Origin: Streptomyces sp. Ag109_O5-1
Lineage (GTDB): Bacteria; Actinomycetota; Actinomycetes; Streptomycetales; Streptomycetaceae
Assembly (NCBI RefSeq): GCF_003814875.1
Contig: NZ_RKQF01000001.1
Location: 2,418,001-2,482,000, forward strand
Length of the DNA stretch: 64,000 nucleotides
Direction: 5' to 3'
Of this stretch, positions 1 through 64,000 are shown in pieces. The notes below the pieces were generated by a model that was given only the letters and a program-made list of their open reading frames with translations, did not search any database and was not told the DNA's origin. How positions within the stretch are numbered: the stretch's first letter is position 1; each line of letters starts with the position of its first letter. The position numbers and the translations under genes are program-made.

Positions 1-1
1 G

Positions 2-872
2 GACGGCGCGGTGGTGCCGATCGGTGGGCCGGTGGCCAACACGCGTGTGTTCGTGCTGGATTCGGGGCTGTGCCCGGTTCCGGTGGGTGTGGCGGGTGAG
101 CTGTATGTGGCGGGTTCGCAGCTTGCGCGGGGGTATCTGGGTCGTGCGGGGTTGACGGCTGAGCGGTTTGTGGCGTGTCCGTTCGGACAGCCGGGTGAGC
201 GGATGTACCGGACCGGGGACCTGGTGCGCTGGACGGCCGACGGTGTGATGGAGTACGCCGGCCGGGTCGACGACCAGGTCAAGATCCGTGGGTTCCGGAT
301 CGAGCCGGGTGAGATCGAAGCCGTTCTGGCCGCGCACCGGCAGGTCGGGCAGGCCGCCGTGGTCGTGCGCGAGGACACCCCGGGCGACAAGCGCCTGGTC
401 GCCTACCTCGTCCCCCAAAGGGATGCCGTGTCAGAAGGCCGGGACGTGGCTGCGGATGTGCGGGCGTTTGTGGCGGAGCGGTTGCCGCAGTACATGGTGC
501 CCTCCGCGGTGGTGGTGCTGGAGGCGCTGCCGCTGACCGTGAACGGGAAGCTGGACCGCAGGGCGCTGCCCGCCCCCGACTACGCCACGGCCGCGGGTGC
601 GGGTGTGGGTGCGGGGCGGGGACCGGCCACTGTGCGTGAGGAGATCTTGTGCGCGGTGTTCGCCGACGTCCTCGGCCTGCCCTCGGTCGGGGTCGAGGAC
701 AACTTCTTCGACCTCGGCGGCCACTCACTGCTGGCAACCCGATTGGTGAGCCGGATCCGGTCGGTGCTGGGCGTGGAGATTGCGATCCGGGAGGTGTTCG
801 CCGCTCCCACGGTGGCCGGGATCGCGCGGCGGCTGGAGAGTGGTGGTGCTGCGCGGCCGGCGGTGGTGGCCG
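2..872 (+). other. NRPS module 1 remnant: A (C-terminal part)-PCP
   Basis: Only the A8-A10 part of the adenylation domain and its PCP are in the window; the PCP serine codon is TCA at 725-727. The specificity pocket lies upstream. The first bases, ahead of core A8, match the same place in the Ser-type module 5 (near 13099), where other modules differ. Serine is therefore a weak guess for this module. Confidence 0.8.
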
Positions 873-3800
873 GGGTGCGCCCACAGGTGGTGCCGTTGTC
901 CTTCGCGCAGCAGCGGGTGTGGTTCCTGGGCGAGTTGGAGGGGCTGAGCGCGACCTACAACATTCCGGTGATGCTGCGGATCAGTGGTGAGCTGGACCTC
1001 GCGGCGCTGCGGTTGGCGCTGCGTGATGTGGTCGAGCGGCACGAGAGCCTGCGTACGGTGTTCACCGCGGTGGACGGTCAGCCGTATCAGCGGATCATTT
1101 CCGACCCGAGCGCATACCCGCAGTTGACGGTGGTGGAGGCTACTGCCGAGGACCTGGACGGCCTGGACGGGCTGGTGGCGCGGGCGGCGGGGTATGCGTT
1201 CGATCTGTCGGTGGATTTGCCGTTGCGGGCGACGCTGCTGACGGTGGGGCCGGATGAGTATGTGCTGGTGCTGGTGTTGCATCACATCGCTGCGGATGGC
1301 TGGTCGTTGGTGCCGCTGGGGCGGGATCTGTCGACGGCGTACGCGGCACGGTGTGCGGGACGGGAGCCTGCGTGGCGGGCGCTGCCGGTGCAGTACGCGG
1401 ATTACACGCTGTGGCAGCGGGAGCTGCTGGGCGAGGCCGATGATCCGGACAGTGTGCTCGCGCGGCAGGTGACGTACTGGCGGGAGATGCTGGCGGGGGC
1501 ACCGGAGGAACTGGCCCTGCCACTGGACCGGCCGCGTCCGGCGGTGGCCAGCCACCGCGGCGGCAGCGCCGACGTGCGTATTCCGGCCGAGCTGCATACC
1601 CGCATGGTCGAGTTGGCGCGTGAGCAGGGCGTGACGATGTTCATGCTGCTCCAAGCCGCAGTGGCGGTGCTGCTGTCGCGACTGGGGGCGGGCCAGGACA
1701 TCCCGATCGGCAGCCCGGTCGCCGGGCGCACCGATGAGGCACTCGACGAACTCGTCGGGTTCTTCGTCAACACGCTGGTGCTGCGCACCGATGTGTCGGG
1801 GGATCCGTCGTTCGACGAACTGCTCGCCCGGGTTCGGGAGCGTGGCCTGGGTGCGTTGGAGCACCAGGACGTGCCGTTCGAGCGGCTGGTCGAAGAGCTG
1901 GCCCCCGCCCGCTCCACGGCCCGCCACCCGCTGTTCCAGGTCATGCTCGCTCTGCAGAACAACGCCGAGGCCCGTCTGGAGCTGCCCGGCCTGCACGTCG
2001 AGGAGTATCCGGGCGGCCGGCCGGCCGCGAAGTTCGATCTGGACTTCGAGTTCTTCGAAGAGTTCGCCACCGAGGGCGCACCGGCCGGCCTGGAAGGCGT
2101 GATCGTCTACGCGGCGGACCTGTTCGACCAGGCCAGTATGGACGTGATCGCCGAGCGGCTGGTGCGGGTGCTGGAAGCGGTCACCACCGACCCTGCCCGG
2201 CCGGTCAGCCGTATCCAGATCCTGGATGCCGGCGAGCAGCAGCGGATGCTGGTGGAGTGGAACGACACCACGCAGGACGTACCCGGGCTCACGGGTGCGA
2301 CGTTGCCGGGTCTGTTCGCGGCGCAGGTGGCTTGTACTCCGGATGCGGTCGCGGTGGTGTTCGAGGGTGTCCGGTTGTCGTATCGGGAGGTGGATGAGCG
2401 TTCCAGTCGGCTGGCGCGGCTGCTGATCGGCCGGGGTGTGGGGCCGGAGTCGCTGGTCGGGGTGCTGATGGAACGCTCCCCGGACCTGGTCGTCGCCCTG
2501 CTGGCCGTCCTCAAGGCCGGCGGCGCATACGTGCCGATCGATCCGGACTATCCGGTTGAGCGGATCGCCGGGACCCTGCACGACGCCGCACCGATAGCCG
2601 TACTGACCACCGCACAGATCGCCGGCCAGGTCGCCGAGCAGGTCGGTGCCGGATTCGGTGTGGGGACATGGGTGGTGGTGGATGATCCGCAGGTCCGGGC
2701 GGAGCTGGCCGGTCTGGATGGCGGTGCGGTCACCGACGGGGACCGTCGGGGCGCGCTGCTGCCCGACCACCCGGCGTATGTGATCTACACCTCCGGCTCC
2801 ACCGGCCGCCCCAAGGGAGTAGTGATCCAGCACGGGGCGCTGGCCAACTTGCTGGCCGCTATGGGTGATCACCTGGCCCTGAGCCCGGGGGACCGTCTGC
2901 TCGCCGTGACGACCGTGGCCTTCGACATCCATACCGTCGAGCTCTACGTGCCCTTGTTGTCTGGCGCAGCCGTGATCATTCCCGATCGGGACGCGATCCG
3001 GGACTCACTGGTCCTGGGCGCACTGATCGACCGCTCCGGCACCACGGTCATGCAGGCCACCCCGGCCTTGTGGCAGGCACTGGTTGCAGATGTGCCCGGG
3101 GCTTTGAGCGGACTTCGGGTACTCGTCGGAGGCGAGGCGCTGCCCGCCGCGCTGGCCGAGCGTCTGACCGAGCTGTCGGCGTCCGTCACCAACTTGTACG
3201 GTCCGACTGAGACCACAGTCTGGTCGACCATGGCCGAACTGCGTGCCGCTTCCGGCCGTTCGGTGCCGATCGGCCGATCGGTGTGGAACACGCGGACATA
3301 CGTCCTGGATGACGGCCTGTTGCCGGTTCCGGTGGGTGTGGCGGGTGAGCTGTACGTGGCCGGTGCGGGGTTGGCGCGTGGCTACCTGAACCGTGCGGGG
3401 TTGACGGCTGAGCGGTTTGTGGCGTGTCCGTTCGGACAGCCGGGTGAGCGGATGTACCGGACCGGGGACCTGGTGCGCTGGACGGCCGACGGTGTGATGG
3501 AGTACGCCGGCCGGGTCGACGACCAGGTCAAGATCCGTGGGTTCCGGATCGAGCCGGGTGAGATCGAAGCCGTTCTGGCCGCGCACCGGCAGGTCGGGCA
3601 GGCCGCCGTGGTCGTGCGCGAGGACACCCCGGGCGACAAGCGCCTGGTCGCCTACCTCGTCCCCCAAAGGGATGCCGTGTCAGAAGGCCGGGACGTGGCT
3701 GCGGATGTGCGGGCGTTTGTGGCGGAGCGGTTGCCGCAGTACATGGTGCCCTCCGCGGTGGTGGTGCTGGAGGCGCTGCCGCTGACCGTGAACGGGAAGC

Positions 3801-6800
3801 TGGACCGCAGGGCGCTGCCCGCCCCCGACTACGCCACGGCCGCGGGTGCGGGTGTGGGTGCGGGGCGGGGACCGGCCACTGTGCGTGAGGAGATCTTGTG
3901 CGCGGTGTTCGCCGACGTCCTCGGCCTGCCCTCGGTCGGGGTCGAGGACAACTTCTTCGACCTCGGCGGCCACTCACTGCTGGCAACCCGATTGGTGAGC
4001 CGGATCCGGTCGGTGCTGGGCGTGGAGATTGCGATCCGGGAGGTGTTCGCCGCTCCCACGGTGGCCGGGATCGCGCGGCGGCTGGAGAGTGGTGGTGCTG
4101 CGCGGCCGGCGGTGGTGGCCGGGGTGCGCCCACAGGTGGTGCCGTTGTCCTTCGCGCAGCAGCGGGTGTGGTTCCTGGGCGAGTTGGAGGGGCTGAGCGC
4201 GACCTACAACATTCCGGTGATGCTGCGGATCAGTGGTGAGCTGGACCTCGCGGCGCTGCGGTTGGCGCTGCGTGATGTGGTCGAGCGGCACGAGAGCCTG
4301 CGTACGGTGTTCACCGCGGTGGACGGTCAGCCGTATCAGCGGATCATTTCCGACCCGAGCGCATACCCGCAGTTGACGGTGGTGGAGGCTACTGCCGAGG
4401 ACCTGGACGGCCTGGACGGGCTGGTGGCGCGGGCGGCGGGGTATGCGTTCGATCTGTCGGTGGATTTGCCGTTGCGGGCGACGCTGCTGACGGTGGGGCC
4501 GGATGAGTATGTGCTGGTGCTGGTGTTGCATCACATCGCTGCGGATGGCTGGTCGTTGGTGCCGCTGGGGCGGGATCTGTCGACGGCGTACGCGGCACGG
4601 TGTGCGGGACGGGAGCCTGCGTGGCGGGCGCTGCCGGTGCAGTACGCGGATTACACGCTGTGGCAGCGGGAGCTGCTGGGCGAGGCCGATGATCCGGACA
4701 GTGTGCTCGCGCGGCAGGTGACGTACTGGCGGGAGATGCTGGCGGGGGCACCGGAGGAACTGGCCCTGCCACTGGACCGGCCGCGTCCGGCGGTGGCCAG
4801 CCACCGCGGCGGCAGCGCCGACGTGCGTATTCCGGCCGAGCTGCATACCCGCATGGTCGAGTTGGCGCGTGAGCAGGGCGTGACGATGTTCATGCTGCTC
4901 CAAGCCGCAGTGGCGGTGCTGCTGTCGCGACTGGGGGCGGGCCAGGACATCCCGATCGGCAGCCCGGTCGCCGGGCGCACCGATGAGGCACTCGACGAAC
5001 TCGTCGGGTTCTTCGTCAACACGCTGGTGCTGCGCACCGATGTGTCGGGGGATCCGTCGTTCGACGAACTGCTCGCCCGGGTTCGGGAGCGTGGCCTGGG
5101 TGCGTTGGAGCACCAGGACGTGCCGTTCGAGCGGCTGGTCGAAGAGCTGGCCCCCGCCCGCTCCACGGCCCGCCACCCGCTGTTCCAGGTCATGCTCGCT
5201 CTGCAGAACAACGCCGAGGCCCGTCTGGAGCTGCCCGGCCTGCACGTCGAGGAGTATCCGGGCGGCCGGCCGGCCGCGAAGTTCGATCTGGACTTCGAGT
5301 TCTTCGAAGAGTTCGCCACCGAGGGCGCACCGGCCGGCCTGGAAGGCGTGATCGTCTACGCGGCGGACCTGTTCGACCAGGCCAGTATGGACGTGATCGC
5401 CGAGCGGCTGGTGCGGGTGCTGGAAGCGGTCACCACCGACCCTGCCCGGCCGGTCAGCCGTATCCAGATCCTGGATGCCGGCGAGCAGCAGCGGATGCTG
5501 GTGGAGTGGAACGACACCACGCAGGACGTACCCGGGCTCACGGGTGCGACGTTGCCGGGTCTGTTCGCGGCGCAGGTGGCTTGTACTCCGGATGCGGTCG
5601 CGGTGGTGTTCGAGGGTGTCCGGTTGTCGTATCGGGAGGTGGATGAGCGTTCCAGTCGGCTGGCGCGGCTGCTGATCGGCCGGGGTGTGGGGCCGGAGTC
5701 GCTGGTCGGGGTGCTGATGGAACGCTCCCCGGACCTGGTCGTCGCCCTGCTGGCCGTCCTCAAGGCCGGCGGCGCATACGTGCCGATCGATCCGGACTAT
5801 CCGGTTGAGCGGATCGCCGGGACCCTGCACGACGCCGCACCGATAGCCGTACTGACCACCGCACAGATCGCCGGCCAGGTCGCCGAGCAGGTCGGTGCCG
5901 GATTCGGTGTGGGGACATGGGTGGTGGTGGATGATCCGCAGGTCCGGGCGGAGCTGGCCGGTCTGGATGGCGGTGCGGTCACCGACGGGGACCGTCGGGG
6001 CGCGCTGCTGCCCGACCACCCGGCGTATGTGATCTACACCTCCGGCTCCACCGGCCGCCCCAAGGGCGTGGCTGTCCCGCATGTGAATGTGGTGAGTCTG
6101 TTCGCGGGGACGGACGAGTGGTTCGGTTTTGGGGCCGATGATGTCTGGACGTGGTTCCACTCGTATGCGTTCGACTTCTCGGTGTGGGAGCTGTGGGGTG
6201 CGCTGCTGCACGGCGGGCGCCTGGTGGTGGTTCCCTTTGCAGTTTCCAGGGCGCCGCGGGAGTTCCTGGAGCTGCTGGTTCGGGAACGGGTGACCGTCCT
6301 CAACCAGACGCCGTCGGCGTTCTACCAGTTGATGCGGGCCGATGCGGAGCATCCGCGGCTGGGCGCGGAACTGGCCTTGCGGTCGGTGGTGTTCGGTGGT
6401 GAGGCGCTGGATCTTGGGCGGTTGCGGGGCTGGTACGAGCGCCATCGTGATGACGCTCCGGTTCTGGTGAACATGTACGGCATTACCGAAACCACGGTTC
6501 ACGTCAGCTACCTGGCGCTGGATGCAGCGATGGCCGGGGCAGGGCGTGCCGCCAGCCTGATCGGCAGGGGTATCCCGGGTCTGCGTACCTACGTGCTGGA
6601 TGACGGCCTGTTGCCGGTTCCGGTGGGTGTGGCGGGTGAGCTGTACGTGGCCGGTGCGGGGTTGGCGCGTGGCTACCTGAACCGTGCGGGGTTGACGGCT
6701 GAGCGGTTTGTGGCGTGTCCGTTCGGACAGCCGGGTGAGCGGATGTACCGGACCGGGGACCTGGTGCGCTGGACGGCCGACGGTGTGATGGAGTACGCCG

Positions 6801-9800
6801 GCCGGGTCGACGACCAGGTCAAGATCCGTGGGTTCCGGATCGAGCCGGGTGAGATCGAAGCCGTTCTGGCCGCGCACCGGCAGGTCGGGCAGGCCGCCGT
6901 GGTCGTGCGCGAGGACACCCCGGGCGACAAGCGCCTGGTCGCCTACCTCGTCCCCCAAAGGGATGCCGTGTCAGAAGGCCGGGACGTGGCTGCGGATGTG
7001 CGGGCGTTTGTGGCGGAGCGGTTGCCGCAGTACATGGTGCCCTCCGCGGTGGTGGTGCTGGAGGCGCTGCCGCTGACCGTGAACGGGAAGCTGGACCGCA
7101 GGGCGCTGCCCGCCCCCGACTACGCCACGGCCGCGGGTGCGGGTGTGGGTGCGGGGCGGGGACCGGCCACTGTGCGTGAGGAGATCTTGTGCGCGGTGTT
7201 CGCCGACGTCCTCGGCCTGCCCTCGGTCGGGGTCGAGGACAACTTCTTCGACCTCGGCGGCCACTCACTGCTGGCGGTGACGTTGGTGGAGCGGTTGCGG
7301 GCGCGGGGCGTGTCGGTGGATGTGCGCACGCTGTTCTCCTCGCCCACACCGGCGCGGCTGGCCGCGACCGCGGGTCGGGAGGAGGTGGTGGTGCCGCCGT
7401 GCCTGGTGCCCGAGGACGCGGACGCGATCCTGCCGGAGATGGTGCCGTTGTCCGGACTGTCCGAGCGGGAGCTGGCCCGGGTCGTGGCGGGTGTACCCGG
7501 CGGCGCGGCCGGCGTGCAGGACGTCTACCCGCTGGCACCGCTGCAGGAGGGCCTGTTCTTCCACCACCGGTTGGAGGCTGCGGACGGACAGGATCCGTAT
7601 GTGCTGCGGATGCTGCTGCGGTTCGACTCGCGGGCGCGGTTGGATGCGTTCACGGGCGTGTTGCAGAACGTCATCGACCGCCACGACGTCCTGCGGACCT
7701 CGATCGCGTGGGAGGGGCTGGACCGGCCGGTACAGGTGGTCCACCGTCAGGCCGTGCTGCCGGTCACCGAGATCGACCTCGGCGCCGGGGTCGCTGGCGA
7801 GGACGCGGTTCGGGTGCTGCAGGCCGCGTGCGAGGGGCCGCTGGACCTGCGCCGGGCGCCGCTGATGGACGCCCACATCGCGGCCGAACCCGGTAACGGC
7901 CGGTGGCTGATGATGCTGCGGATGCACCACCTCATCGATGACAACACCTCGCTGAAGGTGGTGCTGGGTGAGGTGCTGGCCTTCATGGAGGGACGTGGGG
8001 AGCGGCTGCCGATCCCGTTGCCGTACCGGAACTTCGTCGGGCAGGCGCTGCTGGGCGTCTCGCGTGAGGAGCACGCGGCGTACTTCGCGGGGTTGCTCGG
8101 TGAGGTGACCGAGCCGACCGCGCCCTTCGGTCTGCTGGACGTGCACGGGGATGGCCGGGACGTGGGCGAGGCCCACGCGGTGGTGGACGCCGGGTTGGCG
8201 CTGCGGGTGCGGGAGCAGGCCCGCCGGTTCGGCGTGAGCCCCGCCACGGTGTTCCATGTGGTGTGGTCGCGGGTGCTGGCCGTGGTCTCGGGCCGTGAGG
8301 ATGTGGTGTTCGGCACGGTGCTGTTCGGCCGGATGCAGGCCGGCGTCGGCGCGGACCGGCTGCCGGGGCTGTTCGTCAACACCCTGCCCGTGCGGGTGCG
8401 CACCGGTGGAGTCGGTGTGCTGGACGCCCTGCGGTCGATGCAGGCGCAACTGGCCGAGCTCATGGTGCACGAACACGCCACGCTGACGGTGGCGCAGCAG
8501 GCCAGTGGCGTAGCCGCGGCGACCCCACTGATCACCACGCTGTTCAACTACCGCCGGGCCGAGAACACCGAGGACCCGGCCGGCACCGGGCCCGAGGGAA
8601 CTGAGCTCCTGCTCTTCGCGGAGCGGACCAACTACCCGCTCGGGCTGTCGGTGGACGACTTCGGCACCGGCTCCCGCGGCGGGTTCGGACTCTCGGTGCA
8701 AGCAGTGGCACCGATCAACCCAGAGCTGGTCGCCGGGCTGCTTCAGACGGCGACCGAAGGCGTGGTGGCAGCACTAGAGGAAGCCCCGGACCGCACACTG
8801 AACCGTATCCAGATCCTGGATGCCGGCGAGCAGCAGCGGATGCTGGTGGAGTGGAACGACACCACGCAGGACGTACCCGGGCTCACGGGTGCGACGTTGC
8901 CGGGTCTGTTCGCGGCGCAGGTGGCTTGTACTCCGGATGCGGTCGCGGTGGTGTTCGAGGGTGTCCGGTTGTCGTATCGGGAGGTGGATGAGCGTTCCAG
9001 TCGGCTGGCGCGGCTGCTGATCGGCCGGGGTGTGGGGCCGGAGTCGCTGGTCGGGGTGCTGATGGAACGCTCCCCGGACCTGGTCGTCGCCCTGCTGGCC
9101 GTCCTCAAGGCCGGCGGCGCATACGTGCCGATCGATCCGGACTATCCGGTTGAGCGGATCGCCGGGACCCTGCACGACGCCGCACCGATAGCCGTACTGA
9201 CCACCGCACAGATCGCCGGCCAGGTCGCCGAGCAGGTCGGTGCCGGATTCGGTGTGGGGACATGGGTGGTGGTGGATGATCCGCAGGTCCGGGCGGAGCT
9301 GGCCGGTCTGGATGGCGGTGCGGTCACCGACGGGGACCGTCGGGGCGCGCTGCTGCCCGACCACCCGGCGTATGTGATCTACACCTCCGGCTCCACCGGC
9401 CGCCCCAAGGGAGTAGTGATCCAGCATCACGCGGTGACGCACTTTACCGCGAGCATCGCAGCGGCCTACACGATCAACGAGCACACGCGTCTGCTGGGCT
9501 TCGCAGCGTTCACCTTCGATGTGTCCGTCTTCGAACTGTTCACCGCCCTGACCACCGGCGCAACGCTCGTTCTCGCCTCAGCCAACGACCGGATCAGCGC
9601 CAGCCGACTGCAGGCACTCCTGGCAGAGCAGGAAGTGGCTGTGGCGGAACTGCCCCCGGCGCTGATGCCGATGCTACGCCCCGAGGAACTCCCTGCCTTG
9701 CGGCTGGTCTCCGTCGGAGGCGAGGCGCCGGCCGGAATTCTGGTCGATCAGTGGGCCACCGAGGAGCGCGAGTTCTGGAACGGCTACGGTCCCACCGAAG

Positions 9801-12800
9801 CCGCTGTAGCGGTCACCTTGATGCGCTGCCTTCCGCCGTCCGAAGGCCAGACACCGCCGATCGGTGGGCCGGTGGCCAACACGCGTGTGTTCGTGCTGGA
9901 TTCGGGGCTGTGCCCGGTTCCGGTGGGTGTGGCGGGTGAGCTGTATGTGGCGGGTTCGCAGCTTGCGCGGGGGTATCTGGGTCGTGCGGGGTTGACGGCT
10001 GAGCGGTTTGTGGCGTGTCCGTTCGGACAGCCGGGTGAGCGGATGTACCGGACCGGGGACCTGGTGCGCTGGACGGCCGACGGTGTGATGGAGTACGCCG
10101 GCCGGGTCGACGACCAGGTCAAGATCCGTGGGTTCCGGATCGAGCCGGGTGAGATCGAAGCCGTTCTGGCCGCGCACCGGCAGGTCGGGCAGGCCGCCGT
10201 GGTCGTGCGCGAGGACACCCCGGGCGACAAGCGCCTGGTCGCCTACCTCGTCCCCCAAAGGGATGCCGTGTCAGAAGGCCGGGACGTGGCTGCGGATGTG
10301 CGGGCGTTTGTGGCGGAGCGGTTGCCGCAGTACATGGTGCCCTCCGCGGTGGTGGTGCTGGAGGCGCTGCCGCTGACCGTGAACGGGAAGCTGGACCGCA
10401 GGGCGCTGCCCGCCCCCGACTACGCCACGGCCGCGGGTGCGGGTGTGGGTGCGGGGCGGGGACCGGCCACTGTGCGTGAGGAGATCTTGTGCGCGGTGTT
10501 CGCCGACGTCCTCGGCCTGCCCTCGGTCGGGGTCGAGGACAACTTCTTCGACCTCGGCGGCCACTCACTGCTGGCAACCCGATTGGTGAGCCGGATCCGG
10601 TCGGTGCTGGGCGTGGAGATTGCGATCCGGGAGGTGTTCGCCGCTCCCACGGTGGCCGGGATCGCGCGGCGGCTGGAGAGTGGTGGTGCTGCGCGGCCGG
10701 CGGTGGTGGCCGGGGTGCGCCCACAGGTGGTGCCGTTGTCCTTCGCGCAGCAGCGGGTGTGGTTCCTGGGCGAGTTGGAGGGGCTGAGCGCGACCTACAA
10801 CATTCCGGTGATGCTGCGGATCAGTGGTGAGCTGGACCTCGCGGCGCTGCGGTTGGCGCTGCGTGATGTGGTCGAGCGGCACGAGAGCCTGCGTACGGTG
10901 TTCACCGCGGTGGACGGTCAGCCGTATCAGCGGATCATTTCCGACCCGAGCGCATACCCGCAGTTGACGGTGGTGGAGGCTACTGCCGAGGACCTGGACG
11001 GCCTGGACGGGCTGGTGGCGCGGGCGGCGGGGTATGCGTTCGATCTGTCGGTGGATTTGCCGTTGCGGGCGACGCTGCTGACGGTGGGGCCGGATGAGTA
11101 TGTGCTGGTGCTGGTGTTGCATCACATCGCTGCGGATGGCTGGTCGTTGGTGCCGCTGGGGCGGGATCTGTCGACGGCGTACGCGGCACGGTGTGCGGGA
11201 CGGGAGCCTGCGTGGCGGGCGCTGCCGGTGCAGTACGCGGATTACACGCTGTGGCAGCGGGAGCTGCTGGGCGAGGCCGATGATCCGGACAGTGTGCTCG
11301 CGCGGCAGGTGACGTACTGGCGGGAGATGCTGGCGGGGGCACCGGAGGAACTGGCCCTGCCACTGGACCGGCCGCGTCCGGCGGTGGCCAGCCACCGCGG
11401 CGGCAGCGCCGACGTGCGTATTCCGGCCGAGCTGCATACCCGCATGGTCGAGTTGGCGCGTGAGCAGGGCGTGACGATGTTCATGCTGCTCCAAGCCGCA
11501 GTGGCGGTGCTGCTGTCGCGACTGGGGGCGGGCCAGGACATCCCGATCGGCAGCCCGGTCGCCGGGCGCACCGATGAGGCACTCGACGAACTCGTCGGGT
11601 TCTTCGTCAACACGCTGGTGCTGCGCACCGATGTGTCGGGGGATCCGTCGTTCGACGAACTGCTCGCCCGGGTTCGGGAGCGTGGCCTGGGTGCGTTGGA
11701 GCACCAGGACGTGCCGTTCGAGCGGCTGGTCGAAGAGCTGGCCCCCGCCCGCTCCACGGCCCGCCACCCGCTGTTCCAGGTCATGCTCGCTCTGCAGAAC
11801 AACGCCGAGGCCCGTCTGGAGCTGCCCGGCCTGCACGTCGAGGAGTATCCGGGCGGCCGGCCGGCCGCGAAGTTCGATCTGGACTTCGAGTTCTTCGAAG
11901 AGTTCGCCACCGAGGGCGCACCGGCCGGCCTGGAAGGCGTGATCGTCTACGCGGCGGACCTGTTCGACCAGGCCAGTATGGACGTGATCGCCGAGCGGCT
12001 GGTGCGGGTGCTGGAAGCGGTCACCACCGACCCTGCCCGGCCGGTCAGCCGTATCCAGATCCTGGATGCCGGCGAGCAGCAGCGGATGCTGGTGGAGTGG
12101 AACGACACCACGCAGGACGTACCCGGGCTCACGGGTGCGACGTTGCCGGGTCTGTTCGCGGCGCAGGTGGCTTGTACTCCGGATGCGGTCGCGGTGGTGT
12201 TCGAGGGTGTCCGGTTGTCGTATCGGGAGGTGGATGAGCGTTCCAGTCGGCTGGCGCGGCTGCTGATCGGCCGGGGTGTGGGGCCGGAGTCGCTGGTCGG
12301 GGTGCTGATGGAACGCTCCCCGGACCTGGTCGTCGCCCTGCTGGCCGTCCTCAAGGCCGGCGGCGCATACGTGCCGATCGATCCGGACTATCCGGTTGAG
12401 CGGATCGCCGGGACCCTGCACGACGCCGCACCGATAGCCGTACTGACCACCGCACAGATCGCCGGCCAGGTCGCCGAGCAGGTCGGTGCCGGATTCGGTG
12501 TGGGGACATGGGTGGTGGTGGATGATCCGCAGGTCCGGGCGGAGCTGGCCGGTCTGGATGGCGGTGCGGTCACCGACGGGGACCGTCGGGGCGCGCTGCT
12601 GCCCGACCACCCGGCGTATGTGATCTACACCTCCGGCTCCACCGGCCGCCCCAAGGGCGTGGCTGTCCCGCATGCGGGGATCGTGAACCGCTTGGCGTGG
12701 ATGCAGGAGTTGTCCCCGTTGGGTTCGGGGGATCGGGTGCTGCAGAAGACGCCGTTCGGGTTCGACGTCAGTGTGTGGGAGTTCTTCTGGCCGTTGTCGG

Positions 12801-13987
12801 AGGGTGCGGCGCTGGTGGTGGCGCGTCCGGGTGGGCATCGGGATCCGGGGTATCTGGCGGCGTTGATCCAGGGCGAGTCTGTGACGGTGGCGCATTTCGT
12901 GCCGTCGATGTTGCAGGCGTTCGTTGCGGAGCCGGCTGCTGGTGGGTGTGCGGGGTTGCGGGCGGTGTTCTGTAGTGGTGAGGCGTTGCCGGCGTCACTG
13001 CGGGATGAGTTCCTGGGTCTGCTGGATGTGCCGTTGTTCAATCTGTACGGGCCTACTGAGGCGTCGGTGGAGGTGACGGCGGCGCGGTGTGTGGTGTCGG
13101 ACGGCGCGGTGGTGCCGATCGGTGGGCCGGTGGCCAACACGCGTGTGTTCGTGCTGGATTCGGGGCTGTGCCCGGTGCCGGTGGGTGTGGCGGGTGAGCT
13201 GTACATCGCTGGCGTCCAGTTGGCGCGTGGCTACCTGAACCGTGCGGGGTTGACGGCTGAGCGGTTTGTGGCGTGTCCGTTCGGACAGCCGGGTGAGCGG
13301 ATGTACCGGACCGGGGACCTGGTGCGCTGGACGGCCGACGGTGTGATGGAGTACGCCGGCCGGGTCGACGACCAGGTCAAGATCCGTGGGTTCCGGATCG
13401 AGCCGGGTGAGATCGAAGCCGTTCTGGCCGCGCACCGGCAGGTCGGGCAGGCCGCCGTGGTCGTGCGCGAGGACACCCCGGGCGACAAGCGCCTGGTCGC
13501 CTACCTCGTCCCCCAAAGGGATGCCGTGTCAGAAGGCCGGGACGTGGCTGCGGATGTGCGGGCGTTTGTGGCGGAGCGGTTGCCGCAGTACATGGTGCCC
13601 TCCGCGGTGGTGGTGCTGGAGGCGCTGCCGCTGACCGTGAACGGGAAGCTGGACCGCAGGGCGCTGCCCGCCCCCGACTACGCCACGGCCGCGGGTGCGG
13701 GTGTGGGTGCGGGGCGGGGACCGGCCACTGTGCGTGAGGAGATCTTGTGCGCGGTGTTCGCCGACGTCCTCGGCCTGCCCTCGGTCGGGGTCGAGGACAA
13801 CTTCTTCGACCTCGGCGGCCACTCACTGCTGGCAACCCGATTGGTCAGCCGGATCCGGTCGGTCCTCGGCGTGGAAGTGCCGATCCGCGAAGTGTTCACC
13901 GCACCGACCGTCGCCGGGATCGCTGGCCGTCTTGACTTCACACAGCGCGTTCGCCCCGCGCTTCGCCGTATATCGCACTCCGAGTAA
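2..13987 (+). CDS. Nonribosomal peptide synthetase, modules 1(partial)-5
   Basis: A cytoplasmic multimodular enzyme that activates amino acids as adenylates, loads them on 4'-phosphopantetheine arms and joins them. The frame is open at the left edge, so the gene starts upstream; about 4,660 residues are visible. Domain order: C-terminal part of an A domain, PCP, then C-A-PCP, C-A-PCP, dual-type C-A-PCP, C-A-PCP. Visible motifs are YTSGSTG (A3), GELY and YRTGDL (A7-A8), NGKLDRR (A10 Lys), LGGHSL (PCP Ser, codon TCA in every module) and HHxxxDG in the ordinary C domains. There is no thioesterase or epimerase domain; the protein ends just after the fifth PCP with a short tail that may be a docking segment. 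The next synthetase starts 10 bp downstream. Outside the specificity regions the modules look identical at DNA level. NRPS assignment is certain; substrates are inferred. Confidence 0.97.
143..2817 (+). repeat. NRPS scaffold repeat, copy 1
   Basis: A 2,675 bp block from core A8 of one module, through PCP and C domain, to core A3 of the next. It looks identical to 3392-6066 (offset 3249) and 9856-12657 (offset 9840; that match extends left to base 16). Identity stops abruptly at the lysine codon after CCCAAGGG of core A3, where the specificity region begins. Confidence 0.85.
873..4121 (+). other. NRPS module 2 (C-A-PCP), predicted glycine
   Basis: The condensation domain runs about 888-2190 (HHIAADG at 1280), adenylation about 2303-3818, and PCP about 3870-4090 (Ser at 3974). 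Aligning core A4-A5 by eye with GrsA gives pocket residues D-I-V-Q-L-G-L-V-W-K. The published Gly code is DILQLGLIWK, so three positions differ, all conservatively. Glycine is an inference from this code, not a measured activity. Confidence 0.75.
3392..6066 (+). repeat. NRPS scaffold repeat, copy 2
   Basis: The second copy of the 2,675 bp block, between the specificity regions of module 2 (Gly) and module 3 (Thr). Both edges fall at the same codons as in copy 1. Confidence 0.85.
4122..7400 (+). other. NRPS module 3 (C-A-PCP), predicted threonine
   Basis: The condensation domain (about 4137-5440) looks identical to that of module 2. The adenylation pocket reads D-F-W-N-V-G-M-V-H-K, one conservative change from the Thr code DFWNIGMVHK. 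The PCP Ser is at 7265. The second half of the PCP differs from its sisters because the sequence switches there into the dual-type condensation domain of module 4. The residue loaded here would be turned to the D form by that next domain if the dual assignment is right. Confidence 0.8.
6596..7934 (+). repeat. A8-PCP-dual C repeat, copy 1
   Basis: About 1,339 bp that look identical to 19566-20904 (offset 12970). The block covers the end of the A domain, the PCP and the N-terminal half of the dual-type C domain. It ends inside the second His motif; after that the two dual C domains are only similar. Confidence 0.8.
7401..10712 (+). other. NRPS module 4 (dual-type C-A-PCP), substrate unresolved
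   Basis: The condensation domain (about 7430-8810) begins with [13 protein letters not shown], an extended His motif typical of dual condensation/epimerization domains, and has HHLIDDNTS in place of HHxxxDG. The upstream residue would be epimerized before coupling. The adenylation pocket reads D-V-F-E-S-G-G-V-A-K, which I cannot match to a known code. Glu at position 278 would suit a basic or hydrogen-bonding side chain, but that is speculation. The PCP Ser is at 10565. Confidence 0.7.
9856..12657 (+). repeat. NRPS scaffold repeat, copy 3
   Basis: A 2,802 bp block matching bases 16-2817 line by line at offset 9840. It joins the specificity regions of module 4 and module 5. Confidence 0.85.
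10713..13987 (+). other. NRPS module 5 (C-A-PCP), predicted serine
   Basis: The condensation domain (about 10728-12050) is a copy of the ordinary C domain of modules 2 and 3. The adenylation pocket reads D-V-W-H-F-S-L-V-E-K; the Ser code is DVWHFSLVDK, so only position 331 differs (Glu for Asp). The FCSGEAL segment matches EntF-type Ser domains. The PCP Ser is at 13823, and this is the last module of the first protein. Confidence 0.8.
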
Positions 13988-13997
13988 GGATACTGTC

Positions 13998-23716
<9,719 letters not shown>

Positions 23717-23717
<1 letters not shown>

Positions 23718-23743
23718 AGGAGGCTGATCTGATGCTGAATTAG
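23717..23743 (+). pseudogene. Aborted downstream gene start (RBS + ATG + 2 codons + stop)
   Basis: GAGGAGG at 23717-23723 overlaps the stop codon of the second synthetase, and an ATG follows 8 bp later at 23732. The frame reads ATG CTG AAT TAG. A strong, well-spaced ribosome-binding site leading to a three-codon frame suggests the next operon gene was cut off here, where insertion-sequence DNA begins. Chance cannot be excluded. Confidence 0.55.
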
Positions 23744-23746
23744 AAA

Positions 23747-23811
23747 TGGTGCGCCTGGCCTGCAGGGATGCGAGCGTCGAGTTCGTATCCCCCGGCGGGA
23801 CAGGCGCACCA
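23747..23811. other. Long imperfect hairpin after the NRPS operon
   Basis: TGGTGCGCCTG (23747-23757) is perfectly complementary to CAGGCGCACCA (23801-23811), and the 43 bp between contain an inner GGGAT/ATCCC stem. It could terminate NRPS transcription or be the end of the IS1182-type element. No T-run follows. Confidence 0.45.
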
Positions 23812-23906
23812 GTACAGATGCAAGCACACCACTGGTAAGCTTGACTCTGTCGGTGATCTTGGTGGGTTCGGGCTGACGAGCGTAGTCGGTGGGCAGCCTC
23901 GTGACG

Positions 23907-24210
23907 ATGGTGCAGGCTGACCCACTGGCGAGGTGCACGTTGTCCGTCCGTCCCCGTTCCGGTGAACAGGTTCCCACTCTGACTGCGCGGGTGGCGCGGG
24001 CGAGTAATCCGACCGGGACGACGGTGATGTGGGTACGGGATCGCTTGGACGGCCTGTGGCATGACGAGGACTTCGCCGACTGGTATCCGCGCGACGGACG
24101 CCCAGGCCCGTCACCTGCCCAATTGGCCACGGTGAGTGTGCTGCAGTTCCTGCTGGGCTTGTCTGACCGTGACGCGGCGGAGGCGGTGCGGTGCCGTATC
24201 GACTTCAAGT
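23907..24210 (+). pseudogene. IS1182-family transposase, N-terminal fragment
   Basis: About 100 residues resembling the start of IS1182-family transposases: an RPRSGEQVP-TARVARA opening, WVRDRLDGLW-DEDFADWYP, then QLATVSVLQFLLGLSDRDAAEAVRCRIDFK. The DDE catalytic part is missing. The frame is left exactly where a GTGCG sequence, the usual group II intron 5' boundary, starts at 24211. It is not functional. Confidence 0.65.
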
Positions 24211-24653
24211 GTGCGCCGTTTCACTCGGCGCTGGATCGCTCCCGCAAGGAGCCGGGGCTCGGAAGGAGGTGGCCTCGGGGCTGCCCGCCTTACCTGGACG
24301 CGAAAGCGCGAGGGGACCACAGCATGGCGGGAAAGCACGGAGGGTTGCGAAGGCATCGAAGACCCTGCCGTGCGAGGCCCGCGTGATAAGGCGAAGGCCA
24401 TACTGCTTGAAGCCGAGTCTCCGGAGACGCAAGTCGTACGTCCTGCGACAGGATGCCTGTAGTCGCAGCCACCGGTATCGGACGGTCCTATTTGAGCCGT
24501 CTCAACCCTTCCGGCCGGTGGGCAGCGGGCAGCGAGCCCGCCCAAGGGGACGGACAGGCCGCCTACGTCACGCTCGATACGTCCAGCGCAAGGGGAATGC
24601 GGGATCGCCTACGGGGCGCGAGTCCTATGGCGACGGAGTGCCCGTAGTAGTCG
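24211..24653 (+). mobile_element. Group II intron-like 5' fragment 1
   Basis: Non-coding, starts with GTGCG, and contains motifs typical of ribozyme domains ahead of the intron reverse transcriptase: many GAAA loops and the run GCGAGTCCTATGGCGACGG followed by GTAGTAGTC. It aligns over its length with 24654-25120. No reverse transcriptase frame, domain V or 3' end is present. Group II identity is inferred from these motifs without a covariance search. Confidence 0.55.
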
Positions 24654-25120
24654 GTGCGCCATGAGGTGCGCTGGTGTATCGCCCGCACAGCGGGCAGGGA
24701 CGAGAGGAGTTGTCTCTGGATCTGATGGCTGACCCGGTCTCGAAAGGGTAACCGGGGAAAACAGCATGCCAGGAAACCGGCAGTTCACGCCCAGGCGTAC
24801 GGGGTGGCGTGCCGGGAGATCCGCACGATATGGCGAAAGCTGGATTGCCTGAATCCCAGTCTCCAGAAGGTGAAATATGGCACCTACCGGAAAGACGCCT
24901 GAAACCGGTACCGGCCCCTGCGGCGGGTTAGCGACTTGCCCGCTGCAATCCTCTGGGGTGCAGGAGCGATGTCCTGTCAGGGCATTAAAGGAGACGAACG
25001 GGACGCCTACGTCGTGCTCGATACGTACAGCAGTCGTGAACATGGGATCGCCTAAGGGACGCGAGTCCTATGGCGACGGAGTGCCCGCAGTAGTCGTCGG
25101 GGTAACGTCCGGCCAATCTG
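24654..25120 (+). mobile_element. Group II intron-like 5' fragment 2, nested in fragment 1
   Basis: Starts with its own GTGCG at 24654, directly after the GTAGTAGTCG of fragment 1. It repeats the same landmarks (GGATCGCCTA, GCGAGTCCTATGGCGACGG, GTAGTCGTCGGGG). It is cut at 25120 by the end of the IS701-family element. The 3' halves of both introns are absent from the other side of that element, so a deletion must have followed. Confidence 0.5.
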
Positions 25121-26669
25121 GTACTACAGCCGGAGATCTTGAGGATCAGTGATCGGTGGGATCGGTCGGTGGCGTTCCCAGGGCAGCAGGTGCGGCGGTA
25201 GTGGGTCGCCGCGACGTCGGTAGTGGCTGACCATGGCCCGGGTCTGGTGCAGACGGCGCCACAACTCGCAGGTCAGGACGGTCTCGACGGGGTGGCGGTG
25301 GTTGAGGCGTGTGGAGGCCAGGCAGTGCCGGATGGTGTGGACGGAGGGCCGCAGGAGCGGGCCGGGGATCAGCCGGTGGCCCTGCTCTCGCTCGTGTCCT
25401 GGTCTTTTCCCTGGTCAGGAGCTGGGTCCTGGTCGGGTTCGGGGAGGGCGGCATGTTGGACGGCGAGGAACGCGGTGGCCAGCATGCAGGCAGTGACATG
25501 CCGGTGCCAGGGAGTCCACTTGCGCACCTGGTACTGGGCCAGGCCGACGAGCTGCTTGTTGATCTCGTTGTCGTCCTCGATCTGCCAGCGGCCGCCGGCC
25601 CGCGCGATGATCTGGGAGATTGTGGTGTCCGCCGGAGCGTGGACGAGGAAGTAGGCGATCTCACGGTGGAGTTGGCCGTCCTTCCCGCGCCGGTTGGGGT
25701 GTAGCGATCTGCGGAGCACGAGCCAGTGGGTGAAGTCCTCGGCCGGGGCCTCGTCCTTCACGCTCACGGCGAAGGCCGTCCAGTCGTAGAGCCGTTCGCC
25801 CTTGGACCCCTCGCCGCACGAGCGGCGTTCCCACTGGTTGCGGACCTTGGCGCAGTGGAGCAGGTCATCGGCGCGTTTCACCGCGGGGTGGCGGGGTTTG
25901 CCGGGCGGGCCGTCAAGGGGCAGGTCGACGGGGACGCCGAGTATGTAGGGCACTGCTTGTTCGTGACACCAGGCCCGCAGCTGCGGGTCGCGGCCGTAGC
26001 CGGCATCGGCCAGCACCCAGGTGAACGGGACACGGGCCGCGACAGCCTGCTCCAGCATGTCGATGGCCAGTTCGGGCTTGGTCGCGAAGGCGACCTCGTC
26101 GGGGACACCGGCCTGGCGGCACCGCTCGCGGTCGTCGGTCCACTCCTCCGGCAGGTACAGGCGGCGGTCGATGAAGGTGTGTCCGGCGGCGGTGGCGTAG
26201 GTGAGCATCACCATGGTCTGGCAGTTGCGGACATCACCGGTCAGCCCGCAGTGCTGGAAGGCCACCCCGACCGATTTCGTGCCCTTCTTCTGGGCCTGGG
26301 TGTCATCGATGACCAGGGAAGCGTCCGCATGCCCCAGATGTTCCACGACGTAGTCGCGGACTGCGTCACGCAGCCGGTCCGCCTCCCACACCGAGCCGTT
26401 GAGCAGCCACTGCATCCGGTCCGCGGTCACATGCCCGGCCCGCTCCGACAGCGTCCACCCGTTCTTCCTCGGCAGCTCCGCCAACAACCCCTCGATGAAC
26501 TGCGCGAACACCAACCGCGGCTCCGGCCGGTTGAACAAGAACCCCAACGACCCAGTTAGCACGGACAGTTCAGCATCCCACTCGGCTATCTGCTCAGCCG
26601 TCACACCCAGCATCATGCCCGGTCAACGACGCGCTGCAGAACCCGTCACAAGATCTCCGGCTGTAGTAC
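25121..26669. mobile_element. Complete IS701-family insertion sequence
   Basis: 1,549 bp bounded by perfect 21 bp inverted repeats at 25121-25141 and 26649-26669 (outer bases GTACTACAGCCGGAG). The flanking four bases differ (CTGG left, CAAG right), so there is no target duplication. The left neighbour is intron-like DNA and the right neighbour is an SDR fragment, which fits a deletion or recombination next to the element. Confidence 0.9.
25369..26616 (-). CDS. IS701-family transposase
   Basis: 415 residues, full length for the family. Acidic catalytic residues are visible in SLVIDDTQAQKKG, TWVLADAGYG and GGRWQIE, the DDE layout of IS701 (SRSO17/DDE_5) transposases. It acts on the inverted repeats that flank it. 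The frame has no stops or shifts, so it may still be active. The C-terminal tail is rich in Asp, Pro and Gln. The start is one of two adjacent ATG codons. Confidence 0.95.
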   Translation of the reverse strand: MMLGVTAEQIAEWDAELSVLTGSLGFLFNRPEPRLVFAQFIEGLLAELPRKNGWTLSERAGHVTADRMQWLLNGSVWEADRLRDAVRDYVVEHLGHADASLVIDDTQAQKKGTKSVGVAFQHCGLTGDVRNCQTMVMLTYATAAGHTFIDRRLYLPEEWTDDRERCRQAGVPDEVAFATKPELAIDMLEQAVAARVPFTWVLADAGYGRDPQLRAWCHEQAVPYILGVPVDLPLDGPPGKPRHPAVKRADDLLHCAKVRNQWERRSCGEGSKGERLYDWTAFAVSVKDEAPAEDFTHWLVLRRSLHPNRRGKDGQLHREIAYFLVHAPADTTISQIIARAGGRWQIEDDNEINKQLVGLAQYQVRKWTPWHRHVTACMLATAFLAVQHAALPEPDQDPAPDQGKDQDTSESRATG

Positions 26670-26946
26670 AAGGCGGGCGTCGCCGGCATGACGATCACAG
26701 CCGCCCGTGACCTCGCGCAATACGGTATCCGCGTGGTCGCGGTCGCGCCCGGGGTGGTCGACACCCCGATGATGGCTGGCTTCAGCCACGAGGTCCGCGC
26801 CGGGCTGGCGGCGGGTGTTCCCTTCCCGCAGCCGCCTGGCCGAGCCAACGGAGTACGCCAGGCTGATCGCCATGATTGTCGAGCACGACTACCTCAACGG
26901 GGAGGCGATCCGTATGGACGGCGCCCTGCGCATGGCGGCCCGCTGA
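26670..26946 (+). pseudogene. Short-chain dehydrogenase/reductase, 3' fragment with frameshift
   Basis: Starts right at the IS701 right end with codons for AAGVAGMTITAARDLAQYG, then VAPGVVDTPMM, the region after the SDR YxxxK helix. A one-base shift near 26830 moves the frame to RLAEPTEYARLIAMIVEH and GEAIRMDGALRMAAR, ending at 26946. That ending is typical of 3-hydroxyacyl-CoA dehydrogenase type SDRs. The Rossmann half is missing, so it is not functional. Confidence 0.8.
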
Positions 26947-27521
26947 AAAGCGGGCAGCCATTCCCCGCGCTGCACGTGGTGCAACCCCGCCCGGCGATCG
27001 ACCGGACCTGGTGTGCCAGGTCTGCCTCAACGAGAACTTCTGCTGCCTGCACGGTCCTGAGCCGGGACACGTGCTCTGCTCAGTGGCCAGGATCATTCGG
27101 GACGGCCCGTGTGCGAGCTGACGTCATGACAGCAGCCGACGGAATGTCTCGCCGTCACGCCGGACTGCTCACGCGACTGCCGAGCACGGCGCACCGGCCC
27201 GCCGTCTCGGGTCGATTCATCTGCATGTGTGGTCGGCCTTGCCGGGTGCGCACGCGTGACCATCGCGTCACTCGCCGGGCCTCGTCGTCCCCTGCGAAGC
27301 ACACCGCCAGCACCCCGATCTCGGCTCCACTGCCCACCTCTCCCATGCGGTATCCAGCCCCGTCCATGCGCGGCTCCGGCGACGTGCGACTGTGCCGGGG
27401 GGCGCTCGACCGGCCGTGTCGTGGTGCGCTCGCCATGCGACCGGACTCGTCCATCGGCATTCCGCACGGTTCGTGGTCGGCTACAACGGTAGGCAGTCGG
27501 ATGCGTACCTGCCGTTGACCG
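26947..27521. other. Gene-free stretch after the SDR fragment
   Basis: 575 bp with only overlapping open frames of biased composition on both strands and no ribosome-binding site or recognisable domain. It may contain decayed coding DNA. Nothing here supports a gene. Confidence 0.5.
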
Positions 27522-29165
27522 CTACGACAGCGAATGGAGCCGAAGCTGAAGCATGGCCGCGAACCTGGCTTCCGGGTCGGCCAGGTCAATGCCGCCGACC
27601 TCACCTACTCGGCGCAGGCGGTAGCGGAAGGTGTTGGGATGGACGTGGATGGAGGCGGAGGCGGCGATGACGTCGCCGAAGGCGTCCAACCAGGCGCTCA
27701 GGGTCTGCACCAGGCTGGCGTGGTGACGCTCGTCGTAGGCGAGGAGCCGTGCCACGGTGCCGCTGGGGCGGTCGCCCCGGGCGGCCGCCATGTCCCGCAG
27801 TTCGAGCATCAGCGACTGCACGTGGACGTCGGGCAGCCGGGCGACCCGAGGGTTCCCGGGCTGGGACCGCAGGACACGCAGAGCCCGGTCGGCGCAGCTG
27901 CGCGCGTGTGCGAGATCGGCTACGGCGTCGGCGACGGCGCCCACACCGATCACAGCGGGGAGGTGGTCGCCAATACGGTCGACGAAATCGGAGGCGATCC
28001 GCAGCGCGCGTTCCTCGCCGTCCTCGACGTCCCGCCCTGCGGGGACGAGTGCGTAGGCCACATCGCCGACGAGGGCGGCAGTGCTACGCGGGTGAACGGC
28101 GCTCACATGCATCGCGAAGGCATCGGCGACCCGCTGGCGTTCGGCGGTCAGTACGGCGTCGGCGCCGATGGACGGTTCGTCGGCCGAGTCGGACAGGGCG
28201 AGCGCGAGGACGACGACGGGCTGGTCGGCCAGGCCGAGCCGGTTCAGTGCGTCGCGGGCGCCGGGGCCTCCTTCCAGTGCGGTGCCGACCAGTTCGGCGC
28301 GCAGTCTGCGTTCGACGTCGGCGCCGGCGCGGACGCGGAGCATGTGAAGGGCGACGAGTTTGGCCGCGTCCCGCAGGGCGTGTGCCCGTTCCGCTTCCAG
28401 CGGTTCCTTGACTGCGGCCCAGATCGAGCCGAGGATCTCGTCGCCCGCCCGCACGGCCGTGGCCACACGGGGCACTGAGAAGCCGGCCGCCTCGGCCGCA
28501 CCGGTGGACGGGCTGATGAAGACGGGATCGTCGCCGCGGTAGATCTGTTGGAACACGCCGCGTTCGGCCAGCTCGCGTGAGTAGGGCTCGGGAACCTGCC
28601 GGCCGAGGATGGCCTCGACCCGCGCCCTGTCGGCCTCGTCCTGCCTGCCGGAGAAGGCCAGGACGCGGGAGCTGCGGTCCTCGATGGTCACTGGAGCGTC
28701 CAGCAGCGCGGCGATCGCGTTGGCGAGCGTGAACAGGTCGCCGGACGGCACACCCCCGAGCGTCGCCGGTTCGGGGTCTGCGACGTCGTCCTCGGCGAGC
28801 AGGGACCGCAGCATAGCCGCCAGTTGAGCCCAAGAGGCGCCGGGGGTGAGGCCGAGCACCGCGACGCCGGAGCGTTCGGCGGCCGCCCGTATCCCGCCGT
28901 CGACGGGTACGGGCGCGCGGAGCACCAGTCCGGCGGCGCCCTGACTGCCAAGGTCGTCCAGGAGTGCGACGATGTCATCGGTCCGGTGCACGCCGATCCC
29001 CAGCACCAGCGCCCGGGGCGGCAGCACGGGAGGGTCCACCGAATCGTGGATGGCCAGGCCACCGAGGTGCTTGCCGGGATCGGGGCCGCCGTGGACGAGG
29101 TGGAGCAGCGTGGTACCGAGGTCGTCCAGCAGACGGCCGAGGCTGGTGCGGGGTTGCCTTTTCAT
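27522..29165 (-). CDS. PucR-family transcriptional regulator
   Basis: 547 residues from ATG 29165; a GTG at 29180 is the alternative. An N-terminal purine-catabolism/CdaR-like sensing region is followed by a central GGDEF-like region and a C-terminal helix-turn-helix ending HPNTFRYRLRRVGEVGGIDL, the PucR HTH_30 signature. Such proteins usually activate nearby catabolic genes in response to nitrogen or carbon compounds. It is the last gene of the minus-strand peptide operon, about 120 bp after the racemase gene, and probably controls it. Upstream of the ATG is a near-palindrome, GGTGGTACTACC, which may be an autoregulatory site or a weak ribosome-binding site. The ligand is unknown. Confidence 0.9.
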   Translation of the reverse strand: MKRQPRTSLGRLLDDLGTTLLHLVHGGPDPGKHLGGLAIHDSVDPPVLPPRALVLGIGVHRTDDIVALLDDLGSQGAAGLVLRAPVPVDGGIRAAAERSGVAVLGLTPGASWAQLAAMLRSLLAEDDVADPEPATLGGVPSGDLFTLANAIAALLDAPVTIEDRSSRVLAFSGRQDEADRARVEAILGRQVPEPYSRELAERGVFQQIYRGDDPVFISPSTGAAEAAGFSVPRVATAVRAGDEILGSIWAAVKEPLEAERAHALRDAAKLVALHMLRVRAGADVERRLRAELVGTALEGGPGARDALNRLGLADQPVVVLALALSDSADEPSIGADAVLTAERQRVADAFAMHVSAVHPRSTAALVGDVAYALVPAGRDVEDGEERALRIASDFVDRIGDHLPAVIGVGAVADAVADLAHARSCADRALRVLRSQPGNPRVARLPDVHVQSLMLELRDMAAARGDRPSGTVARLLAYDERHHASLVQTLSAWLDAFGDVIAASASIHVHPNTFRYRLRRVGEVGGIDLADPEARFAAMLQLRLHSLS

Positions 29166-29285
29166 GGGAGGTAGTACCACCTGACTGACGTTAGCCGTCG
29201 GAACAGCGGCGTGATTCGTCAGGATAAACGACCACCACCGCAGATTTCGTTGTGGGCGACGAGTCAGGTGGTGACCGGTCGGGAC

Positions 29286-30392
29286 TCAGGCAGGCAGCCA
29301 CTCCGTCGAGGCGGTGACCTCCTCAAGCCGCTCGGGCAGCGGCTCTACTCCGATTCCAGGAGCGGTCGGCACGGCCAAGTGCCCGCCGTCAAGCAGGAAC
29401 GGGTCGGTGACATCGGCCGCATAGTAACGGTCGGATGCCGAGGTGTCTCCTGGCAGGGTGAAGCCGGGCAGAGCGGCGAGCGCGACGTTAGCGGCCCGGC
29501 CGATGCCCGTTTCGAGCATGCCGCCACACCACACCGGTACGCCGTGTGCGACGCAGACGTCGTGGACGCGGCGTGCCTCCAGGTAGCCGCCGACCCGTCC
29601 GGGCTTGATGTTCACGATGGAGCAGGCGCCGAGCGCGATGGCGTCGGCGGCGGCCTGCGCGGAGACGATCGACTCGTCCAGGCAGATCGGCGTGGCCACG
29701 GCCTTGGCCAGGTCGGCGTGGCCCAGGATGTCCTCCTCCGGAAGAGGCTGTTCGATCAGGAGGAGGTCGAATGGGTCGAGGCGAGCCAGATGGCGCGCGT
29801 CGGCCCGGGTGTAGGCCGTGTTCGCGTCGACCTGCAGCAGGACGTCGTCTCCGAACCGCTCACGAACCGCCCGGACGGGTTCGATGTCCCAGCCATGCTG
29901 GATCTTCAGCTTGATCCGAACGTAGCCGTCGGCGAGATAGCCCCCGACGGTGTCCAGCAGTTCGGGGACGGAATCCATGATGCCGACCGAGACGCCGCAC
30001 GGGACGCGGTCACGCGCGGCGCCCAGCTCCCGGGCGAACGATCGGCCCGCAGCACGCAGCTCGGCGTCGAGGACACCCATTTCCAGCGCGCCCTTCGCCA
30101 TCCGGTGCCCACGGAAGGGCTCCAGGGCGGGGGCGACCGCCACGGCGTCGAGGTGATCAAGGCGTGCGAGGGCGGGCACCAGGTAGCGGCGCAGAACATC
30201 GGCCGCCCCGTCCACGTATTCGGAGGAGTACGTCGGTTCCTGGAGCGCCACGCACTCTCCCCAGCCCTCGGCGTCGGTGGTCACCACGCGCAGCAACAGG
30301 ATGTCGCGGAGCGACTGGGTACCGAACGAGGTGCGCAGCGGCGCGACGAGCGGTATCCGAATACGGCGCAGTTCCACGCCCTTGAGTCTCAT
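29286..30392 (-). CDS. N-succinylamino acid racemase / o-succinylbenzoate synthase-like enzyme
   Basis: 368 residues, enolase superfamily, muconate lactonizing/OSBS-NSAR group. The catalytic set is complete: K161-L-K163, D189 (QVDAN), E214 (IEQP), D239 (CLDES), K263 (NIKPGRVGG). Positions and length match the Amycolatopsis N-acylamino acid racemase as I recall it. It interconverts D- and L-N-succinylamino acids through a metal-bound enolate. Its ATG overlaps the stop of the GNAT gene (ATGA), and an M20 hydrolase is one gene further up. This is the gene set of the known succinyltransferase-racemase-desuccinylase route converting D- to L-amino acids. A role in menaquinone synthesis is less likely because no men genes are nearby. 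Confidence 0.9.
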   Translation of the reverse strand: MRLKGVELRRIRIPLVAPLRTSFGTQSLRDILLLRVVTTDAEGWGECVALQEPTYSSEYVDGAADVLRRYLVPALARLDHLDAVAVAPALEPFRGHRMAKGALEMGVLDAELRAAGRSFARELGAARDRVPCGVSVGIMDSVPELLDTVGGYLADGYVRIKLKIQHGWDIEPVRAVRERFGDDVLLQVDANTAYTRADARHLARLDPFDLLLIEQPLPEEDILGHADLAKAVATPICLDESIVSAQAAADAIALGACSIVNIKPGRVGGYLEARRVHDVCVAHGVPVWCGGMLETGIGRAANVALAALPGFTLPGDTSASDRYYAADVTDPFLLDGGHLAVPTAPGIGVEPLPERLEEVTASTEWLPA

Positions 30393-31366
30393 CGGTCAAC
30401 CTCCTGGTGCTTGTGCTGGCTGTGGTCGCGGGTCAGCAGGTACCAGCCCGCGCGGTCGAAGCCGGTGACGCGTGCTCCGTCGTTGAGAAGTCCGCCGAGC
30501 ACCTCACGCACGGCCAGCCGCCAGTCCTTGGCCGTCCGCCGGTCGCTGACGCGAAGGGCTTCGATGTCGCGCGGGACGGCCACGAGGAGGGTTCCGGCGT
30601 CCTGCCGTCCAGGCACCGGGCGGCCGTCCTCGGAAGTGTCGAGGGCGACGAGCGCGCCGGCGGCGCGTGCGGCGGCCACGTCGAAGAGTGCTCCGTGACC
30701 GGCTGATGCCGTGATGACCTTCGGCTCCTGCAGGTGCCACCGGATGAGCAGCCGGTCGCTCTCGTCGCCACCATTGATCGCGTCGTTCATCCCGCCGTAG
30801 AAGTCAGGCAGGTACTCGGCCGGTGAGGCGGCAAGCTTGGCGAGGTTGAAGTGGGCGTTGCGGCGGATCAGCGGGTCGAAGGTCCACTGGATGGTGGACG
30901 CTCCGTGCAGCAGTGCCCAGGCACGCTGGTGCAGTTTGAGGGCGAAGCCGACGTTGCGGCCGCGCATGCGGTCGGAGACTCCGGCGATGTGGCTGTAGAG
31001 CAAGCCGTCGGGGGGCGCGCCGAAGAACGCGACGCTGGCGCCGACCAGTTCTTGTCCGTCGTAGGCCCCGACCACGTAATTGCCCGACTTCGACAACGCG
31101 CGCAGCAGCTCCGTCGTCATCAGCGGGTTGGTCGGGTCCGGCCGCCAGATGGTGTCGTAGAGCCGGGACACGGCTTCCAGCTCGTCGTGGCCCGCGAGTT
31201 CGCGAACGGTCACGCCGGCTGCACATACGGCGGAGTCGGCGCGCAGCGCGGCCTCGGCCTGCCCGGCCACGGCGTCAGGTGCTTCCTGAAGATGGGTCAT
31301 GGCTCCATGTTTTCGGCCAAGGCCGCGCGAGTCATGGTCGTGCGGCACGAGAGGACCACTGCTCAT
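30389..31366 (-). CDS. GNAT-family acyltransferase, likely D-amino acid N-succinyltransferase
   Basis: 325 residues, a long GNAT protein of the COG3375 kind. Features include YVVGAYDGQELVGASVAFFG, the acyl-CoA-binding turn SDRMRGRNVGFALKLHQR and WTFDPLIRRNAHFNLAKL. This family is repeatedly found beside N-succinylamino acid racemases, and in Geobacillus a member was shown to succinylate D-amino acids. The start at 31366 overlaps the M20 stop (ATGA), giving translational coupling; an internal ATG at 31300 (MTHLQEAP) is a plausible alternative because the first 22 residues look unstructured. The acyl donor is inferred from context. Confidence 0.85.
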   Translation of the reverse strand: MSSGPLVPHDHDSRGLGRKHGAMTHLQEAPDAVAGQAEAALRADSAVCAAGVTVRELAGHDELEAVSRLYDTIWRPDPTNPLMTTELLRALSKSGNYVVGAYDGQELVGASVAFFGAPPDGLLYSHIAGVSDRMRGRNVGFALKLHQRAWALLHGASTIQWTFDPLIRRNAHFNLAKLAASPAEYLPDFYGGMNDAINGGDESDRLLIRWHLQEPKVITASAGHGALFDVAAARAAGALVALDTSEDGRPVPGRQDAGTLLVAVPRDIEALRVSDRRTAKDWRLAVREVLGGLLNDGARVTGFDRAGWYLLTRDHSQHKHQEVDR

Positions 31367-32526
31367 TCGTGAGCTCGTACGGGGAGGTCGGGCGCGGGTG
31401 TCGTGACCAGCAGGTCGGCCAGGAGCGCGGTGAGCAGCGCCGTGCGGCCGGGCAGTTCGTCGACCAGTACGTGCTCGTCGTCGGCGTGGGCGCCGCCTCC
31501 TACCGCGCCCAGGCCGTCCAGGGTGGGTGTTCCGACGCCTGCGGTGAAATTCCCGTCCGAGGCGCCGCCCACGGCGGCGCTCGTCAGGGCCTTGAGACCC
31601 AGCCGGTCGGCGAGCCGGGCGGCGCGGACGAACAGGTCCGCCGATGCCCCGGCCTCCAGAGGCGGGCGGTTGGGCCCGCCGGTGATCTCCAGGTCGGCAC
31701 CGGGCAGGATTGGCTGCAGCGCCCGGATCAGGGTGTCGAGTCGCGTCTGCTCGTGCTCCGATCGCACGCGCACGTCGACATCGAACCGGCCGTACGCGGG
31801 CACGGTGTTGGCCGTGGTTCCGGCCGACAAGGCGGTCGGCACGACCGTTGTCCCACGCGTCGGGTCGGTCAACGCGTTTACCGCGAGGACCTGGTGGGCG
31901 AGTTCGGTACCGGCGTTCACACCGCGCTCAGGTTCCAGCCCGGCGTGCGCGGCATGCCCCCGCACGTGGACCTCGTACCGTGAGACGCCTTTGCGCTCGG
32001 TCTTCAGCGCCCCGCCGTCGGCCGACGCCTCCAGGACCAGTGCAGCGGCGCAGCCGGACGCCTCGGTCTCGATCAGCTCCCGCGAGGTGGGGGAGCCCAC
32101 CTCCTCGTCTCCCGTGACGAGCAGGGTCACGCCGCCAGGGTCGGGCAGGGCGGCTATGGCGTGCATCGCCATGACGAGACCGGCCTTCATGTCGAAGCAA
32201 CCAGGACCGCGTAGGACACCGCCGCTGACGTTGAAGGGGTGGGTGCTGAGGGAGCCGAGCGGCCACACCGTGTCGTGATGGCCGAGCAGCAGTACGCGCG
32301 TCGGGCCGGGGCCGAACCGCCAGCGCAGGTGCGTGACGCCGTCGAGAACGATCCGCTCAGGGGCGGCGCCGAGCCGGGCCGCGCCCAGTTCGGCCACACA
32401 GTCGGCGCTGCGGGCAACGGCGCCGAGGTCGCTCGACGGGGACTCGCAGGCCACGAGCCGTTTGATGTCGGCAAGGATGCCGGGCAGCGCCGCCCAGGCC
32501 CGTGCGGCCGGTACCGAGTGATCCAT
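31363..32526 (-). CDS. M20-family metallohydrolase (CPG2/ArgE-like)
   Basis: 387 residues with the metal-site motifs of M20 peptidases: GHHDTVWP, GPGCFDMKAG, TGDEEVGS with the catalytic Glu pair, LEASADG and a late GGGAHADDEH histidine. A lid domain lies between. Such enzymes remove acyl groups from amino acids or split dipeptides. Next to the racemase and GNAT it is best explained as the L-stereospecific N-succinylamino acid deacylase that makes the D-to-L conversion irreversible. A plain carboxypeptidase G2-type role is the alternative. The ATG is one base after the S9 peptidase stop. Confidence 0.9.
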   Translation of the reverse strand: MDHSVPAARAWAALPGILADIKRLVACESPSSDLGAVARSADCVAELGAARLGAAPERIVLDGVTHLRWRFGPGPTRVLLLGHHDTVWPLGSLSTHPFNVSGGVLRGPGCFDMKAGLVMAMHAIAALPDPGGVTLLVTGDEEVGSPTSRELIETEASGCAAALVLEASADGGALKTERKGVSRYEVHVRGHAAHAGLEPERGVNAGTELAHQVLAVNALTDPTRGTTVVPTALSAGTTANTVPAYGRFDVDVRVRSEHEQTRLDTLIRALQPILPGADLEITGGPNRPPLEAGASADLFVRAARLADRLGLKALTSAAVGGASDGNFTAGVGTPTLDGLGAVGGGAHADDEHVLVDELPGRTALLTALLADLLVTTPAPDLPVRAHE

Positions 32527-32527
32527 C

Positions 32528-34504
32528 TCAGTGCTCCTCGACGGTATGCACGTGCTGGCTCATCCAGTCGACGATGCGCCGGTTGAAGTCCAGCCGGTGT
32601 GAGGGGCGGCCATCCACGATGAACGTGTGTGACGCGTTCGGATACAGGACGAGCCGGCTGGGCACACCCCGTTCACGCAGGGCCGTGAACCACTGCTGCG
32701 CCTGCCCGACGGGGCAGCACAGGTCGGCCGTACCGTGCAGGATCAGCGTGGGCGTGTGCACCTGGCCGACCCGCGCCAGCGGCGACATGGCGGCGAGCCC
32801 GTCGCCGCTCGACCATGGTGGGCCACCGAACTCGTGGACGGCGAGGTGGTGCCCTTCGTCGGAGCTGCCGGCCATGCTGACCGGGTCGGTGACGGGACCA
32901 CCCGCGACCGCCGCCGCGAACCGACTGTCCCGGCTGGTCAGATAGCAGGTCATGTAGCCGCCGTAGCTGTAACCGGCGACGGCCAGCCGGCGCGGGTCGG
33001 CCACGCCCTCGGTGACCAGGTCGTCGAGCGGTTCGAGGAAGTCGGCCGCATCGGCCTTCCCCCACGCGCCGACCACCGCGGTGTAGAACCGCTCACCGTA
33101 GCCGTCACTGCCGCGCGGGTTGAGCAACAGCACCGTCCAGCCGCGCGCGACGAGTTCCTGGTGGTAGAGGTGAACCTCGTCGGCGGCGGCGTTCCATGCA
33201 TTGTGCGGTCCACCATGGATGTCCAGCAGCAGGGGCTGGGGGCCGCTCGCGCCAGGGTCCCGGATTAGCCAGCCCGCCACCCGGGTGCCGTCGGAGACGG
33301 TGAACTCCCGCTCGACGCGTGGGTACGGGGTCACCTCCGCCAGGGGCGCGCCGTGGCCGGTACGAACCCGAACGGGGCCGCCCGCCAGGTCCACGGTGAC
33401 GATCTCGCCGTACGACGTCTGTGTGGTGAGGGCCACCGCAGCCATGCCAGCGGCTGCGGACAGCCCGAAGACGACGTCCCCCGTGCCGCCCAGTACACGG
33501 CGTAGACATCCGCCGGTGACATCCACGGCGTACAGGTGGGTGCAGCCGCGGTCGCGGGCGCAGAACAGTACGGTGCGGCCGTCGTCGGTCAACTGTGGTG
33601 CCGCGCCCGGGTATCCGGTGCCTCCTGGCATGACGTTGCGGTCCAGCGGCGCCGCGAGGTCGATCGGTGCGCCACCATCGAGCGGCACCCGCAGCAGCCT
33701 GGCATGCCCGCCCGGGCCGCCAGGCGTGCCGACCGTCAGCAACTGTCTGCCGTCGGCGGTCCAGGTCACCGGGCCGGCGCAGAGGTCGGCCGGGCCGACC
33801 TGGCGAATGCTCGCCTGCTCGTCGTCGGCGTCAACGACGTGGAGCGGCACGTGCAGGGTGAGGTCGGCGTCGGGATGGGTCGCGGCAGCGAAGGCGAGGC
33901 GGGTGCCGTCGGGCGACCAGGCGGGGACGCCGGCGTGCCAGTCGCCTCCGGTAGCCCGTCGGCATTGCCGGTCCGTGAGGTCGAGGACGTGGATGTGGCT
34001 GCGTACGGAGCGGAGGAACCCACTGCCGTCGGCCTGATAGTCGAGCCGGCTGGCCACGAAGGGCGCCGCTGCCCGCTGGCGCCGGGCGGCGTCGTCCTCG
34101 CCCTCGGCCGCGGCGAGGTCCACGCTCGCGGTGAACGCGATGCGCGCGCCGTCGGGACTCCACACCGGGGCCCCGGCCCCGAGCGGCAGCCGGGTGAGCT
34201 GCTCGGGTTCGCCGCCGTCGGCCAGCAGCAGCCACAACTGCGGCGCTCCAGCCTCGTCGGCGGGCGTGCGCAAGAACGCCAGCCGGGTGCCGTCCGGCGA
34301 CCATGCAGGCGAGGAGTCCTGGTGGCCCGTGGTGAGCCGCTGTGGCGCTCCTCCGTCGCGGACCCGCCACAGGACGCGGTCGGTACGGTCCGCGTCCATG
34401 TCCAGCGTCCGCAGGACGTAGACCAGTTCGCCGTGGGCTGACAGGGCCGGTTGCTCGGGGACGGCCAGGCTGTGCAGGTCGTCGATTCGGGGCCGGCGGA
34501 TCAC
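32528..34504 (-). CDS. S9-family prolyl oligopeptidase / acylaminoacyl peptidase
   Basis: 658 residues. The N-terminal half is a beta-propeller with repeated SPDGTRLAF/WSPDG blades; the C-terminal half is an alpha/beta hydrolase. The catalytic triad is readable: S513 in GYSYGG, D594 in GTADLCCP, H626 in NASHTF. No signal peptide is present, so it cuts small peptides in the cytoplasm, probably those brought in by the transporter encoded just upstream. The GTG start overlaps the DppF-type stop by four bases (GTGA). Confidence 0.93.
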   Translation of the reverse strand: MIRRPRIDDLHSLAVPEQPALSAHGELVYVLRTLDMDADRTDRVLWRVRDGGAPQRLTTGHQDSSPAWSPDGTRLAFLRTPADEAGAPQLWLLLADGGEPEQLTRLPLGAGAPVWSPDGARIAFTASVDLAAAEGEDDAARRQRAAAPFVASRLDYQADGSGFLRSVRSHIHVLDLTDRQCRRATGGDWHAGVPAWSPDGTRLAFAAATHPDADLTLHVPLHVVDADDEQASIRQVGPADLCAGPVTWTADGRQLLTVGTPGGPGGHARLLRVPLDGGAPIDLAAPLDRNVMPGGTGYPGAAPQLTDDGRTVLFCARDRGCTHLYAVDVTGGCLRRVLGGTGDVVFGLSAAAGMAAVALTTQTSYGEIVTVDLAGGPVRVRTGHGAPLAEVTPYPRVEREFTVSDGTRVAGWLIRDPGASGPQPLLLDIHGGPHNAWNAAADEVHLYHQELVARGWTVLLLNPRGSDGYGERFYTAVVGAWGKADAADFLEPLDDLVTEGVADPRRLAVAGYSYGGYMTCYLTSRDSRFAAAVAGGPVTDPVSMAGSSDEGHHLAVHEFGGPPWSSGDGLAAMSPLARVGQVHTPTLILHGTADLCCPVGQAQQWFTALRERGVPSRLVLYPNASHTFIVDGRPSHRLDFNRRIVDWMSQHVHTVEEH

Positions 34505-35529
34505 GGTGCGGTGTCTCCTTGCTCATGGGTGCGCAGGGATGCCCCGGCGGGCGTGGGCAGAGCCACGGGTTCGCCGGGAAAGTGGCAGGCGGCGTGGTGC
34601 GGTCGTTGGCGACCGGGGTCGGTGGTGCGGCACACGTCGCGACCGGTCAGGATCAGCGGGCCGACGGGGCAGCGCGGGTGGTAGCGGCACCCGGTGGGCG
34701 GATGGTGCGGGTCGGCGGGTTCAGCGTCGTGTGCCGCGCGCACCGTCGGCTCATCTTCCTCGTCGGCGAGGGTGTGCCGGGCGTCGGGTACGGCAGCAAG
34801 CAGGTCGCGGGTGTAGGGGTGCTGCGGGTCGGCGAGCACCTGTTCGGTCGGGCCGTGCTCGACGATCCGGCCCAGGTACATCACTGCGATGCTGCTCGCC
34901 ACGTACCGCACAGCGGCGAGGTTGTGCGAAATGAACAGCATCGACGTGCCCAGATCGCGTTGCAGGTCGCGTACCAGGTTGAGGACCGTGCCCTGGACGG
35001 ACACGTCCAGGGCCGAGGTGATCTCGTCGGCGACGATCACCTCGGGCCCGGCGGCCAGCGCGCGGGCGATGGCAACACGCTGACGCTGGCCTCCGGAGAG
35101 CTGCGCCGGGTAAATCGCCGCACGGTCTGGGGCGAGCCCGACGCGTTCGAGGAGCGCGGAGACCTCCTGGCGTCGGTCGATCCGCCTCGTCCCACCCGCC
35201 CGCCGACGGGGCATCGTCTCGGCGACGGACGCGCCGATCGTCATCCGCGGGTCCAGTGACGCGTACGGGTCCTGGAACACCATCTGCACCGGCCGAGTTC
35301 CGCCGGTCCGCTGCCGCAGGGGTTTGCCGCCGAGCAGGATCCGCCCGCCGTGGAGGGGAAGGAGGCCGACCGCCGCGCGGGCCAGGGTCGACTTGCCGGA
35401 CCCTGACTCGCCGACCAGCCCGACGATTTCGCCAGCGGGAACGGTCAGATGCACGCCGTCCACGGCGGTGAAGCCGCTCCGGCGGTTGCCGTAGCGCACG
35501 GTGACGTCCTCGAAGCGTAGTTCGGTCAT
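34501..35529 (-). CDS. Peptide ABC transporter ATPase, DppF/OppF type
   Basis: 342 residues from ATG 35529; the frame is open about 65 residues further upstream, but that part is antisense to nothing recognisable and overlaps the upstream gene. Motifs: GLVGESGSGKST (Walker A), FQDPYASLDP (Q-loop), LSGGQRQRVAIARAL (signature), VIVADEITSALD (Walker B) and ISHNLA (H-loop). The C-terminal oligopeptide/dipeptide transporter domain has the TGCRYHPRCP cysteine motif. It powers peptide uptake together with the fused ATPase half of the preceding gene. The start overlaps that gene's stop (ATGA). Confidence 0.93.
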   Translation of the reverse strand: MTELRFEDVTVRYGNRRSGFTAVDGVHLTVPAGEIVGLVGESGSGKSTLARAAVGLLPLHGGRILLGGKPLRQRTGGTRPVQMVFQDPYASLDPRMTIGASVAETMPRRRAGGTRRIDRRQEVSALLERVGLAPDRAAIYPAQLSGGQRQRVAIARALAAGPEVIVADEITSALDVSVQGTVLNLVRDLQRDLGTSMLFISHNLAAVRYVASSIAVMYLGRIVEHGPTEQVLADPQHPYTRDLLAAVPDARHTLADEEDEPTVRAAHDAEPADPHHPPTGCRYHPRCPVGPLILTGRDVCRTTDPGRQRPHHAACHFPGEPVALPTPAGASLRTHEQGDTAP

Positions 35530-37565
35530 GGCCGCTCTCCGGTCGGAGCCGCCGGTGCGTCGGCGGCGCTGTGGGTTCTCGCGTCGGTCTTGTGAGCGGA
35601 TGGCGGAGTCACGTCCGCCCGGGAATCGAAGTCGGATCCACGGCGGGGTTCCGCGTCCGCCTGCCAGCAGGCCACCCTTCTGCCGTCGGCATCCGTCTCG
35701 AGGGGCGGTTCGTGCCGGTGACATCGGTCATCGGCCAGGGAACACCGTGGAGCGAAGGCGCACCCCACCGGCAGTTCCGACGGGTCCGGCAGCCGCCCGG
35801 GGATGACCGGCAGCGGACGGTGCGGGTCGCTGCGCATGTCGGGCACAGCCGCCACCAGCGCGCGGGTGTACGGGTGCCGTGCCTTGGTGGCCAGCTCGCT
35901 GGCGGGGAGTTCCTCGACGATCCGGCCGGCGTACATGACCAGGACCCGGTCGCAGACCTGGCCGACGACCGTGACGTCGTGGCTGATCAGCAGGGTGGCG
36001 ACGGCGGCGGACCGCCGAACCGAGTCGATCAGTCGCAGGACCTGGCGCTGTACCGTGACATCGAGCGCGGTGGTGGGCTCGTCGGCCACGATGAGGGCCG
36101 GGGAGCCCATCATCCCCATCCCGATCATGGCGCGTTGCCGCATACCGCCCGAGAACTCGTGCGGGTACTGGTACGCCCGGCGCTCGGCGGCCGGGATGCG
36201 CACCGCGCGCAGCCGGTCCACCGCGCGGGCGGCAGCGTCGCGCCGGTTCAGCCCGCCGTGCCGCCGGGACACCTCGGCAAGCTGGGAGCCGACGCGCAGA
36301 GCGGGGTTGAAGGAGGTCATCGGGTCCTGGAACACCATCGCGAACGACGAGCCGAGCAGGCGCGCGTGGTCGCGGGGCGAACCGCTGAGCAGGTCGGTAC
36401 CCAGGAATGTCAGCCGATCCGCGTCGACCTGAAGGCGTTCGTCGAGGAGCCCGGCGACGGCCAGGACCGTCATCGACTTGCCCGACCCGGACTCCCCCAC
36501 GATGCCGACGGCCTCACCGCGAAGCAGCCGGAAGCCGACGCCTCGGACCGGCCGCACCGGACCGTCGGGACCGGTCACGGTAACGGTCAGGTCACGGACA
36601 TCGAGGACGACATCCGTGCTGGCCTCCGCCGAGGTGCGGGCCGTCGGCGCGGCGCCAGGGCGTGCCGCCCGGCCGCGGGATGGGGGCTGCCCGGTGCCGG
36701 TCAGCCCGATGCGTTTGGCCACCGCCTCGCCGAACAGGTTGAAGGCCAGCCCCGCGACGATGACGGCGACGCCGGGGGCCAAGGCGGCCGCCGGGTGGAC
36801 GTAGATGCCGTCCAAGCCTTCCCCCAGCAGTCGGCCCCAGTCGTACGACGCGCCCTGCACGCCCAGCCCGAGGAAGGACAGCGCGGCGAACGACAACAGC
36901 GCCGAACCGGCACCGATCGTGGCGTTCACCACGAGCGGCTCGGCGATGTTCGGCAGCACATGCCGCGTCAGCAGCCGGATCCGGCCCACCCCCGCGATGC
37001 GGGCGGCGGCGACATAGTCGCGGGCGACGACTCCGGCGACGAGAGTCTGCGTCAGCCTGGCGAATCCGGGAGCGGTGGCGCATCCGATCGCCAGCACGGC
37101 GCCGGTGGTGCCCACTCCGAAGATCACCGCGAAGAACAGGGCCAGCAGCAGCCCGGGGAAGGCGACCGCGATGTCGACGACGGCTGCGATCAGCCGGGCC
37201 GCACGCCGTCCGACGACCACAGCCGCGGTCCCCAGCAGCAGCCCCGCAACGACCGCGACAAGCATGGCCAGCAGCGCGAGTCCCACGGAGAGGCGGGTGG
37301 CGACGAGGACGCGGAGGAACAGGTCGCGGCCGAGGTTGTCGGTGCCCGCCCAGTGCGCGGACGATGCGCCTTTCAGCAGGTCACCGGTGTTGATCGTCGC
37401 TGCCTGGTCATGCCACAGGGGCGGAGCGATCACCGCGAGCACGAGGACGGCCCCGAGCAGCAGTCCGGCAGCAGCTCCGACCGGTGTGCGCAGCACCGCG
37501 AGCCAGCCGCCTCCACGGCGGGGGGCCGGACGCGTGCGGGCGGGGGCAGGTGTGTTCATGGCCAT
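35526..37565 (-). CDS. Fused peptide ABC transporter permease-ATPase (DppC-DppD)
   Basis: 679 residues joining two usually separate subunits. Residues about 25-290 are a DppC-type permease with six hydrophobic segments and the AARIAGVGRIRLLTRHVLPN coupling loop. A Pro/Ala/Arg linker follows. Residues about 320-640 are a DppD-type ATPase: GIVGESGSGKSM, FQDPMTSFNP, FSGGMRQRAMIGMG, LIVADEPTTALD, ISHD, and the C-terminal VGCAFAPRC motif. The fusion fixes one permease to one ATPase in the membrane complex. The start lies 3 bp after the DppB-type stop. MNTPAP at 37559 is an alternative start. Confidence 0.93.
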   Translation of the reverse strand: MAMNTPAPARTRPAPRRGGGWLAVLRTPVGAAAGLLLGAVLVLAVIAPPLWHDQAATINTGDLLKGASSAHWAGTDNLGRDLFLRVLVATRLSVGLALLAMLVAVVAGLLLGTAAVVVGRRAARLIAAVVDIAVAFPGLLLALFFAVIFGVGTTGAVLAIGCATAPGFARLTQTLVAGVVARDYVAAARIAGVGRIRLLTRHVLPNIAEPLVVNATIGAGSALLSFAALSFLGLGVQGASYDWGRLLGEGLDGIYVHPAAALAPGVAVIVAGLAFNLFGEAVAKRIGLTGTGQPPSRGRAARPGAAPTARTSAEASTDVVLDVRDLTVTVTGPDGPVRPVRGVGFRLLRGEAVGIVGESGSGKSMTVLAVAGLLDERLQVDADRLTFLGTDLLSGSPRDHARLLGSSFAMVFQDPMTSFNPALRVGSQLAEVSRRHGGLNRRDAAARAVDRLRAVRIPAAERRAYQYPHEFSGGMRQRAMIGMGMMGSPALIVADEPTTALDVTVQRQVLRLIDSVRRSAAVATLLISHDVTVVGQVCDRVLVMYAGRIVEELPASELATKARHPYTRALVAAVPDMRSDPHRPLPVIPGRLPDPSELPVGCAFAPRCSLADDRCHRHEPPLETDADGRRVACWQADAEPRRGSDFDSRADVTPPSAHKTDARTHSAADAPAAPTGERP

Positions 37566-37568
37566 TGC

Positions 37569-38567
37569 TCAGTACTCCCGGATCGTCGTCGAATGCGGGT
37601 CGAGCAGGGCCACCGCCACGTCGACCATCACGTTCACCAGCAGCACTCCGACGCCGTACACCAGGACGATGCCCTGCACCAGCGGATAGTCCTTGGCCAG
37701 AATGGAGTGAACGATGGTGTCGCCCAGTCCCTGCCAGGCGAAGACGTTCTCCACGAGCACGGTGCCTGCGATCATCGCGCTCAGGAGCAGTCCGCCGACG
37801 GTGATCGTTGCCGTCAGCGCGTTCGGCAGCGCGTGCCGCAGGTAGAGGACGGCCGCGGGCAGCCGCTTGGCCCGGGCGGTACGCATGTAGTCGGCCTCGA
37901 TCACCGTCACCATCTGCACGCGCAGGAGCCGGGCCAGGACCGCTGCCGGGCCGATTGCGAGCGACAGCACAGGCAGCACGTACGAGGCGGGTCCCGTGTG
38001 CCCGGCCACCGGCAGCCACCCCAGGCTCACCCCGAACACGTAGACAAGGAGCACGCCGAGCAGGAAGTCGGGGATGGTGCCGAGCGCCACACTGGTCCCG
38101 GTGAAGCCCAGCTCGATGCGCCGGGCCCGGCCGCCGCGCGTGAGCACGCCCATGAGGACACCTGTCGGCACGGCTATGACCACCGCGACGGCGAACGCCG
38201 TCAGCGCGAGTTGCAGTGTGGCGGGCAGCCGGTCGCCGATCACCTGCGAGGTGGGCAGGTTGAAGGTCATCGAGGTGCCCAGGTCGCCGCTGAGGACGTC
38301 TCGGAGGTAGTGGACGTACTGCACGGGCAGCGGGTCGTCGAGGCCGAGGTCGGCGCGGCGCGCGGCCACCAGGGAGGCGGCCGCGGTTGGGCCGAGCGCG
38401 GCGCGGACCGGGTCACCGGGTATGAGGTGGATCATGAGGAACGCCGCCGTGACCAGCGCCCAGAGCGACAGGACGAGCCGGCCCGCCCGGCGCGCCGCGA
38501 AGCGTATCCAGGTGTTTCCGGTCAGTCGGGTCAAGGTGCGTGATGGTGCCTGGCTCAAGGTGGTCAC
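37569..38567 (-). CDS. Peptide ABC transporter permease, DppB type
   Basis: 332 residues from GTG 38567, chosen because GAGG lies about 6 bp upstream and the first membrane segment (RLVLSLWALVTAAFLMIHLIPGDP) follows directly; the open frame further upstream is an antisense shadow of the binding-protein gene. It has the family motif after TM1 (HLIPGDPVRAALG) and the EAA-like loop YMRTARAKRLPAAVLYLRHALPNAL. It pairs with the fused DppC half to form the import channel. It sits 65 bp after the binding-protein gene. Confidence 0.92.
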   Translation of the reverse strand: MTTLSQAPSRTLTRLTGNTWIRFAARRAGRLVLSLWALVTAAFLMIHLIPGDPVRAALGPTAAASLVAARRADLGLDDPLPVQYVHYLRDVLSGDLGTSMTFNLPTSQVIGDRLPATLQLALTAFAVAVVIAVPTGVLMGVLTRGGRARRIELGFTGTSVALGTIPDFLLGVLLVYVFGVSLGWLPVAGHTGPASYVLPVLSLAIGPAAVLARLLRVQMVTVIEADYMRTARAKRLPAAVLYLRHALPNALTATITVGGLLLSAMIAGTVLVENVFAWQGLGDTIVHSILAKDYPLVQGIVLVYGVGVLLVNVMVDVAVALLDPHSTTIREY

Positions 38568-38632
38568 GGCCGTCCTCGTCTCTCCGGTCGGCGGGCCGGT
38601 GTCTGCTGCGGGGGCTGCCGGATGCGCCGTCG

Positions 38633-40219
38633 TCAACGGGCGAGCATCCGGATACTGGTGGGGATGAGACTGCCGGCGTACTCGAACTTCGCGCCGCTGC
38701 CGAACATCCGGGTGGCCTGGTTGGCGAACGGGACCACGTCGGCGTCCTTGGCCAGCGCGCTCTCGGCCGCCAGCCACTTCGGGCAGCCCTTCGTACCGAC
38801 GGAGTCCGTGGCCTGGGTAATCCCGGCGGAGTAGTCCGCGTTGTCGATATGCGCGAAGTTGGTGCCGGCCGGCGGCACGGGACCCGACAGGAACGGGGCC
38901 ATCTGGTCGGGCGAGCCCGTGTTGAGGGCCTCCCAGATGATGTCCCAGTCGCCGGTGGTGAAGAGCGTCTGTCCTATGCGGGTTTCGTCCTGGGGCCTGC
39001 TGGTGATCTGCACCCCCAGCTTCTGCCAGGTCTGCACGGCGAGTTCGGCTGCTGCCGTCCCTCCGGCGCCCAGCGAGGTGTTGTGGACGAAGGTGAGAGA
39101 GAGCTTGTGGCCGTCCTTCTCCCGCACTCCTCCGGAAGCGCGCTTCCAGCCCGCGTCGTCGAGTACCCGCTCGGCCGCATCCAGGTCGTGGGCCGGCAGC
39201 GCCTTGGTCAGGGAGTCCCCCGGGCAGACGGGAGGTTCGGTGACGGTGAACGTGGTGGGCGCGGTGCCCTTGCCCGCCGTGAGCACCTGGCGCAACTGTG
39301 CCAGGTCGAGTGCCTGGGTCAGCGCACGCCGCACGGAGGCGTCCGCCGCCGGGCGGCTCTTGGCCTGGTTGAACCACATCTCCCCCGTGACCAGGGGTGA
39401 GGAGGTGGAGAAGAGGTGTTGGCCTTCCAGACGGGAGGTGTCCGCACCAGTGACGGTGGCGGCGTTCAGAGCGCCGGACATCAGAAGGTTCGCGGCCGTC
39501 GTCTGATCGGAGACGACCTTGACGACAATGGTGTCCGGCAGTCCCTTTGTAGCGGTGCCGATGCCGTTCGGCCCCCACGTGTAGCCGCGCCGCTTCCGAT
39601 ACGTGTACTCATTTCCGGCCACAGACCTGGTGAGCTGGTACGGTCCGGTGCCGAGCGTCTTGTGCACCAGCGCCGACCGGTTCTGCATGCCCTTCGCGCA
39701 CACCATCGGCAGACCCGCCAGACCGTAGGTGACGAACGGAGCAGGACCGGCCAGGGTCAGCGTCACCGTGCCGGCAGAGGTGTCGGCCGTGGCGTGGGCG
39801 CCCGCCGGGAGGAGTACGCCGAGCAGCGGGCTCTTGTTCTTGGGATCGGCCACGTAGTTGATGTTGGCCGCGACGTCGGCGGCTGTGAACGCCGATCCGT
39901 CGGAACAGGTGACCCCCTGGTGCAGGCTCATGACGACCTTCTTGCCCGTCGTCTTCCAACTGGTCGCCAGTCCCGAGACGATCTTGCCGTCGGCGTCCGC
40001 GTTGAGCAGGTGATCGTAGGCGAACTGCCCGATCTGGATCGCCGCGTCCGACGGCGACGCCTGCGGATCGAGACTACCGGGGTCCGCGTTCACGGCGAAC
40101 GTGAACGTCCCGCCGTCGACAACCTTCCCGGCTCCGGAGCCGCTGCCGGTACCGGCAGCACACCCAGTGATCATCATTGCGCCGACACCCGCCCAGGCTG
40201 CTGCTGCGCTGAGTCTCAT
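38633..40219 (-). CDS. Peptide-binding lipoprotein, SBP family 5
   Basis: 528 residues from ATG 40219 with GGGAAGG just upstream. A signal peptide with lipobox ITGC (Cys20) anchors it to the outer face of the membrane. The mature part is an extracellular solute-binding protein family 5 (DppA/OppA/NikA): DPGSLDPQ near the N-terminus, LHQGVTCSDGSAFTAADV, and LGTGPYQLTRSVAGNEYTYRKR. It delivers peptides to the permease genes behind it. It is the first gene of the nine-gene operon. Confidence 0.93.
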   Translation of the reverse strand: MRLSAAAAWAGVGAMMITGCAAGTGSGSGAGKVVDGGTFTFAVNADPGSLDPQASPSDAAIQIGQFAYDHLLNADADGKIVSGLATSWKTTGKKVVMSLHQGVTCSDGSAFTAADVAANINYVADPKNKSPLLGVLLPAGAHATADTSAGTVTLTLAGPAPFVTYGLAGLPMVCAKGMQNRSALVHKTLGTGPYQLTRSVAGNEYTYRKRRGYTWGPNGIGTATKGLPDTIVVKVVSDQTTAANLLMSGALNAATVTGADTSRLEGQHLFSTSSPLVTGEMWFNQAKSRPAADASVRRALTQALDLAQLRQVLTAGKGTAPTTFTVTEPPVCPGDSLTKALPAHDLDAAERVLDDAGWKRASGGVREKDGHKLSLTFVHNTSLGAGGTAAAELAVQTWQKLGVQITSRPQDETRIGQTLFTTGDWDIIWEALNTGSPDQMAPFLSGPVPPAGTNFAHIDNADYSAGITQATDSVGTKGCPKWLAAESALAKDADVVPFANQATRMFGSGAKFEYAGSLIPTSIRMLAR

Positions 40220-40573
40220 GCCTTCCCACCTCCTGACCGCCCTGGCTGGCCGAATATGGCCGTTCGCGCCATGCTGCCCGATGCCGCAGCCACGGGGTTG
40301 GTACCGCCAGACGAGAACGGAAGGGCCCACTTGTCGGTGCGGACGATGGTCAGGCCGAAGGCCACACGGTCAGTGGTCGCTCAAGACCGCGGGCCCCCCG
40401 CCCGAGGTACCAGGCGTCGGCGGGCGAGCGCTGACGATGCAGGCAGGGTGCGAATCACGGCGCGAGTTTTCGTCGCCGCGCACGAGGCGCCCGGGGCTCT
40501 CGGCTCCCTAGCCTCCAGCCTCACAGGCCGGCGGAACAGCGCCGCCGGTGTCGTTCTCAAGGAGCCCGTGTAC
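40220..40573. promoter_or_regulatory. Divergent promoter region between peptide operon and CocE-type gene
   Basis: 354 bp without a convincing gene, between the start of the minus-strand operon and the plus-strand hydrolase. It must hold both promoters. GGCCGAATATGGCC (near 40248) is a near-palindrome that could bind a regulator such as the PucR protein. The plus-strand gene has AAGGAG at 40559-40564. No confident -35/-10 pair was assigned. Confidence 0.5.
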
Positions 40574-42286
40574 ATGTCTGAGCTGCCCGACAACCCCGCG
40601 ACGCCGTTCGCGCGCTGGCTGCGCGACACCGACGAATCCGATCAGCGGCGTTTCGAGACCGGCATCCCCGTGCGCGACGGCGCCGAACTCGCCGCCGACA
40701 TCTACCTTCCGCAGGACGACGCTCCCGCGCCCGCGATCGTGACCATCACCCCGTACGGAAAGGACAGCACCGCCTTCGTCACCGACGAGGCACGTTTCTA
40801 CCAGCGCCACGGATACGTGTTCGTCGCGGTCGACGTGCGTGGACGCGGCAAATCCGAGGGCACGTGGCTGCCGTTCGCCAACGACCCCGACGACGGCCAT
40901 GACGTCGTCGAATGGGTCGCCGCACAGCCCTGGTGCACCGGCAAGGTCGGTATGACCGGACTGAGCTACATGGGCTGGACGCAGTGGGCGGCAGCATCGC
41001 GCAGGCCCCCGCATCTGACCTGCATGCTCTCCACATCCGCGGCCGGCCGCTGGCAGCAGGAGATCCCCTTCACCAACGGCGCCTTCCAGCTGTACTTCGC
41101 CTGGTGGGCGTACGCCACCAGGCGCCGCATCTCCGAGATCCACGGCCTGGCCACCATGGACTGGGACCGCCTCCTGCCCACCCTGCCCTACGACGCCATC
41201 GGGACCGAACTCGGCATCCCGCAGGAAAGCTGGCGACTGCTCACCCAGAAGGACCGCCTCGACGACTTCTGGCAGGCGCTGCGCTTCGACGACGTCTACG
41301 ACAGCATCGACGTTCCGTGCCTGCACGTCACCGGCTGGTACGACCTGGAGGACCTGCTCGGCGCGTTCCACCACTACGAGCACATGGCCGCGGCCTCCCC
41401 CGCCGCAGACTCGCAGTATCTGCTGGTCGGCCCGTGGAGCCACGTCAAGTCCCGCTACCCCGACCGCTACTATGCCGGCCGCGACCTCGGCCCGGATGCG
41501 GCCTGGGACATGGATGCCGAGCATCTGCGGTGGTTCGACCACTGGCTGAAGAAGCAGGGGCCGGGTCTGGATGACGTGGCGAGGATCCGGCTGTTCGAAC
41601 CCGGCACCGACCAGTGGCGCACCCCGGATACCTGGCCGATGGCGACGTCCGAGCAATCCCTGTTCCTGGGTAGCCAGGACGAAGAGGGTGTCCTGAGCGC
41701 CACCGCTCAGCAGCAGGAATCCTCGACCGCCTATCGGTACGACCCTGCCGACCCGGTGCCGACTCAGGTGGACGTGCGGGCCTATCCCGTCGAGGACGTA
41801 CCGCTGCTGCAGGATGCCAACGAGGCCCGCCCGGACGTCCTGTCCTTCACCGGCCCGGTGCTGGAGACGGAGACCAGGATCTCGGGATGGGGACGCGTCG
41901 AACTGTTCGCCTCGTCCGACTGCGACGACACCGAGTGGCACGTCAAGGTCTGCGACGTCCACCCGGATGGCCGATCCTACAAGGTCACTCAGGGCTGTCT
42001 GCGCGCCGCGTGCCGTGACTCGCTGGTCGAACCGGCTCCGCTCACGCCGAACGAGATCACCAGGTTCGTCGTCGAACTGTGGCCGACCCAGCATGTGTTC
42101 CTGCCCGGCCACCGAGTGCGGGTCACCGTCACCAGCAGCGACTTCCCGTGGTTCGCCCGCAGCCTGAACCGCTTCGGTGTGGTGGCGGACCAGGCTGAGG
42201 CACGCGTCGCCCTCAACACCGTCGTGCACGGCGGCAACCACCCGAGCCGACTGGTCCTGCCGGTGGTGGACGTGGCGGCGCAGTGA
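40574..42286 (+). CDS. CocE/NonD-type hydrolase (Xaa-Pro dipeptidyl-peptidase S15-like)
   Basis: 570 residues from ATG 40574 (AAGGAG 9 bp upstream). An alpha/beta hydrolase with triad S131 (GLSYMGW), D257 (GWYD), H290 (GPWSH), the same order and spacing as cocaine esterase, followed by the beta-jelly-roll C-terminal domain (from about residue 380). No signal peptide. Family members cleave X-Pro dipeptides, beta-lactam side chains, glutaryl amides or esters. Beside peptide import genes an aminoacyl-amide or peptide substrate is likely, but the family is too broad to be sure. Confidence 0.9.
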   Translation: MSELPDNPATPFARWLRDTDESDQRRFETGIPVRDGAELAADIYLPQDDAPAPAIVTITPYGKDSTAFVTDEARFYQRHGYVFVAVDVRGRGKSEGTWLPFANDPDDGHDVVEWVAAQPWCTGKVGMTGLSYMGWTQWAAASRRPPHLTCMLSTSAAGRWQQEIPFTNGAFQLYFAWWAYATRRRISEIHGLATMDWDRLLPTLPYDAIGTELGIPQESWRLLTQKDRLDDFWQALRFDDVYDSIDVPCLHVTGWYDLEDLLGAFHHYEHMAAASPAADSQYLLVGPWSHVKSRYPDRYYAGRDLGPDAAWDMDAEHLRWFDHWLKKQGPGLDDVARIRLFEPGTDQWRTPDTWPMATSEQSLFLGSQDEEGVLSATAQQQESSTAYRYDPADPVPTQVDVRAYPVEDVPLLQDANEARPDVLSFTGPVLETETRISGWGRVELFASSDCDDTEWHVKVCDVHPDGRSYKVTQGCLRAACRDSLVEPAPLTPNEITRFVVELWPTQHVFLPGHRVRVTVTSSDFPWFARSLNRFGVVADQAEARVALNTVVHGGNHPSRLVLPVVDVAAQ

Positions 42287-42332
42287 CATGAGCGGTGCCG
42301 CCTCCAGGCGGAGGCGGCACCGCATCGTTGCG

Positions 42333-43703
42333 TCACCGTGAGAGGCGCCGGTCCGCCCGGCCGGTGTGCAGGTACTGGGCGTGGCCCGCGCCGTCGTCGC
42401 CGACGAACGTGTGCGGCACGTGCACGCCCGCCTCGGCCTGGGCGGCGAGCAGGGTGTCGCCGCGCAGGTGGAGCAGCTCGTAACGCTGCGGCGTCATCCC
42501 CAGCCCCATGGCGACTGGGGTCGGCTTCTGGTCCACCCAGATGCGGCCCTCGGCGTCCTGGCTGACCGTGCTCTCGGCCATGCGGGAGGCGTACGTGCCG
42601 ACGTACCGCGAGGCGTCCACGCGGCGGGGTTCAGCCGACGGCACCGGGTACCTCGGCACGGTCACGCCCGCGAGCTCTCCCAGGATGTGCCCGAAGACGG
42701 TCTCGAACACCGGGATCACCTCACCACCGTTGGTGAGCAGCGCCACCGCCACACCCCGCTCAGGCACCGCCCGCAGGAAGGCACGCTGACCGATGGTGCC
42801 GCCGTCATGGCCGACCACACGGCCCCCCTGCCAGTCGAACAACTCCCAGCCAAGCCCCCAGGACGTGTCCGTGCCCAGGTACGGTACATCCACCTGGGGT
42901 TCCTGCATCGCCCGCACGCTCGCCGCGCTCAGCGCGCGGTGGCCCGGGGCCATGTGCAACCGGGCGAAGGAGATCAGGTCGCGTGGGCTCATGGCCAGCA
43001 TGGCACCGGCGGCCACGTTGGACCGGGTGATGGCCCAGACGGGCGCCGGCTGCGGCTCGGCCTCCGGTCCGGCGCTGAGGTGGCCGACGGCGGCACGGTG
43101 CAGGATCGCCTCGTAGGGGCTCGCCGCGGCGTGCTCCAGACCCAGCGGCGCGAAGAGATGGCGGCGCAGGCAGTCGTCGTACGACGCGCCACGCAACACC
43201 TCGGCGATGCGGCCCAAGACGCAGTAACCCGCGTTGTTGTACGAGAACATCTCCCCCGGTGCGAACAGCTGAGGCACATCGGCGAGGGTGGCCACATACT
43301 TCTCCACACAGTCGTCGCCGACGCCGGTGTCCGTGAAGATGTCGCCCTCGAATCCCGCGGTGTGGGCCAGCAGTTGGCGTACGGTGATTGCCGTCGCTGC
43401 GGCAGAGTCGGCCAGCACGAACTCGGGCAGGTAACGGCGCACCGGAGCGTCGAGATCGAGTCGGCCTTCGTCGACGAGCTGCATGACCAGGGTGGCTGTC
43501 CAGACCTTGGTAATAGAGCCGATCTGGAACACCGAGTCAGCAGTCGCCGCCACGCCGGTCACCCTGTTCAGCACGCCAGCGGCGAAGTCGACCACTTCAT
43601 CTCCAACGCACACTGCGACGGCCGCGCCCGGAACTCGGTGCTCGGCCAACAGTCCCGGCAGGCTCGACCGGATCCAAGTCTCGATATCCTTCAGGTTCGC
43701 CAT
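42333..43703 (-). CDS. S12-family serine hydrolase (D-aminopeptidase/beta-lactamase-like)
   Basis: 456 residues. ATG 43703 is preferred over TTG 43718 because GGAG lies 9 bp ahead. The penicillin-binding fold catalytic residues are S63-I-T-K66 and Y155-N-N157, with HDGGTIG in place of the KTG box. A C-terminal beta-rich domain (from about 340) resembles the lipocalin-like extension of D-aminopeptidases and some esterases. No signal peptide is seen, so it is probably cytoplasmic. HDG instead of KTG argues against a classical beta-lactamase and fits D-aminopeptidase, esterase or amidase members. It converges with the CocE-type gene and lies beside the D-to-L amino acid genes, so a D-residue-releasing peptidase is an attractive inference. 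Confidence 0.85.
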   Translation of the reverse strand: MANLKDIETWIRSSLPGLLAEHRVPGAAVAVCVGDEVVDFAAGVLNRVTGVAATADSVFQIGSITKVWTATLVMQLVDEGRLDLDAPVRRYLPEFVLADSAAATAITVRQLLAHTAGFEGDIFTDTGVGDDCVEKYVATLADVPQLFAPGEMFSYNNAGYCVLGRIAEVLRGASYDDCLRRHLFAPLGLEHAAASPYEAILHRAAVGHLSAGPEAEPQPAPVWAITRSNVAAGAMLAMSPRDLISFARLHMAPGHRALSAASVRAMQEPQVDVPYLGTDTSWGLGWELFDWQGGRVVGHDGGTIGQRAFLRAVPERGVAVALLTNGGEVIPVFETVFGHILGELAGVTVPRYPVPSAEPRRVDASRYVGTYASRMAESTVSQDAEGRIWVDQKPTPVAMGLGMTPQRYELLHLRGDTLLAAQAEAGVHVPHTFVGDDGAGHAQYLHTGRADRRLSR

Positions 43704-43739
43704 GAGGGAGCACTCCAAGCAGGAACTCTTACGGGTTAC

Positions 43740-44114
43740 TGGATGCTAGACGTGGCCGCGGCGGCGAGGTTCGTGTCGCCCGACGATTCTGCGCTTACAC
43801 CTTTGTGCTCGTGGCGTTCTGGCCGACGGATACGATGCGCAGCGATCGGCCGCTGCCCTCACTATCGATCACGCCCACGAGGAACGCGCCCATCCCGTCG
43901 GATCGGCCGCCGAGACCGTCGCCTCGCTCACGGCTGGGGCCAGGCCGGAACGCACCGAACTGGTGGCCTCCACATCGGCGCCAGTTTCGACCAGTCAGCC
44001 AGGGGCGAGAGGGAGGACGCCACCAACTGAATCGCCGACGCCCTGCCTTCCGAGGGCAAGGCCGGCGACCTCGCCCAGGCAAGCCTCTACGTCATTGAGC
44101 ACTGTGCATCGTGA
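43740..44114 (+). pseudogene. Possible decayed gene fragment of unknown family
   Basis: One frame reads RTGGLHIGASFDQSARGER, then a stop at 44028, then IADALPSEGKAGDLAQASLYVIEHC to a stop at 44114. The second piece has normal protein composition, so this looks like the 3' end of a broken gene. The rest of the gap shows nothing. Family unknown. Confidence 0.35.
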
Positions 44115-45091
44115 AGTTGCTCGTCACGGGTCTGGTGCGCGTGCGGTTCGGAGTGCTCGTGCTGGTCGTGGGTGGATGACTTCGTCGGGGTCCCGGGCTC
44201 CGGCAGCAGGCGGTAGCGGTCCTGTTCCCGCCGGACCAGGCCAGCTGTTGGACGGGGGAAGTGGGTGCCGAGCAGCAGGTCGTCGGAGTCGGCCAGACGG
44301 TCGAGGAGGCGGTGGCGGGTGCTCACGGCCTGCTCGGGGTCGATGTCGACGCAGCTGGTCAGGTGGGGGTGGGAGAGCTGCACGGGGTGGTGGATGCTGT
44401 CGCCGGTGATCAGGCCCGAGCGGTTGGTGCCGTGCAGTTCCACGGCGATCTGGCCGGGGGTGTGCCCGGCGGCCGGCACCAGGCGGATACCCGTCTCCAC
44501 CTGGTGCCCTTCGGCGGGGATGTCGGCGAGGTCGAACTGCCCGTGGTCATGGACGGGCAGGACGGAGTCGCGGAACATCTGGCGGCGGTTGGCGTCCAGG
44601 TCGGCGGCGGCCCAGTAGTCCCACTCCGTACGGCTGGTGAGGTAGCGGGCGTTGGGAAAGGTCGGCACCCAGTGATCGCCGTCCAGGCGGGTGTTCCAGC
44701 CGACGTGGTCGGTGTGCAGGTGCGTGACGATCACCAGGTCCACCGACTCGGGCGCGAATCCCGCGGCTGTAAGGCGCCGCAGGTAGCCGGTGTCAAGGCG
44801 GTTCCAGGCGGGGTTGGCGCGCTCCTTGCCGTTGCCGATGCCCGTATCCACGAGGATCCGCAGGCCACCGGCCTCGACGGCGAAGGTGTGACTGGCGAGG
44901 TAGGGCACCTCGGCGTCGGCGAAGTGCGGGCGCAGCCACGGCGCCTGGTCGATGACCTCCTTGGTGGCCCCGGGGAGCAGCCAGGGGCCGGTCTGCGGCG
45001 GTAGGGCGATCTCGTCGATGCGGTGGACGGTGATCCCGCCGAAGTCCCAGGAGAGCGGGGTGTCGGTGGCGGCGGGGGTGGGCTGGGTCAT
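44087..45091 (-). CDS. MBL-fold metallo-hydrolase
   Basis: 334 residues. The metal site is complete: THLHTDHVGW (HxHxDH), AAGHTPGQ, LITGDSIHH and LGTHFP. The early part (ATKEVIDQAPWLRPHF, then LVDTGIGNGKE) is typical of the MBL group that includes lactonase- and organophosphate hydrolase-like enzymes. No signal peptide. The last 30 residues are rich in His, Asp and Gln and overlap the decayed fragment at 44087-44114, so the original C-terminus may have been replaced by run-on translation. Substrate unknown. Confidence 0.88.
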   Translation of the reverse strand: MTQPTPAATDTPLSWDFGGITVHRIDEIALPPQTGPWLLPGATKEVIDQAPWLRPHFADAEVPYLASHTFAVEAGGLRILVDTGIGNGKERANPAWNRLDTGYLRRLTAAGFAPESVDLVIVTHLHTDHVGWNTRLDGDHWVPTFPNARYLTSRTEWDYWAAADLDANRRQMFRDSVLPVHDHGQFDLADIPAEGHQVETGIRLVPAAGHTPGQIAVELHGTNRSGLITGDSIHHPVQLSHPHLTSCVDIDPEQAVSTRHRLLDRLADSDDLLLGTHFPRPTAGLVRREQDRYRLLPEPGTPTKSSTHDQHEHSEPHAHQTRDEQLHDAQCSMT

Positions 45092-45156
45092 CGTTGTGCC
45101 TTTCCGTGTGCGCCGTCCGGCTGGTACGGCGGAGTGCGGGGTCCGTGCGGGCGGGT

Positions 45157-46380
45157 TCAGCGGACTGCGGTGTGGTACCGGGTCAGGAGCGGTACGGCGA
45201 GGGCGGCCAGGGCCAGGATGATGACCGTGGCGCCGTAGAGGGACACGGCGGTGGTGAGGCCGTACAGGTTCGTCAGGACTCCGGCGAGGATCGCCGGGAT
45301 GCTCATGGCGAGGTAGCTCAGAACGTAGTAGGCCGCGAGGGTCCCCGCGCTCTCGTCGGCTTCCGTCCTGGACAGCAGCCGGCGCAGAGCGCCCTGCGTC
45401 ACCGACCCGAAGCCCACCCCGGAGAGCACCGTGCCGGCGAACAGCGCGAGCAGGCTGTGCTCGTACGGGCTGCTGAGGGTGAGCAGGGCGCCGGGGACCA
45501 GCAGGGCCGAGCCGGCGATGCTCGCCGTGCTCGCCGGCAGTGACCTGGCGGCGATCACCGCCAGCGCGGCGGCGACACTCAGGGCGAAGAACACCAGGCC
45601 GCCGACGGCCCGGGGCGCGAGGGGAGCGATCGTACGGGCCAGGGAGGGGCCGAGCGAGGAGTAGAAGCCGCCGAGGGCCCAGGCGGCGATGACGCCGGGG
45701 GCGGTGAGCAGCATCGTCCGGCGGGCGGAGGGGGCGATGGCGATGCTAGGGCGCAGCGAGTGCCACGCGCCGGGGTGCGGGTGCGCCGTCTCCGGGGTGA
45801 GGGCGACAGCGGAGGCCTGGGCGGCGAACAGCACGAGCAGTACGAGGTACACGGTGCGGGTGGGCGCGGGTGCGAACTGCACGAGAGCGGTGGACGCCAG
45901 AACGCCGGCCGCCATGCCGCTCACCGGGGTGACGCTGTTGGCCAGTGCGGCCCGGCCCGGGCGATCGGGGTGCTCGAAGTCGAGCAGTGCGGCCCCAGCG
46001 GCTCCCGACGCCGCGCCGGTGGCCAGGCCCTGGACGACCCGGGCGGCGATGAGGTCGGCCACCCCGTGCGCGGTGGCGAAGATCGCCATTGAGGCGGCCT
46101 CGGCAAGCAGCGCTCCCGCCAGCACCGGACGTCGGCCCAGGTAGTCGGAGAGGGTGCCGGCGGCGAGCAGTGCCACGAGCAGGGCGAGCGCGTAGGCGCT
46201 GAACACGACCGTGACCGTGAGCGCCGAGAAGTGCCACTCGGCCTGGTAGAGGGCGTACAGCGGGGTGGGCGCACTGGAGGCGGCCAGGAGACCGATCAGG
46301 ACGGAGGCTTGGAGGGCGAACGATCCTCGGCGACGCAGCAGAGCGCGGGGGCGGGACGGGGTGGCGGTGGCAACGGACAC
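45157..46380 (-). CDS. MFS transporter (drug efflux-like)
   Basis: 407 residues from GTG 46380, with GGAGG 5 bp upstream. About twelve hydrophobic segments; the motif-A loop LSDYLGRRPVLAG lies between TM2 and TM3, and ARVVQGLATGAASGA resembles the motif of DHA1-type exporters. It probably expels small hydrophobic compounds across the inner membrane. A TetR gene lies 192 bp upstream on the same strand and is the likely regulator. Start codons further upstream give a Cys-rich leader and no ribosome-binding site. Confidence 0.9.
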   Translation of the reverse strand: MSVATATPSRPRALLRRRGSFALQASVLIGLLAASSAPTPLYALYQAEWHFSALTVTVVFSAYALALLVALLAAGTLSDYLGRRPVLAGALLAEAASMAIFATAHGVADLIAARVVQGLATGAASGAAGAALLDFEHPDRPGRAALANSVTPVSGMAAGVLASTALVQFAPAPTRTVYLVLLVLFAAQASAVALTPETAHPHPGAWHSLRPSIAIAPSARRTMLLTAPGVIAAWALGGFYSSLGPSLARTIAPLAPRAVGGLVFFALSVAAALAVIAARSLPASTASIAGSALLVPGALLTLSSPYEHSLLALFAGTVLSGVGFGSVTQGALRRLLSRTEADESAGTLAAYYVLSYLAMSIPAILAGVLTNLYGLTTAVSLYGATVIILALAALAVPLLTRYHTAVR

Positions 46381-46460
46381 GGACGCCTCCAGACACTTAA
46401 GGCAATATCTTTGCGATAAGAACCTTAGCGTGCACCCCACCACTAACGCAACAGATTAGC
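46381..46460 (-). promoter_or_regulatory. AT-rich promoter region of the MFS gene
   Basis: An unusually AT-rich patch in this GC-rich window. It contains TATC-GCAAA-GATA (an inverted repeat on the minus strand) and two partial matches to the ACGCAAAC half-site seen upstream of the TetR gene. It probably holds the promoter and a TetR-controlled operator. Confidence 0.35.
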
Positions 46461-46572
46461 TTTTGTGGGGGCTTTTCGCGGCGGGCGTGACCGGAGCGGC
46501 GCCGGTGCGCGCTGCCCGCGCGCTACCGCCCCGGCGCGCGGGCAGCGCGGGCCGGCCGTGTGCTCCGGACGC

Positions 46573-47133
46573 TCAGGACGGGTCGAGCGCAGCCGCCACC
46601 AGGCGGTGGACGTACTCCGTCGACAGGCCGTCGGGACGGAAGAGGATGCGGTACATCACAGGCGCTACCACGCGGTCCAGCAGACTCTCCACCTCCGGCA
46701 CCGCCTCCCCGCGCCCGGCCGCACGCACCCCGATGGCCTTCAACTGCTCGACCGCGTAGTCGGAACAGCGGGCGGCGCCGCCGCCCGCCGGGTCACCGGC
46801 CAGCGCATCGCGAATGTAGACCACGCCTACCTGCGAGGACATCTCCTCCAGGAACTGCTCCGCCCACGCCTGAAGGTCCGCCCGGAGGCTGCCGTGGTCG
46901 GCCGGGGGCCCCTCGGGGCGCAGTCGCTGCACCGCCACGTCGGCCAGCAGTGCCTGCAAATCACCCCAGCGCCGGTAGACCGTCGAGGGAGTGACCCCGG
47001 CGCGGGCGGCGATCAGGGGCACGGTCAGCCCGGCCCGGCCGACCTCGGCCTCCAGGTCCTGCACGGCCTGATGCACGGCCTGCTGGACGCGCGCGCTGCG
47101 CCCGCCCGGGCGTACTGCGGTTCGGGTAGCCAT
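46573..47133 (-). CDS. TetR-family transcriptional regulator
   Basis: 186 residues. The helix-turn-helix is LTVPLIAARAGVTPSTVYRRWGDLQALLADV (residues about 36-66), followed by a short ligand domain with the TetR_C pattern DRVVAPVMYRILF. It most likely represses itself and the MFS exporter downstream on the same strand. The ATG is only a few bases from a TAGAGT box, so the mRNA may be nearly leaderless. Confidence 0.92.
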   Translation of the reverse strand: MATRTAVRPGGRSARVQQAVHQAVQDLEAEVGRAGLTVPLIAARAGVTPSTVYRRWGDLQALLADVAVQRLRPEGPPADHGSLRADLQAWAEQFLEEMSSQVGVVYIRDALAGDPAGGGAARCSDYAVEQLKAIGVRAAGRGEAVPEVESLLDRVVAPVMYRILFRPDGLSTEYVHRLVAAALDPS

Positions 47134-47143
47134 GCCACTACTC

Positions 47144-47160
47144 TAACGCGAACCGTTTGC
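47144..47160. promoter_or_regulatory. TetR operator candidate overlapping the TetR promoter
   Basis: ACGCGAAC-C-GTTTGCGT is an inverted repeat with 8 bp arms and one mismatch, 11 bp ahead of the TetR start codon. It lies just inside a minus-strand TTGACG box (47158-47163). Size and position fit an autorepression site. Confidence 0.6.
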
Positions 47161-47473
47161 GTCAAGCGCGGCCACCGGCGCGCGTCCTTGACGACGGGCT
47201 CGGGAGCCTCGCCGAGACGGGGCCGAAGGGGTCACCGGTAGACCATGTTGGAGAGACGTCGTTTCAGGGCTCGCCGTGCACCGCCAACCCTCCCGACGCG
47301 CAAGAACCGGGCCGCCCCGCATGGCTGAGGGTGCCCACCGCATTCACGCCACTCCCTCCTAGTAGTGCTTGGTCAGGTTGGTATCGGTTCTGGCATGTTG
47401 CGGTGGCAGGTGGGGCAGGCGCCGGTCCAGACCGCGAGGAGTGACTGCAGTTCGCGGGTGACTTGGTAGAGGG

Positions 47474-48377
47474 TCAGGCCGGCGCCGTCGCTTTGGGGGA
47501 CCGGGTGAGGCGTTGGAGGGTGCAGAAGGCGTGGGCGACGGAGACGAGGGTGACGTGGTGGTGCCAGCCTCTGAAGGTGCGGCCTTCGAAGTGGGCCAGG
47601 CCCAGAGTCTGCTTCATTTCGCGGTAGTCGTGCTCGATGCGCCAGCGCAGTTTCGCGGTGCGCACGAGGGTGGCTAGTGGGGTGTCTGCGGGCAGGTTGG
47701 ACAGCCAGAACTGGACGGGTTCGGTTTCGGTGGCGGGCCATTCGGCCAGCAGCCAGCGCACCGGAAGTTCCGGGCCGTTGCAGGCTTTGCGGATCTCGCG
47801 TCCGGCGGGACGGATCCGCAGGGCCACGAAGCGCGAATGCATGCGCTTCACACCGCTGCGGCCGCTGCCCGGCCGGGAGCCTTCCCGCCACTGCACCGGC
47901 CTCGCGGCTCGCTTCCCGGCCGCGATGACCAGCTTCTTCACCGTCTGGGCCGGCCCGGGGTAGGACGGTGCGGGCCTCGGGCCACGACCGCTGCAGGGCG
48001 GGGCGTACGGCCGGGCTTCTTCCGGGTGGGCGGTGGTCGTGGTGGAGATGCCGACCGCGTAGCTGAGTTCGCGTTCTTCCAGGCCGAGGCGGAAGGCTGC
48101 GGTATCACCGTAGCCGCCGTCGGCCACGACGAGCGGGACGTCGATTCCCCACGACCTGGTCTCGTCGATCATGTCCAGGGCCAGCTGCCACTTCTCGACG
48201 TGTCCGACGTCTTCGGGGATGCCGCACGTGGTGCGGCGGGCCACCTTGCCCGGATCGGCCTTGGGCGAGGCGGGATCCCAGCTCTCGGGCAGGAACAGAC
48301 GCCAGTCCACAGCCGCCGACGCGTCGTCGGAAGCCAGGTGCAGGGACACTCCGGCCTGGCAGTTGGTGACCTTGCCC
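47474..48377 (-). pseudogene. IS701-family transposase, C-terminal part
   Basis: Resumes with GKVTNCQAGVSLHLASD right at the inner end of the ISAzo13 element. Contains VPLVVADGGYGD (second Asp) and KLRWRIEHDYREMKQTLGL (Glu), so the catalytic half is present but cut from its N-terminus. The partner fragment is at 50117-50485. Confidence 0.88.
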
Positions 48378-50116
48378 GGGGCCCGTATTTCAATAACTGT
48401 CAGGGACGGGTTTCCGCGGGGGCTGTTCGGGCGTGTAGCTGTTCCATTGTGCGGGCGGGCGATCCGGGTATCGGCGTGACGAGGATCCGGTGCAGGTCTA
48501 GGAGCCGTTGTGCGTCCTGGTACTGGATGGACAGGTTGGTGCGGTTGACGCCCAGTAGTTGGGCCAGGAACGTCATGGTCACTACTCTGCGGCGGCGCAG
48601 GATGGCTGCCAGGAGTCGGTGGGTGTGGTCCACGCTGCTGGTCTGTGGGTGGCGGTAGCTGCGCGGGCGGTGGAAGCGACGCTGGAATGCTGCCTCGGCC
48701 AAGGCGTCCCAGAAAGGCTCCGAGACCGCCACCAAATACTCGAAGGCGGTTCGTGACATGCCGGTCAGGGCCGGATCGGTGAGCATCGCGGTCAGGGCCG
48801 GGTCGGTCCGGTGTGTCGTTGCCGGCGCGCTTGGCGCTCGCGGTGGAACGGGAGACAGTGTGTAGTTCCAGTCACCGTGGAAGGCGTGGGGTGTGATCGG
48901 AAGGGCGTGGAACTCGGCGGGTGTGATGCTGATGCCGAGGTCGTAGCAGCCTGTGTCCAGTTCGGCCCCGATGGTCAGGCCGGTCCTGGTGGTTGTGGCG
49001 GCGATGGTCTCGAGGACGACCTGGTAGCTGGTCAGCGGCCGCCCTCGCCAGTTCGCGGTGATGTGACAGAACATCCGGTGCTCTATCTTGTTCCACTTCG
49101 AAGTCCCCGGCGGTAGGTGACAGACCGTGATCTCCAGGCCGCTCTCTCGTGCGAAGGTGGCAAGGTTGCTTTTCCAGGTCCAGCGGCGGGGATCGTTGGA
49201 GCCGCCGGAGTCGGCGGTGATCAGGAGCCTGCCGGCATTCGGGTGGTCCGCCCGTCCGCGGTGCTGCCACCAGCGTCGGATGGACTCCACCGCGAACTGG
49301 GCGGTGTCGTGGTCGGTGCCGACGTTGACCCATCCGCTGTTGTTGGCGATGTCGTAGATCCCGTAGGGGATCGCCATGGGCTGGTCGTTGGTGGTGAACG
49401 TGTGGCAGTCCACCTTGATCGCGTTCTTGCCCGGCCGCCAGGCGCGACCGGGCCGGTCCCGGTTGCCGAGCCATTCCTTGGCCTTGGTGTCGACGCTGAT
49501 CACCGGCTGGGCATCGTCGAGGAACGCGGCGGCGGTGGCATTGAGGTGGGTGAACTGGGCATCGCGGTCCGGATGGCTGATGCCCTCTGTTGTCTTCGCG
49601 GTTCCCTGCAGGCTGTAGCCCAGGGTGTGCAGCAGGTGTCCGACGGTTGAAGCGCTGATCGGGTGGCCCTGTGTGGTGAGGGTTGAGGCCAGGGCCCGTA
49701 ACGACAGCGTGGTCCACCGCAACGGGGAGACGGGGTCGCCTCGGGTGTGCGGCTCGATCAGCGACTCCAGTGCGGGCAGCAGACCAGGGTCGGTATCTGT
49801 CAGCCGCTTGCGGCCCGCACCTGGAGCCCGGACCCGCAGGGTCGGTGAGGAGCAACCGGCCAACTCGGCCATGCCTCGCGTGATGGTTGCAGTGCTGGTG
49901 CCGGAGGCGGCGGCGACCCGGACGATCCCGCCGCGGCCGAGGGCCGTAGCCTCACTGGCCAGGTACAACCGACGGCGGCGCTCATCGAAGTGCGGCAGGA
50001 TCTGATCGAACTTGGCCCGCAGAGCACGAGCGGCAACGCGGTCTGACAGACACGGAGTCACATCTCAGACTCCCACCAACACCCCTCTGCCGAGCACTTA
50101 TTGAAATACGGGCCCC
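48378..50116. mobile_element. Complete ISAzo13-family insertion sequence
   Basis: Bounded by perfect 19 bp inverted repeats GGGGCCCGTATTTCAATAA (48378-48396) and its complement (50098-50116); the outermost bases may belong to a short target duplication. About 1.74 kb. It sits inside the IS701 transposase codons for GTAG/KVTN. Rejoining the flanks gives one base too many for the frame. Confidence 0.85.
48400..50061 (-). CDS. ISAzo13-family transposase
   Basis: 553 residues, full length. The N-terminal part has LYLASEATALGRGGIVRVAAASG, a typical ISAzo13 opening with helix-turn-helix. Catalytic acids are visible in VISVDTKAKEWLG, LLITADSGGSND and SKWNKIEHRMF. The GTG start is 37 bp inside the right inverted repeat. 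The frame is intact, so the element may be active. Confidence 0.93.
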   Translation of the reverse strand: MTPCLSDRVAARALRAKFDQILPHFDERRRRLYLASEATALGRGGIVRVAAASGTSTATITRGMAELAGCSSPTLRVRAPGAGRKRLTDTDPGLLPALESLIEPHTRGDPVSPLRWTTLSLRALASTLTTQGHPISASTVGHLLHTLGYSLQGTAKTTEGISHPDRDAQFTHLNATAAAFLDDAQPVISVDTKAKEWLGNRDRPGRAWRPGKNAIKVDCHTFTTNDQPMAIPYGIYDIANNSGWVNVGTDHDTAQFAVESIRRWWQHRGRADHPNAGRLLITADSGGSNDPRRWTWKSNLATFARESGLEITVCHLPPGTSKWNKIEHRMFCHITANWRGRPLTSYQVVLETIAATTTRTGLTIGAELDTGCYDLGISITPAEFHALPITPHAFHGDWNYTLSPVPPRAPSAPATTHRTDPALTAMLTDPALTGMSRTAFEYLVAVSEPFWDALAEAAFQRRFHRPRSYRHPQTSSVDHTHRLLAAILRRRRVVTMTFLAQLLGVNRTNLSIQYQDAQRLLDLHRILVTPIPGSPARTMEQLHARTAPAETRP

Positions 50117-50485
50117 GGCCGTTCCGGAGTACTGGCGCTGCACTCCGGCGGAGGTGGTGCCCTTCTTCACGAAGCCGGTGTCATCGAGGACCAACACACC
50201 CTCTGGCGTGCCGAGTTGCTCTGCTACGTACGCCTGGAGGTCGTCACGCAGACCGTCGGTGTCCCAGCGGCTGTGGCAAAGCAGGTGCTGCAGGCCGTGT
50301 GGGGTGGCGTGGCCGGCGTATTCGGCGAGCTGCCAGCTGTTTTTCCGGCCGACCGGGCCGAGCAGCCCGCGGATGTAGTCGCGCATGCGCCGCCGGGTCT
50401 CCACCCGGGCGAAGCGGACCCCGGTCTGCAGAAAGAGTTCTTCGAGTTCCAGGTCCCAGGCGTTCGTCGGTACATCGTGGATCAC
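50117..50485 (-). pseudogene. IS701-family transposase, N-terminal part
   Basis: From GTG 50485: ELEELFLQTGVRFARVETRR, QLAEYAGHATPHGLQHLL, then GVLVLDDTGFVKKGTTSAGVQRQYSGTAG, which carries the first catalytic Asp. The frame then runs into the ISAzo13 end. It continues at 47474-48377. Confidence 0.88.
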
Positions 50486-50640
50486 GACAACTCACTGCTC
50501 ACCGCGCTGTCACTACATGCGGCGCGGGCACCCGTTGGTGGGACGGCCTGCCCAAGGCCGCCCCGCCCAGGCCCAACCCCCGCTACACTCCCCACCGCCA
50601 GGCCGTTGACCAGCAGAAATACAGAAGTCCGGCTGGAGTA

Positions 50641-52452
50641 CTAGTTGCCGGGGGTAGGCCGCATGGTGATCTCCGCCCGCGTCATTTCCGTCCCGTCATC
50701 GGTCGCAGCGCCAAGGGTGTCGCCGGCAGTCGTTCGTGGGGGTGTGTCAGGTCCGGGGAGCTTAACGGTGGGGCTGCTGCCGCGCAGCAGGGAGGCGAAC
50801 GCAGCGAGGAAGGCGAGGGTGGCACCGAAGGCGAACACGATGACCAGGCCGGAGTGGAAAGGCCCGGAGATCAGGGTCGGGAAGAATTCGCGTCCCGTCA
50901 GGGTCTGTTGTTGCACCACCGTCAGGTGGGTCAGGGTGCCGCTGGGCTCGAGCAGGTGCTGGATCGGGTTGACGCCCAGTTGGGCGGCGAACAGGGACGA
51001 GACCGGGGGCAGACTGCCGACCTGGGTGGCGACGTGGGCCGGTACGCCCTGCTCCTGCAGGCCGGTGGTGAGGGCGTGCGGGAGGCTCTTGGTCAGCCCG
51101 GCGATCATGAGGGAGAAGAACACGCCGATGGAGACGGCGGTGCCCGAGTTCTGGAAGGTGGAGCGCATGCCGGAGGCGACACCGCGCAGTTGTGCGGGCA
51201 CGCTGCCCATGATCGAGGAGGAGTTGGGGGAGGCGAACATGCCGCTGGCTATGCCGTTGAGCGCGATCAGGGATGCGAAGATCCAGTAGCTGAAGTCGAT
51301 CGGCAGCAGCATCAAGCCCAGGAAGCTGGCGCCGAACAGCAGCGCGCCGCCGGTGGCCAGGCCCCGGGAGCCGAGCCGGTCGGACAGGTAGCCGGAGACC
51401 GGGCCCGCGGCGAGGAATCCGGCGGTCAGCGGCAGCATGAAGATGCCGGCCCACAGGGGGGTATCGCCGTAGTCGTAGCCGTGGAGGGGGAGCCATATGC
51501 CCTGCAACCAGATGACCAGCACGAACTGCATGCCGCCCCGGCCGATCGAGATGGCCAGGCCCGCCAGATTGCCGAAAGTGAAGGCCCGCTGGCGGAAGAG
51601 ACTCAATTGGAGCATCGGCGCGGAGACGCGGGTTTCGATGGCGACGAATGTCGCCAGTAGGACCAGTCCGCCGGCGAGCAGAGTGTCGACCAGCGGGTTG
51701 GTCCAGCCCATAGTGCGTCCTCCGTAGGGCTGCAGGCCGAAGGTGACCGCGACGAGAACCACACTGAGGCCCACCGCGAAGGTGATGTTGCCCCACCAGT
51801 CGATCCGGCCGCCACCGCTCTTGCCGGTCTCTCGGAGGGTGCGGTAGGCCCACAGCGTGAAGAACACGCCGACAGGCACATTCACCCAGAACACCGCCCG
51901 CCAGTCCCAGGTAGACAGCAGCCCTCCGGCGACCAGACCGAGGAACATCCCGGCCAGCCCGGCGACCTGGTTGATGCCCAGGGCGAAGCCGCGCTGCTCC
52001 TTGGGAAAGGCGTCCGTCAGGATCGCGGCCGAGTTCGCGGCCAGCATCGACCCGCCGACGGCCTGCACGACCCGCCAGGCGATCAGCCACATTGCCCCGT
52101 TCCCGCCGTTGAAGGGGTCGAGGGACAGCAGGATCGAGGCGAAGGTGAAGACCGCGAACCCGGAGTTGTAGATCAGGACCCGGCCGTACATGTCTCCCAG
52201 GCGGCCAACCGTGACCACCAGGACGGCCTGGACCAGCCGGTAACCCATGATCATCCACAGCAGATAGGCGATGTTGCCCGGAGCCAGCGGGTCCAGGTGC
52301 ACGCCGCGGAATATCGCTGGCAAGGCGATCAGCACGATGGAGCCGTCCAGGGCGGACATGAAGACCGCAGCGGTCGTGTTCGTCAGCGCCGTCCACTTGT
52401 ACCGGTCACCGGCTGAGCGGCGCGGGGCGTACGTCTTGGGAGGGTCCGTCAT
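50641..52452 (-). CDS. MFS transporter, DHA2 (EmrB/QacA) family
   Basis: 603 residues, about 14 membrane segments. Features: a conserved ALDGSIVLIALPAI segment in TM1, the motif-A loop GRLGDMYGRVLIY, AWRVVQAVGGSMLAANSAAIL in TM4, and a QNSGTAVSIGVFFSL late helix typical of drug:proton antiporters. A hydrophilic tail ends MRPTPGN. The stop codon TAG is part of the CTAG repeat bordering the IS701 element, so the tail may be slightly altered. A MarR-type gene lies immediately upstream and probably controls it. Confidence 0.92.
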   Translation of the reverse strand: MTDPPKTYAPRRSAGDRYKWTALTNTTAAVFMSALDGSIVLIALPAIFRGVHLDPLAPGNIAYLLWMIMGYRLVQAVLVVTVGRLGDMYGRVLIYNSGFAVFTFASILLSLDPFNGGNGAMWLIAWRVVQAVGGSMLAANSAAILTDAFPKEQRGFALGINQVAGLAGMFLGLVAGGLLSTWDWRAVFWVNVPVGVFFTLWAYRTLRETGKSGGGRIDWWGNITFAVGLSVVLVAVTFGLQPYGGRTMGWTNPLVDTLLAGGLVLLATFVAIETRVSAPMLQLSLFRQRAFTFGNLAGLAISIGRGGMQFVLVIWLQGIWLPLHGYDYGDTPLWAGIFMLPLTAGFLAAGPVSGYLSDRLGSRGLATGGALLFGASFLGLMLLPIDFSYWIFASLIALNGIASGMFASPNSSSIMGSVPAQLRGVASGMRSTFQNSGTAVSIGVFFSLMIAGLTKSLPHALTTGLQEQGVPAHVATQVGSLPPVSSLFAAQLGVNPIQHLLEPSGTLTHLTVVQQQTLTGREFFPTLISGPFHSGLVIVFAFGATLAFLAAFASLLRGSSPTVKLPGPDTPPRTTAGDTLGAATDDGTEMTRAEITMRPTPGN

Positions 52453-52479
52453 CGGCGTGCCTTCCGGGATACGTCGGGG

Positions 52480-52845
52480 TCAGATGTTCTGGGCCAGCCG
52501 CTCCAGCAGCGGTGCGGCCGTGGCGAGTTGTTCCAGCTCCGCCGGGGTGAACGCGCCTCTGGTCAGGGCTTGGGCGATGAGTTCGGCCCGCGCGTTGCGC
52601 TTGTCCAGCGCCCGCAGACCGGCCTCGGTCACCGACAGCACCATGCGCCTGCCGTCGTTCGGATCCGGGTGGCGTTCGACCAGGCCACGGGCCCGCAGCG
52701 CACTGAGCGTCGCCCCCATGGCCTGCGCGGTGATCTGCGCCTGACGGGCCAGCGCCGAGGAGGTGGTGGGGCCCGACCGGTCCAGATGCGACAGCGCGGT
52801 CCGCTCGGGCATCGTCAGCCCGCCGTCGATGGGCACTTGGCGCAC
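52480..52845 (-). CDS. MarR-family transcriptional regulator, N-terminus uncertain
   Basis: 121 residues from GTG 52845. Winged helix-turn-helix: LTMPERTALSHLDRSGPTTSSALARQAQITAQAMGATLSALRARGLVERHPDPNDGRRMVLSVTEAG. MarR proteins usually have another helix ahead of this. The frame stays open upstream and encodes TAATLLILAAVEPAARP, which looks like that helix, but no ATG, GTG or TTG occurs before a stop near 53000. The gene may have lost its start to the rearrangement at 53045, or carries a frameshift. It is 27 bp from the DHA2 exporter, its likely target. Confidence 0.75.
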   Translation of the reverse strand: MRQVPIDGGLTMPERTALSHLDRSGPTTSSALARQAQITAQAMGATLSALRARGLVERHPDPNDGRRMVLSVTEAGLRALDKRNARAELIAQALTRGAFTPAELEQLATAAPLLERLAQNI

Positions 52846-53044
52846 CCGTCGCAGGGCCCGAACGGGAGGGGCGCAAGGACGCGCTGCAGGCTCGACCGCC
52901 GCCAGGATCAGCAGCGTCGCTGCGGTGACCGTGGGTCCGTTCTGAGCCGCACCTATCCGGACGTCGAGCGGTCGCGCAAACGGGGCCTTGTGCGAGCAAG
53001 ATTAATTATGAGCCGCCGCCCCCCGAACTCGAGTGCGTTCTTAG

Positions 53045-53175
53045 GACTCCTAGTAAAAAAGAGGTCCAGAGTCGGCGCTAGCAGATGATGCTGAAGCCGA
53101 GGGTGAGGAAGGCTTCGTGGACGCGTCGCGGATCTCCCAGCGGGTGCGCAGGCGGCGCAACCAAGGTAAGGGCGG
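53045..53175 (-). pseudogene. IS5-family transposase C-terminal remnant 1
   Basis: Minus strand encodes LRRLRTRWEIRD and, after a shift, pieces of HEAFLTLG, the end of an IS5-family transposase. The DNA is about 80-90% like 54739-54850, including the outer AGGACTCCTA. It is too short to be functional. Confidence 0.7.
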
Positions 53176-53279
53176 GAAGGTGGCTCCGTTGACGCTCCGA
53201 TTTTCGCTGTTCGCCGCGCCGCTCACCGACATCACGCTCACCCCGCTCGAGGTCGGACTCGCCCTTGGTGGCCGCCCGG

Positions 53280-53726
53280 CTAGCATCCTTCGGTGCCTAG
53301 CTGGCGCAAGAGACTGCGGTTGTCGGTGCGTACCCACTCCTCGATGAGGCGTCCCCGGTCGTCGAAGCGGAAGATGTTGATCAGGTCGAACATGATGCGT
53401 TTGCCGTTGGGCGGCAGCGGTCCGGCCGGTGACTGGGTGAACTCGCGGGCGAAGGTGCCTTCGGTCCATGTCTGGCAAGCCAGGTGGTCACCTTCGGCCA
53501 CCACGATGCCGCGCCGGATCGCTCGGTCGTCGAAGGCCTCGCGCACGGAGTCAAGGTAGGCGGTGAGCCCGGCGAAGTCGGACTCGAAGCCGTCCGGCCC
53601 GTGGAAGCGGAACTTCTCCGTGTCGAAGTACGTCGCGGCCTCGGCCGGATCCTCGCCCGACACCTCCAGCTCACCCGCGCGGATCAGTCGCGCCACGAGT
53701 TCGTTTCGAGTGAATCGCTGTGTCAT
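53280..53726 (-). CDS. SnoaL-like/NTF2-fold protein
   Basis: 148 residues from ATG 53726. The pattern matches SnoaL-like ester cyclase or ketosteroid isomerase-like proteins: AEAATYFDTEKFRFHGPDGFESDFAGLTAYLDSVREAFDD, then INIFRFDDRGRLIEEWVRTD. The fold is a cone-shaped dimer binding small hydrophobic molecules; members act in polyketide tailoring, detoxification or have no known role. It is divergent from a LysR gene that probably controls it. No catalytic assignment can be made. Confidence 0.82.
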   Translation of the reverse strand: MTQRFTRNELVARLIRAGELEVSGEDPAEAATYFDTEKFRFHGPDGFESDFAGLTAYLDSVREAFDDRAIRRGIVVAEGDHLACQTWTEGTFAREFTQSPAGPLPPNGKRIMFDLINIFRFDDRGRLIEEWVRTDNRSLLRQLGTEGC

Positions 53727-53813
53727 ATCACCAGCCTGCCCTCCTTCAGTCATGCGGTCCAACGATGATTCCGCACGATTCCCATGACGAACACGCATGT
53801 TAGGATCGCGGCC
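53727..53813. promoter_or_regulatory. Shared SnoaL/LysR promoter region
   Basis: 87 bp between two divergent starts. TGCGG (53753-53757) and CCGCA (53771-53775) form an inverted repeat spaced by 13 bp, with the outer T and A expected in LysR sites. AGGA (53802) serves the LysR start. Confidence 0.4.
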
Positions 53814-54782
53814 ATGGCCGAGTTCACCCTTGCGGGCCTCCGCGTCGTTCACCAGGTCGCCGCCGCGGGATCGTTCACTCGGGCCGCCGAGATGCTCGGC
53901 TACACACAGTCGGCCATCTCCCGCCAGGTCGCTGCCATGGAGGCAGCAGCCGGAGCACCGATCTTTGACCGCAGACGACGAGGCGTGGCGCTCACCCCGG
54001 CAGGCCAGGTGCTCGTCCGGCGCGCGACGGAGATTCTCGCCGACATGGCGGCGACCGAGCTGGAACTCGCCGGCCTGCGCGACCGGCTCGCAGGCCGCCT
54101 CACGATCGGCGCCTATCCCACCGCCGCTATGGCGTTGGTCCCGCGAGCGATGGCGCAGGTGACGTCCGGTCATCCGGGTCTCGCCGTGATCCTGACGGAG
54201 GCCTCGACGCCCGCCCTGCTCCGGCGACTGCAGATCGGTCGGCTGGACGTGGCGGTCATCGGGGTCGGCCACGGCCTGCCGGACTACGACCTGAGCGAAC
54301 TGAGGCAGACCACAGTGCTCCAAGGCGACCTTCTGCTGGCCGTCCCGGACACGCACCGGTTCGCCGGCCACGCCGGCATCACCATGCCGGACCTCGCCCA
54401 GGAGCACTGGATCGCCAGGGACGACGCGGCGGGCGAGCCGCAGTTCGGAGCCTGGCCGACCCTGCCGGACCCCCACATCGCCCACACCGCGCGCAGCTGG
54501 TCGACACGCCTCGGCCTGGTCGCGGCCGGCCTGGGCATCACTGTCATCCCCGATGTGGCCCTACCGGCCCTGCCGACGGGTGTACGAGCCGTGGCCGTCA
54601 CCGACAGTTCCTGGCCCGGACGCGCGACGGTCGCCGTGACCCGGCCACGCCCTTCCGCCCAGGCACAGGCGATGGTGACAGCCCTGCAGAATCAGGCCGC
54701 CTGTCTCCACACGCCTGACTCCGGGCAGGAACGGCCTGAGGACTCCTACAAGCAGAGGTCTTCAGGCGGCGCCAGCAGATGA
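53814..54782 (+). CDS. LysR-family transcriptional regulator
   Basis: 322 residues from ATG 53814 (AGGA 8 bp upstream); an ATG ten codons earlier is less well placed. The N-terminal winged helix is FTLAGLRVVHQVAAAGSFTRAAEMLGYTQSAISRQVAAMEAAAG; the effector-binding domain follows from about residue 90. The last 15 or so residues are read from IS5-family remnant DNA at 54739 onward, so the original C-terminus has been replaced. It probably controls the divergent SnoaL-like gene. Confidence 0.9.
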   Translation: MAEFTLAGLRVVHQVAAAGSFTRAAEMLGYTQSAISRQVAAMEAAAGAPIFDRRRRGVALTPAGQVLVRRATEILADMAATELELAGLRDRLAGRLTIGAYPTAAMALVPRAMAQVTSGHPGLAVILTEASTPALLRRLQIGRLDVAVIGVGHGLPDYDLSELRQTTVLQGDLLLAVPDTHRFAGHAGITMPDLAQEHWIARDDAAGEPQFGAWPTLPDPHIAHTARSWSTRLGLVAAGLGITVIPDVALPALPTGVRAVAVTDSSWPGRATVAVTRPRPSAQAQAMVTALQNQAACLHTPDSGQERPEDSYKQRSSGGASR

Positions 54783-55017
54783 TGCTGCAGCCGAGCGTGA
54801 GGAAGGCTTCGTGCAGGTCGTCGCGGATCTCCCAGCGGGTTCGCAGGCGGCGGAACCAGTGCAGGAGGGCGAAGGCGGCTTCGACGACCCAGCGGTGGAG
54901 GCCAAGGCCGGAGCCGTGTTCGCTGCCGCGGCGGGCGATGACCGGGCGGATGCTTGTGATCGCCACGACGGCGGTGCCCGACCACCTCCGTGGGGCACCG
55001 AGCAGGTGGAGTACTAG
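54739..55017 (-). pseudogene. IS5-family transposase C-terminal remnant 2
   Basis: Encodes IRPVIARRGSEHGSGLGLHRWVVEAAFALLHWFRRLRTRWEIRDDLHEAFLTLGCSIICWRRL, the final 70-90 residues of an IS5-family transposase with the last catalytic Glu. The N-terminal two thirds are missing. It ends at a CTAG at 55014. Confidence 0.8.
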
Positions 55018-55315
55018 GCTGTGAAGCTCCAGTCGTCGGTGGCGGCGACATGTTCGGCGGGTGCGATGAGGTGCCTGGTGGTGTCCAGGGCTTCCCGAAT
55101 GTGCTGGGCGAGGGCGTGTCGGTCGGGGTCGTTGACCCAGCGTTCGAAGGCGACCTTGAACGCGGCGATCCCGATTTCCGCGGCGAGTGCTGCGGTGGTG
55201 CTCTCCAGACCGCGTTCGCTCAGCGCGTCGGCGAGGGTGGAAGCGAGTGCGGCGAGTTTGGCCAGTTCGCGTTCCTGGAGTTCGAGGTTGGCGGCGATGA
55301 CGGCCTGACGTTGCC
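55018..55315 (-). pseudogene. TetR-family regulator, C-terminal fragment
   Basis: ELQERELAKLAALASTLADALSERG, then ALAAEIGIAAFKVAFERWV, ending DDWSFTA. This is the ligand domain end of a TetR protein; the DNA-binding half is gone and another sequence begins at about 55315. Confidence 0.7.
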
Positions 55316-55740
55316 AGCCTTCTCGCCGACCACGAGATGGAGTACACCCTGGCCCGCTCGGCCAAGGCCTGGGCCGCGCTGGCCATCGCCGCACGCCGCG
55401 ACGGCCGCCTGCGCCAGGGCCGCCGAGGACTACCACCGTGCCCAGCGCACCAGCCCCTACCCGGTCGAGGTACGCGACGCTGGCCTGTGTTCGTGAACCG
55501 CCTCCACCAGGCCATGTACTTTGAGGAAGTCGACAGCAAAAGGCCGACGAGTCCTCATCGCCGAGCTGCTGGGGCTCGGCGGCTACGGCCCGCCCAGATG
55601 GCGGCCGTCCTCGCCTCCGAACTGCGCGATCCCGACACCCGCCCCGCCGCCCTGCGCGCCGTCGAATCCCGGCAGCCCTCATGCGAAGGCGCGAGCGTTC
55701 TCCGGACCGAAATCGCGATCTGCGGCACTTCCCCGTGTCG
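55316..55740 (+). pseudogene. Decayed plus-strand coding fragments, family unknown
   Basis: Short protein-like runs in shifting frames: DHEMEYTLARSAKAWAALAIAARRDGRLRQ, then AAEDYHRAQRTSPYPVEV, then RRVLIAELLGLGGYG and QMAAVLASELRDPDTRPAALRAVE. They look like one or two genes broken by several frameshifts. I do not recognise the family. Confidence 0.4.
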
Positions 55741-55785
55741 CCCGGCCCTGGCGTGTGGCCGGGGCCGGGCGACACGGGCTTTGGT

Positions 55786-56055
55786 TCAGTTGGTGCGGTA
55801 GCGGGTGGCGAGGGCGGGGCTCTGGCCGGCGAAGGCGGCGAGGTCGGCGTGGAAGACGGCGTCGAGCAGGCTGGCGTCCTCGACACCCGGCGCGCAGACG
55901 ACCTCGCCAAGTCCGAGGCCGCGCAGGCCGGCGGTGACGACGTCCTCGGCACTCATGCGGGGCACGACGCTCATGTCGAGGCCCTGGCGCGAGTGGAACT
56001 CGGTGGCGACGATGCCCGGGCACAGCACCTGGACCTGGACGCCGGTGTCCTCTAG
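55786..56055 (-). pseudogene. Short-chain dehydrogenase, C-terminal fragment
   Basis: VLCPGIVATEFHSRQGLDM, the SDR strand after the catalytic helix, then MSAEDVVTAGLRGLGLGEVVCAPG to a stop at 55786. The cofactor-binding half is missing; the frame ends at a CTAG/repeat junction at 56052. Confidence 0.75.
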
Positions 56056-56098
56056 TGCAGCGCGTCGCAGGTCCGTTGCCGGTTGGGCGGCTCCTTGC
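56054..56098. repeat. 42 bp repeat, copy 1
   Basis: GCAGCGCGTCGCAGG through CGGCTCCTTGC, repeated with two changes at 59680-59724. Both copies lie at junctions of broken genes, so this is probably an insertion-sequence end. Confidence 0.6.
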
Positions 56099-56300
56099 TG
56101 TTACGCCTCGTAGTCGCCGAGGAGGACGAGCGCTACCGTGTCGAAGGCGTCGTTCGGGTGGCCGGTGTCGGTGTACAGGAACGCCGCGAGCAGCCCGACC
56201 TACGCCGCTCGTCAGCGGGGGTTCTCCGGCAGCAGCCAGGAGCCGCCGAGCCGATGCATGAGGCGCTTGCCGGCCGACTTGCCGTTGCTGGTCAGCGCGC
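56099..56300 (-). pseudogene. Decayed minus-strand coding fragments, family unknown
   Basis: One minus-strand frame reads NGKSAGKRLMHRLGGSWLLPENPR, stop, then LAAFLYTDTGHPNDAFDTVALVLLGDYEA and stop at 56103. Two pieces of ordinary protein composition separated by in-frame stops; not recognised. Confidence 0.4.
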
Positions 56301-56387
56301 CGCGGCCGCGCGCCGCCGAGACCGCCGCCCGTTTGCTGAGCCCTTCCATCTCAACGGCACGGCCGGCGGTTGGACGATGTCAGCGCG

Positions 56388-57347
56388 TCACACGACCTGG
56401 ATGACGTGCTTTCCGCGGACGCCACCGGCCTCCAGGGCGCGGTGCGCGGCGGCAATGGAAGCGAGGGGGTGAACAGTGTCCACGACCGGACGCACATCGC
56501 CGTTCTGTGCATACCGGGTCAGTTCGGCGAACAACTCGTGCCGTGGGTTGCCACTGAAGAAACGCACCCGCCGGGAGCCGTGGACGCTGGAGCCGAGCAG
56601 GTAGCCAACACTTGTGAGGAGGTTCTCGAGATCGAAGGCGATGGCTACCATGCGTCCCCCTGGAGCCAGCAGCCTACGGTAGGCGGGGTGCTGAGTGCCG
56701 ACGGTGTCCATGATGACGTCGAACACGCCCAGTCCTTCCGGGCGGGTCGTCGTGTAGTCGAGGACTTCGTCCGCGCCCAGGCCGCGGACAAAGTCGAGGT
56801 TCTTCGGGCTCGCGAGGGCGGTCACGTGAGCGCCGAAGACCTTGCCTATCTGGACCGCGACGCTGCCGACACCGCCACTGGCCCCGCGCACCAGGAGACG
56901 TTCGCCGGGCCTGAGACGCGCCTTATCACGCAGAGCGGTGATCGAGGTCGTTCCGCCTCCCAGCAACGAGACAGCCTGCACCGGAGTGAGATTGCCCGGG
57001 GCCAGAGCTATCTGCCGGGTAGGGACGGCCACGTACTCCGCCGCGCTGCCGGAACTCGTCCGCCCCAGGAAGCCCCACACCCGCTCTCCCTCCCGTATTC
57101 CGGTCGCTGAGGGACCGACCTCAGCGATCTCGCCGACGAAGTCGATCCCGACGCGCTGCGGGAAGCGGCGCCCCGTCACCAGGCGCATCTTCCCGGCCCT
57201 GCCGGCCAGTTCGCCGCCGTTGACGCTGGCCGCGTGGACGCGGATCAGCACCTCACCGGGCTCGAGATCGGGCACGGGCACCTTGCCCTCGTACAGCACC
57301 TCCGGAGGGCCGTACCGGTCATAGAGGGCTGCACGCATCTGGTTCAC
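56388..57347 (-). CDS. MDR-superfamily NAD(P)-dependent oxidoreductase (quinone reductase-like)
   Basis: 319 residues from GTG 57347, chosen because AAGGA lies 7 bp upstream; MRAALYDRYG three codons later is typical of the family start. GroES-like N-terminal half (EVLIRVHAASVNGGELAGRAG), then a nucleotide-binding half with RGASGGVGSVAVQIGK. The structural zinc cysteines of classic alcohol dehydrogenases are absent, pointing to the quinone oxidoreductase/enoyl reductase side of the family. It reduces an activated double bond or quinone with NAD(P)H in the cytoplasm. It is divergent from a TetR gene. Confidence 0.9.
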   Translation of the reverse strand: MNQMRAALYDRYGPPEVLYEGKVPVPDLEPGEVLIRVHAASVNGGELAGRAGKMRLVTGRRFPQRVGIDFVGEIAEVGPSATGIREGERVWGFLGRTSSGSAAEYVAVPTRQIALAPGNLTPVQAVSLLGGGTTSITALRDKARLRPGERLLVRGASGGVGSVAVQIGKVFGAHVTALASPKNLDFVRGLGADEVLDYTTTRPEGLGVFDVIMDTVGTQHPAYRRLLAPGGRMVAIAFDLENLLTSVGYLLGSSVHGSRRVRFFSGNPRHELFAELTRYAQNGDVRPVVDTVHPLASIAAAHRALEAGGVRGKHVIQVV

Positions 57348-57452
57348 TGCTTCGTCCTTCCTGTGTCTCGGGAACCGCGGACGGAAAGGACCTGTCCGCT
57401 GACTCACCCAAGCTAACGCCGTAACCGGGCGACACCTTCCACTTGAGTTAAT

Positions 57453-58160
57453 GTGAGAGACATGCCTGTCCAGCACTCTCGGAAACCGGGCCGACCTCCC
57501 GCTTCCACCGATGAGCCCCAGCCACCCGCCGCCGGTTCAGGGCTGCGCGCCGACGCTCGACACAACCGCAACCGCATCCTCGAAGCCGCCCGCGAGGCAT
57601 TTACGACCCAGGGAATCGACGTACCCCTCACCACGATCGCCCGCCGCGCCGGAGTCGGCGCCGCTACCCTCTACCGGCACTTCCCCACCCGCGTCTCTCT
57701 CATCACCGAAGCCTTCACCGAACAGTTCGCCGACTGCGCTGCCGTCCTCGACAAGGCGCTGGGAGACCCCGACCCCTGGCACGGGTTCTGCTCTTTCATC
57801 GAGAAGGTGTGCGCCATGCAGGCCACCGACCGGGGCTTCACGGCCGCGTTCCTCTCCCAGTTCCCCGACGCCATCGACTACGAGCGCGAACGTACCCGCG
57901 TCGAGAACGACCTCGCCCAGCTGGTGCAGCGTGCCAAAGCCGTGGGGCGACTGCGGGACGACTTCGACCACGCCGACATCACGCTCCTGCTACTGGCCAA
58001 CAGCGGCGTTGTCGGAGAGTCGCAGCAGGTCTCGCTGGCCGCGTCCCGACGTCTGGTTACATACCTCCTCCACTCTTTCCGGGCCGACCAGACCGAACCC
58101 TTGCCCCCGCCTGCACCGCTGGGACTGCACCACATCCACCAGTCTCCACCCCGCCACTAG
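57453..58160 (+). CDS. TetR-family transcriptional regulator
   Basis: 235 residues from GTG 57453; ATG 57462 is an alternative. Helix-turn-helix: NRNRILEAAREAFTTQGIDVPLTTIARRAGVGAATLYRHFPTRVSLITEAF (residues about 38-88), then the C-terminal domain common in regulators of oxidoreductase genes. It probably represses the divergent MDR gene across a 105 bp gap; the CACTTGAG-TTAATGTG sequence just ahead of its start is a rough palindrome. The TAG stop is inside the CTAG target of the IS5-family insertion that follows. Confidence 0.92.
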   Translation: MRDMPVQHSRKPGRPPASTDEPQPPAAGSGLRADARHNRNRILEAAREAFTTQGIDVPLTTIARRAGVGAATLYRHFPTRVSLITEAFTEQFADCAAVLDKALGDPDPWHGFCSFIEKVCAMQATDRGFTAAFLSQFPDAIDYERERTRVENDLAQLVQRAKAVGRLRDDFDHADITLLLLANSGVVGESQQVSLAASRRLVTYLLHSFRADQTEPLPPPAPLGLHHIHQSPPRH

Positions 58161-58208
58161 GGACTGTCTCCGGTTGTGATCAAGCGGGGCTGGCACACTT
58201 CTCATGTG

Positions 58209-58541
58209 ATGACACCACGCGAGTTGCGAGACGCGTGCCCACCGGGAGGGGGGCCCTACGCTTGCCCGTGTTGCCGCTTCTTGACTCTTGAGGCTCGGTG
58301 CGCGTGGGAGATCTGCCCGGAGTGCGGTTGGGAAGACGACGGGCAGGATGATCTGAATGCCGATGAGGTCTGGGGCGGGCCGAACGGATCAGAGAGCCTG
58401 ACCGCCGCCCGCCTTCGATACGCGGATTACGCAGCTGATGGTCGATCTGGAGGCCGGGATTCGGTAGCCCAGGGCGGCGATGGTGCGTGGTGGAGTGCGG
58501 CCAAGCAGGTCCTGCGCGGGACTGGTGAAGCGGACGAGTGA
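58209..58541 (+). CDS. CPCC-type cysteine-rich protein inside the IS5-family element
   Basis: 110 residues from ATG 58209. Two paired-cysteine knuckles, YACPCCRFLTL and WEICPECGWEDDGQDD, followed by GGPNGSESLTAARLRYA: the pattern of the CPCC cysteine-rich domain family (PF14206), small zinc-ribbon-like proteins of unknown role. It lies within the inverted repeats, 26 bp inside the left end, on the strand opposite to the transposase. It may be cargo carried by the element or a host gene trapped between two copies. No function can be given. Confidence 0.8.
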   Translation: MTPRELRDACPPGGGPYACPCCRFLTLEARCAWEICPECGWEDDGQDDLNADEVWGGPNGSESLTAARLRYADYAADGRSGGRDSVAQGGDGAWWSAAKQVLRGTGEADE

Positions 58542-58630
58542 AACCTGTTCGATTCGCTACGGGGCATGGCATCTGCTTCCTGCACCGGCGGGGGCGGTCC
58601 CGAGGCGAACTTCGGTCTGCCCGCAGTTGA

Positions 58631-59614
58631 TCAATTGGCTGCCGGGAGGCTGGAGATCCAGATGGTCGCTGCGCGGAGGTGGAGTCCGGCGAGGTAGCTC
58701 TCGGGTGTCTTGTCGTAGCGGGTCGCGATGCCCCGCCAGTCCTTCATCTTGTTGATGGCCCGCTCGACGGTGTTGCGGTCACGGTAGAGATCGGCGTCGT
58801 GGCTGAGGGGTCTGCCGCCCAGACTGCCCTTTTTCCTGCGGTTGGCGGCCTGGTCCTTCTTCTCGGGGATGGCCGCCTTGATGCGGCGTTTGCGCAGGTG
58901 GGCGCGGTTGGCGCGGGAGGAGTAGGCCTTATCGCCGGCCACGGCAGCGGGGCCGGGTGCGGGGACGGCCGACAGGCAGGCGGACCCGCACCTTGCTCAG
59001 GACCGGGATGAACTGGGGGCTGTCGGCGGCCTGCCCGGCGGTCACAAGCAGCGCCATCGGCCGGCAGCGTCTGTCGGCGGCCAGGTGAATCTTGGAGGTC
59101 AGCCCGCCGCGGGAGCGGCCGAGCAGGGCGGCCGTCAGTCGGGCCCGCCGTCGTAAGCGGATACGGCGGCGTTCGGCCCGGGCCGGGTCATTTTCGCTGG
59201 CCTGCCCGGCTTGTTCCCCGCACGCGCCCCCTTTTGCGTGGCCGCCTCCTCAAGAGCGGCAAGAGTCTGTTCGCTGACCCGCATGCCGGCCGCGTCGTGA
59301 TGAGCTCGCACGGTAGTGGAGTCCACGCTGACCAGCGACATGTCGATCTCGTCCCGGCGGGCGGCCTCGGCGATCGCCTCTTCCAACAGGGCCTGGAAGA
59401 CACCCGCGTCCCGCCATCGCATGAAGCGGTTGTAGACCGTCTGCCAGGCGCCGAACCGCTCGGGCATCTCCCGCCACTGGCCGCCGGTACGGAACCGCCA
59501 GATCACACCCTCGAACTGCTCCCGCAGCCGCTCGGGATACGGACCGAACCTGCCGACAGGCAGGAACGGCCCGATGAACTCCCACTCGTTATCAGTGAGT
59601 TGCGCACGCGTCAC
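58631..59614 (-). pseudogene. IS5-family (IS427-like) transposase in three frames
   Basis: Frame 1 (59614-59135): LTDNEWEFIGPFLP, DAGVFQALLEEA, LVSVDSTTVRAHHDAAGM. Frame 2 (about 59140-58955): LLGRSRGGLTSKIHLAADRRCRPMALLVTAGQAADSPQFIPVL. Frame 3 (58942-58631): MAGDKAYSSRANRAHLRKRRIKAAIPEKKDQAANR, DRNTVERAINKMKDWRGIATRYDKT. The first shift could be the programmed frameshift of the IS427 group; the second, near 58958, has no known counterpart and probably inactivates the enzyme. Confidence 0.85.
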
Positions 59615-59679
59615 ACCACAGTCCTACCGGACAGGCATCCCACCCGCAGTTTGATCACAACCGGAGACAGTCCCTAGGG

Positions 59680-59724
59680 GCAGTGCGTCGCAGGTTCGTT
59701 GCCGGTTGGGCGGCTCCTTGCAAC
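59680..59724. repeat. 42 bp repeat, copy 2
   Basis: Matches 56054-56098 with two substitutions. It lies directly outside the right end of the IS5-family element and in front of the ISKra4-like transposase remnant. Confidence 0.6.
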
Positions 59725-60700
59725 CGCCCGCCCCCCTGAACCCGCGGGCAGTACCACGCTGTTGGTGCTCAGCTTCGACGGCAAGGGGATCGTGATGCGC
59801 CCGGGCCACCTGCGCGAGGCCACCGCGAAGGCGGCGATGCGCGCCAAGCGCACGTTCCGCACCCGCCTTTCCGCCGGGGAGAAGACCTGCCGCAAGCGGA
59901 TGGCCACCCTCGCCGTCGTCCACGACGCGGACCCCGTCCCGCGCCGTCCGCACGACATCATCGCCCCGCCCGGCGGCCGCACCGGGACCCGCCGGCCGCG
60001 CCCAGGGCCCAGGGCCCGTGCGAAACGGCTCACCGCCTCCGTCGAGCACGACCCCGAACACGTCATCAAGGCGGCGTTCGACCAGGCCGAGGCCCGCGAC
60101 CCGCAACACCGAAGGCACTGGGTGGTGCTGGTCGACGGCGCCACCCACCAGCTCGACCTCGTCCGCGCCGAAGCCGACCGCCGCGACGTCATCGTCCACG
60201 TCGTAATCGATATCGTCCACGTGATCGAGAAGCTCTGGGCGGCCGCTCGCTGCTTCCACATGGCCACCGACCCGGAAACCGAGACCTGGGTCGGGGCCAA
60301 AGCTACCCGGATCCTGGCCGGTGACGCCCCGGCGCCATCACCGACATCCGCGCCGAAGCCGAGCGCCGCCGTCTCACCGACGACCAGCGCGCCGCCGCGG
60401 ACACAGCCTGCCGCTACCCGACCAACAACGCCGACCACGTCCACTACGACCAGGCCCTGAAGGCCGGATGGCCGATCGCCAGCGGAATCGTCGAGGGAGC
60501 AGCACGCCATCTGATCGCCGACCGGCTCGATACCACCGGTTCCAGGTGGAGCGTCCCCGGCGCCGAAGCCGTCCTCACCCTCCGCGCGCTCATCAGCAAC
60601 AGCGACTTCCCACAGTACTGGGCCTTCCACGTCCGAAGGGAACGCGAACGTCTCTACCCCCACGCTGACCAGCACAACTACGCACTCATGCCTGACCGGC
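59725..60700 (+). pseudogene. ISKra4-family transposase, truncated and frameshifted
   Basis: Reads LLVLSFDGKGIVMRP (first Asp), HWVVLVDGATHQLDLVRAEA, VIVHVVIDIVHVIEKLWAAARCFH, then a shift near 60330 into ITDIRAEAERRRLTDDQ, GWPIASGIVEGAARHLIADRLDTTGSRWSVPGAEAVLTLRALISN (last Glu). The N-terminal domain is missing. The pattern is that of ISKra4-family transposases. Confidence 0.8.
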
Positions 60701-60808
60701 GATCTCACTCCACAAGAGCCGCACCCCCTCGATATAGTCCCGCAGTTCAGCGATCTCCTCCCGCGTGGCAGCCTCCCGCCGATCGAGCTCCTCCAACCAC
60801 GACACCAT
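60686..60808 (-). CDS. Small coiled-coil-like ORF, probably truncated
   Basis: 40 residues: MVSWLEELDRREAATREEIAELRDYI and a short tail. Charged heptad composition suggests a coiled coil. Similar openings occur in small proteins near Streptomyces transposases, where they are longer, so this is probably a cut-off copy. Function unknown. Confidence 0.35.
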   Translation of the reverse strand: MVSWLEELDRREAATREEIAELRDYIEGVRLLWSEIAGQA

Positions 60809-61240
60809 CGCCGCCTCCAAGACCACGCTCCAGGACACGACGATCCGCCATCCGACCACGAACGGCAACGGCGCACGGCGTCACCAGCTCACTGCAGAAG
60901 AGCCACACCCACCTGCGTCCCGAACGCGTCCTGGAGGGACACATCCGGTCTGCCCAGGGTCCGTCCTCCCAGCTCGGCGACGGGCCCCGAGACCGCGAGC
61001 AACGGATTTCCCCTCCGACGCGCCTCCGCTCCAGAAGTCGTACTGGTGAAGAGGTGTTCTTGAGGTGCGCGGTATTCCAGGTTCCGGCCGTCTCGGGTCG
61101 ACGGCCGGCGACAGCACGTCACCCCGTCGACAGGCTCGCGGCGGCCGCGTCAGGCTCGTCCGCGATCGGGTCACCCCACCGGCCGTACTGCAGCCTTTAC
61201 GAGGACTCCTGTTACCGCGGTGCAGAAGGGGACGCTGGTC
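60809..61240. other. Stretch without an assignable gene
   Basis: Only low-quality overlapping frames. A minus-strand run GNPLLAVSGPVAELGGRTLGRPDVSLQDAFGTQVG (about 61030-60890) has normal protein composition and may be the end of a broken gene; not recognised. Confidence 0.4.
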
Positions 61241-61500
61241 ATGCGACGGCTGGGTGATCTGGAGGCGGAGATCATGGACCGTCTGTGGAGGTGGAGGCGC
61301 CCGTGCGCGAGATCGTAGACGACATCAACCGGACCCGGCCCGTCGCCTACACCACCGTGATGACCGTGGCCAACATCCTCCACAGCAAGGGCTGGCTGGT
61401 ACGCGAGCAGAAGGACGGCCGGGTCTGGCTGTACGAACCGGTCCGCAATCGGGAGGAGTACGTGGTCAGCGAGGCACCCGCACCTCACTCATGGCCACAA
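61241..61500 (+). pseudogene. BlaI/MecI/CopY-type repressor, frameshifted and truncated
   Basis: Starts MRRLGDLEAEIMDRLW, loses frame near 61290, then continues VREIVDDINRTRPVAYTTVMTVANILHSKGWLVREQKDGRVWLYEPVRNREEYV, the winged helix of BlaI-family repressors. The C-terminal dimerization part is missing. There is no BlaR-like or target gene nearby. Confidence 0.75.
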
Positions 61501-61553
61501 GGCGTGTCTCGGCGATGGCGGTGCGACGGCACCGGTGGGGCGCGGTTGCACGC

Positions 61554-63314
61554 TCATACGGGTAGCCGCAGCGAGAACACCGTCCCCTCACCCGGGGTGC
61601 TGCGAACGGCCACGGTGCCGCCGTGTGCCTCGACGAGCCGGCGCACGATGGCCAGACCCAGGCCGCTGCTGCCGGTGAGGCGGCGGCGGGACTTGTCGGC
61701 TCGCCAGAAGCGGTCGAAGACGCGTGGCAGGTCCTCGGGTGGAATGCCGGCTCCGGTGTCGGCGACCTCGATCAGCACCCGGTCCGCCTCCCGCCGTGCG
61801 GACAGGGTGACGCTGCCTCCGTGCGGGGTGTGCCGTACCGCGTTGGAGACCAAGTTGCCGACGATCTGCCGCAGCCGGACCGGGTCGGCGGTCAGTACGG
61901 GGTCGCCGTCCGTGCCGGAGGCGACGGTCACGCCCGCGGCGGCGGCACGGGCTCCGTACGCGGCGGCGGCGTGTTCGAGGAGGTCCCGCACGTAGAGGGG
62001 CTCGGGGTGGAGGGCCAGGGTGCCCGCGTCGGCCGCCGCCAAGTCCTGCAGGTCGTCGATGATGTGCTGGAGTTGCAGGGCCTCCTCCAGGAGGGAGGAG
62101 GTGAAGGCGGTGTCCGGTACGGCGATGCCGTCCTCGGCGGCCTCCAGCCAGCTGCGTATGTTGCCGAGCGGGGTGCGCAGTTCATGGGCGATGTCGCTGG
62201 TCATGGCCTTGCGCTGCTCCTCCAGACGCTCCCGGCGCTCGGAGAGGTCGTTGAAGGCCGCGGCCAGCCGGCCGATCTCGTCGTTGCCGGTGACGGGGAC
62301 GCGCACCGGGCTGCTGCCCGCCGGGCGCAGGGCGGCCTCGGTCAGTGCCCGCAGCGGCCGTACGAGGCGGATGCCGGCCAGGACCGTGACCGACACGGTG
62401 ACCAGCAGCACCAGCCCCGCGACACCGGCGATGCGCACGGTGTTGGCGGGCGACAGGTCGAAGACCGCAGTGCCCGTCCCCTGCGACGGTGAACCCACGT
62501 ACAGCTGCGCCGCCGGGGCCACATACGGGGTGAGCTGCTCGCGGCGGGCGGAGTCCACGCAGGTCTGCGCCGTCGCGGAGCCGTTGGGCACCGTGAAGTC
62601 GAGGCCTATGGCGTCCTGCTTCAGGTCGTGGCGCCGTAGACAGTCCGCAGCCAGCGTCCGCAACCGGGTGAGCGCCTTCGTCTCGTCGGCGGTGGGCCGT
62701 TCCAGCCCCGCGGTGTGGCAGATCTGGGAGGCCTTGATCCTGACGTCGTAGTCGGTGGCGCCGACCACGACGTACGGGTGCCCGTTCGCCCAGCGCGCGA
62801 TCCGTCCGGTGTACCCGACGGACCGGAGACAGGACAGGACCTTGCCGGCGTAGGGGTCCAGGACGCGTCGTTCCGCCTCGGTCAGCCGGTAAGGGCCCAG
62901 GGCCCTGGGGTCGATCCCGCCGGCGGCTCCGCCGGTCACCACGGACGCGTCGACATGGAGCGGGTCGACCACGGCGGACGCCCGGTCGGGCAGTGCGGCC
63001 ACGGGGCCGGTGCGGGCCAGTGCCCGGGTGCGTCCCCGGGCGGTGAGCGTGATCGTGCGGCCGGTGCGCCGCGCGAGGGCCCGTACGACCGGCTGTACGT
63101 CGTCCCACGTGGGGTGCGTGGCGGCGTACCCCACGAGGGTCGTGTAGATGACGGTGTCGTCCGCGAGGACCTGGCCCTGCTCCTTGCGGACCGCCTGCGC
63201 GGTCGTTCGGGCGGCCAGCCAGGCGGTCGCCGCGACCGAGCAGACCGCGATCAGCACGGAGGCGGCCAACAGCCGTATCAGAAGGCTGCGGTGGGCGAAG
63301 GGGCCGACGCGCAC
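61554..63314 (-). CDS. Two-component sensor histidine kinase
   Basis: 586 residues. TM1 about 12-34, an extracytoplasmic sensor of about 260 residues containing several cysteines (CLRS, QICH, DCLRR, TCVD), TM2 about 295-315, HAMP about 316-370, and H-box SDIAHELRTPLGN with phospho-accepting H377. N-box NLVSNAVRHTPHGG and G-boxes VADTGAGIPPEDLPRVFDRFWR and GSSGLGLAIV complete the kinase. The cysteine-bearing sensor could feel envelope redox or metal, a guess. GTG 63314 lies 3 bp after the response regulator stop, so the two are coupled. Confidence 0.95.
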   Translation of the reverse strand: MRVGPFAHRSLLIRLLAASVLIAVCSVAATAWLAARTTAQAVRKEQGQVLADDTVIYTTLVGYAATHPTWDDVQPVVRALARRTGRTITLTARGRTRALARTGPVAALPDRASAVVDPLHVDASVVTGGAAGGIDPRALGPYRLTEAERRVLDPYAGKVLSCLRSVGYTGRIARWANGHPYVVVGATDYDVRIKASQICHTAGLERPTADETKALTRLRTLAADCLRRHDLKQDAIGLDFTVPNGSATAQTCVDSARREQLTPYVAPAAQLYVGSPSQGTGTAVFDLSPANTVRIAGVAGLVLLVTVSVTVLAGIRLVRPLRALTEAALRPAGSSPVRVPVTGNDEIGRLAAAFNDLSERRERLEEQRKAMTSDIAHELRTPLGNIRSWLEAAEDGIAVPDTAFTSSLLEEALQLQHIIDDLQDLAAADAGTLALHPEPLYVRDLLEHAAAAYGARAAAAGVTVASGTDGDPVLTADPVRLRQIVGNLVSNAVRHTPHGGSVTLSARREADRVLIEVADTGAGIPPEDLPRVFDRFWRADKSRRRLTGSSGLGLAIVRRLVEAHGGTVAVRSTPGEGTVFSLRLPV

Positions 63315-63317
63315 CGC

Positions 63318-64000
63318 TCAGCCGCCGGTCAGCTTGTAGCCGATGCCGAACACGGTCATCAGGCGGACGGGCCGTCGTGGGTCGGGCTCGATCTTCTTGC
63401 GCAGGTTCAGCACATGGACATCCACGGTCCGTTCGGTGATGTACGGGCTGGACCCGTGGGTATGGGCCAGCAACTGACGGCGGGTGAAGACCCGGTCCGG
63501 CTGCTCCGCCATGGCCGCCAGGATCCCGAACTCCCCCGGGGTGCACTCCACTTCCCGCCCGCCGACCCGCACCTGATGGCGCGCCGGTTCCACGGTGAGG
63601 TCACCCACCCGCAGGACGAGGTCGTCCGCGCCGCCCGTGCGCCGGGTGCGGCGCAGCAGCGTTCGGACCCGGGCCATCAGCTCGCGGGGGCTGTACGGCT
63701 TGGTCAGGTAGTCGTCGGCGCCGAGGTCAAGACCGAGCAGCAGGTCCTCCTCGGAGGAGCGGGCGGTCAGCATCAGCACCACCAGTTCCTCGGACTCCCG
63801 GCGCAGCACGCGGCACACGTCCAGCCCGTCCACGACGGGCATCATCAGGTCGAGCACCAGGAGGTCGGGCCGGAGTCGGCGGGCCTGGTCGATGGCCGCG
63901 CGCCCGTCGTGCACGACGACGGCGGTGTGGCCCTCGCGCTCCAGGTAGCGGCGGATCACCTCGGCCTGTTTGGTGTCGTCCTCGGCCACCAGGACATGTG
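63318..64000 (-). CDS. Response regulator, OmpR/PhoB family (partial)
   Basis: About 227 residues visible; the frame continues past the right edge (HVLVAEDD), so the start codon is probably just outside the window. Receiver domain: acidic pair EDD, phospho-accepting Asp in LLVLDLMMP, Thr in LTAR, Lys in LTKPYSP. C-terminal winged helix ends VDVHVLNLRKKIEPDPRRPVRLMTVFGIGYKLTGG. It is phosphorylated by the kinase encoded just downstream. Confidence 0.96.
   Translation of the reverse strand, partial: HVLVAEDDTKQAEVIRRYLEREGHTAVVVHDGRAAIDQARRLRPDLLVLDLMMPVVDGLDVCRVLRRESEELVVLMLTARSSEEDLLLGLDLGADDYLTKPYSPRELMARVRTLLRRTRRTGGADDLVLRVGDLTVEPARHQVRVGGREVECTPGEFGILAAMAEQPDRVFTRRQLLAHTHGSSPYITERTVDVHVLNLRKKIEPDPRRPVRLMTVFGIGYKLTGG

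Follow-up and report, generated by a model that had tools for sequence, protein, structure and literature searches.

Recombination between modules of a Streptomyces NRPS with largely identical scaffolds and dissimilar specificity pockets

We analyzed a 64,000-nucleotide stretch of the genome of Streptomyces sp. Ag109_O5-1, hereafter the window (positions 2418001–2482000 of contig 1), which belongs to a 12.0-Mb genome in three contigs with a completeness value of 100. Its first part is occupied by an NRPS of two genes and eight C-A-T modules (M1 to M8), which we refer to as line A. The array extends from −2341 to 23717 on a scale in which 0 precedes 1; its upstream end lies outside the window, the first synthetase gene starting 2.3 kb before it (Table 1). 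Both synthetase genes are open along their full length, and Pfam lists no thioesterase in the region scanned (2–13984 and 13695–23714). The specificity codes were read from our own alignment, and the amino-acid names attached to them are assignments by code and not predictions by a tool; on that footing, we take module 2 to specify Gly, module 3 Thr, module 5 Ser, and module 6 Val.

Table 1. Coordinates of line A features on the scale of the window
Feature	Start	End	Strand	Remarks
First synthetase (5442 aa), modules 1–5, each C-A-T	1	13987	+	true start −2341 (L009:11659)
Second synthetase, modules 6–8	13998	23717	+	start uncertain: GTG 13998 or TTG 13932; open frame from 13695
Scaffold S1: between A6 and A7 of module 1, T1, C2, A2 to A3	143	2817	+	exact copy of S2 and S4
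Module 2 pocket with right flank	2818	3298	+	code DIVQLGLVW
Scaffold S2	3392	6066	+	exact copy of S1
Module 3 pocket with right flank	6084	6595	+	code DFWNVGMVH
A5/A6 linker to T3 and first part of C4	6596	7934	+	equals 19566–20904 exactly (1339 bp)
Remainder of C4 (second C type)	7935	8802	+	unlike the C2-type domains; 57–90% to C8 (100-column windows)
A4 N-half to A3	8803	9411	+	equals 5458–6066 and 12049–12657 exactly; extended to 9426, equals 2209–2832
Module 4 pocket	9427	9855	+	code DVFESGGVA; substrate without assignment
Scaffold S4	9983	12657	+	exact copy of S1; pair with S1 reaches back to 9856 = 16
Module 5 pocket with right flank	12658	13218	+	code DVWHFSLVE
A6-to-T5 block	13219	13845	+	exact in modules 2 and 6; modules 1 and 4 join from 13241, and modules 3 and 7 match up to 13833
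Difference island at the synthetase gene junction	13846	14110	+	exact common blocks on either side
C6-A6-T6 stretch	14111	17044	+	equals 17312–20245 exactly, 2934 bp; tandem module duplicate including pocket
A6 N-half and pocket	15383	16323	+	code DAYWWGGTF; identical in module 7 at 18584–19524
C7-A7-T7 stretch	17312	20245	+	equals 14111–17044 exactly
Unconverted line end: A8 and T8	21861	23717	+	code DAATTAAVC

Self-comparison of line A yielded 31 exact direct repeats with a minimum length of 150 bp; the longest measures 2934 bp, and together they span 73.3% of the 26.06-kb array. An initial annotation, made from the sequence alone, had claimed that blocks of about 2.7 kb are identical in three places; scaffolds S1, S2, and S4 agree over 2675 bp with zero mismatch. 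Substitutions are not scattered through these blocks: the 32 mismatches between S1 and S2 all fall at 25–142, followed by none for 2675 bp, and S1 and S4 show 0 mismatches in 2802 bp. The pattern proved larger than had been described, reaching from −2341 to 23717 and including a 593-bp part, running from the A6–A7 interval to T, that is exact in seven modules. M6 and M7 are identical over 2934 bp, and a 914-bp copy in the A core makes 12137–13050 of module 5 exactly equal to −961 to −48 of module 1.

When the seven units are cut from A8 to A8 and aligned, stretches at 100% alternate with stretches that are mostly 20–60% and in some places 60–90% alike. The A8-to-T segment is 100% identical among modules 1–7, and the C domains of modules 2, 3, 5, and 7 are identical throughout, as is C6 from 14111 on. 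The description of these modules as alike in everything except the pocket was nonetheless incomplete. C4 and C8 form a second C type, exact in its first part and 57–90% alike in the remainder; the A N-halves are of one type in modules 1–5 and of another in 6 and 7; and the gene junction and module 8 differ as well. The pockets are dissimilar, as the same annotation had stated, being pairwise 53.7–60.5% alike except for the Ser/Ser pair (M1/M5) and M6/M7. Among the 27 different-code pairs, pocket identity is below 75% in 26, the exception being Ser/Ser, which is scored as two codes because the last residue differs; the A8-to-T segment reaches at least 98% in 20 of the same 27 pairs, and the other seven include module 8. 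Module 8 serves as an internal control of line A: its aligned A8-to-T pieces are 75–79% alike to those of the other modules, and the whole segment 65% when an insertion is counted.

The breaks in identity that bound the pockets lie at conserved motifs, with edges at A3 and in the A5–A7 region, and further breaks occur outside the pockets (C4/C8, the gene junction, and the M6/M7 N-half). Right edges had been placed at the A3 lysine codon, and in the Gly codon directly after it, position 2817 is the middle base. Left edges had been placed just before A8. This holds for the S1, S2, and S4 triple, where 117 bp separate the edge at 143 from A8 (260) and 63 bp separate it from A7 (206), but it is too narrow in general: pairs with the same A5–A7 allele extend their identity to 16 or 3299, between A5 and A6. 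On the A3 side, blocks end at the end of PKG and are followed by two short alleles, one in M1, M3, and M5 and the other in M2 and M4. On the A5–A7 side, M2, M3, M6, and M7 carry one allele and M1 and M4 another, M5 being a mosaic.

All four combinations of left and right flank alleles are present in M1–M4, a four-gamete pattern, and at least one recombination event has therefore taken place among these modules, across the pocket. M1 and M4 have a right-flank allele in common beside pockets that are 57% alike, and M2 and M4 have a left-flank allele in common beside pockets that are likewise 57% alike. The M1/M4 right-flank allele is separated from the other by 20 mismatches in 91 bp (S1 versus S6); since this is near the divergence of module 8, the edges appear to retain older divergence.

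Exact repeats cover 0.81 of window positions 1–20000. In 60 NRPS stretches of 20 kb, each from a different other genome, coverage had a median of 0 and a maximum of 0.326, so that line A exceeds both chance and ordinary NRPS similarity; any exact repeat of at least 150 bp was present in 27 of the 60. These controls are the best scaffold matches on larger contigs, from a search that scored 364 of 392 genus genomes with one candidate per genome; they were chosen by scaffold similarity and form a non-random sample, and one of the 60 has less than 6 kb of NRPS frame. Repeat copies are non-independent, which makes the following counts of pocket-core contacts and repeat starts descriptive. Of the 39 unique repeat intervals of line A, 4 overlap a pocket core, compared with 20.2 expected under random placement within the locus, and none of 300 random placements (0/300) gave a count as low as 4. 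The corresponding figures are 61 of 242 against 53.7 expected for a second NRPS of the same genome, line B, and 32 of 161 against 33.9 expected for 23 control loci. Pocket sparing is absent in line B and in the controls; we therefore rejected it as a general property of NRPS repeats, and it is special to line A. Repeats in line A start 244, 210–204, 139, and 117 bp before A8; among 39 control repeat starts located between A5 and 200 bp past A8, 10 fall at 250–200 bp and 17 at 150–100 bp before A8.

Line B is a giant NRPS (5041123–5148890, minus strand) encoded by five genes of 9651, 6463, 10866, 4341, and 4680 aa. It comprises 33 A domains, of which 31 were found by motif and two that the motif search missed (B18 and B24) were added by hand, and it contains 145 exact repeats of at least 150 bp. 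Line B is nearly a mirror image of line A, with near-identical copies of its pockets standing beside unrelated following C domains. Pocket identity reaches 98% in 33 of 34 same-code pairs, with a median of 100%, and in 0 of 494 different-code pairs, a count that gives B18 and B24 one code label and treats B3, probably also Thr, as different; with B3 taken as the same, the former figure is 33 of 36. In same-code pairs the A8-to-T segment has a median identity of 92.7% and the next C domain one of 53.9%. For the A8-to-T segment, none of the 463 different-code pairs attains 98%.

The 33 line B pockets resolve into 16 cassettes, and for 27 of the 33 modules there is a partner with at least 98% identity. 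This pocket partner is also the nearest neighbor for the A N-half in 25 of 27 cases, for the A8-to-T segment in 19 of 26, and for the following C domain in 2 of 22, which indicates that the pocket moves together with the A N-half, frequently with more, and leaves the next C domain behind. The mirror is imperfect in this respect: the A N-half and often the A8-to-T segment go with the pocket. Tracts start before the end of A3, by 62–70 bp in 14 of 34 pairs, 105 bp in one, and 527–1154 bp in 18, and the pair B6/B26 has no tract; right ends, which come later than in line A, are spread over the interval between 89 bp before A8 and 576 bp past it. Line B modules retain graded divergence from each other. 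These features suggest that pocket-bearing cassettes have spread in the genome, although a similar picture would result from conversion between modules that have one specificity in common.

We found no donor for the line A pockets that were searched for, a check that the initial annotation had put forward. For module 3, the best of the matches listed from 392 genus genomes (its own included, two candidates scored per genome) is 78%, and the pocket is 73% alike to line B; for module 4, the best long match among those listed from 100 genomes (up to six candidates per genome) is 69%, with higher identities over short pieces only. That module 4 search of 100 genomes gave no orthologous line, and neither did a search of the 392 genus genomes with the first C domain. 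One genome (G109) reaches 74% over that domain; we rejected its NRPS as an orthologue, the module spacing being different and the repeated stretches merely 66–73% alike. In a collection of 84,980 species, from which near records were possibly left out, the first C domain gave a best protein identity of 42% and no orthologous line. Among the scaffold matches listed from other genus genomes (364 of 392 scored, with one candidate each), identity does not exceed 76%, across some 970 bp. Window positions 8000–16000 match 130 plasmid records; among the best 20 of these, one covers 48% of the query at 73.5% and the others at most 21%. Window positions 1–8000 had no match in a phage collection.

Line A resembles the GRINS of PKSs, as passages on these elements describe them, in that its assembly-line genes contain duplicated stretches whose GC and TA skew is raised. 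The operational definition given in a passage of PMC9899208, applied with ungapped identity in place of gapped alignment, takes in five of six duplicated line A regions and leaves out 14069–20998, with a GC skew of 0.134. Flanking DNA contains no duplicated windows and has mean absolute skews of 0.107–0.109 and 0.145–0.147; its TA skew is near the threshold, which is therefore barely above noise, and for this reason we also used four-fold degenerate sites. Mean signed skews of the duplicated regions are 0.12–0.18 for GC and 0.15–0.20 for TA, and none of these regions reaches the GC and TA skew of more than 25% by which a passage of PMC10394414 describes GRINS; the two Ser pockets (0.35–0.36 and 0.46) are alone among the blocks measured in having both skews above 0.25.

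At four-fold sites, GC/TA skew is 0.35/0.41 in line A repeats, each counted once, versus 0.15/0.16 in its unique parts, and 0.56/0.84 versus 0.35/0.40 in line B; twelve flanking genes give −0.18/−0.01. Within line A the Ser pockets are extreme (about 0.85 in both skews) and the Gly and module 4 pockets have slightly negative GC skew. Skew is also present in the single-copy Thr pocket (0.47 and 0.67), at odds with a strict repeat rule. In the 29 of 60 controls covered by the test (the other 31 fell short of 60 repeat codons), repeats have the higher absolute skew in 26 of 29 for GC (median 0.51 versus 0.09; Wilcoxon P = 5e-8) and in 26 of 29 for TA (0.89 versus 0.18; P = 1e-7). Control repeats have positive GC skew at 24 of 29 loci and positive TA skew at 23 of 29. 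Three loci (L109, L111, and L124) have strong skews of the opposite sign in both measures, in DNA whose translation we read as a C domain.

The link between repeats and skew is seen within loci. Between loci, a rule of more repeats, more skew was weak over 23 loci (rho 0.28, P = 0.19 for GC; 0.38, P = 0.07 for TA), and the rank correlations in the 21 controls alone are 0.08 and 0.29; we did not retain it. Positive GC skew occurs in 15 of 16 co-directional and 5 of 7 head-on control loci, L130 being among these at 0.00; this set holds the 23 of 29 control loci on contigs of more than 6 Mb, with the origin assumed mid-contig, and nothing follows from it on sign.

We consider it likely that modules 1–7 were recently made largely identical by mutual homologous recombination, with the segments that define each module staying different. 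Gene conversion between modules 1–7 would have acted together with at least one unequal crossover or duplication that produced the module 6/7 pair. Exchange tracts would stop near two seams around the pocket, the A3 motif and the A5–A7 region, and the pocket would then be a cassette separable from the scaffold (the A C-terminal part, T, C, and the A N-half). The simplest reason why pocket, C-domain type, and gene junction have stayed different may be that overwriting them would alter or disable the product; selection would in that case have been the filter, and RecA-type recombination presumably the machinery. Homogenization is favored for line A since diverged alleles survive at block edges beside unrelated pockets, exact blocks flank the gene junction on both sides, and the C4/C8 type is alike in part only. 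The step between S1 and S2 from 32 differences (25–142) to zero over 2675 bp resembles a tract end. We infer that conversion, rather than amplification, was the main cause in line A. The initial annotation had offered subdomain exchange or homogenization: the pocket stands as a separable recombination unit, and signs of both processes occur in the genome, with homogenization fitting line A better, short of proof.

The main rival holds that one module was recently amplified and then received different pockets by natural A-subdomain exchange, the scaffold being identical because it is young and the pockets coming from other modules or clusters. We think this rather unlikely, even though it predicts nearly the same picture and zero divergence does not separate it from homogenization. 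M6/M7 is a plain tandem duplicate, the M1/M5 A core carries a 914-bp exact copy, pocket-bearing cassettes appear mobile in the genome, given the line B pockets beside unrelated following C domains, and the natural exchanges in the cited passages of PMC8097286 are mainly in the A core. However, unrelated pockets have diverged right-flank alleles in common (the 20 of 91 positions noted above), so that donor flanks alone are insufficient to account for the edges, and the gene junction, the two C types, and the two A N-halves would require more replacements in the same short time. The matches listed, at 78% for the module 3 pocket and 69% over a long match for that of module 4, likewise include no visible donor.

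Collapse of diverged modules into one sequence by short-read correction, an assembly or polishing artefact, strikes us as very improbable. Exact repeats of up to 2.9 kb are difficult to assemble, but the 12.0 Mb lie in three contigs at a completeness of 100, both genes are open throughout, and sharp unconverted islands and module 8 persist beside the exact blocks; moreover, the giant NRPS keeps graded divergence among its modules, and exact repeats of 150 bp or more also occur, with smaller coverage, in 27 of the 60 NRPS stretches elsewhere. Strong selection on the repeated DNA sequence itself, with no recombination, would agree with the skewed synonymous sites of the repeats but is scarcely credible when module 8, which has the same functions, shows ordinary divergence, identity ends abruptly within coding sequence, and scaffold matches listed in other genus genomes stay at or below 76% over about 970 bp.

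Several observations run against homogenization of modules 1–7 by recombination: line B scaffolds are not homogenized, pocket sparing is missing both there and in the controls, and the mirror image presented by line B is imperfect.

The processes invoked here are already known: A-core exchange, concerted evolution, and GRINS are described in passages of earlier work (PMC8097286, PMC9205934, PMC9899208, PMC10394414, PMC4256081, PMC7486941, PMC11907408, PMC11915812). A-core exchange has been described for NRPSs including those of microcystin, iturinic lipopeptides, and hormaomycin (passages of PMC8097286); as in those systems, the unit in line A is the substrate-binding part of A with boundaries among conserved core motifs, and the C-A linker and A C-terminal subdomain remain with the scaffold. 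The cited passages describe single events, unlike line A, where a seven-module scaffold is largely copy-identical and the pockets are islands. The bifurcation of the wollamide/desotamide NRPS is attributed to intragenomic A-domain recombination by authors who note common nucleotide skew (passages of PMC9205934); it is like line A in its high-identity duplicated DNA, its drop in the A domain, and its skew, but wolG1 and wolG2 are 80.9% alike and derive from one duplicated gene, whereas line A scaffolds are 100% identical over kilobases within one array.

Concerted evolution in NRPS and PKS clusters, with the syringopeptin NRPS and the mycolactone PKS named as extreme cases, likewise involves modules of one line that are unusually alike, a likeness attributed to internal recombination and duplication (passages of PMC4256081). 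That work compares domain similarity between and within many clusters, whereas the pattern in line A is one of exact DNA identity in one line, for which the searches above gave no sister cluster. GRINS, in the passages cited, are described in PKSs and PKS-NRPS hybrids, unlike line A, whose skew is modest outside the Ser pocket; a review names NRPSs together with PKSs for skew and gene conversion (a passage of PMC11915812). A limited literature search returned no paper dedicated by its title to GRINS in NRPS genes, which is no proof that the subject is unpublished. Nivina 2021 reportedly mentions other gene families. Line A is of a known kind and extreme in degree.

A wider reading, which we advance as a tentative and on balance doubtful proposal, is that GRINS-type elements act as an engine that drives recombination generally, in NRPSs and PKSs alike. 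Rounds of copying would recode the repeats, mostly toward coding-strand G and T, and the seams of the A pocket would let the engine either unify scaffolds, as in line A, or spread pockets, as in line B. The mostly coding-strand sign would, speculatively, be compatible with a process tied to transcription, for example R-loops. The association of repeats with skew in 26 of 29 control NRPS stretches makes the GRINS idea testable beyond PKSs. Lines A and B together also offer a natural DNA-level guide to A-domain cut and join sites for NRPS engineering, near A3 on one side and from A5 to about A8 on the other. Within a single genome, the two NRPS lines present near-reciprocal results of intermodule exchange, one scaffold with many pockets in line A and few pockets with many C domains in line B.

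NRPS stretches elsewhere likewise show intense synonymous skew, at four-fold degenerate sites, in their exact repeats: among the 29 control loci with enough repeats (drawn from L091-L150, 20-kb NRPS stretches of 60 other genomes), it was found in 26 for GC and likewise in 26 for TA. The main direction is toward G and T on the coding strand. At three control loci (L109, L111 and L124), the repeat skew is of opposite sign, toward coding-strand C and A, and the DNA of these repeats reads as C domain.

Within line A, the eight-module NRPS encoded by two genes, the Thr pocket shows strong skew (GC, 0.47; TA, 0.67; four-fold sites) despite its single copy, and the strong skew of this pocket is not shared by the Gly, module-4 and module-8 pockets. 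Elsewhere in the genome, a giant NRPS line (G000:C1:5041123-5148890; L064-L070) comprises five genes, approximately 36,000 aa and 33 A domains. The line holds 145 exact repeats, each 150 bp or longer, and its C domains that follow the pockets are unrelated although the adjoining pockets are near-identical.

Features within and around line A (window coordinates; L009, stretch upstream of the window)
Feature	Position	Strand	Remarks
Ketoacyl synthase and KAS III genes	L009:5343-7845	opposite	upstream of line A
Thr pocket (module 3)	6084-6582		single-copy in line A
Transposase piece, DUF772	23889-24386		downstream of second synthetase
Transposase piece, DDE_5	25369-26616		downstream of second synthetase
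Beta-lactamase-family protein	42333-43718		PF00144

Because no thioesterase is listed among the domains of the scanned line A synthetase parts, the line may have lost its terminal part or may rely on a separate enzyme for release. Stand-alone peptide cyclases are known within the beta-lactamase family; a connection of the PF00144 gene to line A is nevertheless doubtful, since it lies 18.6 kb away, beyond a peptide-transport and peptidase gene set. The upstream ketoacyl synthase and KAS III genes perhaps supply an acyl starter.
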